From: Bacillus sp. UNC41MFS5
Lineage (GTDB): Bacteria > Bacillota > Bacilli > Bacillales_B > DSM-18226
DNA length: 64,000 bases
NCBI RefSeq assembly: GCF_000686805.1
Contig: NZ_KK366017.1
Coordinates: 186,001-250,000, forward strand
Direction of reading: 5' to 3'
Part shown: piece by piece, positions 1-64,000 of the stretch
Layout: the number at the start of each line of letters is the position of its first letter
How positions within the stretch are numbered: position 1 is the first letter of the stretch
Position numbers and translations under genes: made by a program
The notes under the pieces: model-generated
Told to the model about the DNA's origin: nothing
The model's database searches: none
What the model saw: the letters and a program-made list of their open reading frames with translations, nothing else

Positions 1-726
1 GTAGACACAATGCCGAAAACAGCTGAAAATGTAGCTCAGCGCTTTAATGTTTCACGCAGTGATCAGGATCAGTTCGCTTTTGAGAGTCAGCAGCGAGCGA
101 AAAAAGCGATGGAAGAAAATCGTTTTGCACAAGAGATTGTCCCAGTCGTATATAAAGATCGAAAAGGAAATGAAATTGTCGTCGATAAGGATGAGCATCC
201 TCGTCCGGATACAACATTAGATAAACTCGGAAAATTAAAGCCTCTGTTTGAAGGAGGAACGGTTACGGCGGGTAATGCTTCAGGTGTCAATGACGGAGCT
301 TCAGCGTTATTAATCATGAGTGCCGATAAGGCGAAGGAATTAGGATTGAAGCCTCTAGTGAAGTATGTAGTAGGAGCAACAGCAGGATTAGAGCCGGCTA
401 TCATGGGATTAGGACCGATTTTTGCTACAAGAAAAGCGCTGCAACGTTCCAATTTAACGGTCGAAGATATCGGGTTAATTGAATTAAATGAGGCATTTGC
501 TTCTCAAGCTTTAGAATGCATCCGTCAATTGGAGCTGGATACAAATAAAGTGAATGTAAACGGAGGCGCTATTGCGTATGGCCATCCGCTTGGGGCAAGC
601 GGAGCCCGTATCTTAACAACCCTTATATACGAAATGAAGAAACGCGATGCAAAATTCGGCCTTGCGACGATGTGTGTAGGCGTTGGGCAAGGAATAGCGG
701 CGATCGTTGAGAGTGTAACAGAATAA
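1..726 (+). CDS. paaJ: 3-oxoadipyl-CoA-type thiolase, C-terminal part (cut by window edge)
   Basis: Thiolase that would release acetyl-CoA from 3-oxoacyl-CoA at the end of phenylacetate catabolism. The reading frame is open from base 1, so the N-terminal ~160 residues, including the acyl-accepting Cys, lie outside the window. Seen here: the NEAFASQ block, the [10 protein letters not shown] block with the catalytic His near base 580, and the C-terminal catalytic Cys codon at 673-675 in CVGVGQG. From family knowledge, CVGVGQG rather than CIGGGQG is typical of PcaF/PaaJ (3-oxoadipyl-CoA) thiolases. The enoyl-CoA hydratase and PaaX repressor downstream support the paa assignment. Exact substrate is inferred. 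Confidence 0.85.
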
Positions 727-734
727 CGTGAGGG

Positions 735-770
735 CCCTTATTTGACGAAATGCCAAGTAAGGGTTTTTTA
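735..770 (+). terminator. Hairpin terminator after the thiolase gene
   Basis: A 10-bp stem (735-744 with 754-763, one G-U pair) is followed by six T residues. It lies between the thiolase and the hydratase genes, so it may only attenuate transcription of the latter if both belong to one operon. Confidence 0.7.
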
Positions 771-793
771 GCAAATAAAATGAGGTGTAGAAA

Positions 794-1570
794 ATGTCTA
801 ATGTTTTGTATAAAATAGAAGATAGTATAGGGTATGTAACAATAAATCGTCCTGACGTGTTAAATTGTTTTGATTATGAGACATTAAAGCAGTTACAAGA
901 AGTGGTAGATTCTATTGAGCTAGATCCAGAAGTGAGAGTAGTCATTTTCACTGGAGCAGGTGAGAAAGCCTTTAGTGCAGGTGCTGATTTAAAAGAGCGT
1001 AAAACTTTAACCGATGTGCAAGTAAGAAGAAACGTAAAAGCCATACGGGATGTATTCAACAGCATAGCATCTCTTCCACATCCAACCATTGCGGCGGTAA
1101 ACGGCTATGCGTTTGGCGGTGGGTTTGAATTAATGTTGGCCTGTGATTTTTCCATTGCAGTAGAGGAAGCGAAGCTGGGACTTACAGAGACCAGTTGGGC
1201 TATTATTCCCGGAGCTGGCGGTACGCAGCGTTTACCGCGGTTAATTGGCGAAGCAAAAGCTAAAGAGCTGATTTTTACAGCCCGAAAAATCTCTGCTTCA
1301 GATGCTTATGGATACGGAATACTAACGAGAGTTGTAAAGCGAGAAGAACTAATGAAGTCTTGTGAAGAGTTTGCAGCAGAAATGATGAAAAATGGTCCCA
1401 TTGCTTTAAAGCAAGCGAAATATGCGATTAATCAAGGGATGAATGCAGATTTGCAAACTGGAATGGCGATTGAGTCGAAAGCTTATGAAATAACGATTCC
1501 TTCTGAAGACCGATTAGAGGCTTTACGAGCTTTTAGCGAGCGTAGAACGCCTGATTTCACTGGAAAATAA
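794..1570 (+). CDS. Enoyl-CoA hydratase/isomerase (crotonase family), paa-linked
   Basis: A 258-residue crotonase-fold protein, the usual family length. Both catalytic glutamates of classical enoyl-CoA hydratases are present: E112 in GGGFE and E132 in LTET, followed by the PGAGGTQRLPR block, so true hydratase activity is expected. The oxyanion-hole segment FSAGAD is intact. It sits between a thiolase and paaX, suggesting a PaaF-like role in beta-oxidation steps of phenylacetate breakdown. It is a clear paralogue of the hydratase gene at 46424-47203. A ribosome binding site (GAGGTG) precedes the ATG. Confidence 0.85.
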   Translation: MSNVLYKIEDSIGYVTINRPDVLNCFDYETLKQLQEVVDSIELDPEVRVVIFTGAGEKAFSAGADLKERKTLTDVQVRRNVKAIRDVFNSIASLPHPTIAAVNGYAFGGGFELMLACDFSIAVEEAKLGLTETSWAIIPGAGGTQRLPRLIGEAKAKELIFTARKISASDAYGYGILTRVVKREELMKSCEEFAAEMMKNGPIALKQAKYAINQGMNADLQTGMAIESKAYEITIPSEDRLEALRAFSERRTPDFTGK

Positions 1571-1670
1571 TAGCTGCAATAATCAGCATAGAATAATAAT
1601 AGATTCTTTAGTGCTCCACTTCTTTAAAACAAAACATATACAGGCGGTGCAAACAGAAAGAGTGAGATAA

Positions 1671-2570
1671 ATGAGCACTGCAAATACGCAGTCCATGATT
1701 TTTACGATTTATGGCGATTACTTACGCCATTATGGAAATAAGATTTGGATTGGAAGTTTAATACGCTTATTAAAAGAATTTGGACATAACGAACAGGCTG
1801 TTCGTGTAGCTGTTTCGCGTATGTTGAAACAAGGGTGGATACAGTCAGAGAAAAAGGGGAATAAAAGTTATTATTTTCTAACCTCTCGCGGTGATAACCG
1901 CATGGAAGAAGCTGCGGGAAGAATTTTCAAGCTGAATCCTCATGAATGGGATGGAAAGTGGAGAATCCTAATGTATACCATTCCCGAAGAAAAAAGACAA
2001 ATTCGCGATGAATTCAGAAAAGAATTACTATGGAGTGGCTTTGGAAGTTTTGCCAGCGGCTGCTGGATATCTCCCAATGCCTTAGATAAGGAAGCTGAGC
2101 TCCTAATCGACAAATATGATATTAGGCCATACGTTGATTTCTTTTTATCAGAATATAAGGGGCCGAAGGAAAGCCAATCGCTTGTAGAGAGAAGCTGGCC
2201 TTTATCTGAGATTGAAGAAAAGTATGAGCAATTTATCTCGGATTACAGCAGGAAATACATTGTGCATCAAAGTATCATGCAAAGAGGCGAGATGACAGAT
2301 GCGGAATGTTTTGTCGAGAGAACGAATCTAGTTCACGAGTATCGGAAATTTTTATTCACTGATCCAGGATTGCCGAAGGAGCTTTTACCTGCGCGCTGGA
2401 GCGGTAACCATGCGGCCTTGTTGTTTAGTCAATATTATAAAATGTTGGCTGAGCCGGCTAACCGCTTCTTTGAAGAGGTCTTCCAGGAAGATAATGATTT
2501 AAGGCGCAAAGATCAATCATATGATGCTTCTGACCATCTGTTAATCAGCGAACAAATAAAAAACTCCTAG
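1671..2570 (+). CDS. paaX: PaaX-family transcriptional repressor
   Basis: A 299-residue GntR-like regulator of phenylacetate catabolism. An N-terminal winged-helix domain (about residues 10-75, with RVAVSRMLKQGWI) is followed by the characteristic WDGKWRILMYTIPE segment near residue 95 and the long PaaX C-terminal domain. PaaX proteins bind paa promoters and are released by phenylacetyl-CoA (family knowledge). Position directly after the thiolase and hydratase genes fits. The start was taken as the first ATG, but its ribosome binding site is weak. Confidence 0.9.
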   Translation: MSTANTQSMIFTIYGDYLRHYGNKIWIGSLIRLLKEFGHNEQAVRVAVSRMLKQGWIQSEKKGNKSYYFLTSRGDNRMEEAAGRIFKLNPHEWDGKWRILMYTIPEEKRQIRDEFRKELLWSGFGSFASGCWISPNALDKEAELLIDKYDIRPYVDFFLSEYKGPKESQSLVERSWPLSEIEEKYEQFISDYSRKYIVHQSIMQRGEMTDAECFVERTNLVHEYRKFLFTDPGLPKELLPARWSGNHAALLFSQYYKMLAEPANRFFEEVFQEDNDLRRKDQSYDASDHLLISEQIKNS

Positions 2571-2590
2571 CGGCTCTAGGAGTTTTTTAT
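2557..2590 (+). terminator. Terminator overlapping the paaX stop codon
   Basis: A-rich 5' arm, an ACTCCTAG/CTAGGAGT stem and a six-T tail. It closes the paa unit, and the 5' arm includes the last codons of paaX. Confidence 0.85.
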
Positions 2591-2716
2591 TTGTCGAGGA
2601 TTTCTCTATATTCGTATCCTTTTTGTAAAATAAGTATATTATATCCCCCTTTGTATGATTATGATTGTGTTTAAGTTGATTCTATTATAACATTATTTAT
2701 AAGGGGAGTGGTAAAA

Positions 2717-3670
2717 GTGAAATATATAACTGAACAATTGCATATTAAATACCCTATCATTCAAGGAGGCATGGGAAACATCAGTAACGCGCCCCTTACG
2801 GCGGCTGTATCAGAAGCGGGAGGATTAGGGACAATTGGATGCGGTACCATGGCGCCGGACGAAGTAGAAAACATTATTCAAGAAACGAAAAAGAGAACAA
2901 ATAAGCCTTTCGCTTTAAACATTGCCATTACTGTTACACCTTTTGTGCAGGAACTAGTAGAGTTGGTTATAAAACATCATATTCCAGTTGTATCATTATC
3001 TGCAGGGAATCCTGCTCCCATTATTCCGGTTCTTCACGAGCATGGTGTAAAAGTAATCTGTGTTGTCGCTTCTGTAAAGCATGCGCAAAAAGCAGAAGCG
3101 GCAGGAGCGGATATATTAGTAGCGGAAGGATTTGAAGCAGCTGGGATTAACTCCAATCTTGAACTGACAACGTTCACACTCATTCCGCAAATTGCTCAAT
3201 CTGTGGGCATTCCGGTACTTGCTGCTGGGGGGATTGGGGATGGAAAAGGTCTAGCGGCGTCGTTGATGCTCGGGGCCAGCGGTGTCCAGATCGGTACACG
3301 GCTGATTGCTACGAAAGAGGCTCCATTTCATAACACGTATAAACAAAATTTGGTTCACGCAAGTGACACCGACACGGTCATTGTAGGGCGTTCTGTGGGG
3401 CGTGTAAGAAGAATGTTAAAGACCCCATACGCACACAAATTGCTTAATATAGAAGAGCAAGGGATGACTTTAGAACAATATAATGAGATGACGACCGAAA
3501 AACAGCATGTAACGGGAGCGATAGCAGGAGACTTAGAAAATGGATTTATTAATAGTGGACAAGTAGCAGGATTGATTTCTGGCATCCCTAGCGTGAAAGA
3601 GCTGTTGGACAGCATGATGGAAGAAGCGAGCAGACAAATTAATAGAGTAGCAATGGACTTTGTGAAATAA
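2717..3670 (+). CDS. FabK/nitronate monooxygenase-family FMN enzyme
   Basis: A 317-residue TIM-barrel flavoprotein of the 2-nitropropane dioxygenase / enoyl-ACP reductase II superfamily. Family marks are PIIQGGMGNIS near the N-terminus, AGGLGTIGCG, the VAEGFEAAG segment, and the FMN phosphate-binding AAGGIGDGKGLAASLMLGA and GVQIGTR blocks. Family members are either FabK or nitronate monooxygenases, and the sequence alone does not decide. Start chosen at GTG 2717 because AAGGGGAG ends 8 nt upstream; an earlier in-frame GTG at 2708 overlaps that site. It stands alone between the paaX terminator and a long non-coding stretch. Confidence 0.75.
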   Translation: MKYITEQLHIKYPIIQGGMGNISNAPLTAAVSEAGGLGTIGCGTMAPDEVENIIQETKKRTNKPFALNIAITVTPFVQELVELVIKHHIPVVSLSAGNPAPIIPVLHEHGVKVICVVASVKHAQKAEAAGADILVAEGFEAAGINSNLELTTFTLIPQIAQSVGIPVLAAGGIGDGKGLAASLMLGASGVQIGTRLIATKEAPFHNTYKQNLVHASDTDTVIVGRSVGRVRRMLKTPYAHKLLNIEEQGMTLEQYNEMTTEKQHVTGAIAGDLENGFINSGQVAGLISGIPSVKELLDSMMEEASRQINRVAMDFVK

Positions 3671-3757
3671 ACAAAAAACACCTTTGTTAAATTAATTATG
3701 TATAAGAGTTTGAGAACCTTCTTTAACGTTTATTCCTGAATGCAAAACCTTTATTGC

Positions 3758-3781
3758 GCCCAAAGGAAGTTTCCTTTGGGC
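3758..3781. terminator. Strong hairpin downstream of the FabK-like gene
   Basis: An 11-bp perfect stem (3758-3768 with 3771-3781) and a 2-nt turn. There is no T-run on either side, so intrinsic termination is uncertain; it could be a 3'-end stabiliser. Confidence 0.4.
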
Positions 3782-4126
3782 TTATTGGCGTGCCAAGTCT
3801 AGCCGCAATAAATCAAATCCTCCTATTTGATACTGCGTTAACTGGCAGTAAAACCCTCGCAGATGGAAGTTTCCTTTATATAAAACGAGAGAAAAAATAA
3901 ATACATATTTGTTCAGAAATGTCTAAATTTTATTTACAAATGTGCAACCCTATGGTATTTTTATCAAGTAATAGTATAACAGATTTTTAATCGTCGTTTA
4001 TAATTTGTTTGTTAAATAAACGTTGTGTTTTTAAATCTACAGGAGAGTGATAGGTAGAAAAATTGCCATTTAATATTTATTTTTAAGGGGTTCGAGAGGA
4101 AGTTTTCGATTTGGGGAATTTAATTA

Positions 4127-4166
4127 TATAACAAATGTTTATAGTTACTTAATTGCATTTGTTATA
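4127..4166. repeat. 11-bp inverted repeat before the DUF485/symporter operon
   Basis: TATAACAAATG at 4127-4137 is exactly inverted as CATTTGTTATA at 4156-4166, with an 18-nt spacer. The right arm ends a few bases before the ribosome binding site of the 4182 gene, so it could be an operator or an mRNA hairpin limiting ribosome access. Confidence 0.7.
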
Positions 4167-4181
4167 AAAGGAGGAGCATGT

Positions 4182-4532
4182 ATGGGAGTGCAATTTCAAG
4201 AACAGAAACTACACACGCAGAAATTACACGAGGATTCTTACACATCACTGATACAAACGAATGATTTTCAAACGCTGTTAAAGCAAAAGAAATCATTTAT
4301 TTTGCCAATGGTCGTTTTTTTCGGTTTATTCTATTTTGCCTTACCTATTTTAGCTGCTTATACGAAAGTATTAAACTATCAGGCTATTGGCCATATGACA
4401 TGGGCATGGGTTTATGCATTACTGCAATTTGTTCTCGTATGGGTATGCGGTTTCGTCTACATTAAAAAGTCTGAAAAATTCGATAAATTAGCGGCGGCTA
4501 TCTTAGCGAAACATAAGGAGGAATTATATTAA
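4182..4532 (+). CDS. DUF485 membrane protein, partner of the symporter
   Basis: A 116-residue protein with two membrane segments (about residues 42-60 and 73-95) typical of DUF485 proteins (YwcB/YjcH type), which are co-encoded with acetate-type solute:sodium symporters. An AGGAGG site lies 7 nt before the ATG. The stop codon overlaps the ATG of the symporter by one base, indicating translational coupling. Function is unknown beyond this association. Confidence 0.85.
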   Translation: MGVQFQEQKLHTQKLHEDSYTSLIQTNDFQTLLKQKKSFILPMVVFFGLFYFALPILAAYTKVLNYQAIGHMTWAWVYALLQFVLVWVCGFVYIKKSEKFDKLAAAILAKHKEELY

Positions 4533-6082
4533 TGAGTCTATTGGCATTATCCTTATTCCTGGGAATCATCGCTTTAACATTGGTCATCACATATTTTTCA
4601 TCTAAAAGAACAAAAAATGCGAGTGATTTTTACACAGCCGGAGGCGGATTGACAGCATGGCAAAACGGTTTGGCGGTAGCCGGAGATTTTATGTCTGCCG
4701 CTTCGTTCTTGGGGATTACAGGAGCGATCGCTTTAGTGGGGTTTGATGGATTTTACATGAGTATTGGAAATCTAGTTGCCTTTTTATTTTTGCTCTATTT
4801 GGTTTCTGAGCCACTTCGAAATCTAGGAAAGTACACAATGGCCGACATGATTACGGCTCGCTTCAATTCCAAAAAAGTTCGAGGAGTAGCTGCCGTTAAC
4901 ACGCTGGTTATCTCCATCTTTTATATGATTGCTCAGCTTGTTGGGGCAGGCGGACTTATTAAGTTGCTGCTTGGAATCGATTATGCGACATCCGTTTTAC
5001 TTGTAGGTATCCTGATGACGATTTACGTTATTTTTGGCGGAATGACAGCTACCAGCTGGGTGCAAATTACAAAAGCTGTTTTATTGCTTATCGGATCATT
5101 TGTTATAACGTTTATTGTGTTTGCTAAATTTGACTTCAGTGTTATGAATATGTTTCAGCATGTAAAATCCGCAACGCCATTTGGAGAAGAGTTCTTGAAT
5201 CCAGGAAACAAATACAAAGATGGGTTGGATATGATTTCCTTTAATATGGCACTTGTCTTAGGAGCAGCAGGTTTACCGCATCTTCTTGTTCGTTTCTTTA
5301 CAGTAAAAGATGCAGCGACGGCACGTAAATCAGTCGTTTATTCAACATGGTTCATTGGGGTATTTTTCATTATGACCATTTTTTTAGGCTTCGGTGCAGC
5401 GGCATTTGTAGGATTTGAAAATATTGTTGCTGCGAATCCTGCTGGAAACATGGCAGCACCATTGTTGGCGAAAACGATGGGCGGAGATTTTTTATTTGCC
5501 TTTGTTTCAGCAGTTGCTTTTGCTACCATTCTTGCGGTAGTTTCAGGTCTTGTGCTCACATCCGCATCTGCGTTTGCTCATGATATTTATGGAGAAATCA
5601 TTAAAGGTGGAAAAGTAACAGAAAAGCAGCAAGTATTTGTAGCACGTATTGCTTCCATCGGAGTAGCTGTTGTTTCCATTTTACTTGCATTGTCTGCCCA
5701 AAAATTAAATGTCGCTTTCTTGTCTGTATTGGCTCTTGGTATTGCTGCCAGTGCAAATCTTCCTGTAATATTATGCACAATTTATTGGAAGCGCTTTAAT
5801 TCAACAGGGGCTATTACAGGGATGCTGATTGGATTAATCAGCTCTGTTGTCCTTGTGTTATTGAGCCCGAATGTATGGAGTCCAACGCCGGGAGCCGCCA
5901 TTTTTACCGGGGAACCTATTTTCCCGATGCTAAATCCAACTATTTACACGGTGCCGCTAGGTTTCCTTGGCGCATATTTAGGAACAGTTCTGTCTAGAGG
6001 AAAATCGAATGCAGAAAGCTTTGCAGAAGTTTTATATAAATCAAACACGGGGTATGGTATTAGTGCTGCGAAAGATCATTGA
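4532..6082 (+). CDS. Sodium:solute symporter, acetate permease type (ActP/YwcA-like)
   Basis: A 516-residue multi-pass inner-membrane protein of the SSS family. The N-terminal DFYTAGGGLTAWQNGLAVAG block and the later TYIVFGGM-like and LVLTSASAFAHD blocks are the usual family signatures, and the length is typical. Linkage to the preceding DUF485 gene is characteristic of acetate or short-chain carboxylate permeases. The thiolase, thioesterase and fumarase around it make uptake of acetate-like carbon plausible, but the substrate is inferred. Confidence 0.85.
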   Translation: MSLLALSLFLGIIALTLVITYFSSKRTKNASDFYTAGGGLTAWQNGLAVAGDFMSAASFLGITGAIALVGFDGFYMSIGNLVAFLFLLYLVSEPLRNLGKYTMADMITARFNSKKVRGVAAVNTLVISIFYMIAQLVGAGGLIKLLLGIDYATSVLLVGILMTIYVIFGGMTATSWVQITKAVLLLIGSFVITFIVFAKFDFSVMNMFQHVKSATPFGEEFLNPGNKYKDGLDMISFNMALVLGAAGLPHLLVRFFTVKDAATARKSVVYSTWFIGVFFIMTIFLGFGAAAFVGFENIVAANPAGNMAAPLLAKTMGGDFLFAFVSAVAFATILAVVSGLVLTSASAFAHDIYGEIIKGGKVTEKQQVFVARIASIGVAVVSILLALSAQKLNVAFLSVLALGIAASANLPVILCTIYWKRFNSTGAITGMLIGLISSVVLVLLSPNVWSPTPGAAIFTGEPIFPMLNPTIYTVPLGFLGAYLGTVLSRGKSNAESFAEVLYKSNTGYGISAAKDH

Positions 6083-6143
6083 TTGAAAGCTTGAGATTAC
6101 TTGAACACCATGGGGCTTGAATATCACTAATAAGTGAAAAAGG

Positions 6144-6188
6144 TAAATCATTGAACAGGGGCGCTCTTTGCTCATGTTCAATGATTTA
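6144..6188. repeat. 14-bp perfect inverted repeat before the thioesterase gene
   Basis: TAAATCATTGAACA at 6144-6157 is exactly inverted at 6175-6188 with a 17-nt spacer. It sits 44 bp before the thioesterase start. No good T-run follows on the plus strand; on the minus strand the hairpin is followed by CCTTTTT. It may be an operator, an mRNA hairpin or a minus-strand terminator. Confidence 0.75.
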
Positions 6189-6231
6189 TGTGGTTATTAA
6201 TCCTACAAATAAAAATACAGGAGGAATCAAT

Positions 6232-6693
6232 ATGAAATCCAGTATGACAGAACAGGAAGTCCACAAAAGATATTACAAGCAAATTTTCGAAACGCTCGAA
6301 CAAGAGCCTTATGCCCAGTTTCTCGGGATGAAATTAATAGAGATGGGAGAAGGGACTGCAACTGCTGAGTTAGACGTAAAGGACCATATGTTGAATTCGC
6401 ACGGTACAGTTCATGGAGCTATTATCTTTTCTTTAGCTGACTATGTCTTTGCGGCAGCCAGTAATTCTTATGGGAAAACTTCTGTTGGATTATCAACAAA
6501 TGTTAATTTTATGTCTCCTGGCCGGAAAGGATCCCGTCTAAGGGCTATAGCTGTAGAAGAAAAGCGAAACAACCGTACGGCATGGTATAAAATCCATGTA
6601 GAAAGTGATGGAGAACTTTTAGCTACCATGGAAGCATTGGTTTACCGTAAAAGCCACTATTTTGTCCCAGTAGAAGAGAATGAAAGTAATTAA
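6232..6693 (+). CDS. paaI: PaaI-type hotdog-fold thioesterase
   Basis: A 153-residue acyl-CoA thioesterase of the PaaI group. The signature NSHGTVHGAIIFSLADYVF (residues about 57-75) carries the active-site loop and helix of the hotdog fold. PaaI enzymes hydrolyse ring-hydroxylated phenylacetyl-CoA, freeing CoA from dead-end products of the paa pathway (family knowledge), which fits the paa genes 4 kb to the left. The start at 6232 was chosen for the strong AGGAGG just upstream; the reading frame is open further upstream but lacks such a site. Confidence 0.8.
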   Translation: MKSSMTEQEVHKRYYKQIFETLEQEPYAQFLGMKLIEMGEGTATAELDVKDHMLNSHGTVHGAIIFSLADYVFAAASNSYGKTSVGLSTNVNFMSPGRKGSRLRAIAVEEKRNNRTAWYKIHVESDGELLATMEALVYRKSHYFVPVEENESN

Positions 6694-6714
6694 TTCCTAA
6701 AGCTCTACACTCTG

Positions 6715-6744
6715 AACTGCAGACAAGTGTCTGCAGTTTTTTTT
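6715..6744 (+). terminator. Terminator after the thioesterase gene
   Basis: An 11-bp perfect stem (6715-6725 with 6728-6738) with a tail of eight T residues beginning at the stem foot. Confidence 0.9.
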
Positions 6745-6828
6745 GATTATCGCCTTACTTACTTTAATAAAATAGATAGGAATGGGTATATATATTGAAG
6801 TATATGAATTTGTGAGGTGTGCTGATAA

Positions 6829-8211
6829 GTGGAGAATTATCGAATTGAAAAGGATACTCTTGGTGAGGTTCGTGTGCCCATTGATAAATATTGGGGTGCT
6901 CAAACACAACGGAGCAAGGACAATTTTAAAATTGGCTCAGAGAAAATGCCGTTGGAATTAATATATGGTTTGGTTTTTATTAAAAAGGCCGCAGCAATAG
7001 TAAATTTCCAATTAGGCAAGCTCAGTGAAAATAAAATGAAGGCGATTCAAAAAGTATGTGATTCTATTCATGCCGGAGATATGGATGAACATTTCCCACT
7101 TGTGGTTTGGCAGACAGGTAGCGGGACTCAATCCAACATGAACGTAAATGAAGTGATAGCCAACAAGGCAAATGAATATTTAAAGGATCTGGGTGCTGCA
7201 CATGAAAAAATCCATCCAAATGATGATGTCAATATGTCGCAAAGTTCCAACGATACCTTTCCAACAGCCATGCATATTGCTGCATATCAAAAAATCGTAG
7301 TAGAACTTCTTCCTGCAATATCAGAACTTAAAAATACTCTCCTGCAAAAGGAAAAGGATTTCTCTAAAATCATTAAAATCGGAAGAACACATTTACAGGA
7401 TGCAACACCACTGACACTGGGACAAGAGATTAGTGGATGGCGGTGGATGCTTGAAAAATGTGAAATGATGATAAATGAGGCAAGCCAATATCTGCTTGAT
7501 TTGGCAATCGGAGGAACGGCAGTTGGTACAGGAATCAACGCACCACCTTTTTTTGGTGACATGGTCGCTGAGCAAATTTCCATATTTACTGGATATCCAT
7601 TTCGGTCCTCAGAAAATAAATTTCATGCTTTAACAAGTCACGATGAGATTGTGCATATTCATGGTTCGCTTAAAGCTTTGGCCGCTGATTTAATGAAAAT
7701 TGCTAATGACATCCGTTGGCTGGCAAGTGGGCCTCGCAGTGGGATTGGAGAGATTAATATCCCGGCGAATGAGCCTGGCAGTTCAATTATGCCCGGAAAG
7801 GTAAATCCCACTCAAAGTGAAGCATTGACAATGATAACGTGCCAAATATATGGAAATGACGCTGCTATCGCTTTTGCGGCGAGTCAAGGAAATTTCGAGT
7901 TAAATGTATTCAAACCAGTTATTATTAATAATTTTATCCAATCGGTTAGACTTCTTTCAGATGGCATAAGATCCTTTAATAAAAATTGTGCCGTAGGTAT
8001 TCAGGCCAATGACGAGATTCTTAAAGAACATTTGAATCACTCATTGATGCTTGTTACAGCATTAAATCCTCATATTGGCTATGAAAAGGCAGCGGAAATT
8101 GCCAAATTAGCTTTCAAAGAAAATTGTTCTCTAAAGGAAGCAGCGATAAAATTAGATTATGTTACTGAAGACCAGTTTTCTAAATGGGTTAAGCCAGAAA
8201 ATATGATATGA
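6829..8211 (+). CDS. fumC: Fumarate hydratase, class II
   Basis: A 460-residue homotetrameric, iron-independent fumarase of the TCA cycle (fumarate to L-malate). The fumarase/aspartase signature [11 protein letters not shown] is near residue 317, with the N-terminal YWGAQTQRS block and the [14 protein letters not shown] substrate-binding block near residue 95. Length is normal. The start is GTG 6829 with GAGGTG upstream; no ATG fits the N-terminal alignment. The gene is monocistronic between two terminators. Confidence 0.95.
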
Positions 8212-8217
8212 AATTGA

Positions 8218-8243
8218 AAGCCCCTTCCAAATGGAAGGGGCTT
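8218..8243. terminator. Bidirectional terminator between fumC and the SASP gene
   Basis: An 11-bp stem (8218-8228 with 8233-8243) and an AAAT loop, lying between convergent genes. T-runs on both sides are modest. Confidence 0.75.
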
Positions 8244-8283
8244 AGCCATAATATTTATTTGTATTTACTTGGATTACTAAATA

Positions 8284-8487
8284 TTAGCGTTGGAATCCGC
8301 CAAGTTGAGACTCAGCCATTGCTACTAGACGTTTTGTAATTTCTCCACCAACAGATCCGTTGGCACGTGAAGTAGTGTCTGCACCAAGATTTACACCAAA
8401 TTCTGAAGCAATTTCATACTTCATTTGACTAAGAGCTTGCTCGACGCCTGGTACTAGAAGTTGATTAGAGTTGTTGTTACTTGCCAT
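8284..8487 (-). CDS. Alpha/beta-type small acid-soluble spore protein
   Basis: A 67-residue DNA-binding spore core protein that coats forespore DNA and protects it from UV and heat. It shows the conserved [10 protein letters not shown] segment containing the GPR protease cleavage site and the second conserved block [15 protein letters not shown]. The length matches the family. A GGAG site lies 12 nt before the ATG. Expression in the forespore under sigma-G is expected, but I could not place the promoter firmly. The position fits SspB (YheF) of the yhe cluster. Confidence 0.95.
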
Positions 8488-8541
8488 AGTTGAATAACAC
8501 TCCTCTTAATAAGTTTGGGGTCAGTATGGAGTTGAACCATA

Positions 8542-8739
8542 ATGGAGATTAAACCATTGCCGCCTAGGCCTAACCCATATTATCAATATTACTTTGATAA
8601 GCTTTCTACAAATTGGAGATTCATTTATAAAACTTTGGTTTGGCTGGATGAGTCGGACTTGCACCGGCTAATACCCTTTTTGGTTTCATCCATCGTGTTG
8701 TTGAATGGTTGCTTGCTTTGTAATACTTATTATGATTAA
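8542..8739 (+). CDS. Possible 65-residue protein of unknown function
   Basis: An open frame facing away from the SASP gene. It encodes a proline- and tyrosine-rich N-terminus (PPRPNPYYQYYF) and a hydrophobic stretch at about residues 46-60. The ribosome binding site is poor (GGAG 12 nt upstream) and I recognise no family. It overlaps the stretch that should contain the SASP promoter, so it may be spurious. Confidence 0.3.
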   Translation: MEIKPLPPRPNPYYQYYFDKLSTNWRFIYKTLVWLDESDLHRLIPFLVSSIVLLNGCLLCNTYYD

Positions 8740-8844
8740 AACGGAAAGACTTATTCGAGAAATTAATTAGTAATTTATTCCATTACATATGGCATGTAAG
8801 TTAACACAAACTAAGGTTATCAAATAAACAAAAGGGTGAATGGA

Positions 8845-9087
8845 ATGTCTGAATGCCCAGTATGTAATGGTTTTCGTGAAGCCTATTTATTATGTACAAA
8901 TTGCGGGGAGCCTATGATGGAAAGTGGTCGTCTAATGGATTTTTATGATGATTATAGTCCATATATGGAGATTGACTTAATGAAAATGGAAGATGGATAT
9001 CCTGATACAAATTCAGGTCATAAGTGTCCCCATGTGTATCGATGTCCTGCTTGTCATCTAGAAGAAGTATTTTTTATAAAAGAATAA
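8845..9087 (+). CDS. Small cysteine-rich (zinc-ribbon-like) protein
   Basis: An 80-residue protein with three Cys-x-x-Cys pairs, CPVC and CTNC near the N-terminus and CPAC near the C-terminus, plus a further Cys-Pro-His, likely binding one or two zinc ions. The start at ATG 8845 is preceded by AAAAGGG 8 nt upstream; an in-frame GTG at 8836 is less well placed. Function is unknown, and it stands alone before a terminator shared with msmX. Confidence 0.7.
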   Translation: MSECPVCNGFREAYLLCTNCGEPMMESGRLMDFYDDYSPYMEIDLMKMEDGYPDTNSGHKCPHVYRCPACHLEEVFFIKE

Positions 9088-9109
9088 GCCCTGCTAAGAA
9101 GCAGGGCTT
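9086..9109. terminator. Bidirectional terminator between the Cys-rich gene and msmX
   Basis: A 10-bp perfect stem (9086-9095 with 9100-9109) between convergent genes; it overlaps the stop codon of the left gene. Confidence 0.75.
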
Positions 9110-9124
9110 ATTGGTCCATATTTA

Positions 9125-10225
9125 TTAAGGGCGGATTCTTGATTCTGTTTCTTCATCAAAGAAATGTGCTTTATTCATATCAAATGCTAGTTCTAATGTA
9201 TCGCCTGGATGGATATCACCACGAGAATCAACGCGAGCTACAAAATCTTGACCGCCAATACTTGAATATATCATTAATTCTGCACCAGTTAACTCGGCAA
9301 CATCTACTTGAGCTTTAATTTTTGATCCAGCCGATGCATCAATGAAAACTGGCTCATCATGAATATCTTCTGGTCGTGTACCTAGGATAATTGATTTTCC
9401 AACATATCCTTGCTCGCGTAAATATTTCATTTTTCCTTCTGGAACAGCAAGCGCAGTATTTCCAATTACGAATTTTCCATCCTCTAGTTTTCCGTTGAAG
9501 AAGTTCATCGCAGGAGATCCGATAAAGCCGCCGACGAAGACATTCTCAGGCTTTTCATAAACTTCTTTAGGCGAACCTACTTGCTGAATGATTCCATCTT
9601 TCATAACGACTAGTCGTGTAGCCATTGTCATCGCTTCGGTTTGGTCATGTGTAACATAGATTGTAGTAGTATCTAAGCGGCGGTGAAGTTTAGCAATTTC
9701 AGCACGCATTTGAACACGAAGTTTTGCATCTAGGTTTGATAATGGTTCATCCATTAAGAATACTTTTGCATCACGTACAATCGCACGGCCTAATGCCACA
9801 CGCTGGCGTTGCCCACCTGAAAGAGCTTTAGGTTTACGAGTTAAGTAAGCCTCTAAACCAAGAATCTTTGCTGCGTCTTTTACCCGGCGGTCAATTTCAT
9901 CTTTTGGGAATTTACGAAGTTTTAAGCCAAATGCCATGTTATCATATACTGTCATGTGTGGATAAAGGGCATAGTTTTGGAAAACCATCGCGATATCACG
10001 ATCTTTTGGAGCTACATCGTTTACTCTTTTACCATCAATGTAGAAATCTCCTTTTGAAATATCTTCCAGACCAGCAATCATTCGAAGTGTCGTAGATTTT
10101 CCGCACCCTGATGGTCCTACAAACACGATAAATTCTTTATCTTCAATATGTAAATTGAAGTCTTGTACAGCTGTTACTTTATTATCATAAATTTTATAAA
10201 TATGATCTAATTTTAACTCTGCCAT
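9125..10225 (-). CDS. msmX: Multi-sugar ABC transporter ATPase MsmX/UgpC-like
   Basis: A 366-residue ATPase of the CUT1 carbohydrate-importer family. Seen: Walker A GPSGCGKST, signature LSGGQRQRV, Walker B VFLMDEPLSNLD, the switch His in VTHD, and a C-terminal MalK-type regulatory (OB/TOBE) domain from about residue 240. No permease or binding-protein gene is nearby, as expected for MsmX, which energises several separate sugar importers in B. subtilis. A GGGAGG site precedes the ATG. Confidence 0.9.
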   Translation of the reverse strand: MAELKLDHIYKIYDNKVTAVQDFNLHIEDKEFIVFVGPSGCGKSTTLRMIAGLEDISKGDFYIDGKRVNDVAPKDRDIAMVFQNYALYPHMTVYDNMAFGLKLRKFPKDEIDRRVKDAAKILGLEAYLTRKPKALSGGQRQRVALGRAIVRDAKVFLMDEPLSNLDAKLRVQMRAEIAKLHRRLDTTTIYVTHDQTEAMTMATRLVVMKDGIIQQVGSPKEVYEKPENVFVGGFIGSPAMNFFNGKLEDGKFVIGNTALAVPEGKMKYLREQGYVGKSIILGTRPEDIHDEPVFIDASAGSKIKAQVDVAELTGAELMIYSSIGGQDFVARVDSRGDIHPGDTLELAFDMNKAHFFDEETESRIRP

Positions 10226-10304
10226 TGTAATTCCTCCCTTTATCTTGTTAGTAATAGTTTACAAGTAGCAGAAGAAAATAGGTATGGACAGACTGCACAA
10301 AGAA

Positions 10305-10319
10305 TGAAAACGCTTTTTT
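10305..10319. promoter_or_regulatory. Possible CcpA cre-like site upstream of msmX
   Basis: TGAAAACGCTTTTTT matches the cre consensus TGWAANCGNTNWCA except for the last two bases. It is about 80 bp upstream of the msmX start. Chance occurrence is possible. Confidence 0.3.
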
Positions 10320-10329
10320 GGGCACTTTG

Positions 10330-11241
10330 TTATCTCTTTTGATTTTGTTCAAATAGAAGGCAAGCTAAAAAGACTGTAAAGGCTCCATAAAAATCCTTTA
10401 ATTGGATTCCAGACCTATCGATAAATTTATCAATTCGATATTGGAGTGTATTTCGATGGATGTATAATTTTTTTGCCGTCAAACTGGCATTTAAATTATT
10501 CTCAAGAAAAACTTTAATGGTCGAATACATCTCAGGATCATCATTAAAAATTTCGAATATTCCTTGATGGATCTTTGGTTTTAAATCCATCGGCAAGTGA
10601 TAAGCCACATATGCAGGAAGAACCCGTTCAAATGTAAAAATATTCATAAGGGAAACAAGATTGGTCAGGCCAAAGGAAAAATATTCTTTCTCAAGCAGGA
10701 ACTTTGACCGAAGTTGGTCGTTAAAGGAATTAAACTTTCCAATAAAAAAAGCGATTTTGACATAAAAGTCACTTTCTAAGGTTTCTGACATGGAAATCAA
10801 TTCTTCTTCCGTAAGTAAGACTATGGTGTCCTCTTCAATAATAATTCCTCGTCTTTTGTTCTCCCAGATGATGATGACTCCTTCAGTAAAGAACCCTTTT
10901 AATGCTGACTCAATCTCAAGTTGATTCGTATCATCTCCGTTAATTTGAAATTGAATGAACCGAAGATTTGTCTCAGCATTATAAGAGGGGGGAGGACCAT
11001 CCTCTAATAAATACGCATCCCATCCCTTGGTTACAGAATTTTGGACAATTGATGGATTCTCAACTAATTGATAAATCACTTGAAGGAGGGTTAATTCCTT
11101 TTCAGTTACCTCAGATTTAGGAATGCCAATCCATTCTTTTTCCATCTCGCTGAAAAATACATAATACTGTTCTGAATGCGTAATAGGTTGATCGGGAAAC
11201 AAAATGGAATTTTCATAAATAGACAATAATTTTCTAAGCAT
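10330..11241 (-). CDS. PucR-type helix-turn-helix regulator (YxkF-like)
   Basis: A 303-residue protein whose C-terminal ~60 residues (LNASLTAKKLYIHRNTLQYRIDKF) form the PucR/CdaR-type HTH, in which an N-terminal sensory region of unknown ligand precedes DNA binding. It lies upstream of and co-directional with msmX; from memory a similar regulator (yxkF) adjoins msmX in B. subtilis. The start was set at ATG 11241, which has GGGGAAA upstream; the ATG at 11256 has none. Regulation of msmX is inferred from position only. Confidence 0.7.
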   Translation of the reverse strand: MLRKLLSIYENSILFPDQPITHSEQYYVFFSEMEKEWIGIPKSEVTEKELTLLQVIYQLVENPSIVQNSVTKGWDAYLLEDGPPPSYNAETNLRFIQFQINGDDTNQLEIESALKGFFTEGVIIIWENKRRGIIIEEDTIVLLTEEELISMSETLESDFYVKIAFFIGKFNSFNDQLRSKFLLEKEYFSFGLTNLVSLMNIFTFERVLPAYVAYHLPMDLKPKIHQGIFEIFNDDPEMYSTIKVFLENNLNASLTAKKLYIHRNTLQYRIDKFIDRSGIQLKDFYGAFTVFLACLLFEQNQKR

Positions 11242-11320
11242 TTTTGATTTCCCCATTATAAAAAATTTTTAGTGTCTTCTAACATTATATCAGTAGTTAC
11301 TGAACCTATAAAATAATAAA

Positions 11321-11347
11321 GGCTAGCCAAGGTTAATTCGGCTAGCC
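11321..11347 (-). terminator. Minus-strand terminator after the yheE/small-gene unit
   Basis: GGCTAGCC at 11340-11347 pairs with GGCTAGCC at 11321-11328; on the minus strand an AT-rich TTTATTATTTT tail follows. It ends transcription of the minus-strand gene at 11368-11559. Confidence 0.7.
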
Positions 11348-11367
11348 AGTTCTTTGGGTATTTATTA

Positions 11368-11559
11368 TCAATCGCATTCATAGGGGGGTTGTTCTTCTTG
11401 TAGGTCACGGGCTTCTTCGATATTAGTTGACTCCTGACGGGAATGAACTGCCCCACCGGACATTCCTTCGTTAATCATTCGGTCAACATCCATAGACACT
11501 TTATCTCTGCCTTCATATGCAGATTCTGCATCAGTTCCCATGTTTTTTCCTTTGTCCAT
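11368..11559 (-). CDS. Small hydrophilic protein of unknown function
   Basis: 63 residues, highly charged, with DKVSMDVDRMINEGMSGG in the middle and an acidic, proline-containing C-terminus ending in Cys. The start was chosen at ATG 11559, since GGAAAGG is about 9 nt upstream. It follows yheE and the YheC/YheD genes on the same strand and is bounded by a terminator, so it may belong to the sporulation unit; I do not recognise the family. Confidence 0.6.
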   Translation of the reverse strand: MDKGKNMGTDAESAYEGRDKVSMDVDRMINEGMSGGAVHSRQESTNIEEARDLQEEQPPYECD

Positions 11560-11641
11560 CCTTATCATTCCTTTCCCAAAACTATATTTAGTTTTGCTGA
11601 AAAGGCAAGTTTTCATGCACGATGGTCATTCAAATTTTAGA

Positions 11642-11851
11642 TTATTCATATACATGGTAAAGCATGAGTTCATGGATTTGGCTCGATAATGCCTCAATCT
11701 CATCCTGTTCAGGCACATTTGTTGTCCATTCTATTTTCCCTGTTTGGTGATAAATTCCCGTCACCCGTTGCTTTTTATGATAAAAGGAAAAATTCCAGCC
11801 AGGTATATTTTTATTTTCAAATAATGGTTTAAATTGAAAGTGCAAGATCAT
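11642..11851 (-). CDS. yheE: YheE-like small protein
   Basis: A 69-residue soluble protein with aromatic-rich N-terminus (FQFKPLFENK, WNFSFYHKK) typical of the B. subtilis YheE family (about 72 residues). It lies 74 bp downstream of the last YheC/YheD gene, as in the yhe cluster. The ribosome binding site AAAGGAGG precedes the ATG. Function is unknown; a sporulation role is inferred from the cluster. Confidence 0.75.
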   Translation of the reverse strand: MILHFQFKPLFENKNIPGWNFSFYHKKQRVTGIYHQTGKIEWTTNVPEQDEIEALSSQIHELMLYHVYE

Positions 11852-11925
11852 CGCGAAATCCTCCTTTTAATATTCTTACTTATAGCTTAACTGGTTTGGG
11901 AAAATATTTAAATATGAATTTTCTG

Positions 11926-12972
11926 TCAGTTTTCATAACCGGAAAGTTGGAAGAAAATACGGCAAAGTTGCTCAATCTTCTTTTCTTCAATTTCCTCTTC
12001 ATCAAATCTCATTGGTTTGGAATTTACCTCGTAAATATAGTAATGGCCAGTCATACTTACCCCGGCATCAATAGAAAACTCTCCGAAATAGCCAAATCGA
12101 TCAGACAGTGCCATCCCTATTTCTGGAACAATCGCATCAATAAAACGATCATGCTCCTTGGTTTGTAAAATTTCATAGGGCAGGAGTCTACCGCCGGATG
12201 GAATATGGGTTGTAATATCTTGTGTCTGAGATTGCCGAATTCCAACTCCTGTTACAGTGTAACCACCGTCTTCTCCGTGGGCGAGGATACGAAAATCGAA
12301 GCGATTTCCCTTATACTTGGCTGATTTGATTTCAGCTTGTGCTAAATAGTTTTTTGCCAACAATTCCACACCGTGTTTTTCCCAAAAATGATCAAAGGAT
12401 TTAAAAAGTTCATGCTGGTGTATCCCGTCTAATTGAAGACCGGTAGCACTAGTTAGCCTTAAGCGAAGAATCCCTTTTCCTTTGGAAGATTGAGCAGGTT
12501 TTAAATAAAGGCTTTTATGCTCCTTTTGAAACAAGAACAAGTCCTTCTTCCCGTGGATAAGGATGGTTTCTGGCAGGAACGATTTCAGAAAGGGATGTTT
12601 TTTAAACACCTCATAGAGCTCATATTTATCAATAAAACATGGATTGAAATAAGGGATATTCTTCTCCTTTAAAATAGAAAAAAAATGCTGGCATTGTTCG
12701 TTTTGTTCTGACTTTCGGAAGGGTATCCGGTTATATACAATGTCTGGATAGCGAAATTTTTCTTTTATCCAGTGATTTTGTTCAGGTAAAAATGTATAGC
12801 CCGTAATATGGTCTTTACCAGCATCCTCTGGTATAAAAACAAAGCTTATTCCATTGTGTGAAATAAGCTTTTTTTGTAATGCTATAAAAAGCGGGCCATT
12901 ACCAGCAATAGAACCATCTGCTTTTCTTGCTGACAGAATTCCAACCTGAGGACCTGGATAATTGATTTTCAT
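11926..12972 (-). CDS. YheC/YheD-family ATP-grasp spore protein (fourth of four)
   Basis: 348 residues. N-terminal region with the family block PDIVYNRIPFRKSE (about residues 75-90), then FNPCFIDKYELYEVF, then an ATP-grasp domain with YLKPAQSSKGKGI (ATP-binding lysine and glycine loop) and, near the C-terminus, EVNSKPMRFDEE (metal-binding Glu/Asn). In B. subtilis these are endospore coat-associated proteins of unproven reaction; ATP-grasp enzymes join a carboxylate to an amine or thiol. Its ATG overlaps the stop of the preceding gene by 4 bp. Last of a run of four homologues transcribed from near 16.8 kb. Confidence 0.85.
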   Translation of the reverse strand: MKINYPGPQVGILSARKADGSIAGNGPLFIALQKKLISHNGISFVFIPEDAGKDHITGYTFLPEQNHWIKEKFRYPDIVYNRIPFRKSEQNEQCQHFFSILKEKNIPYFNPCFIDKYELYEVFKKHPFLKSFLPETILIHGKKDLFLFQKEHKSLYLKPAQSSKGKGILRLRLTSATGLQLDGIHQHELFKSFDHFWEKHGVELLAKNYLAQAEIKSAKYKGNRFDFRILAHGEDGGYTVTGVGIRQSQTQDITTHIPSGGRLLPYEILQTKEHDRFIDAIVPEIGMALSDRFGYFGEFSIDAGVSMTGHYYIYEVNSKPMRFDEEEIEEKKIEQLCRIFFQLSGYEN

Positions 12973-14333
12973 TGGATTAACTCCTCTAGGTGTAATAAGG
13001 ATTGTTCGGTAAGAAAGACGGCAAATGCAATTGATAATTTTCGGGTTAGCAAATCAAATTCTTTTAATTCAGGATGAATAAAGATGGATCTTCCAGGTTT
13101 GGAATTTGCTTCGAAGAGCCAAACTTCTCCATTTCGGTCGATACCTAAATCAAATCCAATCTCACCAATTATTCCTTCTACATGCCGATCCATTGCGCTG
13201 CTTAAAAGCAAGGCGGCGTTGGAGAGTTTCTGTGAATATAGTGAACATTCCTCATTGGAAAAAATCTCTTCCATTGTCTTAATATCTCCACCGCTTCTTG
13301 AATGGGTGGTCACGCTGCCAGGTCCTGCTATCTTCGCTGCAATCGCAGATACATGCCAATTTCCCATATCATCTTTATTGGTGTGGACTCTAAAATCAAT
13401 GGAACGGGATTCGGTTCGGAGTAGATTAATCCCTTGCTGTACTAGCATTTTTTCAAGGGATTGATTGGCAAATACGTTTCCCATCAAGCTTTCTAAACTT
13501 GAAAATTTCCTCAGACGGTTTACATTGCTTTTATCTTGGTATCGACAGTAATAATCATCGCTGTGTTTGTCGTAAATAATTTGGTGAACGCCTAAGCCGA
13601 GACTGCCATTTTTAGGTTTGATAAAAACATGGCCATAGGTGGAAAGCATCGTTTCGATTGAGGAGAAGGATGTAAACGGCAATGTATCTGGAAGGAAATT
13701 AGACACGGTTTCATCTTGAATAAGTCTTTCATGAATTTCAAGTTTGTTAAAAAATCCAGGATTGTACCAAGGGATAAGATATTCTTTTTGCAATCGCTCT
13801 CTCACTTTTATTAATCTTGGGTTATTTTCACTTCTTCGGTTGGGAAGTCGATCATAAATAACATTTGGAAAGGGAATATCAACCGTTTCCCAACTGTTAT
13901 TATGATAAAAGTGCCCTTCAATGGTTCCTCGATGCCAATCAATATGCTGTTCTCCAAACACAAATGGTAAGGCACCCACCATTTTATTAACGGAAAGGAG
14001 TTTTGAGAAAAACTGTGTTCGATCGCCAATCGGTTCCAATGGCAAGGAAGTAAATCCTGCTGTAAAAATACCTACAAGTGGACCGATAATTAGACTTTGG
14101 TTAGATAAGAAAACATGAAGTGGAATGTTGAAACTAGGAAATTGAAGTGCTTGTTGAATTTCCCGGCTGATTGAAATCCGATCATCTTGATCAGGATGTG
14201 GGATAAAATCTACTTCTATCGATCTTGAACCAAAGGAAATTCGTGATAACTCTTTTTCTCTAATTATTTCAGGCGGACAGAAAACTACTAATTGATCATT
14301 TTGAGCAACTTCAATGAGATAATGTTTTCTCAT
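12969..14333 (-). CDS. yheD: YheD-like ATP-grasp spore protein (third of four)
   Basis: 454 residues: an N-terminal ~95-residue domain also present in the first gene of the run, a central block PNVIYDRLPNRRSENN near residue 160, then YNPGFFNKLEIHERL, and an ATP-grasp domain with FIKPKNGSLGLGVHQI and the C-terminal FEANSKPGRS metal-binding motif. It overlaps the gene before it by 23 bp and the one after by 4 bp. AGGAAGAG lies before the ATG. Spore-coat association is from the B. subtilis family; catalytic function is inferred. Confidence 0.85.
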   Translation of the reverse strand: MRKHYLIEVAQNDQLVVFCPPEIIREKELSRISFGSRSIEVDFIPHPDQDDRISISREIQQALQFPSFNIPLHVFLSNQSLIIGPLVGIFTAGFTSLPLEPIGDRTQFFSKLLSVNKMVGALPFVFGEQHIDWHRGTIEGHFYHNNSWETVDIPFPNVIYDRLPNRRSENNPRLIKVRERLQKEYLIPWYNPGFFNKLEIHERLIQDETVSNFLPDTLPFTSFSSIETMLSTYGHVFIKPKNGSLGLGVHQIIYDKHSDDYYCRYQDKSNVNRLRKFSSLESLMGNVFANQSLEKMLVQQGINLLRTESRSIDFRVHTNKDDMGNWHVSAIAAKIAGPGSVTTHSRSGGDIKTMEEIFSNEECSLYSQKLSNAALLLSSAMDRHVEGIIGEIGFDLGIDRNGEVWLFEANSKPGRSIFIHPELKEFDLLTRKLSIAFAVFLTEQSLLHLEELIQ

Positions 14334-15414
14334 AATAGCTCTTCCTTTCTTTTAGATCCATTTGACTTAGGTGCTTCCCATAAAGCAAAGGGGCAAGGGT
14401 TAAAGTCTCCTTTATATCTGGCTGTGTATGAAGGAGGACCTTTCGACCAGGCTTCGAATTGATATCCAGAATCCAAATTGATTCATCTTTTGCAATTCCG
14501 ATATCAATGCCAATCTCAAATAATGGTAAAAAGGCATTTTCTAGTATAGGTGGAAGATTAGAAAGAATGTAATCTAATTCCTGATGGATGTACTCCTTTT
14601 TAGCAGGTAAAAAAGAGGTTGACCAATCCAAATAAGGAATAATCGAACCACCAGCACTTAAATTGGAAAGGATTCCCCCAGTACTCCCGACTCGAATACC
14701 TCTGCCCATTTCTCCCCATTTTCCATCAATCCCTTTCTGTAGGAGGATCCGAATGTCAAATGGCTGTAGGTCATCATTGGATAATTCTAAATATGGCTGC
14801 ATAAGGTAGGGACGCTTGCTAATAAGTGGGTGCAGCCATTTATTTAGTTTGGTTTCATTTGGAAAGATTCGTGAGATAATATTCTTGTTTTTTTCTGTTT
14901 TAACATGAAAGGATTTGTTGTTTTTTTTCAAATAGTAAATACCATTTCCTTGAGAGCCATTAATTGGCTTTAAAATCATTCTTTTCTTGGCAGTTAATTC
15001 ATTTAACACGATGCTAGAATTGGAAACCGCCTGAGTCAGGGGCAAATAAGCTGATAAAACTGTACTTTTTAATACGTCATAGAGTTCGAGTTTATTAGGC
15101 AGTCCATATCCTAAAAAGGTTATTTCGGGTCTGTTCTTTAGCCAAGATACAATCGGAATGCACTGCTTGGAGTAGTCATCATCCCCGTAAAAACAACGAT
15201 CATAAATAAGAGTTGGAATGGGAAACTCCTTGTCTGCCCAAGATTTTGATTGTGAAATGAATTTTTTTCCTTTTACTTGTAATGTAAGTGGATTTACATT
15301 GGCAGGGGAGAAGCGATAGCATTCCACTCCACAGGGTTCTGCAAAGTTTGCAATGTCGTTGATATAGGTCTGCTCACTGTCCAAATTTATGGTCATTATT
15401 CCAAAGGCAATCAA
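14311..15414 (-). CDS. yheC: YheC-like ATP-grasp spore protein (second of four)
   Basis: 367 residues, the length of B. subtilis YheC. Seen: N-terminal FGIMTINL strand, PTLIYDRCFYGDDDYS near residue 75, the ATP-grasp block LKPINGSQGNGIYYL and the terminal DINSKPGRK motif. It starts at TTG 15414, with GGAGGA 8 nt upstream, one base after the stop of the first gene. It lacks the extra N-terminal domain found in the first and third genes, so the run alternates long and short types. Confidence 0.85.
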   Translation of the reverse strand: MIAFGIMTINLDSEQTYINDIANFAEPCGVECYRFSPANVNPLTLQVKGKKFISQSKSWADKEFPIPTLIYDRCFYGDDDYSKQCIPIVSWLKNRPEITFLGYGLPNKLELYDVLKSTVLSAYLPLTQAVSNSSIVLNELTAKKRMILKPINGSQGNGIYYLKKNNKSFHVKTEKNKNIISRIFPNETKLNKWLHPLISKRPYLMQPYLELSNDDLQPFDIRILLQKGIDGKWGEMGRGIRVGSTGGILSNLSAGGSIIPYLDWSTSFLPAKKEYIHQELDYILSNLPPILENAFLPLFEIGIDIGIAKDESIWILDINSKPGRKVLLHTQPDIKETLTLAPLLYGKHLSQMDLKERKSYYEKTLSH

Positions 15415-15415
15415 T

Positions 15416-16798
15416 TTACTGGTCCTCCTTTACAAAAGTCGAATCGAATGCAAGCAGCGTACAAAATTGAATGAGAGCCTTCGCAGATGGTCTGATTTTG
15501 CCTAATCCATCTTCAAAGTTTTTCGAGGGTTTAGAGTTTACTTCAATGATCCACGGCTTTCCGTCTTGGTCTACGCCAATGTCGATGCCAAGTTCACCAG
15601 TTATCCCTGTTTGAGAGTTACTAATAATGGATGCTGTTTCGACTGCTAATTCTTTCATATGTGTAAGCACCTCTAAAGCGTTCTTAGGTCCAAGACAAGT
15701 TCGCAGAACCTCTAACGGTCTAAGCATCTTTCCACCTCTTGCAATGTTGGAAACGAACTCATCTTTTGCAGCTATCCTTGCCACAATTGAGGTAACTTGC
15801 CAATGGTTGTTCAGATTTTTGTGACATAGTACCCTAAAGTCCATGGAACATGAGTCATACGCCACTAATTCAATACCTTGTTGAATAATATAAAATCGAT
15901 TATGGAGAATAGGCTTGATTAGGTTGTGTATTTCGTCTAAGGAGTATTGGTAGCTAGAGTTGTCGTTAAGTAATGCAATCGAGGTTTGTAAAGTGTAGTG
16001 GATTTCATCTTCTTTTTTCAACTTGATAATATTTCTTCCTTGGCTGCCATTAACCGGCTTTATAAATACCGTTTCACATTCGTCGGTAAGTTCATACAAA
16101 TGCTCTTTTGTGTAGATTTTTGTTTTTGGTAAGAAGGGGAGGAGGTGTTTTTCTTGAAATATTTGATTATATACTTCCCATTTTGAAAGGAAACGTTCAT
16201 TAAACAAAGGAATCATCATGGTTTCAAGTCTTTTACGAAATTGCTTAAATGGGACAGATTGTTCAAGTTTACGGGAATGTATACGATTATAAATCACATC
16301 CGGTATTGGATGTTCAAACGATCTCCATTTCCCATTTAACAGGTAATAGCCTTGATTTAAAAATTCCTCATAGGAAAAAACATAAAAAAAGCCACCAATT
16401 TCAGTAATTCCTTGATGAAGTTCCTCGCAAAAAGCATGAATAGAACGAAAGTGTGGTTCTTCCTGTTTAGTGGAAGGGAAATCAATTACTAGTCCAATCA
16501 CAGGTCCGAGTTCGAGTGTTCGAAGAGCTTCCCGATAGATGGCTTGAAATTTAAAACTCTGGGTGGGTAGGCAAAAATTCTTGAGAATATTTTCAGGAAT
16601 AAGCATCAAATTTTGGGGGTCCAGGTCTACTGGTTGAACCGCTGTTTGTATTGCCTTTTTTCCTAACTTAATATTTAATTGAAGGTTCTTGTTTAATCCT
16701 AAACTAGTAAACAAATGGTTGGATATTTGTACCATGCTGTCATTCGTATTTTTAGGTTTTCTTGCTTTAATGGTAACCTGAGTTAATGGAAAAGACAT
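15416..16798 (-). CDS. YheD-like ATP-grasp spore protein (first of four)
   Basis: 460 residues. It has an extra N-terminal domain of about 100 residues, then PDVIYNRIHSRKLEQS, FNERFLSKWEVYNQI, the ATP-grasp block FIKPVNGSQGRNII and EVNSKPSKNF. The start was set at ATG 16798, because GAGGA lies 6 nt upstream, while earlier candidates are unsupported. It heads the minus-strand run and is divergent from yheA; mother-cell-specific transcription is likely but the promoter was not identified. Confidence 0.85.
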   Translation of the reverse strand: MSFPLTQVTIKARKPKNTNDSMVQISNHLFTSLGLNKNLQLNIKLGKKAIQTAVQPVDLDPQNLMLIPENILKNFCLPTQSFKFQAIYREALRTLELGPVIGLVIDFPSTKQEEPHFRSIHAFCEELHQGITEIGGFFYVFSYEEFLNQGYYLLNGKWRSFEHPIPDVIYNRIHSRKLEQSVPFKQFRKRLETMMIPLFNERFLSKWEVYNQIFQEKHLLPFLPKTKIYTKEHLYELTDECETVFIKPVNGSQGRNIIKLKKEDEIHYTLQTSIALLNDNSSYQYSLDEIHNLIKPILHNRFYIIQQGIELVAYDSCSMDFRVLCHKNLNNHWQVTSIVARIAAKDEFVSNIARGGKMLRPLEVLRTCLGPKNALEVLTHMKELAVETASIISNSQTGITGELGIDIGVDQDGKPWIIEVNSKPSKNFEDGLGKIRPSAKALIQFCTLLAFDSTFVKEDQ

Positions 16799-16976
16799 AA
16801 ACATTCCTCGATTTCTATCTATATTGGAACCATTATTCCTTATGGGCATTAGTTGATATAGTAATGTATGTAACACTAATCGAGATGGTGATTTTAACAT
16901 TCTCGCATTTTGGTGAATAGTTTGTTATAGTTGATTCGAATTAGAAAAGCGTTTGATTAAAAAGGAGTGGATACCA

Positions 16977-17324
16977 ATGGCAGTTAATCTATATGATTCC
17001 GCCTATGCGTTAGAAACAGCTATTCGTCAAAGTGATGAATACACACAACTACAACAAGCCTATAAAGAAGTAAATGCGGACCCAGCAGCAAAACAAATGT
17101 TTGATCAGTTCCGCAAAATCCAAATGGACTTGCAACAGAAACAGATGATGGGGCAGGATATCTCTGAACAAGAAATTGCGCAAGCACAATCAACTGTAGG
17201 AGTTGTTCAGCAAAATGAAAAGATTGCTAGGTTAATGCAAGCAGAACAACGGATGAGCATGGTTATTGGCGAGTTAAACAAAGTAATTATGAAACCTCTA
17301 GAAGACCTATACGGAAAAATGTAA
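16977..17324 (+). CDS. yheA: YheA (YlbF/YmcA-family helical protein)
   Basis: A 115-residue all-helical protein with the family pattern SDEYTQLQQAYKEV (residues 15-28) and KQMFDQFRKIQMDLQQ (38-53). Relatives YlbF and YmcA form complexes that control RNase Y and developmental switches; the role of YheA itself is not established. AGGAG lies before ATG 16977; the upstream in-frame extension is not supported. Confidence 0.9.
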   Translation: MAVNLYDSAYALETAIRQSDEYTQLQQAYKEVNADPAAKQMFDQFRKIQMDLQQKQMMGQDISEQEIAQAQSTVGVVQQNEKIARLMQAEQRMSMVIGELNKVIMKPLEDLYGKM

Positions 17325-17335
17325 ATTACAATGCG

Positions 17336-17370
17336 AGCTTTCGGTATAAACCGAAGGCTTTTTCTTTTTT
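17336..17370 (+). terminator. Terminator after yheA
   Basis: A 10-bp stem with one G-U pair (17336-17345 with 17350-17359) followed by TTTTCTTTTTT. Confidence 0.85.
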
Positions 17371-17445
17371 GCTCTGTTCTACAAATGCCTAAAAAATCAT
17401 AAAAGTGTTATAAAGGCTATTTCACCAAGAACAGGGGGCAACGGA

Positions 17446-18315
17446 ATGATTTATCGCTTGCTTGCTTTAAATATTGATGGCACACTTCTCCAAACAAACG
17501 GAAAAATCCATAAATCAACTAAAGAGGCTATTGATTATGTTCAGCAAAAAGGAATTTATGTCACGCTTGTCACATCGCGGAGCTTTCCTTCCACAAGAAA
17601 AGTAGCCAAGGCATTAAAAATAAAATCACCCCTCATTACCCATCAAGGTGCATTTATTGCAAGTTCTGAGGACAAACCAATTTTTGTGAAAAGGATTGGT
17701 GAACAAATTTCCTATGATACAGTCAGCTTTTTAGAGGCACTGCCATGTCAAATTCGTCTTGTCCACGAACAATTTTCATTAGCAAATAAATTAAAATTGA
17801 ATAATAATTTGTTGGCAAAAACCGTTTTTACCTCAGGTGATCCGGTCTTTTATTCGCAGCAATTCGTGTCGTCACTAACAGAGTATCTACATGACCAGCC
17901 AGTGAGCCCTCCGAAGATAGAAGTTTATTTTGAAGAAGAAAGTGACCTTCAGGATGCGAAAAAGGCACTTCAAAAAATGTATACAGAGATTGAATTAATC
18001 CAACTGGATTCATTAAGGTTGGATATTGTGCCTGCAGGTGTTTCAAAGTTATCAGGATTATCATACCTTGCAAGCCAATTAGGGATTCAAAGACAAGAAA
18101 TCGTCTATATTGGTGATGGAATCGATGATATTCCATTGCTTGAAGCTGTAGGTCTTGGTGTATCGATGTGGAATGCAAATTTCGATGTGAAGAAAGCATC
18201 AGATTGGGTGACACGGTCACAGAACGAACAAGGTGTCGCTTATATGGTAAAAGAACACTTTAGAAAACAACAGCCAATTGAGTTTTTAAGAAAGATGAAT
18301 ATTATTAAAAAATAG
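17446..18315 (+). CDS. yhaX: Cof-type HAD-superfamily protein YhaX
   Basis: 289 residues, as in B. subtilis YhaX, a sporulation-linked HAD protein with a type IIB cap (about residues 85-195). Motif IV GDGIDDIPLL near residue 225 is complete and the motif III lysine region is present. However motif I reads LNIDGTL, with Asn9 where HAD phosphatases have the nucleophilic Asp of DxDGT, while Asp11 is kept. Sugar-phosphatase activity is therefore doubtful. It stands alone between two terminators. Confidence 0.85.
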   Translation: MIYRLLALNIDGTLLQTNGKIHKSTKEAIDYVQQKGIYVTLVTSRSFPSTRKVAKALKIKSPLITHQGAFIASSEDKPIFVKRIGEQISYDTVSFLEALPCQIRLVHEQFSLANKLKLNNNLLAKTVFTSGDPVFYSQQFVSSLTEYLHDQPVSPPKIEVYFEEESDLQDAKKALQKMYTEIELIQLDSLRLDIVPAGVSKLSGLSYLASQLGIQRQEIVYIGDGIDDIPLLEAVGLGVSMWNANFDVKKASDWVTRSQNEQGVAYMVKEHFRKQQPIEFLRKMNIIKK

Positions 18316-18318
18316 CCT

Positions 18319-18360
18319 AAAAAAGATATCAACGGTGAATGGCCGTTGATGTCTTTTTTT
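18319..18360 (+). terminator. Terminator after yhaX
   Basis: A long A/T-flanked stem (ATCAACGG with CCGTTGAT at its core) ending in eight T residues. Confidence 0.9.
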
Positions 18361-18466
18361 TGAAACAACTGAATAGAAAATTCACTATTTTTAAAAAACT
18401 TACCTATATTTATGTCCTAATTTCCATATATAATGGAATTGATTCAAATGGATGGGAGGGTTTCAC

Positions 18467-19258
18467 GTGTCGATAAACTTTATAACAGATAAGGTGAATG
18501 TAAAAGTTATAGGGCGTGTGGCGACAATAGAAATGAACAGACCTGAGTCATTAAATGCCTTGGACTTAGAAATGATTAGGGGGCTAGTCTGTAAGCTAAA
18601 GGAAATTAGCGAATCGGATGAAATCGATATTGTCGTTCTAACGGGAAAAGGAAGAGCCTTTTCAGCAGGAGGCGATATTAAATCCATGCTTTCAAACATG
18701 AACGAAAGCGATTTCTATCCAGTTATGGACAGTATTAGTGAACTAATTGTTACTCTTTACAGCATGCCTAAACTAACTATTAGTGCCGTTACAGGTTCAG
18801 CGGCTGGCTTGGGATTCAGCCTTGCGCTAGCAACTGACCATATTATTGCTGAAAAAAATAGTAAGCTAGCAATGAATTTTATCGGGATTGGTCTGATTCC
18901 AGATGGAGGGGCTCATTTCTTCTTAGAGAAAAAATTAGGAGAGACAAAAGCGAAACAGGTAATCTGGGACGGGAAAATGATGGATGCTGATGAAGCGTTT
19001 GCGTTAGGGTTAATCGAAGAAGTAGCGGCAGCCAATCTTCAGGAGACATTAGATGCTAGAATTTCAGATTGGTTAAGCAAACCCGTTCAAGCGATGATTA
19101 AAACGAAAAAGATATTAGCTGATATGCATCGTCCTTACTTATTAAAAATCTTAGAATTAGAAAAACATTCACAGCAAAAAATGCGCGAAACCATTGACCA
19201 CCAAGAAGGAATAAGGGCATTTATCGAAAAAAGACAACCCAGATTTATCGGTAAATAA
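18467..19258 (+). CDS. yhaR: Crotonase-family protein YhaR, PaaG-like
   Basis: 263 residues of crotonase fold. The two catalytic glutamates of hydratases are absent: Ser118 in GLGFS and Phe138 in LAMNFIGIG stand at their positions. Instead GLIPDGG carries Asp146, as in PaaG (1,2-epoxyphenylacetyl-CoA isomerase), which uses an Asp; the C-terminal EGIRAFIEKRQP block also resembles PaaG. An isomerase is thus more likely than a hydratase. The start is GTG 18467, since GGGAGGG lies 6 nt upstream. Confidence 0.8.
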   Translation: MSINFITDKVNVKVIGRVATIEMNRPESLNALDLEMIRGLVCKLKEISESDEIDIVVLTGKGRAFSAGGDIKSMLSNMNESDFYPVMDSISELIVTLYSMPKLTISAVTGSAAGLGFSLALATDHIIAEKNSKLAMNFIGIGLIPDGGAHFFLEKKLGETKAKQVIWDGKMMDADEAFALGLIEEVAAANLQETLDARISDWLSKPVQAMIKTKKILADMHRPYLLKILELEKHSQQKMRETIDHQEGIRAFIEKRQPRFIGK

Positions 19259-19285
19259 ACAAAGAAGCCCGCGGCTTCTTTGTTT
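19257..19285. terminator. Bidirectional terminator between yhaR and yhzC
   Basis: A 13-bp perfect stem (19257-19269 with 19273-19285) with a 3-nt loop, between convergent genes. Confidence 0.85.
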
Positions 19286-19326
19286 ATTGATTTTTAAGCC
19301 TATCCCTATTTACAGCGCTTTCATTT

Positions 19327-19512
19327 TTAAGAATGAAAGAGTAATAGCTTACCACTTGGTGAGGAGCATCGATGTGTACGTTCTAATAAGTTTTTTTCTG
19401 CTAACAATTTTTGGCCTAATTCTTTTGCCGCATCATCATGTTCAGCCTGGAAGGATTCATCTAAAATTTTTTCCCCAGTGCTTTCAAAAGCAGTTAATTT
19501 ATACGTTTTCAT
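19327..19512 (-). CDS. yhzC: YhzC-like small protein
   Basis: 61 residues with the pattern KTYKLTAFESTGEKILDESF followed by an alanine/lysine-rich helix and a C-terminal RCSSPSGKLLLFHS. It resembles the small YhzC protein encoded at this place in B. subtilis (recognised from memory). AAGGGG precedes the ATG. Function is unknown. Confidence 0.7.
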   Translation of the reverse strand: MKTYKLTAFESTGEKILDESFQAEHDDAAKELGQKLLAEKNLLERTHRCSSPSGKLLLFHS

Positions 19513-19636
19513 TTCAACAACCCCTTAAAAGAATCTTGTTATTTATCTATTTTCACATAATTAATAAAATTGCGCAAAAATAAAATGAAACCAAAATTTG
19601 TTAAATTCGTATGAAGGATGGAGAGGAGTGTGTGAA

Positions 19637-20536
19637 ATGGTTCTGAAACTTGAACATGTCACGAAACGATTCGGGAAATTTACAGCTGTGGATGACTTAT
19701 CTTTAGTGATTCCTGAAAAAGAAATGTTTGGCTTTTTAGGGGCTAATGGTGCAGGGAAAACAACGACCTTCCGAATGATCTTAGGGTTACTGGACACTAG
19801 CGGTGGAAAGATTACTTGGGACGGGAAGCCGATTGACTATTCCGCCAGTCATTTGGTCGGCTATCTCCCTGAAGAGAGAGGTTTGTATCCGAAATTAAAG
19901 GTTCGTGACCAAATCGTCTATTTAGCCAGATTAAGAGGGATGCAAAAATCTCAAGCACTTACGGAACTAAAATCATGGCTTGAGCGCTTCAAAATTCCTG
20001 AGTATGAAAATAAAAAAGTTGAGGAGCTTTCCAAAGGTAATCAACAAAAAATCCAATTCATTGCTGCCGTCGTCCATAAACCAAAATTACTAATCTTGGA
20101 TGAGCCATTTAGCGGGCTTGACCCAGTAAATGTGGAAATGCTAAAGGAGGCTGTGCTATCTCTGAAAGAAGATGGGGCGACTATCGTTTTCTCGAGCCAT
20201 AGAATGGAGCATGTCGAGGAAATGTGTGAACATCTTTGTATCTTGCACAAGGGAAGCCCTGTCGTCCATGGTTCATTAAAAGACATCAAGCGTTCCTTTG
20301 GGAAAAAGAACCTCGTTATCCATGCCGATTTTCCAATAGATTTCTTGAAAAATTATCCTGGAGTCGTAAAGGCAAAACCAACTATGGAAGGAATTCACCT
20401 GCAAATCGAGGGGGAGTACATAGCTGAAAAAATACTTAAGGAGATAGTAAACCAAGGATTTATCAGGAAATTTGCCCTTGAAGAACCATCATTAAATGAT
20501 ATTTTTATTGAAAAAGTAGGTGATTCATATGAATAG
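19637..20536 (+). CDS. yhaQ: ABC transporter ATPase YhaQ (NatA-like)
   Basis: 299-residue ATP-binding subunit: Walker A GANGAGKTTT, signature LSKGNQQKI, Walker B LLILDEPFSGLD and switch His in SSHRM, with the C-terminal domain usual for NatA-type exporters. The start is ATG 19637 with GGAGAGGAG upstream; the reading frame is open further 5'. It overlaps yhaP by 8 bp, so the two form an ATPase/permease exporter, probably for Na+ or a similar small substrate as in NatAB (inferred). Confidence 0.9.
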   Translation: MVLKLEHVTKRFGKFTAVDDLSLVIPEKEMFGFLGANGAGKTTTFRMILGLLDTSGGKITWDGKPIDYSASHLVGYLPEERGLYPKLKVRDQIVYLARLRGMQKSQALTELKSWLERFKIPEYENKKVEELSKGNQQKIQFIAAVVHKPKLLILDEPFSGLDPVNVEMLKEAVLSLKEDGATIVFSSHRMEHVEEMCEHLCILHKGSPVVHGSLKDIKRSFGKKNLVIHADFPIDFLKNYPGVVKAKPTMEGIHLQIEGEYIAEKILKEIVNQGFIRKFALEEPSLNDIFIEKVGDSYE

Positions 20537-21782
20537 TTTTTGGATTATTTTGTTCCACACCTATATAAACAAATTAAAAACAAAATCCTTCATCATCACA
20601 ACCCTTTTAACAGTCGTTATTGTCTTGGTCTTAACTAACTTAACTAATATCATTGATATCTTCGATAAAAATGATGGAAAAGAAAATGTGGCTGTGCTTG
20701 ATGAAACAGGTCAACTGTTTGATCCATTCAAAAAACAAGTTAGTACAATTAACAAAGAGATTAACTTAACACTTTTTCGAGGCAGTGAAGCAGAGGCAGA
20801 AAAAGCAGTTGAAAAAGGAACGTACCAAGGAATTGTTCAGCTTGGTTTAAATGATGAAAAACTTCCGTTGGCTACTTATAAAGCAAGGAGTATTGCTGAT
20901 TCAGCCTTGTATACTGACCTTCAAACGAGTCTTCAGCAAGTAAAAACCATGCTGGCAGCTTCACAAATTCAGTTGACTCCTGTTCAGCTCGAAAAGCTTT
21001 ATGAACCAGTATCTTTTAAGAAAATTGCTCTAGAGAAGAATGCAAAAACGGAAGAGGAACTGGATCAGGCACGTGGACTTGTTTATGTCTTGCTCTTTAT
21101 CATATATTTTTCAGTAATTATGTACGCCAATATGATTGCGATGGAAGTAGCAACAGAAAAGTCGTCTAGAGTAATGGAAATATTAATTTCAAGTGTCTCT
21201 CCGATTAAACAAATGTTTGCAAAAATAATTGGAATCGGTTTATTAAGTCTGACACAGCTCGCTGTATTTCTGTCCGTAGGTTATTTCTCTCTTATACAAA
21301 ATATGGAATCTTTAAAAGAAGGATTTTTCGGTGTTTATGGTTTTGGTGATATTCCTCTAGGAACGATTATTTATGCGGTTGTTTTCTTTATTCTTGGCTA
21401 TTTTCTTTATGCCACACTTGCAGCATTTCTCGGTTCACTTGTCAGCAGAATTGAAGATGTTCAACAAATGATTACACCAATGACTATGCTCGTAGTCGCT
21501 GGGTTTATGATTGCTATGTTTGGCTTAGGAAAGCCTGATGCTCCGTTCATAACGGTGACATCTTTCATACCGTTCTTTACACCAATGATCATGTTCCTGC
21601 GGGTAGGAATGTTGACAATTCCAGTCTGGGAAGCAGTTGTAGGAATTGCTATCTTAGTAGCAACGATTGTTTTCTTAGCTATATTTGGCGCTCGAGTCTA
21701 TCGTGGTGGTGTCTTAATGTATGGACAATCGAATTCCTTTAAAGATATAAAAAAAGCACTACAACTGACAAAAAACGAATAA
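20529..21782 (+). CDS. yhaP: ABC transporter permease YhaP (NatB-like)
   Basis: 417 residues, ABC-2 permease architecture: one N-terminal membrane helix (about 15-38), a large extracytoplasmic domain, then five to six helices from residue ~180 with MEVATEKSSRVMEILISSVSP, the conserved ABC-2 coupling segment. Its ATG overlaps the yhaQ stop by 8 bp. NatB-type cation efflux is the best family match; the substrate is unproven. A terminator follows. Confidence 0.9.
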   Translation: MNSFWIILFHTYINKLKTKSFIITTLLTVVIVLVLTNLTNIIDIFDKNDGKENVAVLDETGQLFDPFKKQVSTINKEINLTLFRGSEAEAEKAVEKGTYQGIVQLGLNDEKLPLATYKARSIADSALYTDLQTSLQQVKTMLAASQIQLTPVQLEKLYEPVSFKKIALEKNAKTEEELDQARGLVYVLLFIIYFSVIMYANMIAMEVATEKSSRVMEILISSVSPIKQMFAKIIGIGLLSLTQLAVFLSVGYFSLIQNMESLKEGFFGVYGFGDIPLGTIIYAVVFFILGYFLYATLAAFLGSLVSRIEDVQQMITPMTMLVVAGFMIAMFGLGKPDAPFITVTSFIPFFTPMIMFLRVGMLTIPVWEAVVGIAILVATIVFLAIFGARVYRGGVLMYGQSNSFKDIKKALQLTKNE

Positions 21783-21789
21783 GGAAGCA

Positions 21790-21827
21790 AAAGAGTATTT
21801 ACCAATCGGTAAATGCTCTTTTTTTTC
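21790..21827 (+). terminator. Terminator after yhaP
   Basis: Stem AAAAGAGTATTTACC with its complement (one G-U) and eight T residues, ending at 21827. Confidence 0.9.
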
Positions 21828-21904
21828 AATAAATAACTGACAAGAACGTGCATTCGTATTTCTGTGGTGCTACAATGAAGTAAAGAAGTGGAAAGGAATG
21901 ACTT

Positions 21905-23125
21905 ATGAAAAGAATATCATTCATTCATGCAGCGGACCTGCACCTGGACAGCCCAATGGTCGGATTAAAGTACTTACCACAAGACATCTTTAGCCGAGTT
22001 AAAGAGAGCACTTTTACGGCTTTAAAAAAGGTAACGGAGGCCGCAATTCATCATCAGGTCGACTTTGTTATTTTAGCAGGCGATTTATTCGACGGTGAAG
22101 ATCGCAGCCTGCGTGCACAATCTCGATTTCGGACAGAGATGCTTAAGTTAGCAGAAAACGAGATTCATGTTTATGTCATCCACGGCAATCACGACCATTT
22201 AAACGGATCATGGGTACACCTTAATATGCCTGAAAATGTTCATGTGTTTAAAAGCGAGGTTGAAACCAAAGTTTTACATACAAAGAACGGTGAAATCGTC
22301 CATCTTTATGGTTTCAGTTATCCAACACGACATGTCTATGATAGAAAGATAGATGATTATAGGAAGAAAGATGGCGCCGACTTTCATATTGGGATACTCC
22401 ATGGAAATGAAAGCGGAGGGGTTGAACATGATAACTATGCCCCTTTCTCAATTAGTGATTTACATAAGAAAGAATTTGATTACTGGGCTTTAGGACATAT
22501 TCATAAACGTGCTGTCCTATCAGAATCTCCGCCGATTATTTATCCAGGTAATATTCAAGGCAGGAATAAGAAAGAAACAGGTATGAAAGGAATTTATCAT
22601 GTAACATTGACTGATCTTGATAAGAAGATAAATTTTTTAGAAACAGCCGATATTATTTGGGAAGAAACAGTAATTGATGCTGCTTCAGCCAAAAACTTCC
22701 TTGATGTTTTACAATTATGCCAAACAACCATCAATAGTTTTCGGAGGGAACAAAAAGGAACGTTATTATCACTTTCCTTGAAAAATATTGTACTAGCAGA
22801 TGAGCGTGAACAGAGAAGCTTGAATGGCGAGATGTTAGAACTCCTATTGGAGAATGAAAAAGAAGAGGAATCCTTCGTATGGATTGTTGACCTAACTGTT
22901 ATTGAAGGTCAGCAAATAGATAAGGAACAGTTGAAAAGAGACGCAAACTTTTATGCTGAACTTTTTGAAACAATTGAACACTACCCAGATGTAGATCAAG
23001 CCTTAGCCCCCTTATTCGAACATCAATTAGGGAGAAAATATATCGGTCAGTTATCAACTGCCGATCAAGAAGAACTAATCAACAAAGCAGAGAAATTGCT
23101 GCTCGAATTACTTTATCAATCATAG
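21905..23125 (+). CDS. yhaO: DNA repair exonuclease YhaO (Mre11/SbcD-like)
   Basis: 406-residue calcineurin-like metallophosphoesterase nuclease. All metal-binding motifs are present: ADLHLD (residues ~10-15), GDLFDGED, GNHDHLN, HGNESG and GHIHKR. It is the expected nuclease partner of YhaN, encoded 18 bp downstream, in an Mre11-Rad50-like complex acting on DNA ends (family knowledge; biochemical role of YhaON not settled). GGAAAGGA precedes the ATG. Confidence 0.9.
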   Translation: MKRISFIHAADLHLDSPMVGLKYLPQDIFSRVKESTFTALKKVTEAAIHHQVDFVILAGDLFDGEDRSLRAQSRFRTEMLKLAENEIHVYVIHGNHDHLNGSWVHLNMPENVHVFKSEVETKVLHTKNGEIVHLYGFSYPTRHVYDRKIDDYRKKDGADFHIGILHGNESGGVEHDNYAPFSISDLHKKEFDYWALGHIHKRAVLSESPPIIYPGNIQGRNKKETGMKGIYHVTLTDLDKKINFLETADIIWEETVIDAASAKNFLDVLQLCQTTINSFRREQKGTLLSLSLKNIVLADEREQRSLNGEMLELLLENEKEEESFVWIVDLTVIEGQQIDKEQLKRDANFYAELFETIEHYPDVDQALAPLFEHQLGRKYIGQLSTADQEELINKAEKLLLELLYQS

Positions 23126-23143
23126 AGGAAGGAGTGTGGAGAT

Positions 23144-26100
23144 TTGAAAATTCTCGAAATGCATATATATGGGTTTGGCCAATTAGAGAATGTTGAAATT
23201 ACCGACCTTCATGATTTTCAAGTTTTCTATGGAGAGAATGAAGCTGGGAAGTCCACGATTATGGCCTTTATCCATGCAATTATTTTCGGCTTCCCTACAA
23301 AACAACAAACAACCGAACTCCGTTACGAGCCTAAACACAGTACTAAATATGGTGGTAAAATCCGAATTTTCCATGAAAAGCATGGCGGTGCTGTAATCGA
23401 ACGAGTAAAGGGAAAAGCTGCAGGTGATGTTAAGGTCTTTATGGACAATGGCAAGATGGGCGGCGAAGAACTTCTTAAGGAAATAACAGCAAACTTTGAT
23501 AAAAGCCTATTTCAATCTATTTTTTCTTTTAATTTGCAGGGTTTACAAAACATTCATCAGATGAAAAGTGAAGAGATTGGTAAATTCCTGTTTTCCGCGG
23601 GGACATTAGGGACAGAAAGGTTGTCAAAAACAGAAGCTGTTCTTCAGAAAGAGCTCGATGCTCGCTTTAAGCCATCAGGGAAGAAACCCTTATTGAATGA
23701 AAAGTTACAAGCACTACATGAAATAAATAAAGAATTGAAAGCAGCAGAAGCCAAAAATAGAGATTATACAAACTTAGTAGAAAAGAAAGAAATGCTCGAA
23801 AAGGAAATGAAGGCAGTAAACCGTTCGTTGCAGGAGATAAAAGAGAAAATAGAAAAACTTAATGAATGGAAAAGAATCGAATCCATTGTCAAAGATGAAA
23901 AGTGGACAAAGAAAGAGCTGAATGAATTAGGAAAAGTCGAATTCCCTGTACGTGGGATTGAAAGAATCGAAAAGATAAATCAACTCATCCACCCCTATAA
24001 GGCTGAGATAAATAGTATTTCCGAAAGAATTGAAAATTTGAGAGAGGAAGCGGCCGAGATTCAACCCAATCTTTCGTTTCTTAAAAATGAGCCTGCTCTC
24101 TTAGCTTTGCTGGATCAAGTTCCTCTTTACGACCAATTAAAGCAGGAAAGACTGCAATATGAAACAAAACTTTTAGCCTTTGAAGAAGAGTTGTCGATTA
24201 CTAGGGAAAAACTTCATTTAAATATAGATGAAGAAGAAATCTTTGCTCTAAATACAAATATTTATATGAAAAACCAGGTTGAAGTAGTATCACAGAAAAT
24301 CCAAAAGTTAAAAGAAGTTAAGGAAGAGTTAGAGAATCATTATCAAGAAGAAAAAGGCAGATTAGAGGAAATCGAAAAAGAGGTCCGGTCTTCAGAGAGA
24401 CAGGTTCTCACAAAACAGGAACGGCTAGCACTGGAAGATAAGGTAAATTCGAGAAATGATAAAGAGAGCATAGAAAGGGAATTAAGAAACTTAGGAGACA
24501 AAATAGACTTTTATCAACAGTTCAATGAACGTGATAAAGCCGCAGTTGAAAGAGAAGGGAAGCAAAAGAAACTTCAGTATGTACTTTTTGAGGTTATTTT
24601 AATTGCCCTAACAGTTTATGGGGGGGCTACGAAGCAGTGGTTTTTATTCACGATAGGGATTCTCGGGTGTATGTTACTAGTCATCCTGATGACAAAAAAG
24701 AAGAAACAGCCGAAAGATGCAGAGCTAAATCAAACGTTAACTGGATTAAAAGAAAAGAAAGAAGAGTTAAAGCGAAAACTGCAATCAGCCCAATATATTG
24801 AAATCTCAAAGCTAGAAGAACAATTAGCCTTGGATAATCAGCGGAGAGCAGAGCTTCAGTCCGTAAAAATTAAGTTAAAACATCAACATTCTCAATATGA
24901 AAAGATAATTGCTAAATTTGAACAATGGGAGTTGGAGACAGCCCAAACGAATGAAAAGCTTGCTTCCATTAGTCGTGAACTAAGAATACCTGAGTATATT
25001 GCAGAGTCCTTTTTACTAGAAGCTTACAAACTGATTGAACAGTTTAAGTTGATTAGTAGAGAGAAAAAACAATATCACTTAAGACTTCAACAAATAGAAC
25101 AACAACTAGAAAAAATAGTAAAAGGTTTGAACCATTTTTCAAATCTTTATTTAAATGAAAAGGGCTTGGACTTGTATAACGCAGCCTATTTACTGCGCAA
25201 TAAGTTGAAAGAGGAGCATGCTAAGCAAATCGTGAGTCAAGAGCGAAAGGTGAAACTTAGCGACTTCGAAGCCGATTTAAGGCAAAAAGTACAAGCATTT
25301 AATCATCTCCAAACAGAATTTCATAACCTTATCTCATCAGCAAAAGTGGAAACAGAGCAACAATTTTACGAAATTGGTGCAAAAGCAGAAAAAAATGGTC
25401 AACTGTTAGAAAAACTCAAATCACTGCAGAGTCAACTGCAATACTCAAATCTCTCAGAAGAAGAGAGAGAAACTTTTCTCCAAATGCGTCAAAGCACAGA
25501 ATTAGTGGCTGAATGTAACCAGCAGGTTCATAATTGGGAAGCTAAACTAAAGGAACTTCAAGAGGAGCAGGCTTCCATTAAATACGAGATACAAATATTA
25601 GAAGAGGGCGGCGTGTACTCAGATATACTCCATCACTATAAGCAGAAAAAATTTGAACTAGAAGAGGCCGCAAAGGAGTGGTCAGTCTACTGTGTAGCGC
25701 AAGATATCCTCTCCAATACGATTGAAAAGTATAAGAACATACATTTACCAAGAATGATTTCAAAAGCGGAAGAATATTTGATGTTTCTCACCGATGGAAA
25801 CTATCAAAGAATCCATTTACAAAATTCTGGTTCAGGATTCTTAGTTGAGCGAAAGGATCATACCATATTTGAAGCAAATGAACTAAGTCAAGCAACAACC
25901 GAACAGTTATACGTTGCCATTCGGCTTGCCTTTGCTGTCACAGTGTATGAAAAATATCAGTTCCCAATTATTATCGATGATAGTTTTGTTAATTTTGATG
26001 CGAAAAGGACGGAAAAAGTGTTAGCGTTACTAAAAGGGATGAAAAGAAATCAACTATTATTTTTTACATGCCATAAGCATTTGCTGACCTCTTTTCAAAG

Positions 26101-26149
26101 GGAAAATGTTCTTTTTTTAGAAAAAGGTGCTGTTCAGATAATTTCATAG
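23144..26149 (+). CDS. yhaN: Rad50/SbcC-like ATPase YhaN with internal membrane hairpin
   Basis: 1001 residues starting at TTG 23144 (GGAAGGAG upstream). The N-terminal ATPase half has Walker A GENEAGKST (near residue 30); the C-terminal half has the ABC signature LSQATTEQLY and Walker B FPIIIDDSFVNFD (near residue 945). Between them run long charged coiled coils from about residue 180. At about residues 479-516 the coil is interrupted by two hydrophobic stretches with a short turn (VILIALTVYGG and FLFTIGILGCMLLVILM), suggesting membrane anchoring. Coupled to yhaO as its ATPase partner. Confidence 0.9.
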   Translation: MKILEMHIYGFGQLENVEITDLHDFQVFYGENEAGKSTIMAFIHAIIFGFPTKQQTTELRYEPKHSTKYGGKIRIFHEKHGGAVIERVKGKAAGDVKVFMDNGKMGGEELLKEITANFDKSLFQSIFSFNLQGLQNIHQMKSEEIGKFLFSAGTLGTERLSKTEAVLQKELDARFKPSGKKPLLNEKLQALHEINKELKAAEAKNRDYTNLVEKKEMLEKEMKAVNRSLQEIKEKIEKLNEWKRIESIVKDEKWTKKELNELGKVEFPVRGIERIEKINQLIHPYKAEINSISERIENLREEAAEIQPNLSFLKNEPALLALLDQVPLYDQLKQERLQYETKLLAFEEELSITREKLHLNIDEEEIFALNTNIYMKNQVEVVSQKIQKLKEVKEELENHYQEEKGRLEEIEKEVRSSERQVLTKQERLALEDKVNSRNDKESIERELRNLGDKIDFYQQFNERDKAAVEREGKQKKLQYVLFEVILIALTVYGGATKQWFLFTIGILGCMLLVILMTKKKKQPKDAELNQTLTGLKEKKEELKRKLQSAQYIEISKLEEQLALDNQRRAELQSVKIKLKHQHSQYEKIIAKFEQWELETAQTNEKLASISRELRIPEYIAESFLLEAYKLIEQFKLISREKKQYHLRLQQIEQQLEKIVKGLNHFSNLYLNEKGLDLYNAAYLLRNKLKEEHAKQIVSQERKVKLSDFEADLRQKVQAFNHLQTEFHNLISSAKVETEQQFYEIGAKAEKNGQLLEKLKSLQSQLQYSNLSEEERETFLQMRQSTELVAECNQQVHNWEAKLKELQEEQASIKYEIQILEEGGVYSDILHHYKQKKFELEEAAKEWSVYCVAQDILSNTIEKYKNIHLPRMISKAEEYLMFLTDGNYQRIHLQNSGSGFLVERKDHTIFEANELSQATTEQLYVAIRLAFAVTVYEKYQFPIIIDDSFVNFDAKRTEKVLALLKGMKRNQLLFFTCHKHLLTSFQRENVLFLEKGAVQIIS

Positions 26150-26200
26150 AGTAATATTAGGATATGTTATACTCTTACTAGTGGGAAGGACGTGAAAAAG

Positions 26201-27145
26201 ATGGGTAAAGGAATATTAAAGCATGAAATTGGAGAGCAGGTAGAATTATTTCTACTAATAAAAAATTCGACAAAAGGGATTGCAAGCAACGGCAAACCTT
26301 TTTTAACACTGATTCTTCAGGATAAAAGCGGGGAAATTGAAGCAAAACTTTGGGATGTTAATGAAGAGGATGAAAAGAGTTATGCTCCACAAAGTATTGT
26401 AAAAATACTGGGCGAGGTACAAAATTATCGGGGGAAAAGTCAATTGAAAATTCGTCAAATTCGACGAACAGGCCCATCTGACGGCGTAAAGTTGGATGAC
26501 TTTTTGGAGACCGCCCCAGTAAGCCAAGAAGAAATGGCTGGCAAACTTACACAATATATTTTTGATATGAAAAATCCCAATATCCAAAGAATAACACGCC
26601 ATTTAATTAAAAAGCATCAGAAGGCTTTTTTAGAGTTTCCTGCTGCAACAAAAAATCACCACGAGTTTGTATCGGGACTTGCCTTTCATGTAGTGAGTAT
26701 GCTTGATTTGGCTAAATCAATCGCAAGCCTATATCCGAGTCTTGATAAAGATTTGCTCTATGCAGGGGTTATATTGCACGATATGGGGAAAGTACTGGAA
26801 CTTTCAGGACCGATTTCAACGGTATATACTATTGAAGGAAATTTACTTGGGCATATTACGATTATGGTTAACGAAATTGGTAAAGCAGCGGAAGAACTAG
26901 GTATTTCTGGTGAAGAAGTACTAATTCTTCAACATCTTGTGCTGAGTCATCATGGAAAAGCGGAATGGGGAAGTCCAAAACCGCCAATGATTAAAGAAGC
27001 AGAAATTCTCCATTATATCGATAATCTTGATGCGAAAATGAATATGCTCGATCGTGCCTTGGAAAGAGTGAAGCCAGGTGAATTCTCAGAAAGAATTTTT
27101 GCGTTGGAAAATCGTTCCTTTTATAAGCCGGTGTTTCATAAGTAA
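26201..27145 (+). CDS. yhaM: 3'-5' exoribonuclease YhaM
   Basis: 314 residues, the length of B. subtilis YhaM. An N-terminal OB-fold nucleic-acid-binding domain (about 10-95) precedes an HD-type metal hydrolase domain with [23 protein letters not shown] and [15 protein letters not shown]. It degrades RNA (and DNA) from the 3' end in Mn2+-dependent fashion (family knowledge). The start is ATG 26201 because GGGAAGGA lies 10 nt upstream and the N-terminus then matches the family; GTG 26192 is too close to that site. Confidence 0.95.
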
Positions 27146-27174
27146 AATAACCTCTGTTTGAGGTTATTTTTTTT
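27145..27174 (+). terminator. Terminator after yhaM
   Basis: An 11-bp stem (27145-27154/5 with 27160-27170), 5-nt loop and an eight-T tail, starting at the stop codon. Confidence 0.9.
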
Positions 27175-27251
27175 GTAACAGTTCATAATTTCCAATTAAA
27201 CGAATATGATTTAGTAAAAGTGGACAACCACTATGAAAGGAGCAAGATAAA

Positions 27252-27440
27252 TTGACTATTCCTATTTGGGTATATGCAGTTGTGGTTGGTATTGTGATAA
27301 GTGCGCTAATGGCGATAAAAACGGGAAGAGAAGAGCGGCAATTAGAAATGGAAAACATTGAGCAGGAAGGCGAAATCTATATGAAACGCCTTGAACGAGA
27401 AAAAGAAAAACGGGAAGAACTTGGAGCAACAGGGGAATAA
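27252..27440 (+). CDS. yhaL: Sporulation-linked small membrane protein YhaL
   Basis: 62 residues: one N-terminal membrane helix (residues 4-20) and a charged coil-forming tail (EQEGEIYMKRLEREKEKREE). Matches YhaL of B. subtilis in position (between yhaM and prsA), length and layout. The start is TTG 27252 with AAGGAGC upstream. A sporulation role is known for the family; its mechanism is not. Confidence 0.8.
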   Translation: MTIPIWVYAVVVGIVISALMAIKTGREERQLEMENIEQEGEIYMKRLEREKEKREELGATGE

Positions 27441-27477
27441 AAAAAGCGGAAGCGCCTTTAAGGGCGTTTCCGCTTTT
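27438..27477. terminator. Bidirectional terminator between yhaL and prsA
   Basis: A 16-bp stem, 27441-27456 with 27462-27477, flanked by A and T runs, serving both convergent genes. Confidence 0.9.
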
Positions 27478-27485
27478 TGTTCTGT

Positions 27486-28358
27486 TTACTGTGCAGCAGC
27501 TTCTGTTCCGGTTTGAGGATTAAGCGCGTCCTTTAAGTCCTTGTCGCTAACTTTAACATCTGCAGCTTTAAGTTCACGCTTCATCGCTTTATTAATTTCT
27601 TCTGTAGTTAATTTTGAAGTTTTTACTTGAGTTTCGATTTCGTCCTTCATTTCAGCATATGGTTTCTTCTCTTTTTTGTCAGTTAATTGGATGATATGAT
27701 AACCAAATTGTGACTTAACTGGACCGCTAATTTCATTTACTTTTAGAGCATATGCAGCTTTTTCAAAGTCAGGATCCATCTTTCCAGTACCAAACCAGCC
27801 TAAATCACCGCCATTAGCCTTAGAACCTTCATCTGTTGAATATTTCTTTGCAACATCTTCAAATTTTTCGCCCTTATCAAGCTTGCTCTTCACTTCTTTT
27901 GCTGTTTTTTCGTCCGCAACAAGAATGTGACGAGCTTTAATTTCAGGCTGGTACGTATCATAGTAGTCCTTTAATTCCTTTTCAGTTACCTTAACGCCCT
28001 TCAAGGCAGCTTTTTCCTGCATCATGCCTAACTTCATTGTTTTCTTCAAATCATCTTCGCTTTTATAACCATATTGTGCGAGGGTAGTTTCAAAATTTGC
28101 ACCTAGATCAGTTTTTAATTGATCAATTTTTGCATTTAATTCCTTATCTGTCACCTTGTATTTCTTAGATAGAACTTTTTCATATACTAGTTGCTGAAGG
28201 GCTTGATCACCATACTTATCCTTCATTGTATTGTAGAGTTCTTCTTGTGTAACATTACCCACTTTGCTCTCTGCCACTGTATCAGAACCACTTTGGTTAC
28301 ATGCACTTAATGCAAGTACTCCACCGGCTATTGTAAGGGCTAATATCCATTTTTTCAT
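27486..28358 (-). CDS. prsA: Foldase lipoprotein PrsA (parvulin-type prolyl isomerase)
   Basis: 290 residues. Lipoprotein signal peptide with lipobox LSAC, acylated Cys at residue 20; exported and anchored to the outer face of the membrane, where it folds secreted proteins. An N-terminal chaperone region surrounds a parvulin PPIase domain (about 135-225: ARHILVADE, GGDLGWFGTGKM, FGYHIIQL). The start is ATG 28358 with AGGAGA upstream; an upstream in-frame start would bury the signal peptide. Lysine-rich C-terminal tail is typical. Confidence 0.95.
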   Translation of the reverse strand: MKKWILALTIAGGVLALSACNQSGSDTVAESKVGNVTQEELYNTMKDKYGDQALQQLVYEKVLSKKYKVTDKELNAKIDQLKTDLGANFETTLAQYGYKSEDDLKKTMKLGMMQEKAALKGVKVTEKELKDYYDTYQPEIKARHILVADEKTAKEVKSKLDKGEKFEDVAKKYSTDEGSKANGGDLGWFGTGKMDPDFEKAAYALKVNEISGPVKSQFGYHIIQLTDKKEKKPYAEMKDEIETQVKTSKLTTEEINKAMKRELKAADVKVSDKDLKDALNPQTGTEAAAQ

Positions 28359-28566
28359 GATGAAATCTCTCCTAAATAGTATATTCTTGTCCACAATCTC
28401 TACTATAACATAAATGGTAACTACTGCAAAAATAATAACTATGTTTATTTTTTGAAATTTTCCACAAAAGGAAAATTGAACTTTTCAAAAAAAATTGGGA
28501 AGTGCCTAAACGAAATGAATACTCGTTGAATAGAATATCGTAGAAAATGAAAAAGGAGGTATTACG

Positions 28567-28656
28567 ATGAGCCATGGATATGGAGCGGGCTTTGCTCTAA
28601 TTGTAGTACTTTTCATCCTATTAATTATTGTTGGAGCTTCTTGGTGTTGGTGTTAA
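28567..28656 (+). CDS. YjcZ-family sporulation peptide, copy 1
   Basis: 29 residues: glycine-rich start (SHGYGAGFA) followed by a single hydrophobic helix (LIVVLFILLIIVGASW). This is the pattern of YjcZ-family small spore-associated membrane peptides of Bacillaceae. AAAGGAGG lies before the ATG. It is a tandem near-duplicate of the gene at 28696; the function is not known. Confidence 0.85.
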   Translation: MSHGYGAGFALIVVLFILLIIVGASWCWC

Positions 28657-28695
28657 TATGCACAAAAAAGACCATTAATGAATGGAGGTAAATAT

Positions 28696-28788
28696 ATGTC
28701 TGGTGGAGCAGGTTACGGCGCAGGATTTGCGTTAGTGGTTGTCCTTTTCATCTTATTAATCATCATCGGCGCTTCTTGGGTTTATTAA
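28696..28788 (+). CDS. YjcZ-family sporulation peptide, copy 2
   Basis: 30 residues: SGGAGYGAGFALVV then a hydrophobic helix and terminal SWVY, nearly identical in pattern to the copy 40 bp upstream. AATGGAGG lies 8 nt before the ATG. Probably cotranscribed with copy 1 and ended by the hairpin at 28805. Confidence 0.85.
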   Translation: MSGGAGYGAGFALVVVLFILLIIIGASWVY

Positions 28789-28804
28789 TAAGGTCACAAA
28801 CTAA

Positions 28805-28835
28805 AAGCGATGAGAAATACTCTCATCGCTTCTAT
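28805..28835 (+). terminator. Hairpin after the YjcZ pair
   Basis: An 11-bp perfect stem (28805-28815 with 28821-28831); the T-run is weak (TTCTATG). Confidence 0.6.
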
Positions 28836-28879
28836 GTGTTAATTATACATATCCTTTTTCGCTCGGCGTTCTAGTTGGA

Positions 28880-29062
28880 TTATGTATATAAAATTTCCAA
28901 GTATGATGATATCAGAAGAATCGTAATGAGGATATTAATGGTACGAAATACCTTATGTTGGTTTTCTTCAGGGATTTCTTTTTGCATACAAAGTGAATTG
29001 GTCATTTTATTTACATAAAACAAGATGAAAATAGCGAAGACAATAAAAATGGAGATCATCAA
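28880..29062 (-). CDS. Small two-helix membrane protein of unknown function
   Basis: 60 residues with two hydrophobic segments (about 3-17 and 41-57) joined by a charged loop (MQKEIPEENQHKVFR). GGGAGGG lies 5 nt before TTG 29062 and 8 nt before an in-frame ATG at 29059, so translation is likely. I recognise no family. It faces yhaI across a 240-bp spacer. Confidence 0.55.
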   Translation of the reverse strand: MMISIFIVFAIFILFYVNKMTNSLCMQKEIPEENQHKVFRTINILITILLISSYLEILYT

Positions 29063-29305
29063 TGATTCCCTCCCTGTTGTTCGTGTTATGTTTAATACAA
29101 TATCAAAAATTACAAAAAAAAGATAGTCATAAAGAATGGAAGAGTTTTAGGCTTTAAGGGGTTACCTTGAACCTAATTTATTTATGAAGGAAATTTCCTT
29201 CTAAAAAAATTTTCTCTGTTTTAAGTTAAAATGGTTTACCCCATCTTTTAAAAGGTTAATAATAAATATATATAAATGTAATAGTTCTGAAAAGAGGCCT
29301 AGTGA

Positions 29306-29641
29306 ATGACTGAAAATGAATTGATGGACAGAATAAACCTCCTTGAATATCATCAAAAGCTATTATTAAAGTTAATCAACAATCCGAAGCTCGAATTATA
29401 TAAACTTATAATTGAAAATGGAATTACAGAACAGGAAGCAGGACAGTTTTTTTCTTTATGTGACAAAATGAACTTAAAATTGGAAGAACAAAAAGCGGAA
29501 GGGTACGTGAACTTCCATCCGCTTTTTCATGAATTATCATCATCTTTACCGTCAACTTTAAAGATTAAAGAAGTTATAAATGCTTGTTTAAAACAAAAGG
29601 TTTGCCTGTCCCTTTTTCAAGAGTTGGAAAAATACTTATAA
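29306..29641 (+). CDS. yhaI: DUF1878 family protein YhaI
   Basis: 111 residues, mostly helical, with NNPKLELYKLIIENGITEQE (residues ~25-44) and HPLFHELSSSL near residue 72, as in B. subtilis YhaI. It is convergent with scoC, with only 6 bp between the stop codons and no visible terminator, so transcripts of the two genes probably overlap. Function is unknown. Confidence 0.8.
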   Translation: MTENELMDRINLLEYHQKLLLKLINNPKLELYKLIIENGITEQEAGQFFSLCDKMNLKLEEQKAEGYVNFHPLFHELSSSLPSTLKIKEVINACLKQKVCLSLFQELEKYL

Positions 29642-29647
29642 AACAGA

Positions 29648-30223
29648 TTAAACCAGCTCTTGCTCAGGATTTTGTGATTTTTTTAGTTTCCCATCTTCTT
29701 CAACGAAGCGGCTTTCAATATTATGAAAAGAACGCTCGAAGATTTCCATAAAATCTTCACCATAAATATTACGGACGATTGCCATCATTTCAACAATTTC
29801 TGGAAACTTACCATATAATTCACGAAGGGGCAAAGCACCAGAAAAAACAGCATTGCCATTTGGCTCATAGGTTTCCATTAGTTGAAGTAAAATACTTTCT
29901 CCCGCTTCAGTAAGCTGAATATACGTATTACGTTTATCATTTTCCTTTTTGGAAAACTGCAGCAAACCTCGTTCTTCTAACTTTTTTGAAAAATTAAATG
30001 CTGTTGAAACGTGCATGACGCCAAACTTAGCCACATCCGAAATGGAAGCACCGTTTAAGTGATAGGCAATCCATAAAATATGGTGTTCGTTAATATTTAA
30101 ATCAAAAGGCTTAATCCATTGCTGCCAGTCTTTCTCAATCGCTTTCCACAAGGCTTTGCTTAGTTGAGCAACTCTCTGGGTAAAAATCATCGCTTCTTTC
30201 ATTGAATATTGTTTCTCAGTCAT
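29648..30223 (-). CDS. scoC: Transition-state regulator ScoC (Hpr), MarR family
   Basis: 191 residues. MarR-type winged helix (about 35-115) with [25 protein letters not shown] and [21 protein letters not shown], near identical to the B. subtilis Hpr pattern. It represses protease, motility and sporulation genes in growing cells (known for the family). The start was set at ATG 30223 with AGGTGA 8 nt upstream; GTG 30235 and ATG 30229 are alternatives. Confidence 0.95.
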
Positions 30224-30545
30224 CCCCATTTTCACCTACTTTTATATTTCTCTATTTTCATTATGCCAATAAAATAAAAATTAATAAAGAAAAAATTCAC
30301 AAATTTCTTAAAAATTTGAACAATAATCTATCGAAATTTTTTTAAAAAAGTGAAATTTGTTATAAATCAACTCTTTTACTTTTGATATCCACTGAATAAT
30401 AACAACTTTTAGAAAATTAAATTTAAAAAAAATCGTTTGATCTCCCTAATTACATTTAGACCTGCTCATAGGTATGCGCTGGTAAACATATAAATAGTTA
30501 CAACGTTCAGTCGAACTTTTGAAACAAAATAGGGGGACAAGGAAG
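30224..30545. other. AT-rich divergent spacer between scoC and a small membrane gene
   Basis: About 320 bp without a gene. I see one short dyad, CAAATTT/AAATTTG at 30300-30306 and 30312-30318, and no convincing promoter or known operator. Confidence 0.4.
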
Positions 30546-30737
30546 ATGAAAATTGCTGCCATTATTTTTTTTATCTTAAGTGCTATCCTTTTATTGGGTG
30601 CAATTAAATATTTAATCGAATTAACAAGACCAGGTGTTTATCCACCTAGACAAATTTTAAGAAAAAAAGCTGCTGCACTAATTGGAGGTGGAGGGATTTT
30701 TCTATTAATTGCTGTATTAATCTCAAAACTTATATAG
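30546..30737 (+). CDS. Small two-helix membrane protein of unknown function
   Basis: 63 residues with two membrane segments (about 2-20 and 41-60) separated by a basic loop RPGVYPPRQILRKK. The start at ATG 30546 follows AGGGGGACAAGG; a TTG 27 bases earlier is in frame but has no ribosome binding site. It occupies the place of yhaH in B. subtilis but I see no YtxH-like features. Function unknown. Confidence 0.6.
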   Translation: MKIAAIIFFILSAILLLGAIKYLIELTRPGVYPPRQILRKKAAALIGGGGIFLLIAVLISKLI

Positions 30738-30744
30738 AGGTATA

Positions 30745-30778
30745 TTAAGAAAAGAACCCCGCTGGGTTCTTTTCTTAA
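30745..30778. terminator. Bidirectional terminator before trpP
   Basis: A 15-bp perfect stem (30745-30759 with 30764-30778) between convergent genes. Confidence 0.85.
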
Positions 30779-30793
30779 TAAGGATCCCGTCGA

Positions 30794-31321
30794 TTATTTT
30801 TGAATGACGGAAGGTGTTGTTATTTTAGTTCGCTTCACTATGGATAGGGCTACAGGATACAAAATAATCATAATAACGGTATTCAGTGCGATAGCCGGCA
30901 GAACTCCTGCAGCAAAAAGTGCAGTGAATGATGCAGGTAAACCCACTAGAAAGAATGCTGCTGTTAAAAAGATTGTACCTGAAACAAGAGTTCCAATGGC
31001 AGTTAAAACACCAACACTAACAATCGAATTTCGGTATTTTTTTAAAGCTAAAAATAAACCAAGGAAAACTAAAGCAGTGATGGGTTTATCAATGATATTT
31101 GGAATTTGTCCGCCTGGAAACCCTGTGGTTAACGCTGACAATAATCCAGTTACAATGGCTAAAAGCATAACACTCTTTAACTCAGGAATAAGGATAATCC
31201 CTAAAAACATCATTGCAAGCATCATGTCAGGTTTAATTCCAAGAAAACTAGGCATTACCGTATGCAAAACTACCCCAATCCCAGCTAATAGTGCTAAAAC
31301 TACAATGTTCTTCGTATTCAT
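30794..31321 (-). CDS. trpP: Tryptophan transporter TrpP
   Basis: 175 residues with about five to six membrane helices and GIKPDMMLAMMFLGIILIPE near the N-terminus, as in B. subtilis TrpP (YhaG), an inner-membrane tryptophan importer. Translation is probably repressed by the TRAP protein: a phased series of TAG/GAG triplets covers its ribosome binding site (see 31324-31361). A CodY-like box lies upstream of its promoter. The start is ATG 31321, exactly in phase behind the last triplet. Confidence 0.9.
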   Translation of the reverse strand: MNTKNIVVLALLAGIGVVLHTVMPSFLGIKPDMMLAMMFLGIILIPELKSVMLLAIVTGLLSALTTGFPGGQIPNIIDKPITALVFLGLFLALKKYRNSIVSVGVLTAIGTLVSGTIFLTAAFFLVGLPASFTALFAAGVLPAIALNTVIMIILYPVALSIVKRTKITTPSVIQK

Positions 31322-31323
31322 TT

Positions 31324-31361
31324 CTATTCTCTCCTCTGCTATACTAATCTATTTGTTTCTC
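31324..31361 (-). promoter_or_regulatory. TRAP (MtrB) binding site over the trpP ribosome binding site
   Basis: Read on the minus strand, triplets at 31361-31359 (GAG), 31351-31349, 31346-31344, 31341-31339 (all TAG), 31336-31334, 31331-31329 (both GAG) and 31326-31324 (TAG) are all in one 5-nt register, each separated by two bases; only the 31356-31354 position is off. The two GAG triplets nearest the start are the Shine-Dalgarno sequence. NAG triplets at 2-3 nt spacing are the binding pattern of the tryptophan-activated TRAP ring, known to repress trpP translation in B. subtilis. Confidence 0.85.
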
Positions 31362-31401
31362 CTGCAGTGCACTCATTGCCTGCAGCGAAAAACCTGCTTT
31401 C

Positions 31402-31407
31402 ATTATA
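31402..31407 (-). promoter_or_regulatory. trpP: Likely trpP -10 element
   Basis: TATAAT on the minus strand, giving a leader of about 75 nt. The -35 (TTATTA, 17 nt upstream) is poor, suggesting an activator or a weak promoter. Confidence 0.5.
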
Positions 31408-31436
31408 ACATAATAATTTAATAATAATAAAGATAT

Positions 31437-31451
31437 AATTTTCAGATAATT
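31437..31451. promoter_or_regulatory. CodY-like box upstream of trpP
   Basis: AATTTTCAGATAATT matches the 15-base CodY consensus AATTTTCWGAAAATT at 14 positions. It lies just upstream of the weak trpP -35 and 18 bp downstream of the hit stop codon. CodY senses branched-chain amino acids and GTP. Confidence 0.6.
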
Positions 31452-31468
31452 GAAAATTTCATATAAAA

Positions 31469-31888
31469 CTATACTTGTTTATTAATATTTTCAGCCATTT
31501 CCTGTAATAATTCAAAAGAATACTCACTTTGATTACTTTTCCATACTGCTCCAAAACCATCTCCCTTTCCATAACGCGGAATTAAATGCATATGAAAATG
31601 AAAGACAGATTGCCCCGCATGTTCACCATTATTATTTACAGAATTTAATCCAATTGGATTAAATTCTCTTTTTAAGGCATTAGCAATGGCAGGAACCACT
31701 TCAAAAATATTTCTTGCAATTTCTGGTGTTAATTCAAATACGTTTTCCTTATGTACTTTTGGAATAACCAAAGTATGTCCCTTTGTTACTTGGGTAATAT
31801 CTAAAAAAGCCAAAACGTGTTCATTCTCGAAAACCTTGGCAGAAGGAATTTCTCCATTAACAATTTTACAAAAAATACAATCGCTCAT
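31469..31888 (-). CDS. hit: HIT-family nucleotide hydrolase
   Basis: 139-residue histidine-triad protein: zinc-binding CIFC near the N-terminus and the catalytic HFHMH (His97, 99, 101) close to the C-terminus. HIT enzymes hydrolyse adenosine phosphoramidates and similar nucleotides. Next to and divergent from ecsA, as in B. subtilis. The start is ATG 31888 with GAGGGGA 9 nt upstream; GTG 31894 is too close to that site. Confidence 0.95.
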   Translation of the reverse strand: MSDCIFCKIVNGEIPSAKVFENEHVLAFLDITQVTKGHTLVIPKVHKENVFELTPEIARNIFEVVPAIANALKREFNPIGLNSVNNNGEHAGQSVFHFHMHLIPRYGKGDGFGAVWKSNQSEYSFELLQEMAENINKQV

Positions 31889-31935
31889 ATACACTGTCCC
31901 CTCTATATCGTTTGTATTATTTTACCATACAAACT

Positions 31936-31973
31936 AAAAAAAGAAAAAGGCAGGATCCGCATGGAATCCTGCC
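31936..31973 (-). terminator. Minus-strand terminator upstream of hit
   Basis: Stem GGCAGGAT(T)CC with one bulge (31949-31973), followed on the minus strand by TTTTTCTTTTTTT. It lies upstream of the hit start and so ends no annotated gene; it implies a minus-strand transcript starting between 31975 and 32460, either a leader of hit or a separate RNA. Confidence 0.75.
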
Positions 31974-31974
31974 C

Positions 31975-32440
31975 TCTCGAAGGGGAATTGCTTCAAAAGG
32001 TACGTTCATTAGGAGTGTTCTTTGATAAACACCTCATTTTTTCGTAGAGTGTTTTTATAAAGAAACATTATTGTTCAAGCTGACCATCCCCTATGGTGTT
32101 TTTATATGTTTTCCCAACTTATAAAAACAGGTAGCGATCTGCGGTAAACACCTCATTTAATGTTTATTTTTTTAAGATAAACAGTTACTTGGTGTTACTA
32201 GAACTCAAAATGGTTACTGTGCACGCTGTACAAAACAACCATCCCCTTATCTGAAACGAATTGGAAGCTCACTTATTTGAAATGTTAATTGTCTTTGACA
32301 GACACCTCATCTCAAGTTTTAATGAATCGCTTCATTGAAGTAAGTTGTTTTCCCCTTCGAATATTATGATAACCAATCTGAAAAGTAATATACAAAAAAA
32401 CTGATAAAAATTTGAAAACTATTTTTATCAACAACATTTT
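31975..32440. repeat. Degenerate tandem repeats between hit and ecsA
   Basis: No gene found in about 590 bp. CACCTCAT within (A)ACACCTCATYT occurs at 32030, 32149 and 32303; ACCATCCCCT occurs at 32083 and 32238. The CCATCCCC-to-CACCTCAT distances are 65 and 64 bp, and the two paired units are 155 bp apart, pointing to a decayed tandem duplication or repeated structured elements. A 10-bp AT-rich dyad lies at 32402-32411/32421-32430 close to ecsA. Confidence 0.6.
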
Positions 32441-32483
32441 GTTAAAATAAAAAGATAATCCTGCTTAGGAAGGACGTTTGCAA

Positions 32484-33224
32484 ATGTCTTTATTATTAAT
32501 TGAAAATCTGGTTGGGGGATATACCAGAAACCCTGTCCTAAAAGATATTTCTTTTGAAGTAAATGAAAAAGAACTGGTCGGTCTCATTGGGTTAAATGGG
32601 GCAGGCAAGAGTACCACAATAAAACACATAATTGGCCTGATGGAGCCGCACAAGGGTGCAGTAAAAATAAAAGGACAAACCTTCACAGAAGATAAAGAAG
32701 CCTATCGTAAATTGTTTACGTTTGTTCCGGAAACCCCGGTCTTGTATGAAGAATTGACACTCGAGGAACATTTAAGGCTTACAGCGATGGCATACGGCCT
32801 AGATGAATCCAAGTATAAAGAAAGAGTAAGTCCGTTACTGAAAGAATTTCGAATGGAAAAGCGGTTAAAGTGGTTTCCTGCTCATTTTTCAAAAGGCATG
32901 AAACAAAAAGTAATGATTATGTGTGCCTTTTTAATTCAGCCATCCTTATACATTGTTGATGAACCTTTTGTTGGTCTTGATCCACTGGGAATTCAATCTT
33001 TGCTTGATTTGATGAAAAAAATGAAAGATAACGGTGCAGGCATCTTAATGTCTACTCATATTCTTGCGACAGCTGAAAAATATTGTGATCGATTTGTGAT
33101 CTTGCATGAAGGGCAAATTCGAGCAAAAGGAACATTAGAAGAGTTGAGGGAGCAGTTTTCAATGCCTGCTGCTTCTTTAGATGATCTGTATATTCAATTA
33201 ACAAAGGAAGAAAATTATGTTTGA
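32484..33224 (+). CDS. ecsA: ABC transporter ATPase EcsA
   Basis: 246-residue ATPase: Walker A GLNGAGKSTT, signature HFSKGMKQKV (a variant LSGGQ), Walker B LYIVDEPFVGLD. EcsAB is required for normal protein secretion, competence and intramembrane proteolysis by RasP in B. subtilis. The start is ATG 32484 with AGGAAGGA 9 nt upstream; TTG 32478 is too near. It overlaps ecsB by 8 bp. Confidence 0.95.
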   Translation: MSLLLIENLVGGYTRNPVLKDISFEVNEKELVGLIGLNGAGKSTTIKHIIGLMEPHKGAVKIKGQTFTEDKEAYRKLFTFVPETPVLYEELTLEEHLRLTAMAYGLDESKYKERVSPLLKEFRMEKRLKWFPAHFSKGMKQKVMIMCAFLIQPSLYIVDEPFVGLDPLGIQSLLDLMKKMKDNGAGILMSTHILATAEKYCDRFVILHEGQIRAKGTLEELREQFSMPAASLDDLYIQLTKEENYV

Positions 33225-34428
33225 TGAAAAAAAGCTTTGGAAGGAACGAGCAAGCGGTCGTGTTAAGGATTTAGGAAGGTATTTGCGCTATATTTTTAAT
33301 GGGCATCTTGTTGTTGTCTTATTGTTCTTAATTGGGACAGCTTCATATTATTACCAACAGTGGATTGAAAATCTGCCTGATGGCTTTCCTGTTGAAATAA
33401 TAATTGCAGCTGTCCTTGGATTTTTACTTACCTACAGCCCAGTTTATAATTTTCTACTTGATGCAGATCAGATATTTATCCTTCCCCTTGAGGATAAATT
33501 AAAAGGGTATTTCCTTCGTTCTGGGGTTGCCAGTCTTATTTTTCAGGGATACCTAATGCTCATGGTTTTAGCTGTATTAATGCCAATGTATGCACATATA
33601 AGCAATCATGGGTTTCAATCATTTCTGCCTTTTTTTGTGATTCTTCTTTTTATAAAAGCATGGAATTTAGCAGCAAGTTGGCGGATTGATTATTTTGTCC
33701 AGTCAGCAGTCCATAGGTGGGACTTGATTGTCCGCTATTTTATTAATGCCACTTTTACTTTTTTATTATTTAAACAGGCGAGCTTGTATATGTTGGTAAT
33801 CATTGCGGTGGTTTGTGCACTTTATTATCGCACTTTTTATGTTCAGACAAAGAACATGGGGCTTAAATGGGATAGACTAATTAATCAAGAAGAGAAAAGA
33901 ATGGCTTCATTTTATCGACTTGCTAATATGTTTACGGATGTTCCTAACTTAAGGGATACGGTCAAAAGAAGAAAATGGCTGGATGTATTTCTTAACCGAA
34001 TCGCATTCTCGCGAAAAAATACATATCTTTATTTGTTTTCGAGAGCTTTCTTACGTTCATCCGATTATCTGGGACTCTTTATCCGTTTAACTGTTATTGG
34101 CGCCCTTGCAATATATTTTATTTCATTTGGCATGGGTCAAATTTTACTAGGAATTTTATTCCTATATTTAACTGGTTTTCAACTTCTTCCGCTTTGGAAT
34201 CATCATCAAAACAAACTATGGGTGGATTTATATCCAGTGGAAAAAAGATTTAAAACAGCAGCTTTTTCCTCTTTATTAATGACTATCTTAACGATCCAAT
34301 CGGTAGTCTATACTCTGCTTATTCTGGTAAAAGGAGAGTTATTGAATTCCTTGCTGAATATACTTGCTGGCCTTGTATTTACCTATATATTTGTTCATAT
34401 TTACTCAAAAAAACGATTAAAAGCATAA
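33217..34428 (+). CDS. ecsB: ABC transporter permease EcsB
   Basis: 403 residues, with about eight membrane helices and a basic cytoplasmic N-terminus (KKLWKERASGRVKDLGRYLRYI). Length and layout match B. subtilis EcsB (about 408). Its start lies inside the end of ecsA, so the ATPase and permease are translated in a coupled way. Substrate of the EcsAB exporter is unknown. Confidence 0.9.
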   Translation: MFDEKKLWKERASGRVKDLGRYLRYIFNGHLVVVLLFLIGTASYYYQQWIENLPDGFPVEIIIAAVLGFLLTYSPVYNFLLDADQIFILPLEDKLKGYFLRSGVASLIFQGYLMLMVLAVLMPMYAHISNHGFQSFLPFFVILLFIKAWNLAASWRIDYFVQSAVHRWDLIVRYFINATFTFLLFKQASLYMLVIIAVVCALYYRTFYVQTKNMGLKWDRLINQEEKRMASFYRLANMFTDVPNLRDTVKRRKWLDVFLNRIAFSRKNTYLYLFSRAFLRSSDYLGLFIRLTVIGALAIYFISFGMGQILLGILFLYLTGFQLLPLWNHHQNKLWVDLYPVEKRFKTAAFSSLLMTILTIQSVVYTLLILVKGELLNSLLNILAGLVFTYIFVHIYSKKRLKA

Positions 34429-34433
34429 ACTCC

Positions 34434-34466
34434 AAAATCCCCTTTTGCATGAAAGGGGATTTTCTT
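34434..34466 (+). terminator. Terminator after ecsB
   Basis: A 12-bp stem AAAATCCCCTTT with its complement and TTTTCTT tail; it separates ecsB from ecsC, perhaps only partly. Confidence 0.8.
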
Positions 34467-34524
34467 GAAACCAATGGGCGGAAATTTCGTATATATGCAT
34501 AAAATTATTGTGGAGGGGTGGCAT

Positions 34525-35250
34525 ATGAACGAGTATGAGTTAAAGGTGTATGAGGAGATCGAAGAGTGGAAGCGAAAATTAACTAGACGCTCGGGGATGA
34601 TGAACCGCATATCGAAAAAAGCTCAAGGAAAAATTAATGAATTAATACCTGACAAAGTTCATGAGGTAATGACAGAGAGTATTAAAGCCATGGTCAAAGC
34701 CACTTTATTTGGATCGCAGATGACAACGAATAAGGACCAGGCGCGAGGGTTAAGTTTAGCAGAAAGAGATGAATTGGCCGTTAAAAAGATTGCTGCTTTT
34801 CAGAAGACAGCGATGATTGAAGGAGCAGGGACAGGGGCAGGTGGAATTTTGCTTGGACTGGCTGACTTTCCTCTTCTCCTTTCGATTAAGATGAAATTTC
34901 TATTTGAAGCAGCTTCCATCTATGGTTTTAATACAAAGGAGTATGCCGAGAGACTATTTATCCTTCATGTTTTTCAACTAGCGTTTTCGAGTGAAGATAT
35001 TCGTAAGAATACATTAGCAGAAATTGAAAATTGGGAAAAACGCAAAGAGACCCTCGTTGAAATGGATTGGCGCAAATTCCAGCAGGAGTACCGGGACTAT
35101 ATCGACCTTGCAAAAATGCTCCAGCTTGTGCCAGGAATTGGTGCGTTTGTCGGTGCATATGCCAATAACAACCTTCTCAAGCATCTAGGAGAAACAGCCA
35201 TGAACGCCTATCGATTAAGAATGCTGCAAAAATCCCCTGACCCAATTTGA
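34525..35250 (+). CDS. ecsC: EcsC family protein
   Basis: 241 residues. Helical N-terminus (YELKVYEEIEEWKRKL), then a glycine-rich GAGTGAGGILLGLADFPLLLSIK segment spanning a hydrophobic region, and LVPGIGAFVGAYAN near the C-terminus, all typical of EcsC. Function is unknown. The start is ATG 34525 with GGAGGGG upstream; the open frame upstream overlaps the terminator of ecsB. Confidence 0.85.
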   Translation: MNEYELKVYEEIEEWKRKLTRRSGMMNRISKKAQGKINELIPDKVHEVMTESIKAMVKATLFGSQMTTNKDQARGLSLAERDELAVKKIAAFQKTAMIEGAGTGAGGILLGLADFPLLLSIKMKFLFEAASIYGFNTKEYAERLFILHVFQLAFSSEDIRKNTLAEIENWEKRKETLVEMDWRKFQQEYRDYIDLAKMLQLVPGIGAFVGAYANNNLLKHLGETAMNAYRLRMLQKSPDPI

Positions 35251-35266
35251 GGCCAGGGGATTTTCT
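35229..35266 (+). terminator. Terminator overlapping the ecsC stop
   Basis: AAAATCCCCTG at 35229-35239 pairs with CAGGGGATTTT at 35254-35264, then TCTT. The 5' arm lies within the last codons of ecsC. Confidence 0.8.
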
Positions 35267-35309
35267 TATTGTATAGGAAATTATAAAATAATTAATTGTG
35301 GATAAATAG

Positions 35310-35475
35310 AAATAGTTCTCTGAATCCAGCTCCAGCGCCCAGCGGCTAGTGTACTTCGCTCTCCGCCCTACGATAAGTCAACATCGAATCGCTGTCGCTC
35401 TTCGTGATGTCTAGCTACAGCGCCTAGGGGCTCGGGGTCATAAGCCCCTGGGCAAGGCGCTTCCGCTTTTCTGCT
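35310..35475. repeat. GC-rich intergenic repeat with long hairpins
   Basis: A patch much richer in GC than its surroundings. CCAGCTCCAGCGCC (35320s) and CTAGCTACAGCGCC (35411-35424) are two related copies, the second folding into a hairpin with AGCGCCT/AGGCGCT (35419-35425/35455-35461) and AGGGGCT/AGCCCCT (35426-35432/35443-35449), then TTCCGCTTTT. This is the look of a dispersed intergenic palindromic repeat common in Bacillaceae genomes (recognised by pattern; family name not assigned). Confidence 0.65.
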
Positions 35476-35514
35476 TTCCTTTATCTCGGTTGGAGCGCTC
35501 CAGTCCATACGCCA

Positions 35515-36717
35515 CTAAACGGGCGCTTGCGCCTTTTGTTCTTCATTTCTATGGACGGTAATTGCTGCGACACCTAGTGTTTTCGCGGCAATTAACATGG
35601 CTTTTTCATCTATATCAAATTTAGGATGATGGTGCGGGTAGCCTGCCTCGGTACTAATAGGTTTTGCTCCAGTAAAGAAGAAGGTGCCAGGCACGTTTTG
35701 CAAATAATAAGCGAAATCTTCTCCGCCCATTTGCGGCTCGGTTTCTTCAATGTTTATTACTTCAGCCACTTGCTCTGCACAGGATGTCAAAAATGTTGTT
35801 TCATTTGCATGATTGACTACCGCTGGATAGCCTCGCTCATAACTAAAATGATAAGAACTTCCCGTCATAGCACATGTGCCTGAGATAATTCTGTCCATTT
35901 CATCTTCTATAAATTGGCGGACGTCATCATTGAAGGTACGAACAGTGCCAATGAGTTGGGCTTTGTCCGCGATAATGTTAAATGCATTTTGAGCTGTGAA
36001 AGAGCCGACAGTGACAACAGCAGAATCAATCGGGTTCACCCTTCGACTGACAATCTGCTGTAGATTTAAGACAAGCTGGGATGCTATAACGATGGCGTCC
36101 TGGGTTTTATGTGGCTGCGCACCGTGCCCGCCTTTACCTTGAATATCGATTTCAAATCGGTCTGCTGCCGCCATGATCGGTCCGGTACGATATTGTATAG
36201 TTCCGGTTGGTTCACTTGCCCATAAATGAGTCCCAAAAATCACATCTACACCCTCTAAGCAGCCATCTTCAATCATTGAAATCGCACCACCTGGGGCGTA
36301 CTCCTCTGCATGCTGATGGATAAAGACATAAGTGCCTTCTAATTCCTCTTTTAACTCATTTAATATTTTTGCAAGGACGAGAAGAGTCGCTGTATGGCCA
36401 TCATGGCCACAAGCGTGCATAACCCCAGGTACTAATGACTTATAGGGAACATCCTTCTCGTCCTGAATAGGCAGAGCATCAAAATCTGCCCTTAATGCCA
36501 CGGTTTTACCTGGTTTTTTTCCATAAACCTTCGCAACCACACCATTTCCTCCAACATTACCCTTAACTTCAATTTGGAGTTTTTCATAAAATGATTGAAT
36601 GTACTTTGCCGTATTATATTCTTGAAAAGATAATTCCGGGTGCTGGTGCAAATAACGGCGGATAGCAACCATTTCTTCATAGGAACCTTCAAGTGCAGTA
36701 AACAGTTTGTTTAACAT
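35515..36717 (-). CDS. yhaA: M20-family amidohydrolase YhaA
   Basis: 400-residue zinc amidohydrolase (aminoacylase/carboxypeptidase Ss1 type). Seen: HQHPELSFQE, the metal-binding HACGHDGHTA, GTHLWASEPTG, a dimerisation domain around GGHGAQPH and the final metal ligand in GGEDFAYY. It cleaves N-acyl amino acids or related amides; the natural substrate is not known. The start is ATG 36717 with GGAGG upstream. Follows ecsC in convergent orientation, as in B. subtilis. Confidence 0.9.
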   Translation of the reverse strand: MLNKLFTALEGSYEEMVAIRRYLHQHPELSFQEYNTAKYIQSFYEKLQIEVKGNVGGNGVVAKVYGKKPGKTVALRADFDALPIQDEKDVPYKSLVPGVMHACGHDGHTATLLVLAKILNELKEELEGTYVFIHQHAEEYAPGGAISMIEDGCLEGVDVIFGTHLWASEPTGTIQYRTGPIMAAADRFEIDIQGKGGHGAQPHKTQDAIVIASQLVLNLQQIVSRRVNPIDSAVVTVGSFTAQNAFNIIADKAQLIGTVRTFNDDVRQFIEDEMDRIISGTCAMTGSSYHFSYERGYPAVVNHANETTFLTSCAEQVAEVINIEETEPQMGGEDFAYYLQNVPGTFFFTGAKPISTEAGYPHHHPKFDIDEKAMLIAAKTLGVAAITVHRNEEQKAQAPV

Positions 36718-36865
36718 ATCTAATCCTCCAAACATTTCAGAAATGAAGAAAGTATTTTCAAACTATTTTAACACTTTTATTTTATTAAGTAGATTTTTAT
36801 ATTCTTTTTATTTATACTTTTTAATAGAATTTTTATTAGATGAGAAAGAAGAAAGGGTTTGGAGG

Positions 36866-37501
36866 ATGGAGCGAAAGAACAAAAAAAGTTTTACCTTTCT
36901 ATTTTTTTTGTTTGCTGTTTTATGTGCAGTGTTTACATGCATTAAAGTGGCAATGAGGAGTCCTTTTTGGATAGATAATAAAGTTGCAGGGATATTTTCA
37001 CATGTACCTGATTCCTTAATTCCGTTTTTTATTAAGATTACCGAATTGGGGGATAAAAAAGGGATAGGAATAGCAGCCTTACTTGCCCTTGCCTGGCTCT
37101 TAGTTAAAAAGAAAAATTATGTTGGTGCCGCGGCTCTGGCTTTATCCGTGGCAATTGGAAATGAAGTAAGTAAGCTAATAAAAGATGTTTTTCAACGCCC
37201 ACGTCCAGACCTTGAACATCTTGTTCAGGTAAAAAGTTATAGCTTCCCGAGCGGACATGCCATGGTGGGGATGATTGTTTATTTTATGATTGCATATCTG
37301 CTTTTGGAAGAGACGAGATCTAGGGCAGGGAAAATTATCATTACGGTAATCACAGCTATCTTACTTTTATTAATTGGTGCAAGCCGCATTATTTTACAAG
37401 TACATTACCCTTCGGATGTACTTGGCGGCTATGCATTAGGTTATCTTTGGGTTGTTGTGTGGATTCTACTATACAACTATTTTAAAAAACGAGTAAAATA
37501 A
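36866..37501 (+). CDS. PAP2-family membrane phosphatase
   Basis: 211 residues, about six membrane helices. All three PAP2 motifs are present: KDVFQRPRP, the PSGH segment and SRIILQVHYPSDVLGG with the catalytic His and Asp. Likely dephosphorylates phosphatidate, phosphatidylglycerol phosphate or undecaprenyl pyrophosphate at the outer membrane face; the substrate is undetermined. ATG 36866 directly abuts GGAGG with no spacer, so the true start is uncertain; the frame is open well upstream. Confidence 0.85.
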   Translation: MERKNKKSFTFLFFLFAVLCAVFTCIKVAMRSPFWIDNKVAGIFSHVPDSLIPFFIKITELGDKKGIGIAALLALAWLLVKKKNYVGAAALALSVAIGNEVSKLIKDVFQRPRPDLEHLVQVKSYSFPSGHAMVGMIVYFMIAYLLLEETRSRAGKIIITVITAILLLLIGASRIILQVHYPSDVLGGYALGYLWVVVWILLYNYFKKRVK

Positions 37502-37536
37502 GCAAAGAGGCTGGTCAGAGATCAGCCTCTTTGCTT
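37500..37536. terminator. Bidirectional terminator between the PAP2 gene and yhfA
   Basis: A 14-bp perfect stem (37500-37513 with 37523-37536) starting at the stop codon, between convergent genes. Confidence 0.85.
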
Positions 37537-37538
37537 CG

Positions 37539-38939
37539 TTATATTAAGAACATCGCTACTATGGTAGTCACAACGAGACCAATTACGACTGGCAGGAGAT
37601 TTCGCCTTGCCAGTTCAAATGGGTCCACATTACAAATGGCCGCTGCTGGGATTAAAGCCCATGGTACAAGAGTTCCTCCTCCTACCCAGATGGCCGCAAT
37701 TTGCCCGAGGGCTGTCAATGTAGCAGCACCTTTGCCGATGGCAACTGCAAATAGACTTGCAACCGATCCGGCAAGAGAAATTCCTGAAAAGCCTGAACCA
37801 TCTAAACCAGTGATGGCCCCAACTGTAGTCAGGGTAATCGCCCCAACTTCTTTACTTAACGGTACAATATTAGCAAGGGACACGCCTAAGTCATTAACAA
37901 TACCTTGCGACGCTTTCGGTAAAAAGTCCCCAATGATTTTGCCAAATCCGGCATCACCCAAGTAGAAAAACGCAGCTATTGGAATAACAGGACCGAAAAC
38001 CTTAAATCCAAATTGGAATCCTTCGATTAGATATTGAGTTGTTTTTTCTAAACCTTTATTTTTGTGGCTGGTTAGAGTTATTAACAGAAGAATTAGAATG
38101 GAGGTACCACCGATTAATGCGGTGGCATCCCCACCAGCTAAATCAAGGATTGACATAGCTGCAACATCCGCAGCAAACAATAATGGCACTAAAAAAGCAA
38201 AGAAGCGTTTTTGGGCAAGTGATAAAAGCGTAGGTTGTTCGGTGGTTCCTTCAGCTGGAGAATCTGCGCTGACTGAGGTTGAAACAGTGAGTACACCGCG
38301 CTTCATATCCCTTCTTAAGAAGTAGAAGGCCGTAACGGTTGTAACAAGACCCATAATAAACACTAATGGAATGCTTGCATCAATGACATCTTGAATGGGA
38401 ATACCAGCTGCATCAGAGGTTAACTTAGGAGCAGCTTGAATGACAAAGTCACCGGATAAAGCGATTCCATGACCAAACAAGTTCATTGCCATGGCAACAC
38501 CAAGGGCGGGCAGACCTGCACGATATGCAACAGGAAGAAGAACTGCACCCAAGAGTGCAACAGCAGGGGAAGGCCAGAAAAACCAAGAAATCACCATCAT
38601 TAATATCCCAATGGTCCAATACGCTAGAGTTGGGTTGCGTATTAACTTTCGAAAAGGTGAAATCATAACATCATTTATTCCAGTTACGGTTAATGTGTTG
38701 CTCATTGCAACAATTATTGAAATAACAAGAATGGTAGATAATAATTCTGTAATGGCATAACTAAAACTGTTAAAAATGCTGCTAATTGAATGACTTAACG
38801 AACCTGTTGCGGTAATAGCAATTAGGAAAATACCGACAATACATATAATCGACGTGTCCCTTCTCATGACCATAAATCCGATAATAAGGACAATAAACGT
38901 CACATAGATCCAATGAAGAGCAGTAAGCTCGACAATCAT
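37539..38939 (-). CDS. yhfA: Multi-pass transporter, YhfA-like
   Basis: 466 residues with about eleven to twelve predicted membrane helices, glycine-rich re-entrant-like segments (VGAITGLDGSGFSGISLAG, GGGTLVPWALIPAA) and no soluble domain. Layout resembles ion-transporter superfamily carboxylate/gluconate permeases, and the position before hemE matches B. subtilis yhfA. Substrate unknown. The start is ATG 38939 with GGAGGG upstream. Confidence 0.7.
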   Translation of the reverse strand: MIVELTALHWIYVTFIVLIIGFMVMRRDTSIICIVGIFLIAITATGSLSHSISSIFNSFSYAITELLSTILVISIIVAMSNTLTVTGINDVMISPFRKLIRNPTLAYWTIGILMMVISWFFWPSPAVALLGAVLLPVAYRAGLPALGVAMAMNLFGHGIALSGDFVIQAAPKLTSDAAGIPIQDVIDASIPLVFIMGLVTTVTAFYFLRRDMKRGVLTVSTSVSADSPAEGTTEQPTLLSLAQKRFFAFLVPLLFAADVAAMSILDLAGGDATALIGGTSILILLLITLTSHKNKGLEKTTQYLIEGFQFGFKVFGPVIPIAAFFYLGDAGFGKIIGDFLPKASQGIVNDLGVSLANIVPLSKEVGAITLTTVGAITGLDGSGFSGISLAGSVASLFAVAIGKGAATLTALGQIAAIWVGGGTLVPWALIPAAAICNVDPFELARRNLLPVVIGLVVTTIVAMFLI

Positions 38940-39240
38940 ACTATTCCCTCCTTTCATTCACCCAGGGGGCTATAGCCCTGTTGGATGTAATACAGGATAT
39001 GAAAATCGCCCTAAGTGGTGAGAGGAAAAAGTGAAAAAATATTGCGAAGCATCCTGTCGAATTTAACAAATTTTAAGACGTAAAAACGACTTTTTTTTGA
39101 CAGTTAATATCGTTAGCTATACACAAATAGGATTAATAGATATAGTAAATACAGTTTAGTAAGAATCAGTAAGTTTTAAATTCATGCTATATATATTAAA
39201 ATGGACAACAGACACGTGTTTTGAAAGGTGGACTATAGTA
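38940..39240. other. Divergent promoter region between yhfA and hemE
   Basis: 301 bp without a gene. CAGGG/CCCTG hairpin near 38967-38983 in the yhfA leader. TTGACA at 39097-39102 is a good -35 for hemE, with TATACA (15 nt) or TACACA (17 nt) as imperfect -10 candidates. Confidence 0.45.
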
Positions 39241-40287
39241 ATGACAAGAACAATTAATGAAACATTTTTAAAAGCAGCAAGGGGAGAGAAGATTGATCAT
39301 GTACCAGTTTGGTATATGCGTCAGGCAGGCAGATCGCAGCCAGAGTATAGAGCGATTAAAGAAAAGTACTCTCTTTTTGAAATCACCCACCAGCCTGAGT
39401 TATGTGCGTATGTAACGCGCTTGCCTGTTGAACAATATAACGTTGATGCGGCAATTCTATATAAAGATATCATGACACCGCTTCCTGCGATTGGCATGGA
39501 GGTAGAAATAAAGGGAGGAATTGGACCAGTTATTGACAATCCCATTCGTTCTTTAGCAGATGTGGAAAAACTAGGGGAAATTAATCCAGAAGAAGACGTT
39601 CCTTATGTGTTGGACACAATAAAGTTATTAACGCAAGAGCAGTTATCCGTGCCATTAATCGGTTTTTCTGGCGCACCTTTTACACTTGCAAGTTATATGA
39701 TCGAAGGCGGCCCTTCTAAAAACTATAATAAGACCAAAGCTTTTATGTACACGGAGCCGAAGGCCTGGTTTGCATTAATGGACAAACTTGGAGATATGAT
39801 TATTACATACGTAAAGTCGCAAATCAAAGCTGGTGCAAGGGCAATCCAGATTTTTGATTCATGGGTGGGAGCGTTAAATGTGGAGGATTATCGTTACTTC
39901 ATTAAGCCTATCATGAACCGGATCTTTACTTCATTAAAAGAGGAGAATGTTCCGTTAATTATGTTCGGTGTGGGTGCAAGTCATCTTGCATTAGAATGGA
40001 ATGACCTCCCGCTTGATGTAGTAGGTCTAGATTGGCGTTTACCAATACGCCAAGCAAGAGAACTGGGTATCAATAAGACTGTTCAAGGTAACCTTGATCC
40101 AGCAATTTTGTTAGCCCCGTGGGAAGTTATTGAAGAAAGAGCAAAGGCCATTTTAGACCAAGGAATGGCACGTGATGGCTATATCTTTAATTTAGGTCAC
40201 GGAGTATTCCCTTCGGTAAATCCAGAAACGTTGAAAAAATTAACTTCATTTGTCCATGAATATTCTGCATCAAAATTAAATCGATAA
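39241..40287 (+). CDS. hemE: Uroporphyrinogen decarboxylase
   Basis: 348 residues. Decarboxylates uroporphyrinogen III to coproporphyrinogen III in the cytoplasm. The signature WYMRQAGRS near residue 25 and [17 protein letters not shown] near residue 140 are conserved. First of the hemEHY cluster. The start is ATG 39241 with AAAGGTGG upstream; the reading frame is open further upstream but the N-terminus then matches the family. Confidence 0.95.
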
Positions 40288-40305
40288 AATCCCATTTTAA
40301 GGATT

Positions 40306-40331
40306 AAAATTGGTAAGGAGTCCAATTTTTT
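40306..40331 (+). terminator. Weak hairpin between hemE and hemH
   Basis: AAAATTGG (40306-40313) pairs with CCAATTTT, with T residues to 40331. An AT-rich stem, so likely partial; hemH may be reached by readthrough. Confidence 0.5.
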
Positions 40332-40450
40332 GGCACAATAATATGGGCTGCTTTATAATGGGTCATTAGGGGAATCACAGCTTTTTAGTGGCCCACCCCA
40401 AACATTTTGAATGGGAAAAAGCGAACAGATTTAATAAATGAGGTGCGAAG

Positions 40451-41386
40451 ATGACAAAAAAGAAAATGGGTCTACTTGTAATGGCTTACGGTACCCCATA
40501 TACATTAGATGATTTAGAGGGATACTATACCCACATTCGACACGGCCGGAAGCCCACTCCAGAAATGATTGAAGAACTTCGAAGCCGGTATGAGGCCATT
40601 GGAGGGATTTCCCCTTTAGCTAAGATTACCCTTTTACAAGCAGAAAAGCTGGAAGAACATTTAAATAGTGTTCAACAGAACATAGAATTCAAAATGTATC
40701 TTGGGTTAAAACACATTACCCCCTTTATTGAAGATGCAGTGAAACAAATGCATGATGACGGAATCGAAGAAGCTATTAGTATCGTTCTTGCTCCTCATTA
40801 TTCAACTTTCAGCATAAAATCCTATAATGGAAGAGCCATAGAAGAAGCAGAAAAATTAGGCGGAAAGCTAAAAATTAGAGCCATTGACAGCTGGTATCAG
40901 GAACCAAAGTTTATTGATTATTGGGTTGATAAGGTAAAGGAAGTATTTGCAGGAATGCCTCAAGATGAGAAGGATCAATCTGTTCTGATTGTTTCCGCAC
41001 ATAGTCTTCCTGAAAAGATTCTCCAGTTTGGAGATCCATACCCAAGCCAGCTTCAAGAAACTGCAGAACTTATTGCAAAACAGGCAGGAATAAAAAATTA
41101 TGTGGTAGGATGGCAAAGTGCTGGGCAAACTCCAGAACCATGGCTTGGTCCAGATGTTCAGGATTTAACTAGGGATTTATACCATGTCCATCATTATAAA
41201 GCATTTGTATATGCACCAGTAGGGTTTGTATGTGAACACCTTGAAGTGCTGTACGATAATGATTTTGAATGTAGAAAAGTGACGGAAGAATTAGGTGTTA
41301 GTTATTATCGCCCGGAAATGCCTAATGCTAAAGAAGAATTTATTGATGCATTATCGACCGTCGTCCTTAAAATGACTGCAGAATAA
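40451..41386 (+). CDS. hemH: Coproporphyrin III ferrochelatase (HemH/CpfC)
   Basis: 311 residues. Inserts Fe2+ into coproporphyrin III in the Gram-positive haem route. The catalytic His184 lies in SAHSLPEK and the acidic metal ligand Glu265 in GFVCEHLEV, corresponding to His183 and Glu264 of the B. subtilis enzyme. GAGGTG precedes the ATG. Followed 34 bp later by hemY. Confidence 0.95.
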
Positions 41387-41420
41387 GCTTTATAATGTGT
41401 GTTGAAGGAAGGTGACCACC

Positions 41421-42845
41421 GTGGCGGAAGAAAAACAAAAAATTATCATCATTGGGGGAGGTATTGCTGGGCTTACCTCAGCTTTCTATCTTCAAAAAGC
41501 AATTCAGGAAGAGAATCTCCCTATTGAGTTCAAACTTATCGAAGCATCACATCGTCTCGGCGGCAAAATGCAAACTGTTATCAGAGACGGTTTTACAATT
41601 GAGAGAGGGCCGGATTCATTTTTAGCCCGGAAGTTGAGTATAAGCAGGCTTGCAAAGGAAGTAGGGATGGAAGATCAATTAGTCCATAATTCCACAGGTA
41701 AATCATACGTATTAGTTAATGAGAAACTTCACTCAATGCCCGGTGGTTCGATTATGGGAATACCAACCGAAGTTGGACCTTTTCTCACGACTGGTCTTTT
41801 TTCCATTCCTGGGAAATTAAGAGCTGCAGCGGATTTCATTCTACCAAAATCAGAAAGTGGAAAAGACCAATCCTTAGGTGAATTCTTCAGAAGAAGACTT
41901 GGGGATGAAGTTGTTGAAAACTTAATTGAACCGTTATTGTCTGGGATATATGCGGGAGATATTGATCAATTAAGCCTCATGTCTACTTTTCCACAGTTTT
42001 ATGAAGTAGAACAGAAATACAGAAGCCTGATCATGGGTATGAAAAAATCCACTCCTTCCCAACCGAAATCGCCTGTTAGTAAGGAAAAAGCGAAAGGTGC
42101 GTTCTTAACCTTTAAAACAGGATTACAATCGTTCGCTGAAGCCATAGAAGCAAAAATAGATTCAAAAACCATCTTAAAAGGTCATCGAGTTGATAAAATT
42201 ACTAAGGATGGTAATAAATATGATGTATACCTCAATAATGGAGAAACATTAGTGGCGGATAGCATTATCGCAGCTACTCCTCATAAGATAACACAGTCAA
42301 TGTTTGCGGATTATCACTTTTTTGATCCTTTTAAAGCAGTCCCTTCTACATCAGTAGCCACCGTGGCTTTAGCTTTTCCTGAAGAAGCTGTAAGAAATGA
42401 TATTGATGGAACAGGTTTCGTCGTTGCTAGAAACAGTGATTATTCAATTACTGCTTGTACTTGGACACACAAAAAGTGGGATCATTCAACACCTAAAGGG
42501 AAAGTACTTTTACGTTGTTATGTGGGACGAGCAGGAGAAGAAACAATCGTCGACCTCTCTGATGACAGAATTATCAAGATTGTTTTGGATGACTTGAAAA
42601 AGACCATGGATATCACGATGAATCCTGATTTTTCAATTGTTTCACGCTGGAAAAATTCTATGCCTCAATATACCGTGGGACATAAACAACGTTTAACGGA
42701 CATCTTAAAGCATATGAATGCTGAGCTGCCTGGGGTATTTTTAGCAGGTGCTTCTTATGGCGGTGTCGGACTCCCTGATTGCATTGATCAAGGTGAGGCA
42801 GCCGTCCAAAATGTATTAAATTATTTAAAAAAAGAAAATTTCTAA
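41421..42845 (+). CDS. hemY: Coproporphyrinogen III oxidase (HemY/CgoX)
   Basis: 474-residue FAD enzyme oxidising coproporphyrinogen III to coproporphyrin III (also protoporphyrinogen). Rossmann dinucleotide-binding GGGIAGL begins near residue 13; ERGPDSFLA and the C-terminal GASYGGVGLPDCI block are family marks. The start is GTG 41421 with GGAAGG 8 nt upstream; GTG 41412 overlaps that site. Operon with hemH. Confidence 0.93.
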   Translation: MAEEKQKIIIIGGGIAGLTSAFYLQKAIQEENLPIEFKLIEASHRLGGKMQTVIRDGFTIERGPDSFLARKLSISRLAKEVGMEDQLVHNSTGKSYVLVNEKLHSMPGGSIMGIPTEVGPFLTTGLFSIPGKLRAAADFILPKSESGKDQSLGEFFRRRLGDEVVENLIEPLLSGIYAGDIDQLSLMSTFPQFYEVEQKYRSLIMGMKKSTPSQPKSPVSKEKAKGAFLTFKTGLQSFAEAIEAKIDSKTILKGHRVDKITKDGNKYDVYLNNGETLVADSIIAATPHKITQSMFADYHFFDPFKAVPSTSVATVALAFPEEAVRNDIDGTGFVVARNSDYSITACTWTHKKWDHSTPKGKVLLRCYVGRAGEETIVDLSDDRIIKIVLDDLKKTMDITMNPDFSIVSRWKNSMPQYTVGHKQRLTDILKHMNAELPGVFLAGASYGGVGLPDCIDQGEAAVQNVLNYLKKENF

Positions 42846-42848
42846 AAC

Positions 42849-42880
42849 GAAGCTGTACATTGCTGGCAGCTTCTTTCTTC
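42849..42880 (+). terminator. Terminator after hemY
   Basis: GAAGCTG (42849-42855) pairs with CAGCTTC (42867-42873), followed by TTTCTTC. Confidence 0.7.
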
Positions 42881-42916
42881 TGCTTGCAATTTACACTATG
42901 AAGTGGAGGCGTTATT

Positions 42917-43651
42917 TTGAAACTTACGGTTATTGGTTATTGGGGTGGATATCCGAAACAGAATGAAGCTAGTTCTGGTTATCTGCTTGAACATGATGGC
43001 TTTCAATTATTAATGGATTGTGGAAGCGGGGTACTTTCTAAGATACAAAATGTTACCCAGCCTCAGGAACTAGATGCGGTAATCCTTTCGCATTACCATC
43101 CCGACCACATCGCAGATATTGGCGTCTTGCAGCATGCAAGATTAATCCAAGGCTTTTTAGGAAAGAAGACTCAAACATTGCCTCTATATGGCCATGATTT
43201 GGACCTTTATGAATTTAGCAAATTAACCTATAAAGATATAACCAAAGGAGTTGCCTATAATCCTAGTGAGGTTCTCACAATCGGTCCATTTCATGTTTCT
43301 TTTCTAAGAACAGATCACCCCGCACCGTGCTATGCGATGAGAATAGAAGCAGATGGAACAGCAATTGTCTATACTGGTGACAGTTCGTATAAAGAGGAGT
43401 TTATTGAGTTCAGTCGCAATGCTGATTTACTGCTTTGTGAATGTAACTTTTATGGACACCAAAATGGAAAATCAGCTGGACACATGAACAGTATTGACGC
43501 AGGAAAGTTTGCACAAAAAGCAGAAGTGAAGCAATTAATTTTAACACATTTGCCTCACTATGGGTCCTTACCTCAGTTAATTAGTGAAGCATCAAGTGAG
43601 TTTACGGGTATAATTAGGCTTGCAGAAGAGTTTCAATCTATTTCACTATAA
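42917..43651 (+). CDS. yhfI: Metallo-beta-lactamase-fold hydrolase YhfI
   Basis: 244 residues, same length as B. subtilis YhfI. The zinc site HYHPDH (His59-His64), GHMNS and the late His in LTHLPHYG are present, as in RNase Z-like/ phosphodiesterase MBL proteins. Substrate unknown. The start is TTG 42917, with GTGGAGGC upstream; no ATG gives the conserved N-terminus MKLTVIGYWGG. lplJ follows 16 bp downstream. Confidence 0.88.
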   Translation: MKLTVIGYWGGYPKQNEASSGYLLEHDGFQLLMDCGSGVLSKIQNVTQPQELDAVILSHYHPDHIADIGVLQHARLIQGFLGKKTQTLPLYGHDLDLYEFSKLTYKDITKGVAYNPSEVLTIGPFHVSFLRTDHPAPCYAMRIEADGTAIVYTGDSSYKEEFIEFSRNADLLLCECNFYGHQNGKSAGHMNSIDAGKFAQKAEVKQLILTHLPHYGSLPQLISEASSEFTGIIRLAEEFQSISL

Positions 43652-43667
43652 GAAGGGGCCAAAAACT

Positions 43668-44657
43668 ATGTTATTTATTGATAATAAAGGAGTCACTGAT
43701 CCACAGATAAATTTGGCAATTGAGGAATACGCGCTGAAAAATCTTGATATCAATGAAACGTATTTATTATTTTACATAAATGAACCGTCTATCATAATCG
43801 GCAAGAACCAAAATACCATTGAAGAAATTAATACAGAGTATGTGGAAGGTAACGGCATTAAAGTTGTCCGCAGACTGTCCGGCGGCGGTGCGGTCTATCA
43901 TGATCTTGGTAATTTAAACTTTAGTTTTATCACAAAGGATGACGGGGAGAGTTTTCATAATTTCCGTAAATTTACCGAACCGGTTGTGAATGCATTAAAA
44001 AAATTAGGGGTAAACGCCGAATTAAGCGGCAGAAATGACATTGAGGTTGGAGGCCGAAAAATTTCTGGAAATGCCCAATTTTCAACCAAGGGTAGAATGT
44101 TTAGCCATGGGACATTAATGCTGAATTCAGAAATAGAAAATGTCGTCTCAGCGTTAAAAGTTAAAAAAGATAAAATCGAATCCAAAGGAATTAAATCTGT
44201 CCGCAGCCGGGTTGCCAATATTTCTGAGTTTCTTTCTGAAAAGATGGAAATTGGTGAATTCAGATCTTTACTGTTAAAGAATATTTTTGAGGGGCAAGAA
44301 GAAATTCCAGAATATATTCTTACGGAAGAGGATTGGGAAAAAATTCACCAACTTTCAAAAGAACGCTACCAAAACTGGGATTGGAACTATGGAAGATCGC
44401 CTAAGTTCAATTTACAACATTCTCACCGCTTCCCTGTAGGCAGTATTGATGTTCGTTTAGAGGTCAATAAGGGGGTCATTGAAAATTGTAAAATCTATGG
44501 CGACTTTTTTGGTGTGGGTGATGTAAGTGAAATTGAGGCGAAGTTAACGGGCGCGCGATATGAAAAAAATGAAATCGAAAAGGCACTTGCAGATATTGAC
44601 ACCACCCATTACTTTGGAAATATTGCCAAGAAAGATTTTTTAAATTTATTATATTAA
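43668..44657 (+). CDS. lplJ: Lipoate-protein ligase LplJ
   Basis: 329 residues. Activates lipoate with ATP and transfers it to lipoyl domains (GcvH, dehydrogenase E2). RRLSGGGAVYHDLGN and the catalytic-lysine block GGRKISGNAQ (near residue 131) are conserved, and a C-terminal accessory domain follows. The start is ATG 43668 with AGAAGGGG upstream; an extension overlapping yhfI is less likely. Confidence 0.95.
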   Translation: MLFIDNKGVTDPQINLAIEEYALKNLDINETYLLFYINEPSIIIGKNQNTIEEINTEYVEGNGIKVVRRLSGGGAVYHDLGNLNFSFITKDDGESFHNFRKFTEPVVNALKKLGVNAELSGRNDIEVGGRKISGNAQFSTKGRMFSHGTLMLNSEIENVVSALKVKKDKIESKGIKSVRSRVANISEFLSEKMEIGEFRSLLLKNIFEGQEEIPEYILTEEDWEKIHQLSKERYQNWDWNYGRSPKFNLQHSHRFPVGSIDVRLEVNKGVIENCKIYGDFFGVGDVSEIEAKLTGARYEKNEIEKALADIDTTHYFGNIAKKDFLNLLY

Positions 44658-44664
44658 GAAGGGA

Positions 44665-44698
44665 GGCACAGCATTTTCAAATGCTGTGCCATGTTTTT
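44665..44698 (+). terminator. Terminator after lplJ
   Basis: A 12-bp perfect stem (44665-44676 with 44679-44690) and a five-T run a few bases later. Confidence 0.9.
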
Positions 44699-44721
44699 AT
44701 CTGAATTTTCTAGTATTATAC

Positions 44722-44750
44722 TTGAATAGGTTCTTTTCTTTTAATATAAT
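44722..44750 (+). promoter_or_regulatory. Sigma-A promoter of lcfB
   Basis: TTGAAT at 44722-44727 and TATAAT at 44745-44750, spacing 17 nt. The predicted transcript starts near 44757, about 20 bases before the FadR box. Confidence 0.8.
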
Positions 44751-44776
44751 ATGTTTAGAAAATTGTTGCAATTTTG

Positions 44777-44794
44777 TGAATGAACATTCATTCA
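44777..44794. promoter_or_regulatory. FadR operator in the lcfB leader
   Basis: TGAATGAACATTCATTCA is a perfect 7+4+7 palindrome matching the Bacillus FadR consensus TGAATGAMTANTCATTCA at all but one position. FadR represses fatty-acid degradation genes until long-chain acyl-CoA binds (known in B. subtilis). Confidence 0.9.
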
Positions 44795-44810
44795 ACTAAG
44801 GGGGAGAAAT

Positions 44811-46373
44811 ATGAATCTTTTATCAAAGTTTGAAGAATCAGCGAAGAACTTTGCTACTAAACCAGCCTATTATTTTATGAACCAAACATGTACTTATGCT
44901 GAATTAGATGGTGTGATTAGTAAATTTGCATCCGGTTTAGAAAAATTAGGGGTAAAGCAAGGGGATCATATTGCATTATTGCTGGGGAACTCGCCGCACT
45001 TTGTAATCAGCTTATATGGGGCATTACGATTGGGGGCAACTGTTATTCCCGTGAATCCCATATATACTGCTGATGAGATTGGCTACATATTAAATAATGG
45101 TGACGTTAAAGTAGTTATCGGGCTTGACCTGGCAATCCCATTAGTTGAAAAAATCCACACCTCCCTTCCCAAAATAGAGCATTATATTTTTTGTGAAACA
45201 GCACCAAATAGCAATGTAGAACCGAAGATTGAAAACCTATCATGCTCCCCAAAAATGAAATCGTTTTCAATGATAATTGCTGCTGGAGACTTAACCTTTA
45301 AGGGACCTGAGCTTCAGGACGATGGTACTGCTGTCATTCTTTATACATCTGGTACGACAGGCCAACCAAAGGGTGCAATGTTAACCCATAAAAATTTATA
45401 TAGTAATGCTAAAGATGTTAGCGAATATTTGAAAATGAATTCCGAAGATAAGGTGGTAACGGTTCTTCCTATGTTCCATGTTTTCTGCTTGACTGTTGCC
45501 TTAAATGCACCACTATTAAGTGGGGCAACGCTATTAATAGCACCAAAATTTAGTCCAAAAGAAATTTTTGAACTAGTTAAAGAAAATAGGGCAACTGTTT
45601 TTGCAGGTGTCCCAACCATGTATAATTTCCTCCTTCAATATCCTGATGGAAATCCAGAAGACTTAAAATCTTTACGTCTATGTATTTCAGGAGGGGCTTC
45701 CTTACCTGTAGCCCTCTTAAAGAATTTTGAACAAAAATTTAGTGTTGTCATTTCTGAAGGCTATGGGTTGTCTGAGGCTTCTCCTGTTACATGTTTTAAT
45801 CCGCTTGACCGCCCGCGTAAGCCAGGGTCAATCGGGACATCCATCCTCCGTGTTGAAAATAAAATCCTGAATGAGCTTGGTGAAGAAGTCGCTATTGGTG
45901 AGGTAGGAGAATTGGTTGTGAGAGGTCCTAATGTCATGAAAGGTTACTATAAAATGCCAGAGGAAACAATAGCGACTATTCGAAATGGCTGGCTTCATAC
46001 CGGGGACCTTGCCAGAATGGATGAAGATGGGTACTTTTATATTGTCGATCGAAAAAAGGATCTCATCCTAGTGGGCGGCTATAATGTCTATCCGCGGGAA
46101 GTGGAAGAGGTTATTTATAACCAGTCAGATGTTGTCGAAGTGGCTGTTCTCGGCGTTCCAGACCCAAATCTTGGGGAGGCTGTAAAAGCCTTTGTTGTCA
46201 GCAAGAACCCTGAGTTAACAACAGAACAATTACTAGATTATTGTAAGGAGCACTTAGCTAGATATAAAATTCCATCTTCGATTGAATTCATTGATGAACT
46301 TCCAAAGAATACAACCGGTAAAATCTTAAGAAGGGTCCTAAAGACACAACTAGCCCAAACTGTCAGTAACTAA
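44811..46373 (+). CDS. lcfB: Long-chain fatty-acid--CoA ligase
   Basis: 520 residues, ANL superfamily. AMP-binding motif [12 protein letters not shown] near residue 180, [11 protein letters not shown], the [16 protein letters not shown] hinge region and the C-terminal NTTGKILRR catalytic lysine are all present. Activates fatty acids for beta-oxidation. Transcription from a sigma-A promoter with a FadR box in the leader. GGGGGAG precedes the ATG. Matches yhfL (lcfB) in position. Confidence 0.93.
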
Positions 46374-46385
46374 TATTTATTTCGG

Positions 46386-46413
46386 AGGGCAGGTCGTGTT
46401 AAACTGCCCTTTT
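46386..46413 (+). terminator. Short hairpin between lcfB and the hydratase gene
   Basis: AGGGCAG (46386-46392) pairs with CTGCCCT (46404-46410), then TTT. Only 51 bp separate the genes, so it probably attenuates rather than blocks transcription of the hydratase gene. Confidence 0.6.
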
Positions 46414-46423
46414 AAGGGGGATT

Positions 46424-47203
46424 ATGGTGGAGCCAATTTTGCTGGAGTTTAATAATCATGTGGCAGTTGTCACAATTAATCGGGCCGATTCTTTAAATGC
46501 GTTTAATTATGAGACCTTACTCGACTTACAGAAAACGGTTGAAGAAATTCGAATAAATCCAAAAGTTCGGGCTGTTCTTTTTATTGGTGCCGGTGAAAAG
46601 GCATTTAGTGTGGGGGCAGACTTAAAGGAACGAAAAACATTAACGGATGAAGAAGTGAAGCGAAATCTTTATAAAATTAATGAGGTCTTTACAGCGATTG
46701 ATAGTCTGCCCCAACCGACTATTGCCGCAATAAATGGGTTTGCATTTGGTGGAGGTATGGAGCTAGCTTTGGCTTGTGATTTCCGCTTTGCAGCAAGAGA
46801 AGCACTAATGGGGTTAACGGAAACGAGTCTTGCCATCATTCCTGGTGCAGGGGGGACACAACGTCTACCACGTTTGATTGGTCAGGCGAAGGCTTTAGAA
46901 CTCATTTTGACAGCAAGGCGCTTGTCCGCTGATGAGGCTTTTATCTATGGAATGCTAACAAAAGTTGTGGAGCAGAAGGAATTAATGTCAGAATGTTTAG
47001 CTTTTTGTTCGCAATTACTTGCAAATGGCCCGATTGCAGTACAACAGGCAAAGTTTGCCATAAAAAATGGGATGAATACGGATCTAAACACAGGATTACA
47101 AATTGAACGAAAGGCATATGAAGTAACACTCCCAACAGAAGATCGAATCGAAGCATTGCAGGCCTTCGCTGAAAAAAGAAAGCCCGCCTTTAAAGGGAAA
47201 TAA
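46424..47203 (+). CDS. Enoyl-CoA hydratase
   Basis: 259-residue crotonase with both catalytic glutamates (E113 in GGGME, E133 in LTET) and PGAGGTQRLPR. Hydrates trans-2-enoyl-CoA in beta-oxidation. It lies 50 bp after lcfB and is probably its operon partner. A clear paralogue of the paa-linked hydratase at 794-1570, sharing long identical blocks such as EKAFS and GADLKERKTLTD. AAGGGGG precedes the ATG. Confidence 0.88.
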   Translation: MVEPILLEFNNHVAVVTINRADSLNAFNYETLLDLQKTVEEIRINPKVRAVLFIGAGEKAFSVGADLKERKTLTDEEVKRNLYKINEVFTAIDSLPQPTIAAINGFAFGGGMELALACDFRFAAREALMGLTETSLAIIPGAGGTQRLPRLIGQAKALELILTARRLSADEAFIYGMLTKVVEQKELMSECLAFCSQLLANGPIAVQQAKFAIKNGMNTDLNTGLQIERKAYEVTLPTEDRIEALQAFAEKRKPAFKGK

Positions 47204-47205
47204 CG

Positions 47206-47233
47206 AACATGGTGCTTGCGCCATGTTTTTTTT
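47206..47233 (+). terminator. Terminator after the hydratase gene
   Basis: AACATGG with CCATGTT (extendable with a G-U pair), followed by eight T residues. Confidence 0.88.
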
Positions 47234-47336
47234 GTAGCAATCACTGATATTTAATTCAATTTTTACCATTAGTTCTAATTTGTCCTTTTTTAACTAAACT
47301 AAATATAGAGAGTCTGTACACAAAGGGGGACAAATC

Positions 47337-48608
47337 ATGGCGAGAAAAATGGGAGTCTATGCGGTTGTGGGCTACATTCTATATGGATTGATTATTTATT
47401 GGTATTTATTCTATTTTGCTGATTCGAGCCTTCCGTTTGAATATGAAGGATCGAAGGCGGACCCGGCCACCTTTTTGAATGGCAGGGAACTTATGTTGAG
47501 TGAGGAGTACTCCAAAATAAGAAATTTATTATTTTTCTTATCTACTCCCTTAGAATGGCTCATTTACTTCTTGATATTATTATTCGGCTTATCTAAAGCA
47601 TTCAAGAATTGGGCTGAAAACTCCTCTAAGTATAAAATGCTGCAAACAGCCATTTATCTAATTTGGTTATCTGTTTTCGCTTATTTGGCAACATTTCCAT
47701 TAAGCTATATTAGTTTTAAATTATCTAAAACCTATAATATTTCGACCCAGTCGTTTGCTTCCTGGATGAAAGATGAGTTAATCGATTTTTGGATTAATTA
47801 TGGGACATGGCTGATCATTGTCCCTGTATTATACTGGTTGATGAAGAAAAGTCAGAAACGCTGGTGGCTGTATGGGTGGCTTTTATCTATTCCGTTTACA
47901 TTATTTATGATGTTTCTCCAGCCAGTTGTGATTGACCCGTTATATAATGACTTTTATCCTTTAAAAAATAAAGCATTGGAAACAAAAATCCTGACACTGG
48001 CCGAAAAGGCTCAAATTCCAGCCACTCATGTATTTGAAGTGAATAAGTCAGAAGAAACCAATGCTTTAAATGCCTATGTCACGGGGATTGGTTCTAATGC
48101 TCGGATTGTCCTGTGGGATACTACCTTAAATAAACTATCGGATAATCAAATCTTATTTATAATGGCTCATGAAATGTGCCATTATGTTGAAAAACATATT
48201 TATTTTGGAATAGCTGGTTACTTGCTGATTTCACTCCTCGGTTTGTATTTGACCTATAGGATAATGAATTGGGCAACCAAACGATGGGGCAACGAATTGA
48301 AAATCTCAGATGTAAGAGATATCCGCTCCCTTCCATTATTTTTTATGATCCTTTCGATGCTCCTGTTTGCTGCCAGTCCATTTACCAATTTTACTTCCCG
48401 TTATCAGGAAACACGCGCCGACAAATATGCGATTGAAATGACCAAAAATCCAAAAGCAGCGATTACTTCTTTTCAGGAATTAACTCGTTCTGGTTTAAGT
48501 CAAGTAAATCCGCCGTTATTAGTAAAAATCTTCAGGTATACCCATCCTTCGATGCTTGATCGGATATCGATGCTTGAAGAGTACGAGGTGAACCACAGAA
48601 ATAAATAG
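47337..48608 (+). CDS. yhfN: M48-family membrane metalloprotease YhfN (Ste24-like)
   Basis: 423 residues. About six to seven membrane helices and the zinc-protease motif HEMCH (near residue 278) with the downstream ETRADKYAI third-ligand segment. Homologous to CAAX prenyl protease 1 (Ste24); in bacteria acts in membrane-protein quality control (family inference). AAAGGGGG precedes the ATG. Confidence 0.9.
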   Translation: MARKMGVYAVVGYILYGLIIYWYLFYFADSSLPFEYEGSKADPATFLNGRELMLSEEYSKIRNLLFFLSTPLEWLIYFLILLFGLSKAFKNWAENSSKYKMLQTAIYLIWLSVFAYLATFPLSYISFKLSKTYNISTQSFASWMKDELIDFWINYGTWLIIVPVLYWLMKKSQKRWWLYGWLLSIPFTLFMMFLQPVVIDPLYNDFYPLKNKALETKILTLAEKAQIPATHVFEVNKSEETNALNAYVTGIGSNARIVLWDTTLNKLSDNQILFIMAHEMCHYVEKHIYFGIAGYLLISLLGLYLTYRIMNWATKRWGNELKISDVRDIRSLPLFFMILSMLLFAASPFTNFTSRYQETRADKYAIEMTKNPKAAITSFQELTRSGLSQVNPPLLVKIFRYTHPSMLDRISMLEEYEVNHRNK

Positions 48609-48619
48609 GTATAAACTAC

Positions 48620-48660
48620 AAAAAAGGCTAAGACATTGTTATATGTCTCCAGCCTTTTTT
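48620..48660 (+). terminator. Terminator after yhfN
   Basis: AAAAAAGGCT pairs with AGCCTTTTTT, with an inner AGACAT/ATGTCT stem; T-run present. Confidence 0.9.
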
Positions 48661-48696
48661 GTTACATAAAATTACACAACAAGCATTTGATGAACT

Positions 48697-48720
48697 AAAA
48701 AAGCCGTCAGTCATGACGGC
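48697..48720 (-). terminator. Minus-strand terminator after the IDEAL gene
   Basis: GCCGTCA at 48703-48709 pairs with TGACGGC at 48714-48720; on the minus strand TTTTTT follows. Confidence 0.85.
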
Positions 48721-48733
48721 AGTTAAAAATTAT

Positions 48734-48970
48734 TTACGTTCCAAACTTTTTGTTAATTTCCGTTAGTTGCCCCGATAACAGTAGAAATGACTTTTTGTCT
48801 CGAGAATCAATGGCCGCATCGATTTTTTGCAGTAATTTTTCTCTTTCGACTGTTAGCTGAATTTCGGACAGCAGCATGTCGATGTATAAATCCTGGACAA
48901 AGTTCTCTTTCAAGCGATTGCGTTTCATGGCACCAAGTTTCATTAATTCCGTGTATGATTTTTCATTCAT
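48734..48970 (-). CDS. IDEAL-domain small protein
   Basis: 78 residues. The C-terminal half matches the IDEAL domain pattern (LYIDMLLSEIQLTVEREKLL then IDAAIDSRDKKSFLLLSGQL), a short helical domain found in Firmicutes proteins such as those linked to the McsA/ComK regulatory context. Specific function unknown. The start is ATG 48970 with GAGGTG 7 nt upstream. Divergent from comK. Confidence 0.8.
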   Translation of the reverse strand: MNEKSYTELMKLGAMKRNRLKENFVQDLYIDMLLSEIQLTVEREKLLQKIDAAIDSRDKKSFLLLSGQLTEINKKFGT

Positions 48971-49034
48971 GAAAATCACCTCTGATGCTTTTTAAAATTA
49001 TATGGTTTTTTTTGAAGAATATCATTAGTTTTTA

Positions 49035-49049
49035 AATTTTCAGATAAAT
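49035..49049. promoter_or_regulatory. CodY-like box in the comK promoter region
   Basis: AATTTTCAGATAAAT matches the CodY consensus AATTTTCWGAAAATT at 13 of 15 positions, 81 bp before the comK start. CodY is known to bind the comK promoter in B. subtilis. Confidence 0.5.
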
Positions 49050-49059
49050 ATTTATTTAG

Positions 49060-49083
49060 CCTAAATTTTGTGAATAATTTAGG
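49060..49083. repeat. 8-bp dyad in the comK promoter region
   Basis: CCTAAATT at 49060-49067 and AATTTAGG at 49076-49083, spaced by 8 nt. A 24-bp symmetric element of the size of a dimer operator; the regulator is unknown. Confidence 0.6.
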
Positions 49084-49129
49084 AACAGTTTAGAAAAGTA
49101 AGGGAATATAAAACAAGGAGTGTTAAGAT

Positions 49130-49732
49130 ATGATGGATAAGATGAAAAAGGAGTTGAATAGATTGAAACAAACCGAGATCGAAGATTATGAAATCAATTC
49201 ACGTACGATGTTTGTAGAACCAGTGGCATATGGAAGTAAAAGTTACTCACGTGTAGTGGAAGTAGAAGATGAATTCTTGCTACCCGTTAAGCCTTTGGAT
49301 CTAATTAAAAAAAGTTGCAATTATTATGGTGTTGATTACGAAAGCAGGAAAAGAGGAACACGGCAACTAATTGGTTATTTTCGAAAACTCCCAATCATCA
49401 TTGAACCAACTTACCACATCTATTTTTTTCCTACAGTTTCGCCGCTAAAACCTGAGTGTATTTGGATAGCATTTGAACATGTAGAATGTTATCGACGCGT
49501 AGCCGCACAAAAGACAATGATCATTTTCCGCAACAAAAAATCACATATATTTCCTGTTCCGGTTAGTACAATAGAAGGACAGATGTTAAGAACTTCATTA
49601 TTAAAAACAAAGCTCATGCAAAGAATAGAAAGTAATGGGAGAAAAATCTTTAATAAGGCAAATGGACCCCAGTTAATAAATGCACTGGAAAGCTCCCTAG
49701 AATACGATGCCCATTCGAAGGATCCAAAATAA
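49130..49732 (+). CDS. comK: Competence transcription factor ComK
   Basis: 200 residues. Recognised by YEINSRTMFVEPVAYGSKSY (residues ~19-38), RKRGTRQLIG and the GQMLRTSLLKTKLMQR segment. Master activator of DNA-uptake genes and of itself; a minor-groove DNA-binding protein controlled by MecA-ClpCP in B. subtilis. AAGGAG lies 9 nt before the ATG. No terminator is seen before the convergent yhjD. Presence does not prove natural transformability. Confidence 0.93.
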   Translation: MMDKMKKELNRLKQTEIEDYEINSRTMFVEPVAYGSKSYSRVVEVEDEFLLPVKPLDLIKKSCNYYGVDYESRKRGTRQLIGYFRKLPIIIEPTYHIYFFPTVSPLKPECIWIAFEHVECYRRVAAQKTMIIFRNKKSHIFPVPVSTIEGQMLRTSLLKTKLMQRIESNGRKIFNKANGPQLINALESSLEYDAHSKDPK

Positions 49733-49752
49733 GGTTGATTATTTCTATACAA

Positions 49753-50118
49753 TTAACGGGACAGATGTTTTTTTAATAAATAGGCCTCCATTAATTCTTG
49801 GACCTTATTACGTATCCTTGGGTTAAAGTAATTATGGTTTTCTTCGTAGCCTTTATAAATAAACCTGTATAAAGTAAAAGCATCGTCCCGTTTTGTTTTA
49901 ATTACCTGAAGTTTATTTTTTTTCATATATTGTTTTACTTCCGCCAATTCCTTCTGTATTTCCTTCATCGTTTCCTCAATCAAATCTAAATAGGGTTGTT
50001 TTAATTTAAAAGGGCTCTTTTCGACAACGGTTAAATCCCGGTTTAAGATAATTAGAACCATTGGCAAATACATTGCCTTCTCCATTATGTCTCGATCATC
50101 TTCGGGGATTCTGGTCAT
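49753..50118 (-). CDS. yhjD: YhjD-family protein
   Basis: 121 residues. MYLPMVLIILNRDL then KSPFKLKQPYLDLIEETMK and the C-terminal EAYLLKK are the pattern of B. subtilis YhjD, a sporulation-associated protein of unknown function. The start at ATG 50118 is preferred; GTG 50130 is only one base from the AAAGG site. Convergent with comK, with 20 bp between stop codons and no terminator on either strand there. Confidence 0.8.
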   Translation of the reverse strand: MTRIPEDDRDIMEKAMYLPMVLIILNRDLTVVEKSPFKLKQPYLDLIEETMKEIQKELAEVKQYMKKNKLQVIKTKRDDAFTLYRFIYKGYEENHNYFNPRIRNKVQELMEAYLLKKHLSR

Positions 50119-50388
50119 TTTTTCAGTCACACCTTTCGTTACAATAAGAACAAACGTTCTTCTATATTTTACAAAAAAGGAACATCAAAAGCAATAGGAC
50201 TTTACATAAACAAAACTCGTCATTTGGCGAGTTTTATTTATTGAAAATTGCAGTTGTTATATGAGAAAGTTTTTATTAATAGAAGGATATCTGATGGGGG
50301 AAAATGAATTAAATGAAGAAACCCCTAAAGAGAAAAAACAGTCATATAAATAGGAGCATAAAAAACGTGGATGAATAGGTGATAAACA
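50119..50388. other. Divergent spacer between yhjD and the LCP gene
   Basis: 270 bp. Holds one plus-strand terminator at 50212-50240 and AT-rich sequence that must carry the promoters of the two flanking genes; none identified with confidence. Confidence 0.4.
50212..50240 (+). terminator. Plus-strand terminator lacking an adjacent gene
   Basis: AAAACTCG (50212-50219) pairs with CGAGTTTT (50228-50235), then ATTTATT. The nearest plus-strand gene upstream is comK, ending 480 bp earlier, so it may end comK read-through antisense to yhjD. Confidence 0.7.
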
Positions 50389-51324
50389 ATGAGATCTGAT
50401 AAACATCAAGTGAAGAAAAAGAAACGATGGCCATCTGTTTTACTGATATTCTTACTGTTAATTGGGGCAGTGGCAGGCTATGCTTTTTTTCAGTACAAGC
50501 AGGGCGTTAACCAATCATTAAAAAAAATTGATAAAAACGCATCAAATGTTGCCTATACTTTCGAAGGGCAAAAAGATCAGTATGGGGGGACGAATATCCT
50601 TGTGCTTGGAAGTGATGCAAGAGGTAAAGAAAAGTCTCGCGCAGATACAATCATGATTGTTCATTATAATGAAGACAAAGGAACCTTTAAACTAACTTCA
50701 ATCATGAGGGACAGTTACCTCGAGATACCGGGGCATGGTAAACATAAGGTTAATTCTGCATTTGCACGCGGTGGACCAGAATTAATGAGGCAAACCATTA
50801 AGCAAAATTTTGATATTGATCTTCAATACTATGTCATTGTCGATTTTCAAGGTTTTGTCCAGCTTATTGACGAAGCATTCCCTAATGGTGTAGAAATCGA
50901 TGTAGAGAAAAAAATGTCAAAAAATATTGATGTAACTTTAGAGCCAGGTCTGCAAAAATTAAATGGAGAGGAAATGCTTGGTTACGTCCGCTACCGTCAT
51001 GATGCCATAGGCGATTTTGGAAGGGTGGAACGTCAACAAAAGGCGGTTAAGGCCATTGGAGACCAATTGATGGGTCTGCAAACGATTCCTAAGCTCCCTA
51101 AACTTATTGGCGTAGTATCGCCTTATGTTAATACAAATATGGATACGGGAGACATAACATTTATGGCGAAGGATTTCTTTTCAAATGATCGTGGAAATAT
51201 TGATACGTTACGAATTCCAGTCGAAAATAGCTATTCTAATGCGCGAATAGCTGGAGAGGGAGCTGTATTAGATATCAATGTCGAAAAAAATAAAGAGGCA
51301 CTTCATCAATTTATCACAAAGTAA
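50389..51324 (+). CDS. LytR-CpsA-Psr (LCP) family cell-wall polymer ligase
   Basis: 311 residues. Basic N-terminus, one membrane helix (about 15-33), then the extracellular LCP domain: LGSDARG, RADTIMI, SIMRDSYLEIPG, HKVNSAFARGGP and RYRHDAIGDFGRVERQQ, which bind polyprenyl phosphate and carry the catalytic residues. LCP proteins attach teichoic acids or other polymers to peptidoglycan. AGGTGAT precedes the ATG. Not part of the B. subtilis comK-yhjE interval as I recall it. Confidence 0.9.
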   Translation: MRSDKHQVKKKKRWPSVLLIFLLLIGAVAGYAFFQYKQGVNQSLKKIDKNASNVAYTFEGQKDQYGGTNILVLGSDARGKEKSRADTIMIVHYNEDKGTFKLTSIMRDSYLEIPGHGKHKVNSAFARGGPELMRQTIKQNFDIDLQYYVIVDFQGFVQLIDEAFPNGVEIDVEKKMSKNIDVTLEPGLQKLNGEEMLGYVRYRHDAIGDFGRVERQQKAVKAIGDQLMGLQTIPKLPKLIGVVSPYVNTNMDTGDITFMAKDFFSNDRGNIDTLRIPVENSYSNARIAGEGAVLDINVEKNKEALHQFITK

Positions 51325-51366
51325 TTATTGGCACTGCTAATTCGTAAAAAAATGAGGAGAAATAGG

Positions 51367-52032
51367 ATGGACATTGAATCATTAAGAGCATGGTTTACGC
51401 TTGAACATATAATGAATCTAATTCGGGAATATCGAGCCCTTGGCCCCATACCTGGCATAATGCTTATTGTCATTGAAGCATTTTTGCCTTTTCTCCCATT
51501 GTTTTTATTTGTAATGGCTAATGCCAGTGCTTTTGGACTTTGGTTAGGATTTTTATACTCATGGCTCGGAGCCTGTATGGGGGCCATGCTCGTATTTTTA
51601 CTAGTCAGAAGGTATGGGCAGCAAAAGTTATTATCTTTTTTGTCCAAGCACCCTCAGGTTCGTAAATTGATGGATTGGCTGGATCGTCATGGATTCGGCC
51701 CCCTCTTTTTAATGCTATGTTTTCCATTTACCCCCTCAGCTGTAGTGAATATAGTTGCAGGTCTTTCTAAAATACGCCTTTCCCAATACATGTTAGCTGT
51801 GGTAATCGGGAAGATGGTGATGATATTCACAATTAGTTTTGTGGGCTATGATATCCAGTCATTGCTGACGAAGCCGCTTCGGACTGTTGTAGTACTGCTT
51901 ATTATATTCATTCTTTGGTTTGTTGGTAAAAGAATTGAAGGCAGAATGAATAAGAGCATAGAAACTGACCATAATGGTGAAATAGATAGAAACTATAAAC
52001 AGGAGAGACGGAGGAGCGTTAATGAAGATTGA
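51367..52032 (+). CDS. yhjE: TVP38/TMEM64-family membrane protein YhjE
   Basis: 221 residues, about five membrane helices, with the SNARE-associated/VTT core: LPLFLFVMANASAFG, GAWLGACMGAM-like segment and LMLCFPFTPSAVVNIVAGLS. Family members act in lipid scrambling or polyprenyl-phosphate recycling (family inference). The start is ATG 51367 with GAGGAGAA upstream. Overlaps sipV by 11 bp, as in B. subtilis yhjE-sipV. Confidence 0.88.
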   Translation: MDIESLRAWFTLEHIMNLIREYRALGPIPGIMLIVIEAFLPFLPLFLFVMANASAFGLWLGFLYSWLGACMGAMLVFLLVRRYGQQKLLSFLSKHPQVRKLMDWLDRHGFGPLFLMLCFPFTPSAVVNIVAGLSKIRLSQYMLAVVIGKMVMIFTISFVGYDIQSLLTKPLRTVVVLLIIFILWFVGKRIEGRMNKSIETDHNGEIDRNYKQERRRSVNED

Positions 52033-52576
52033 ATGGAAAAAGGAAGGCATGGAATGGGCTAAGGCTTTTGCGATTGGAATCATTATTTTTGCTTTTATTC
52101 GTACATTTTTCTTTTCAAATTATGTAGTAGAAGGCGAATCAATGATGCCAACGCTTCAGGATGGGAACAAGCTGGTAGTTAATAAGCTTGGTTATCAAGT
52201 GGGGGAATTAAATCGATTTGATGTAATTGTTTTTCATGCCAATAAAAAAGAGGATTTTGTCAAACGAATCATCGGCCTGCCAGGTGATAAAATCGAATAT
52301 CGTGATGATCTGTTGTATATTAATGGTCATAAGTATGAAGAGCCATTTTTAAATGTGTATAAACAAAAATCTCCTGGAATAAGGATTACTGGTGATTTCA
52401 GCTTAAAAGAAATTACCGGTGAAAATACAGTCCCTGACGGAAAATTATTTGTTCTTGGTGATAATCGATTAGGAAGTTGGGACAGCCGGCAATTCGGTTT
52501 TATAAAAGCTAGTCAAGTAGTAGGCAAAGTAGATTTACGCTACTGGCCATTAAATGAAATGGATGTCCATTTTTAA
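52022..52576 (+). CDS. sipV: Type I signal peptidase SipV-like
   Basis: 184 residues with one N-terminal membrane helix (about 12-32). The catalytic dyad is Ser40 in GESMMPTL and Lys81 in FVKRIIGLPGD; the conserved GDNRLGSWDSRQFG block is near the C-terminus. It cleaves Sec and Tat signal peptides on the outer membrane face. Coupled to yhjE by overlap. Confidence 0.92.
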   Translation: MKIEWKKEGMEWAKAFAIGIIIFAFIRTFFFSNYVVEGESMMPTLQDGNKLVVNKLGYQVGELNRFDVIVFHANKKEDFVKRIIGLPGDKIEYRDDLLYINGHKYEEPFLNVYKQKSPGIRITGDFSLKEITGENTVPDGKLFVLGDNRLGSWDSRQFGFIKASQVVGKVDLRYWPLNEMDVHF

Positions 52577-52597
52577 ATAAAGAGATTAAGGCACTAT

Positions 52598-52623
52598 ACA
52601 CGATGAACAATCGTGTTTTTTTT
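52598..52623 (+). terminator. Terminator after sipV
   Basis: ACACGAT pairs with ATCGTGT, followed by eight T residues (52616-52623). Confidence 0.88.
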
Positions 52624-52752
52624 GTTTAAAACCGTAGAATTTACCATTTATGGCTTGAATCTGTACACTGGTATTCCAAACGTTTGTGCTTATTTTGTGA
52701 TAGAATGAGAGATATAAAGTTTAAGAGTGGTTGTGGAAAGCGGGGTTTTTAC

Positions 52753-55700
52753 ATGTCATTAAGAATGGTAATTGGTCGGTCAGGAAGCGGCAAAACAGCT
52801 ATGTTCCTTGAAGAAATAAAGGAGCGGCTTCAGGAAAAACCAGAGGGTACACCGATTATTTATATCGTTCCAGAACAGATGACCTTTTTATCTGAATATC
52901 GCTTGGCAACAGACCCGGCAATCGGTGGAATGATCCGCGCTCAAGTATATAGTTTTTCACGACTAGCGTGGCGGATTTTGCAAGAAACAGGCGGGATTAG
53001 CCGAATCCATTTAAGCAGTGTAGGGATGAGCATGCTCATTCGCAAAATTATTGAAGAGCAAAAGGAACAGCTAGGACTTTTTCAGCGTGCTGCTGATAAA
53101 ACTGGATTTATCAAACAGCTTGAGCAAATGATAACTGAATTTAAACGATATTGTATAAGACCAGAGGAGTTAATTCAGAACGGATTTCAATCAAATGGTG
53201 ATACAACGGCTGCCAATGCCTTAAATGATAAAATCAAAGATTTAGAAATTATTTATAAAAAGTTCGAGGACGAAATTTTTGGTAAATATATTGATTCAGA
53301 GGATTACTTTACACTATTAGCGGAGAAAGTGTCTCATTCAACCTATTTAAAAGATGCAGAAATATATATCGATGGTTTTGATAGTTTTTCACCCCAGGAA
53401 TATCGGGTAATGGTGGAATTAATGAAGCATTGCCAAACTGTTTCAATTGCACTAACCACCGAGCACTTGTCCGTTGGTTCAGCTCCTGATGAACTAGACT
53501 TATTTCGCTTATCCGGTGGAACTTGTTTTTCCATTTATGATTTAGCTAAAGCAAACGGTATCGAGATGGAACAGCCTGTCATTTTAAAAGAGCAAAAAAA
53601 ATGGACTGAGCCATCATTGCGTCACCTGGAAGAAAAATTTGATACGCGGCCTGTAGTACCATATTTGGATAAGTCCCAAATTAATATTTGCCAAGCAGTA
53701 AATCGTAGAGCCGAGATAGAAGGGATCGCCAGAGAGATTCGTGATTTTGTCAGAGCAAAGGGTTTCAGGTACCGGGATATCGCTTTGTTAATCAGAAATG
53801 GGGGGGACTATCATGAGATTGTTGAACCAGTTTTCAACGATTATCAGATTCCCTATTTTATTGACCAAAAAAGGACGATGCTTAACCATCCTTTAATTGA
53901 ATTAATCCGATCAAGTCTTGAGGTGATTAATTCTTATTGGCGCTATGAACCGGTATTTAGAGTGATTAAGACAGAATTATTATTCCCCATTCAGGAAAAT
54001 ACCGCTAAAATGCGAGAGAAAATGGACAAACTAGAAAATTATTGTCTAGCATACGGAATAAACGGAAGTAAGTGGACAAAAAAAGATCGTTGGAGCTATC
54101 GACGCATTAGAGGGCTGGAATTAGAAGTTAATTCTCAAACCGATGCAGAAAAAGAAATGGAACAAGAGTTAAATGAATTAAAACTGATGATAACAGCGCC
54201 GTTATTACGATTATCTAGAAGATTGAAAAAAGCGGATTCAGGACGAAAACTCTGCGAAGCTATCTATTTATTGCTAGAGGAATTGGATGTCCCAGCAAAA
54301 CTTGAAAAGTGGAAGGCAGATGCCGAGGAAAAGGGTAATCTTGTAAAAATGCGTGAGCACGAACAAGTCTGGAATGCTGTCATTGATCTGCTCGATCAAT
54401 ATGTTGAAATACTCGGGGATGAGCCAGTCCCATTAAAGGCATTCGCGGCGGTGTTAGAGTCAGGTTTTGAATCCTTACATTTTTCACTTATTCCACCTGC
54501 ACTTGACCAGGTTTTGGTTGGGGATTTAGAAAAATCAAGGCTGAATGAAATAAAAATTGTCTTTGTGGTGGGTGTCACTGAAGGAATATTGCCTGCGAAA
54601 ATATCGGATGAAGGGATTCTTTCAGATGAAGACAGGGAAATGCTTTTGGCAGCTGGGGTCAATATCGCACTTAGCAGCAGGACACGGTTGCTCGATGAAA
54701 ACTATCTAGCCTATAAGGCTTTTACCGCACCATCTGAAGCCCTTTTTGTGTGTTATCCACTTGCGAATGATGAAGGAAAAGCGTTAATTCCTTCCTCGTA
54801 TATTAAGAGACTAAAAGATATGTTTCCAGATGCTAATGAGCTTTTCTACGTTTCAGATCCATCACAAGTTTCGGAACGGAGCCAACTAAGTTTTATTTCA
54901 AATTTTACAACTACGTTGTCTTACCTCAATTCCCAACTGCAATGGAAAAAACGAGGATATCCCATTTCTGATCTTTGGTGGGATGTTTATAACTACTATC
55001 TTGAGAGTTCAGGGAAGGACAAGGCCCAAAAAGTGTTTTCAAGCCTGTTTTATTCGAACCCAGCCGTAAAACTTTCTACAGAGACAGCAGATGAATTATA
55101 TGGCGAAGCCATTCAAGCTAGTGTTTCTAGAATGGAACTATATAACTCCTGTGCTTTTTCTCATTTCGCTCAGCACGGTTTAAAGCTCCGGGACCGCCAA
55201 GTATATCGATTAGAGGCTCCTGATATCGGGGAGTTGTTTCATGCGGCCCTAAAACAGATAGCGGATATTGTCAATGAACAAAACCTTTCTTGGGCAGAGC
55301 TTTCAAGGAAACAATGTGAAGAGCTCTCGAAGGAAGCAGTCATGACATTAGCTCCTAAACTGCAAAACGAAATATTATTAAGTTCAGAGAGACATCATTA
55401 TATAAAACGGAAATTGGAGCAAATTATTACCCGAGCCTCTGTAGTTTTAAGTGAGCATGCTAAAGTGAGTGGTTTTTCACCTATTGGTTTGGAATTAGGA
55501 TTTGGACCAAATGGAAAACTGCCGCCATTATCATTCTCACTGAAAAATGGGAAAAGAATGGAGTTAGCTGGTAGAATTGATCGAGTCGATCAGGCAAAAG
55601 CTGCAGATGACAGCGTCTTTTTACGAGTTATTGATTACAAGTCGAGTGAAAAGGATGTCAATTTTAGTGAAGTGTATTATGGGCTTGCACTGCAAATGTT

Positions 55701-56244
55701 AACCTACCTTGATATTGTCATGACACATTCGAATGAATTGGTAGAGATGAAAGCCAGTCCTGCAGGTGTTCTCTATTTCCATGTTCATAATCCTTTTATT
55801 AATACAACCAAAATGTTGACGATTGATGAAATCGAAAAGGAAATGATGAAAAAATTTAAGATGAATGGATTAATGGTAAGTGATCAAAATGTAATCCGGC
55901 TTATGGACAAAACACTTGAATCGGGTGATTCACAAATTATTGCGGCTGGTATAAAAAAAGATGGGAATTTATCTAAAAAATCAAAGGTTGCCAGTCTATC
56001 AGAGTTTGATGACCTGAAAACTTATGTCCGTAAATTATATCTAAAAACAGGTAACGCTATAATCGATGGACAGATTGATATAGCACCATATAAATTAAAG
56101 GATAAAACACCTTGTACATTTTGTTCTTATAAATCAGTTTGTCAATTTGACGAGGCCATTGAGACTAATCAATTCCGGGTTCTCACACCGCACTCGAAAG
56201 AAGATGTACTAGAATTGATTAGGAAGGAGGTTCGAGAATCATGA
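52753..56244 (+). CDS. addB: ATP-dependent nuclease subunit AddB
   Basis: 1163 residues (B. subtilis AddB about 1166). Walker A GRSGSGKTA at residues 8-16; C-terminal RecB-type nuclease domain with IDYKSSEKD; iron-sulphur cluster cysteines at 800, 1121, 1124 and 1130, the same spacing as the characterised enzyme. With AddA it resects double-strand breaks and recognises Chi. The start is ATG 52753; the open frame extends 23 codons upstream without a good ribosome binding site. Overlaps addA by 4 bp. Confidence 0.95.
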   Translation: MSLRMVIGRSGSGKTAMFLEEIKERLQEKPEGTPIIYIVPEQMTFLSEYRLATDPAIGGMIRAQVYSFSRLAWRILQETGGISRIHLSSVGMSMLIRKIIEEQKEQLGLFQRAADKTGFIKQLEQMITEFKRYCIRPEELIQNGFQSNGDTTAANALNDKIKDLEIIYKKFEDEIFGKYIDSEDYFTLLAEKVSHSTYLKDAEIYIDGFDSFSPQEYRVMVELMKHCQTVSIALTTEHLSVGSAPDELDLFRLSGGTCFSIYDLAKANGIEMEQPVILKEQKKWTEPSLRHLEEKFDTRPVVPYLDKSQINICQAVNRRAEIEGIAREIRDFVRAKGFRYRDIALLIRNGGDYHEIVEPVFNDYQIPYFIDQKRTMLNHPLIELIRSSLEVINSYWRYEPVFRVIKTELLFPIQENTAKMREKMDKLENYCLAYGINGSKWTKKDRWSYRRIRGLELEVNSQTDAEKEMEQELNELKLMITAPLLRLSRRLKKADSGRKLCEAIYLLLEELDVPAKLEKWKADAEEKGNLVKMREHEQVWNAVIDLLDQYVEILGDEPVPLKAFAAVLESGFESLHFSLIPPALDQVLVGDLEKSRLNEIKIVFVVGVTEGILPAKISDEGILSDEDREMLLAAGVNIALSSRTRLLDENYLAYKAFTAPSEALFVCYPLANDEGKALIPSSYIKRLKDMFPDANELFYVSDPSQVSERSQLSFISNFTTTLSYLNSQLQWKKRGYPISDLWWDVYNYYLESSGKDKAQKVFSSLFYSNPAVKLSTETADELYGEAIQASVSRMELYNSCAFSHFAQHGLKLRDRQVYRLEAPDIGELFHAALKQIADIVNEQNLSWAELSRKQCEELSKEAVMTLAPKLQNEILLSSERHHYIKRKLEQIITRASVVLSEHAKVSGFSPIGLELGFGPNGKLPPLSFSLKNGKRMELAGRIDRVDQAKAADDSVFLRVIDYKSSEKDVNFSEVYYGLALQMLTYLDIVMTHSNELVEMKASPAGVLYFHVHNPFINTTKMLTIDEIEKEMMKKFKMNGLMVSDQNVIRLMDKTLESGDSQIIAAGIKKDGNLSKKSKVASLSEFDDLKTYVRKLYLKTGNAIIDGQIDIAPYKLKDKTPCTFCSYKSVCQFDEAIETNQFRVLTPHSKEDVLELIRKEVRES

Positions 56245-59200
56245 GTAAGGTTGCTATTCCGCCCAAGCCAGAAAATGTAACATGGACTGATGACCAATGG
56301 AAGGCAATAATGGCAAAGGATAGAGATATACTCGTCGCGGCAGCGGCTGGTTCGGGAAAGACGGCTGTCCTCGTGGAAAGAATCATTCAAAAAATTCTTT
56401 CAAAGGAAGGTCCGATTGATGTTGATGAATTATTAGTAGTGACCTTTACGAATGCATCGGCAGCTGAGATGCGGCATCGAATAGGGGAGGCACTAGAAAA
56501 AGCTATTGATGCTGACCCAAGGTCTCGCCATTTAAGAAAACAGCTCAGCTTATTAAACAAAGCATCCATTTCAACGCTCCACTCCTTTTGTATGGAAGTC
56601 ATCCGAAAATATTATTACTTAATCGACGTAGATCCAGGGTTTCGAATTGCTGATGAAACAGAGGCGCAATTAATCCGCGATGAAGTGATGGACGAGTTAT
56701 TTGAAGAAGAATATGGCCAAAAAGATAATGAAGCCTTTTTTAACCTAGTGGATTCATTCACTAATGACCGCAGCGATGCTGCCTTAATGGATATTGTTCG
56801 GTCTATTTACGATTTTGCTAGCTCAAATCCAGAGCCAGATCAATATTTACGGTCAATAATAAATATGTATGATGTTTCATCGATTCAAAATATAGAGGAC
56901 CTTCCCTTTATACAGGACCTGCTATTTGATATTGAACTACAATTAGAAGCGGCTAGAGAAATGATAAACCGGGGGCTGGAAGTAACGAAGCTCCCAGGCG
57001 GACCAGCACCTAGAGCTGAAAATTTTCTAGATGATTTAATGGTAATTGATACTCTTCTACTTGCCAAAAAGGACTCTTGGGAAACACTTTATCAAGCATT
57101 AATGACCTGGTCTTTTTCACGGGCAAAACAAGTGAAAGGTGATCACTTTGATAAAGAACTAACGGAGAAGGCCCAAAAACTCCGCGATAAAGCAAAGAAA
57201 AAAATTCAAGATATAAAAGGGGAATTATTCTCTCGAAAACCTGAGAGCTTTTTACGTGATATGGAAGAGATGCGGCCATTAATAGAAACATTGATTCATC
57301 TTGTGAAGGAATTTTCTCAGCGGTTTGCAAAGGTGAAAAGAGAAAAAGGACTTGTCGATTATGCTGATTTAGAACATTACTGCCTTGGCATTTTGACAAA
57401 GGAAATCTCAACTGAGGGTGAATTTCTTCCATCGGAAGCGGCCCTTGCATACCAAAGGCATTTTAAAGAAGTCTATTGTGATGAATATCAAGACACAAAT
57501 ATGGTGCAGGAAACCATCCTGAAACTTGTAACGAAGAAAGAAGAGCACAATGGAAATATGTTTATGGTCGGAGATGTTAAACAGTCCATTTACCGCTTTC
57601 GATTGGCTGAGCCAAACCTTTTCTTAGGCAAGTATACCCGCTTTAAAGTTGATGGAGAGTCAACGGGATTACGTATTGATTTAGCACGAAATTTCCGAAG
57701 CAGAAGTGAAGTGCTCGATGCTACCAATTATTTATTTAAACAAATTATGGGTGTCAAGGTTGGCGAAATCGAATATGACGAGGCGGCAGAGTTACGTGCT
57801 GGTGCACCCTATCCAGAAGATGAGACCTTTCCGGTTGAACTTCTGCTTATTAACCAAAACGTTGAAGAAAAGGAATCATCAACTGCGACATCTGAAGGTG
57901 AGGCAGGGGCAGAGGCGGAACTAGAAGAATTTGATGCAGTTGGACTGGAACAATCCCAACTCGAAGCAAGGGTTATTGCTTCTAAAATTAAGGAATTAGT
58001 AGCTACTGGAGCACCAGTATATAATCCAAAAACGAAATCTACTCGGCCGCTCATGTATCGGGATACAGTTATTCTGCTCCGTTCGATGACATGGGCACCG
58101 CAGATTATGGAAGAATTCAAGCAGCAAGGGATTCCCATTTATGCCAGCCTCTCAACGGGGTACTTTAACGCAACGGAAGTAGCCATTATGATTTCACTCC
58201 TGCGTGTTATTGATAATCCATTCCAAGACATCCCCCTTGCCGCTGTATTACGGTCCCCCATCGTCGGGTTGAACGAGGAGGAACTATCAATAATCCGCAT
58301 TCAACAGAAACGAGGCTCATTTTGGGAAGCAGTTTCTGCCTTTTGTAAGAGTAAACAAGCTGAAAATACGGCTGCATTTTACGAAAAACTGCGCCGCTTT
58401 TATGACTTTTTGACAGAATGGCGCTCTATGGCAAGACAGGGATCTTTGTTTGAGTTAATATGGCAGTTATACAGAGATACCCAGTTTTATGATTTTGTCG
58501 GAGGCCTACCGGGAGGAAAGCAGCGTCAGGCAAACCTGCGTGCATTATATGATAGAGCACGGCAATATGAACATACTTCTTTCCGTGGTTTGTTCCGGTT
58601 CCTGCGGTTTATTGAACGAATGATGGAAAGAGGAGACGATCTCGGGGCAGCAAGGGCACTTGGAGAGCAAGAGGACGTTGTCCGAATTATGACTATTCAT
58701 AGCAGCAAAGGGCTTGAATTTCCTGTCGTATTTATGGCGGGAATGGCCCGAACCTTTAATATGGCTGATATACGTAAACCATATATGCTTGATAAAGAAT
58801 ATGGATTTGCTTCTAAGTATGTAAATGCAGAAAAAAGGATTTCGTACCCTTCCTTACCACAAATTGCATTTAAGCGAAAAAAGAAAATGGAAATGCTCGC
58901 CGAAGAAATGCGTGTCTTATATGTAGCGATGACTAGGGCTAAGGAAAAACTTTACCTGACGGCAACATTAAAAGATGCGCTGAAAAAAATTGACCAATGG
59001 AATGATGTTGCAGCTAATACAGATTGGCTGTTGAAAGATTACGAACGGGCAGCCGTTTCAAGCTATATTGATTGGATTGGTCCGGCCCTTGTTCGCCATC
59101 AAAACAGTAACGAATTAAGGATTAATGAAACGATAAATCCCCTTATACCTGAGGAAATCACAAATCACCCTTCCGTATGGAAAATTTCTTTGCTAAGTGC

Positions 59201-60035
59201 TGAAGAGGTGAAGCAGAATGAAACAGAAGAAGATATAGAAGAAAATCAACTTCTTGAACGTGTGCAAAAAGGTGAACTTGTCGAGACTACGTCACCTTTT
59301 GCAGAAGAAATTAAGTCCCGCTTAGATTGGGAATATTCTTTTTCGAATGCTGCGAGCCATCGTTCGAAACAATCCGTTTCTGAAATAAAACGCCAAAGGG
59401 AAATGGCGGATGAACAAAGTGGGACCGACCTTGTAAATCACTTTAAAAAATCAATAGTAAAACGTCCTAAATTTATGCAGGAAAAGCAATTAAGCCCAGC
59501 CGAACGAGGCTCTGCTATGCATATGGTCATGCAGCACGTCGATTTAACTAAACCAGTGAATCAAGAATCTCTTCAGGAACAATTAACATGGATGGTCAAT
59601 AATGAATTATTAACCCCCGAACAGGCTGCAGTAATTGATAAAAATTTGATTATTCAATTTTTTGATTCCAATTTGGGGCGAAGGTACTTTAATGCTAAAA
59701 CAATCAACAGAGAAGTTCCATTTACACTTTCCATGCATGCTCGTGATGTGTATCCTAATTGGAACGAGGAAGATGAATCTGTGTTTGTGCAAGGGATTAT
59801 TGACTGCATCTTTGAGGATGAAGATGGGCTGGTTTTAGTGGATTATAAGTCAGATCGAATAACTGATCGCTATAAAGGTGGGTTTGACCAAGCCAAGACA
59901 ATTCTTGAGAACCGCTACAAGATGCAAATTAACTTATATACCCGTGCAATTGAGCAAATCTGGAAAAAAAAGGTCAATGAGAGGTATTTGTTTTTCTTTG
60001 ACGGTGCTCATATTTTAAAGGTTGAGAAGGATTAA
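56241..60035 (+). CDS. addA: ATP-dependent helicase/nuclease subunit AddA
   Basis: 1264 residues. UvrD-type superfamily 1 helicase: Walker A AAAAGSGKTAVLVE (residues 33-46), Walker B VYCDEYQDTN, motif MTIHSSKGLEFPVVF and motif VI VAMTRAKEKLY; C-terminal nuclease domain with DYKSDRI near residue 1200. Complete helicase and nuclease motifs indicate a working enzyme. Its ATG overlaps the addB stop (ATGA). Confidence 0.96.
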   Translation: MSKVAIPPKPENVTWTDDQWKAIMAKDRDILVAAAAGSGKTAVLVERIIQKILSKEGPIDVDELLVVTFTNASAAEMRHRIGEALEKAIDADPRSRHLRKQLSLLNKASISTLHSFCMEVIRKYYYLIDVDPGFRIADETEAQLIRDEVMDELFEEEYGQKDNEAFFNLVDSFTNDRSDAALMDIVRSIYDFASSNPEPDQYLRSIINMYDVSSIQNIEDLPFIQDLLFDIELQLEAAREMINRGLEVTKLPGGPAPRAENFLDDLMVIDTLLLAKKDSWETLYQALMTWSFSRAKQVKGDHFDKELTEKAQKLRDKAKKKIQDIKGELFSRKPESFLRDMEEMRPLIETLIHLVKEFSQRFAKVKREKGLVDYADLEHYCLGILTKEISTEGEFLPSEAALAYQRHFKEVYCDEYQDTNMVQETILKLVTKKEEHNGNMFMVGDVKQSIYRFRLAEPNLFLGKYTRFKVDGESTGLRIDLARNFRSRSEVLDATNYLFKQIMGVKVGEIEYDEAAELRAGAPYPEDETFPVELLLINQNVEEKESSTATSEGEAGAEAELEEFDAVGLEQSQLEARVIASKIKELVATGAPVYNPKTKSTRPLMYRDTVILLRSMTWAPQIMEEFKQQGIPIYASLSTGYFNATEVAIMISLLRVIDNPFQDIPLAAVLRSPIVGLNEEELSIIRIQQKRGSFWEAVSAFCKSKQAENTAAFYEKLRRFYDFLTEWRSMARQGSLFELIWQLYRDTQFYDFVGGLPGGKQRQANLRALYDRARQYEHTSFRGLFRFLRFIERMMERGDDLGAARALGEQEDVVRIMTIHSSKGLEFPVVFMAGMARTFNMADIRKPYMLDKEYGFASKYVNAEKRISYPSLPQIAFKRKKKMEMLAEEMRVLYVAMTRAKEKLYLTATLKDALKKIDQWNDVAANTDWLLKDYERAAVSSYIDWIGPALVRHQNSNELRINETINPLIPEEITNHPSVWKISLLSAEEVKQNETEEDIEENQLLERVQKGELVETTSPFAEEIKSRLDWEYSFSNAASHRSKQSVSEIKRQREMADEQSGTDLVNHFKKSIVKRPKFMQEKQLSPAERGSAMHMVMQHVDLTKPVNQESLQEQLTWMVNNELLTPEQAAVIDKNLIIQFFDSNLGRRYFNAKTINREVPFTLSMHARDVYPNWNEEDESVFVQGIIDCIFEDEDGLVLVDYKSDRITDRYKGGFDQAKTILENRYKMQINLYTRAIEQIWKKKVNERYLFFFDGAHILKVEKD

Positions 60036-60042
60036 ATTCAAT

Positions 60043-60083
60043 AAAAAATGACATAGACCATCTTATGGTTTATGTCATTTTTT
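60043..60083. terminator. Bidirectional terminator between addA and gerPF
   Basis: A long stem, ATGACATA with TATGTCAT and inner ACCAT/ATGGT, flanked by A6 and T7. Confidence 0.92.
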
Positions 60084-60301
60084 TAATTATTACCCACAAT
60101 TGGCTGATCGATTACTTTCGTATCAAGTACATTTGTACCACTTAATCCTGAATTCGTCACGATGAATCCACCGGTATTAAATGCACCTGAGCCTGCATTA
60201 GTCTTAGAGGCACTCTTTGGAGAAATATACACCGTATCGCCGAATTGCACAATACCGCCACCTACGTTAACGATTTGGACAGGACCAATAATCGCTGGCA
60301 T
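60083..60301 (-). CDS. gerPF: Spore germination protein GerPF
   Basis: 72 residues. N-terminus MPAIIGPVQIVNVGGGIVQFGD and SPKSASKTNAGSGAFNTGGF match the GerPF/GerPA type. GerP proteins are needed for germinants to pass the spore coat. The start is ATG 60301 with AAAGGA 8 nt upstream. Last gene of the gerPABCDEF operon. Confidence 0.93.
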   Translation of the reverse strand: MPAIIGPVQIVNVGGGIVQFGDTVYISPKSASKTNAGSGAFNTGGFIVTNSGLSGTNVLDTKVIDQPIVGNN

Positions 60302-60355
60302 ACCAAACATCCTTTTTAGTAAACTTAGTTATATCCTTAAGAGTAACTTATGCAT

Positions 60356-60763
60356 TTATTGTTGTCCTTGTTCTCCTTCGTTTTCTACATTTCTAGGACT
60401 TGGTTGTAAGTGTCGAATATGCTTAATTCTAGCCTCCATGGAAACATGGCTGCTGTTCCCAACGTGTAAGAGGGAAGCTGAAGATATCCCAATAATATCA
60501 ATTCGGCCAACCTTAATTAAAGGGTTTGGATTTTGTCGGGAGTATGTGAAAGGTTCATTAATAGGTAGAAAAGGAATAGGTTCGGAATAGACTGGGTAAT
60601 AGGATAAATTCCCTTCATTTCCATAAAACACTTCGACTTCCCTTTGGACCGCGAGTGCTCTAGAAAGACCATTTATAATACAGGAATCCCCTAACTGTAC
60701 CGTAGAGGAAAAAGAGACGATTTTAATATTAATCGTGTCTACACAAGAGGTTCTCTGCAGCAT
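60356..60763 (-). CDS. gerPE: Spore germination protein GerPE
   Basis: 135 residues, starting MLQRTSCVDTINIKIVSFSS with SSTVQLGDS and LLHVGNSSHV blocks shared with other GerP proteins. The start is ATG 60763 with GGAG 8 nt upstream, within the last codons of gerPD; 5 bp separate it from the gerPD stop. Role in coat permeability as for the operon. Confidence 0.9.
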   Translation of the reverse strand: MLQRTSCVDTINIKIVSFSSTVQLGDSCIINGLSRALAVQREVEVFYGNEGNLSYYPVYSEPIPFLPINEPFTYSRQNPNPLIKVGRIDIIGISSASLLHVGNSSHVSMEARIKHIRHLQPSPRNVENEGEQGQQ

Positions 60764-60768
60764 GTTGT

Positions 60769-60945
60769 TCACTCCAGTGATAGCGGAACAAAAGGACTTA
60801 TAATTAATGATTCCGCAGGGGTATCAAAAGTAGAGGCCAACTGGATTGAATCTGTATCGCCTACCATTACTAACGAGGAACTTGACACCCCAGTGATTTT
60901 TATGTTTTGGACAAAGAGTTCGCGGTTATAAACTACAAAGTTCAT
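60769..60945 (-). CDS. gerPD: Spore germination protein GerPD
   Basis: 58 residues, same length as B. subtilis GerPD: MNFVVYNRELFVQNIKITG, GVSSSSLVMVGDTDSI, then FDTPAESLIISPF. A short gene that could be missed by length-filtered gene calling. AAAGGGA lies before ATG 60945, and its ATG overlaps the gerPC stop (ATGA). Confidence 0.92.
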   Translation of the reverse strand: MNFVVYNRELFVQNIKITGVSSSSLVMVGDTDSIQLASTFDTPAESLIISPFVPLSLE

Positions 60946-61556
60946 TCTGTTTGCATCCCTTTCAGGTTATCAGGTAAATTACTGAAAAAAACCATTACCC
61001 CATTTTGTATTTCCTTTTTTAATGCTTCAATAATTAAATCATCTGACGGGGCATCTTCAATCGTGCGATTGTCCGCAGATTTGGTGTTTAAATGATGTTC
61101 GATCCTACTCGGAAGCTGTTTAATGATGTCTTGTTTTATGAATGCTAAATACTCGTCATTTGGTAGAACGTTCAATTCTCTCTGAGTAGCTTCCACGATC
61201 GGAGGTAAATCTGATTCTAAATATCTATAAATGGCTTCCTCGATTTTCATTGATCTTTGCATTTGATCTTTTGGTGACATTGGGGTGGATAAGGATTGAT
61301 TTTGAACTGCAAAATCTTCAATTCCTGCTAATTCGGATGGATTTAGACCAATGTTTAACGTTCCTTCAAGAGTCTCTACCTTTAGTTGATCAAATTTATA
61401 TTCGATTTTGTCTACATGGATGGCCTGTTTTTCATATAATTGTTTGATTTCTGCTTGCATTTTTTGGAGAGTACTCTCTAAAGACAGAATTCTCTTCTCC
61501 TGAGCTTGAATACACATCTGCAGCCATTGAAGATATTGGGAATAATCCTGATACAT
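60942..61556 (-). CDS. gerPC: Spore germination protein GerPC
   Basis: 204 residues. N-terminal coiled coil (YLQWLQMCIQAQEKRILSLE through KQLYEKQ), then LKVETLEGTLNIGLNP and a helical C-terminal half. GerPC is the largest, non-repeat member of the operon and is thought to organise the others in the coat. Overlaps gerPD by 4 bp. Confidence 0.92.
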   Translation of the reverse strand: MYQDYSQYLQWLQMCIQAQEKRILSLESTLQKMQAEIKQLYEKQAIHVDKIEYKFDQLKVETLEGTLNIGLNPSELAGIEDFAVQNQSLSTPMSPKDQMQRSMKIEEAIYRYLESDLPPIVEATQRELNVLPNDEYLAFIKQDIIKQLPSRIEHHLNTKSADNRTIEDAPSDDLIIEALKKEIQNGVMVFFSNLPDNLKGMQTE

Positions 61557-61614
61557 GTAATCACCTCACAATTATTTCGCCAATAAACGTATCGTTTTTC
61601 ATAAGATAGGCGGC

Positions 61615-61845
61615 TTATTTATCCGGTTTTCTTACCGCGGCTTGTAGGGGGACTGCTGGTGTCCCTAATAAAGAGCCTGAAGATTTGACTGTTTGTGGTG
61701 CAGGTCCAGTAAATCCGCCAGTGTTATATAAATGAGCCGTGGGTTTAATAATCCCAGCACTGCCTATTTGTAAAACTGAGGAATTGGTAATCCCGCCAAT
61801 TTTAATGAAATTAATCTGAATGGACTGCTGGATATAAAAGTTCAT
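61615..61845 (-). CDS. gerPB: Spore germination protein GerPB
   Basis: 76 residues: MNFYIQQSIQINFIKIGGIT, SSVLQIGSAG, and a Pro/Ala-rich C-terminus. Matches GerPB in length and in its place between gerPA and gerPC. Confidence 0.9.
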   Translation of the reverse strand: MNFYIQQSIQINFIKIGGITNSSVLQIGSAGIIKPTAHLYNTGGFTGPAPQTVKSSGSLLGTPAVPLQAAVRKPDK

Positions 61846-61862
61846 TTAAAATCACCCATTCA

Positions 61863-62084
61863 TTAAGCATTAAGTGCAATCCCTTGATCGTAAACATCTG
61901 AATCAGTTGTATTGGTGGAACTTACATTATTTTGAAGCTGTAAGCTTTCCCCAGTGTTAAAGGAACCAGCGCCAGAAAATGTTTTTGCGGTAGAAAATGG
62001 CATGATTTTATATACATCGCCAATATGGAAGACCGAACTGCTGCCAAGTGTAATGACCTGTGCAACTCCAACAATTGCTGGCAT
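61863..62084 (-). CDS. gerPA: Spore germination protein GerPA
   Basis: 73 residues: MPAIVGVAQVITLGSSSVFHIGD and STAKTFSGAGSFNTG, paralogous to GerPF. First gene of the operon. The start is ATG 62084 with AAGGGTG 6 nt upstream. A CATACATA sequence about 45 bp upstream on the minus strand could be the -10 of a sigma-K promoter, but the -35 is unclear. Confidence 0.9.
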   Translation of the reverse strand: MPAIVGVAQVITLGSSSVFHIGDVYKIMPFSTAKTFSGAGSFNTGESLQLQNNVSSTNTTDSDVYDQGIALNA

Positions 62085-62330
62085 TTTCAACACCCTTTTT
62101 TTCATAGTATCTTCTACATCCTATGTATGGGCAAAGGTAATGTGATTGATACGCCCAAAATTATTGAAATCAAGAATCGTATACGCTTTTTAATATTCAT
62201 TTGTAGAGTTATAAATTAAAAATAATAATAATTACCTACTTGTTTGTGCGAAAAATGGTAAATAAGAAGGGTTTTCGATTATTCGAAAAGGGACTATTAT
62301 ATGAGTAAGAGATCAGTCGGAAATAAACAC

Positions 62331-62424
62331 TGTTTCTCGATAAAGGCAAACCTGATGAAAATCAGAGACGCAAAGCTACAGGGGCTAAGGTGCATTTGCA
62401 CTAGGCCAGCCAGTTACCGAAAGA
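62331..62424 (+). ncRNA. Cyclic di-GMP-I (GEMM-I) riboswitch aptamer
   Basis: Conserved elements in order: P1 5' strand TTTCTCGATA, GGCAAACC, the tetraloop hairpin GATGAAAATC, GACGCAAAGCTA, GGGGCTAAGG, a small variable hairpin (GTGCATTTGCAC), GGCCAGCC and the P1 3' strand TTACCGAAAG. The ligand-contacting G in the GCAAA region and C in GCCAGCC are kept. It binds c-di-GMP. A terminator-like hairpin follows at 62499, then cpaF, so control of cpaF by c-di-GMP is inferred. Confidence 0.95.
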
Positions 62425-62498
62425 TTAGGGTGTTTCATAATGAATATTCTATGTCTGCATAGGTGTTCTATGTATCTATGGATATTCTATGAATTTTA

Positions 62499-62530
62499 TC
62501 CCCCCTTTGGTAAAGGCGGGGCTATTTCTA
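62499..62530 (+). terminator. Expression-platform terminator of the riboswitch
   Basis: CCCCCCTTT (62500-62508) pairs with AAAGGCGGGG (62512-62521) with one bulge and a 3-nt loop; CTATTTCTATTT follows, a modest T-rich tail. It lies 75 nt past the aptamer and just before the cpaF ribosome binding site, so it could instead act at translation. Confidence 0.65.
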
Positions 62531-62544
62531 TTTCACGGAGGTGA

Positions 62545-63639
62545 AAACTAATCAGCTACTTAACCTGTTTTGGACCCATAAATCCCCTTATTTTAGATGA
62601 AGATGTTTCAGAGGTTATGGTAAATGGACCTAACCAGGTGTACTGTGAACGAAAAGGAAAATTGGTATTAACGTCAGTACAATTCCGTGACAATGAACAT
62701 GTCATGACTATGATCGACAAAATTCTTACCCCACTTGGATGGAGAATCAATGAAAGTTCGCCAATGGTAGATGCTAGGCTGCCTGATGGCTTACGTGTTA
62801 ATGCCATCATTCCTCCCCTTGCATTAAATGGACCAGCCATTACAATCAGGAAATTTTCAAAGGAACCCTACGAGATTGAAGATTTAATCGACTTTGGAAC
62901 AATGACAGAGGAAGTCGCCATCTTTTTGGATGCATGTGTGAAAACCCGATTAAATATGTTTGTCAGTGGAGGAGCGGGTTCTGGTAAAACAACCACTCTC
63001 AATGCCCTTTCCAATTTTATCCCTGATGAAGAAAGAATCGTAACTGTTGAGGATGCAGCTGAGATTCAGTTGGGACAGGATCAAGTAATATCACTAGAGC
63101 TTCAACCTTCCGAAATAAAAGGTAAAAGAGCCATTTCGATTCGGGATCTTCTCAAGAAATCGTTACGAATGAGACCTGACCGTGTTATTATCGGAGAAGT
63201 CCGAGGTGGAGAAGCGCTTGATATGCTTCAGGCAATGAATTCAGGCCATGATGGTTCACTTGCTACAGGGCACTCATATAGTCCAAGGGATATGATTAGC
63301 CGTTTGGAAACAATGGTCCTTTTAGCCGGAGTGAATAATTCTATTAATGCCATACGAGAGCAAATTGCAAGTGCAATCGATGTGATTATACAGCAAACTC
63401 GTTTAATGGATGGAACAAGGAAAATTATCAATATTACTGAAGTTCAAGGAATGGAAGGAGAAAATATCGTTCTGCAAGACATCTTTTCCTTTAAACAAAA
63501 AGGACTTAATTCTGAGGGGAAAATTATTGGACAACTTATACCGACTGGTGTCCGCCCTAAATTTTATGAACGCCTTGAGGCATCAGGGATTCATATTCCG
63601 GCGACATTGTTTAAAGAAAATAAAGTCCAGTGGCATTAA
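62545..63639 (+). pseudogene. cpaF: CpaF/TadA-family pilus/secretion ATPase lacking its N-terminal domain
   Basis: The homologous reading frame runs from 62545 (just after a TGA at 62542) to 63639. It has Walker A GGAGSGKTTTL, VTVEDAAEIQL, Walker B RVIIGEVRGGEALDML and the His box GHDGSLATGHS, so the ATPase core is intact. The usual ~80-100-residue N-terminal helical domain of CpaF is absent. A strong GGAGGTG at 62537-62543 is followed 7 nt later by ATC, not a standard start; the first ATG (62617) cuts into the conserved GPINPLILDEDVSEV region and lacks a ribosome binding site. No other tad/pilus gene is present. Either a shortened functional gene with unusual initiation or a remnant. Confidence 0.75.
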
Positions 63640-63834
63640 TTTATGAATACTAAAGGGCTGATTTCCTAGTAGATTTAGGGTTCGGCCTTTTTTAATAAAG
63701 ATGAATCCATAATTGATAGATTGTATTCCTATGTTTGTTACTATATTTGACTTACTTTTTTTCGTGTTTATTAACTGTTTATGGTATGATAAGGTTCGAA
63801 TTAAAAGAAATTTCATACATAAGGAGGAACTATA

Positions 63835-64000
63835 TTGATTCACGGACATATCACGGCTTGGCTTTTAGCATTAATCTTATTTATTGTGGCACTTTTTTTA
63901 CATAAGGGTGGAAAAGAAAAAGGTGCAAAAATTGTTAAAATGATTTTACGAGTATTATATTTGCTTATTATCGCAACAGGTGTAGGACTCCTATTTTCGG
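63835..64000 (+). CDS. yisL: DUF1516 membrane protein YisL (start only, cut by window edge)
   Basis: The first 55 codons of a small membrane protein: IHGHITAWLLALILF, a KGGKEKGAKIVKMILR loop and a second helix, matching YisL (DUF1516). The start is TTG 63835 with AAGGAGGA upstream. TTGACT at 63747 with TATTAA 16 nt later is a possible promoter. Confidence 0.85.
   Translation, partial: MIHGHITAWLLALILFIVALFLHKGGKEKGAKIVKMILRVLYLLIIATGVGLLFS

What the first reader, a model, noticed from the sequence alone, without database searches (positions are those of the whole stretch)
62331..63639. c-di-GMP-I riboswitch controlling an orphan CpaF/TadA ATPase
A complete GEMM-I aptamer is followed by a terminator-like hairpin and then a single CpaF-family ATPase, with no other pilus or secretion gene before yisL. 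c-di-GMP control of Tad/Flp pilus genes is plausible, but here the ATPase is alone, set between gerP and yisL. It could be the surviving end of a deleted tad locus or an ATPase that works with pilus components encoded elsewhere.
Basis: partly seen in the sequence, partly recalled or inferred. Interest (0 to 1): 0.75.

Follow-up and report, generated by a model that had tools for sequence, protein, structure and literature searches.

The report
Riboswitch-controlled leftover of a pilus operon
A Bacillus-like bacterium has lost a whole pilus-building operon except for its c-di-GMP-sensing RNA switch and a shortened pilus motor gene, and many relatives have kept the same pair, which hints that the leftover motor protein has been given a new job.

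Summary
A full-length GEMM-I aptamer (62335-62421; 83.5 bits, E 5.8e-15) precedes a terminator and one CpaF-type ORF ending at 63639. The ORF lacks about 114 N-terminal residues of CpaF and has no ATG/GTG/TTG at its Shine-Dalgarno.

In 61 genomes of the genus, the same gerP-yisL interval holds the leader with a tad operon (7) or with cpaF material alone (24); 29 others with a readable interval have neither. The window is a deletion remnant in which leader and cpaF survive together. The best tree needs seven separate reductions, four or five well supported.

After truncation the coding sequence stayed under purifying selection: dN/dS 0.20-0.24 in the window's trio, median 0.28 in a 13-species clade with a ~200-residue "mini-CpaF". 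Fifteen of 24 cpaF-only genomes, including the window's closest relative, have no TadB/TadC, so the product is not a Tad motor there.

The aptamer's 3' strand can pair with the terminator's 5' arm, predicting that c-di-GMP turns the gene off. What the remnant does is inferred; decay is the main rival. New variant of a known kind.

The parts
62263..62303 (+). conserved block upstream of the leader, presumed promoter region (TATTAT at 62295-62300)
   Evidence: alignment of 32 rows, window included; a sigma-70-type consensus scan found no site here on this strand, so the sigma factor is not identified
62335..62421 (+). c-di-GMP-I (GEMM-I) aptamer
   Evidence: Rfam RF01051, 83.5 bits, E 5.8e-15, full length
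62414..62423 (+). TTACCGAAAG: aptamer 3' strand, also the 5' strand of the predicted antiterminator
   Evidence: exact in 28 of 30 aligned leaders; its exact complement CTTTCGGTAA is present in 22 of 30, the window not among them
62500..62533 (+). intrinsic terminator (stem 62500-62521, interrupted U-tract 62522-62533); 62505-62513 CTTTGGTAA is the antiterminator 3' strand, one C shorter than in most relatives
   Evidence: not reported by the consensus scan
62537..62543 (+). Shine-Dalgarno GGAGGTG, apparently inherited from the lost first gene (DUF192) of the operon
   Evidence: same motif with 7 nt before the DUF192 start in L143 (TTG); similar in the other operon loci
62551..63639 (+). 5'-truncated cpaF: 362 codons from ATC 62551, or 340 from ATG 62617; lacks about 114 N-terminal residues of CpaF
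   Evidence: PF00437 E 2.5e-61; alignment with full-length CpaF; dN/dS 0.20-0.24 among three orthologues
63652..63691 (+). intrinsic terminator after cpaF, followed by a T run
   Evidence: -18.2 kcal/mol, z -3.50; the G052 orthologue gives -19.9, z -4.40. Not reported by the consensus scan
61863..62105 (-). gerPA-like gene, left flank of the interval (context, not part of the unit)
Evidence: ORF; syntenic in relatives.
63835..63999 (+). yisL (5' part), right flank of the interval (context)

Best explanation
The locus is the remnant of a c-di-GMP-riboswitch-controlled tad (Flp pilus) operon that sat between gerP and yisL. Shown by comparison: DUF192 through cpaE plus the first ~114 codons of cpaF are missing on one side, and tadB/tadC on the other, leaving leader, cpaF core and terminator as one apparent unit. 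Shown: leader and cpaF (whole or part) occur together in every leader-bearing gerP-yisL interval examined, and the shortened coding sequences stayed under purifying selection where this can be tested (window trio, mini clade). Inferred from the RNA: the aptamer's 3' strand pairs either within the aptamer (P1, recalled) or with the terminator's 5' arm, so ligand binding should free the terminator and c-di-GMP should switch the gene OFF. Inferred, weakest step: the leftover P-loop protein no longer drives a Tad pilus, because TadB/TadC are absent from the closest genomes. It more likely acts as a stand-alone nucleotide-dependent partner or modulator of another secretion-type ATPase machine (ComG, or PilB/PilC where present), made when c-di-GMP is low.
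For: Riboswitch. Ancestral operon at the same site (Pfam names; Flp pilin ORF read). Of 61 genomes of the genus, 31 have the leader in this interval and 31 of 31 have cpaF material (7 with the operon, one of them inferred from two contigs; 24 cpaF-only); of the other 30, 29 have a readable gerPA-yisL interval and 0 of 29 has a cpaF match at E <= 1e-3. Operon tips interleave with reduced tips on the tree. Substitutions by codon position, window vs G052: 19, 6 and 45; trio dN/dS 0.20-0.24; mini clade median 0.284 over 78 pairs, 13 of 13 ORFs open. 62 protein clusters of the mini form, Walker A lysine in 62 of 62. Mini-clade identity: 0.96 for 5' part plus aptamer, 1.0 and 0.98 for antiterminator strand and terminator, 0.81 and 0.80 for linker and spacer, 0.89/0.92/0.78 for codon positions 1/2/3. 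No TadB/TadC-type T2SSF hit in 15 of 24 cpaF-only genomes (all hits listed).
Against: The window's gene has no canonical start codon after its Shine-Dalgarno, and its U-tract and antiterminator are weaker than in most relatives. dN/dS of 0.2-0.3 is well above 0.03-0.06 for operon cpaF and above most flanking genes. Different lineages keep complementary pieces: G038 and G055 keep only the N-terminal half, the 13 mini species only the P-loop half, so no single protein function explains all cases, and single-genome forms cannot be tested for selection. Close relatives by flanking genes, G012, G041 and G042, lost everything, so the unit is dispensable. Nine of 24 cpaF-only genomes do have a TadB/TadC pair elsewhere. 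Covariation support for the antiterminator is slight and in G052 the fold before the terminator does not form it. In B. thuringiensis a class-I switch, Bc1, did not change expression with c-di-GMP, and is said there to have turned a reporter on in earlier work (PMC11218506, passages).
Confidence: 0.62

Rival explanations
1. Slow pseudogene decay: the window's cpaF fragment is non-functional debris left when the operon was deleted, and the riboswitch is a relic that has not yet eroded.
For: No ATG/GTG/TTG start at the Shine-Dalgarno. A one-base loss in the antiterminator, shared by the three trio members. Relaxed dN/dS compared with operon cpaF. Clean loss in G012, G041 and G042. Complementary fragments kept in different lineages.
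Against: The reduced ORFs of the 24 cpaF-only genomes are open. Fixing omega at 1 worsens the likelihood by 2dlnL 57.7 for the trio and 213.3 for the mini clade (the order of the fixed parameters in that model string was assumed). In the mini clade spacer DNA and third codon positions are clearly more diverged than the riboswitch elements and codon positions 1-2. Leader and cpaF occur together.
Confidence: 0.3
2. A spare ATPase for a Tad system encoded elsewhere in the same genome, regulated separately by c-di-GMP.
For: Nine of 24 cpaF-only genomes have a TadB/TadC-type pair elsewhere: G033, G035, G004, G022, G023, G038, G025, G039, G055. The trio protein keeps the P-loop, the Asp-box and the Walker-B-like GEVR/GEIR stretch (motif names recalled).
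Against: G052 (2 T2SSF domain hits in one ComGB-like frame) and G043 (4 hits: a PilC-like and a ComGB-like frame) have no TadB/TadC, and 15 of 24 cpaF-only genomes in all lack one.
Confidence: 0.08
3. One old reduced allele (leader plus cpaF) spread between species by recombination in the gerP and yisL flanks, so the reductions are not independent.
For: Site and leader are the same throughout. In the cpaF nucleotide tree some placements disagree with the flank tree, for example G034 with G048 (97), and several deep nodes in both trees are weak.
Against: Lengths and break-points differ between lineages (363, 472, 408, 378, 393, 363/355, 352, 200-202, 150 and 146 aa). The reduced G065 cpaF is sister to the operon cpaF of G028 with support 100 in the nucleotide tree (87 in the protein tree), as in the flank tree (100).
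Confidence: 0.15

Closest known systems
c-di-GMP-I (GEMM-I) riboswitches, Rfam RF01051
   Same: full-length covariance match and a terminator-type expression platform; 4-12 copies in each of the 11 genomes scanned with this model (six, five)
   Different: the expression platform of this leader is conserved while the operon below it has been whittled to one gene or gene piece; predicted OFF, whereas the B. cereus-group Bc1 leader is described differently (PMC11218506, passages)
CpaF/TadA hexameric ATPase of Tad (Flp) pili, e.g. PDB 8rjf, 8rkd, 9e24
   Same: best solved relative by sequence (E 1.5e-108, query residues 5-348); the model of the mini form also matches it best (8rjf, TM 0.73 normalised by the query)
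   Different: N-terminal ~114 residues missing; no Tad partner genes between leader and yisL, and no TadB/TadC in the nearest genomes
Riboswitch-led complete tad operons of Neobacillus relatives (L143, L144, L145, L147, L148, L149)
   Same: same interval, leader 84-90% identical, cpaF 75-77% identical in DNA
   Different: these keep the tad genes (gene names checked by Pfam on L143 and L147 only); the window keeps only part of cpaF

Membership tests
c-di-GMP-I riboswitch | covariance-model match over the whole aptamer above the curated threshold | tested here: met
   RF01051, 83.5 bits vs 35, positions 1-87 of 87
c-di-GMP-I riboswitch | expression platform coupled to the aptamer | tested here: met
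   aptamer 3' strand complementary to the terminator 5' arm: exact complement in 22 of 30 leaders; the window and its two orthologues have a one-base-shorter version. The pairing hardly varies, so covariation support is slight (2 of 46 predicted pairs with double changes, neither in the antiterminator)
c-di-GMP-I riboswitch | binds c-di-GMP and changes expression | not testable with these tools
   needs in-line probing or in vitro transcription; GGDEF domains are abundant in the two orthologue genomes, G052 (14 matches) and G043 (12)
CpaF/TadA ATPase | T2SSE ATPase core with P-loop | tested here: met
   PF00437 E 2.5e-61; P-loop GGAGSGKT in the translation
CpaF/TadA ATPase | curated NCBIfam TadA-family model TIGR03819 at its cut-off | tested here: inconclusive
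   283.5 bits vs 373.15; a full-length Neobacillus CpaF (P0004) also falls short, at 334
CpaF/TadA ATPase | N-terminal region ahead of the ATPase core | tested here: not met
   alignment begins at about residue 115 of full-length CpaF
Tad (Flp) pilus system | Flp pilin, prepilin peptidase, TadB and TadC with the ATPase | tested here: not met
   no other tad gene between leader and yisL in the window; no TadB/TadC-type T2SSF hit in G052 or G043. Not testable for the window's own genome

The most novel reading that the evidence does not exclude
In Neobacillus, a riboswitch-controlled Tad motor gene has repeatedly been cut loose from its pilus operon and kept as a stand-alone, c-di-GMP-repressed P-loop protein. 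One outcome is a conserved ~200-residue mini-CpaF family that has lost the N-terminal domain and the Asp-box segment and works in a new, non-Tad role.
Probability: 0.4. Interest if true: 0.78.

Novelty: new variant of a known kind. Interest (0 to 1): 0.6.

Why it matters
The series (complete operon, whole cpaF alone, trimmed cpaF, mini-CpaF, empty interval) lies in one genus at one site. That makes it a natural experiment on what a riboswitch does after its operon is lost, and on how a hexameric secretion motor can turn into a different protein. If the mini-CpaF has a role, it would be a c-di-GMP-controlled P-loop protein with no known partner. Database names for it are those of a pilus ATPase or CpaF family protein, which misleads in the 8 of 13 mini-CpaF genomes without TadB/TadC.

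Tried and rejected
Origin by plasmid: a distant search of the plasmid collection gave 13 records with partial matches, the best covering 49% of the query at 64% identity. Decay with stop codons: not seen in the 13 mini species, 13 of 13 open. A codon-model run timed out and was repeated on a fixed tree; the program did not print omega, so pairwise Nei-Gojobori values are quoted. In one search the gerPF rows were left out of my comparison: the full-operon set mixed in a paralogue (pN 0.695), and the trio value, from two sequences, was 0.298; the mini-clade gerPF value was 0.058. Covariation for the antiterminator is weak because the helix hardly varies, so the OFF prediction rests on complementarity and conservation. 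Unconstrained folds do not show the aptamer's P1; the P1 pairing and the identity of the ligand-contacting C (position 92 of the Vc2 structure) are recalled. A sigma factor for the upstream block was not identified. Searches for print on this association: c-di-GMP + riboswitch + Tad pilus + Bacillus, 0 papers; CpaF + riboswitch, 5; c-di-GMP-I riboswitch + pilus + Bacillus, 3; orphan riboswitch + pseudogene, 2; CpaF + orphan + Tad + Bacillus, 2; Neobacillus + Tad pil, 1; c-di-GMP riboswitch + type IV pili + tight adherence, 1; riboswitch + Flp pilus, 7. I saw passages of PMC11218506 and only the listings of the rest, so I claim only that these listings showed me nothing on this association.

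Full report
WHAT IS THERE. The window's only Rfam hit at gathering thresholds is a full-length c-di-GMP-I aptamer at 62335-62421 on the plus strand (83.5 bits, E 5.8e-15). A terminator-like hairpin follows at 62500-62521, then a Shine-Dalgarno, then one ORF matching PF00437 (E 2.5e-61). Behind the ORF lies a second hairpin with a T run at 63652-63691 (-18.2 kcal/mol, z -3.50), so leader, gene and terminator look like one transcription unit. The leader hairpin alone is no better than shuffles (z -0.81), and the consensus scan reported neither hairpin. gerP genes flank the unit on the left and yisL on the right.

THE GENE IS A FRAGMENT. Full-length CpaF is 472-483 aa in the eight relatives aligned that keep it whole. 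The window's ORF aligns from about residue 115 of it. Upstream, the frame is closed by TGA at 62542-62544, overlapping the Shine-Dalgarno, and there is no ATG, GTG or TTG before 62617. In the operon of L143 the same Shine-Dalgarno serves the first gene, DUF192, with 7 nt before its TTG. In the window and its two orthologues (G052, G043) ATC stands at that spacing. Initiation at ATC would be weak (recalled), so either a 340-aa protein from 62617 or poor expression is likely. The closest database relatives, P0001 and P0002, share the truncation; P0001's frame runs on upstream through the leader, and P0002 is listed as starting at a methionine inside the fragment.

WHERE IT COMES FROM. I searched the 61 genomes held for the genus of a Neobacillus muris genome and read the interval. 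Operons stand behind the same leader: DUF192, a Flp pilin ORF, prepilin peptidase (PF01478), TadE (PF07811), TadG-like (PF13400), RcpC/CpaB (PF16976), a CpaE-like ParA ATPase, CpaF, and two T2SSF proteins, TadB and TadC (Pfam on L143; pilin read). In several loci a fumarylacetoacetate hydrolase (PF01557, L147) stands before yisL. Six operons lie on single stretches (L143, L144, L145, L147, L148, L149). A seventh, in G050, is inferred from two contigs (L173, L174).

THE PATTERN IN THE GENUS. Of 61 genomes, 31 have the leader in the gerP-yisL interval, and 31 of 31 have cpaF or part of it: 7 with operon, 24 with cpaF material only (2 orthologues of the window; 4 with whole or trimmed cpaF; 3 strongly diverged; 13 mini-CpaF; 2 with only the N-terminal half). 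Among the other 30, one (G015) has no gerPA beside its yisL-like hit. Of the remaining 29, 16 have a gap of 153-400 bp, 12 have only the hydrolase, and one has TadC plus hydrolase; none has leader or cpaF at E <= 1e-3. The query held both leader and cpaF, but leader-only loci would also have been found; in this interval none was seen. Two further leader hits that I fetched, in G018 and G053, lie elsewhere.

INDEPENDENCE. On a tree of addA, gerPC and gerPA the operon tips interleave with reduced tips. Under loss without regain the best tree needs seven reductions. Some nodes are weak (56-76); four or five reductions rest on well-supported nodes, notably the trio beside G048 and G065 beside G028. 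The cpaF trees agree for G065 with G028, but the nucleotide tree places G034 with G048, so some recombination is possible, and deep nodes are weak. In the reduced loci genes are missing on both sides of cpaF, which one deletion cannot do.

SELECTION. For the window, G052 and G043, dN/dS is 0.20-0.24 with dS 0.14-0.17. Differences between the window and G052 at codon positions 1, 2 and 3 are 19, 6 and 45. In the 13 mini species the median over 78 pairs is 0.284 (range 0.187-0.391), and 13 of 13 ORFs are open. Fixing omega at 1 lowers the likelihood strongly in both sets (2dlnL 57.7 and 213.3, parameter order assumed). These values are higher than for operon cpaF (0.03-0.06 in the 2 of 3 pairs with finite dS) and than flanking addA, gerPC, gerPA and yisL (0.04-0.15 in the mini clade, 0.06-0.11 in the trio, gerPF left out as told in Tried and rejected). 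Constraint is relaxed but present. In the mini clade, mean pairwise identity is 0.96 in 5' part plus aptamer, 1.0 and 0.98 in antiterminator strand and terminator, 0.81 and 0.80 in linker and spacer, and 0.89, 0.92 and 0.78 at the three codon positions.

THE MINI-CpaF. These proteins keep the native MGLL-type start of CpaF but have lost most of the N-terminal region, a segment between the P-loop and the Walker-B-like stretch that includes the Asp-box, and the C-terminal end (motif names recalled). A database search found 62 clusters of this form among the 120 best hits (P0121-P0182, 79-100% identity over the whole query, 178-254 aa); below them come two shorter 92-95% pieces and then hits of 63% and less. 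The Walker A lysine is in 62 of 62, the following T in 55 of 62, and the His-box H in 60 of 62. A model built on 39 aligned sequences has mean pLDDT 78.3, with residues 11-33 under 50, and matches CpaF best among solved structures (8rjf, E 2.2e-15, TM 0.73 on the query). The window's protein is not of this type; it keeps the whole core.

WHAT IT COULD WORK WITH. A T2SSF-domain search of the 24 cpaF-only genomes, all hits listed, shows that 15 have no TadB/TadC-type pair and nine have one elsewhere. G052, G014, G058 and G030 have only a ComGB-like frame; the other 11 of the 15 have PilC-like and ComGB-like frames. The PilC, ComGB and TadB/TadC labels are my reading of frame length and domain number. 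Among the 13 mini species, 8 lack and 5 have TadB/TadC. c-di-GMP signalling is present in G052 and G043: 14 and 12 GGDEF matches and 5 and 7 GEMM-I copies.

HOW THE SWITCH LIKELY WORKS. TTACCGAAAG (62414-62423), the aptamer's 3' strand, is the exact complement of CTTTCGGTAA in the terminator's 5' arm. The first is exact in 28 and the second in 22 of 30 leaders. The two strands are nearly invariant while the linker between them varies (0.99 and 0.95 against 0.74). In unconstrained folds of the RNA before the terminator is complete, this antiterminator forms in 16 of the 17 leaders whose terminator pattern was recognised, out of 21 given; G052 is the exception. Ligand should hold the 3' strand in the aptamer and let the terminator form: OFF. 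The window's version has lost one C and has an interrupted U-tract, so its control is probably leaky. In G055 the terminator is gone and the aptamer abuts the cpaF Shine-Dalgarno, suggesting translational control there.

VERDICT. The strongest new points are the repeated co-retention of leader and cpaF and the conserved mini-CpaF. The weakest is function, above all for the window's own start-less copy, where decay remains a serious rival.

Noticed in passing
L171 (G055), 5114-5551 (-) and the stretch just upstream of it: The aptamer is fused directly to the native cpaF Shine-Dalgarno and start with no terminator; the ORF is a 146-aa N-terminal half of CpaF without a P-loop. This looks like a change from transcriptional to translational control.
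   Followed up: partly
L203 (G062), 9288-10172: A lone TadC plus hydrolase between gerP and yisL, with no leader and no cpaF: a different end state of the same operon.
   Followed up: no
P0003 (database protein, 422 aa): Starts like DUF192 and continues as CpaF, apparently an in-frame fusion across the deleted part of the operon (read by eye).
   Followed up: no
window 62263-62303 and the same place in relatives: A TAGTAGGATA-like block, diverged in the window itself, lies a few tens of bases upstream of the leader in most of the 32 aligned rows, including reduced loci; the sigma factor or regulator is not identified.
   Followed up: partly
window 11926-16900 (-): Four consecutive ORFs that look like the ATP-grasp spore-coat YheC/YheD type (name recalled, not searched).
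   Followed up: no
L160 (G018), 5543-13315: A GEMM-I-like leader also precedes a DUF192-led tad operon outside the gerP-yisL interval, so c-di-GMP control of tad operons in these genomes may not be limited to this site.
   Followed up: no
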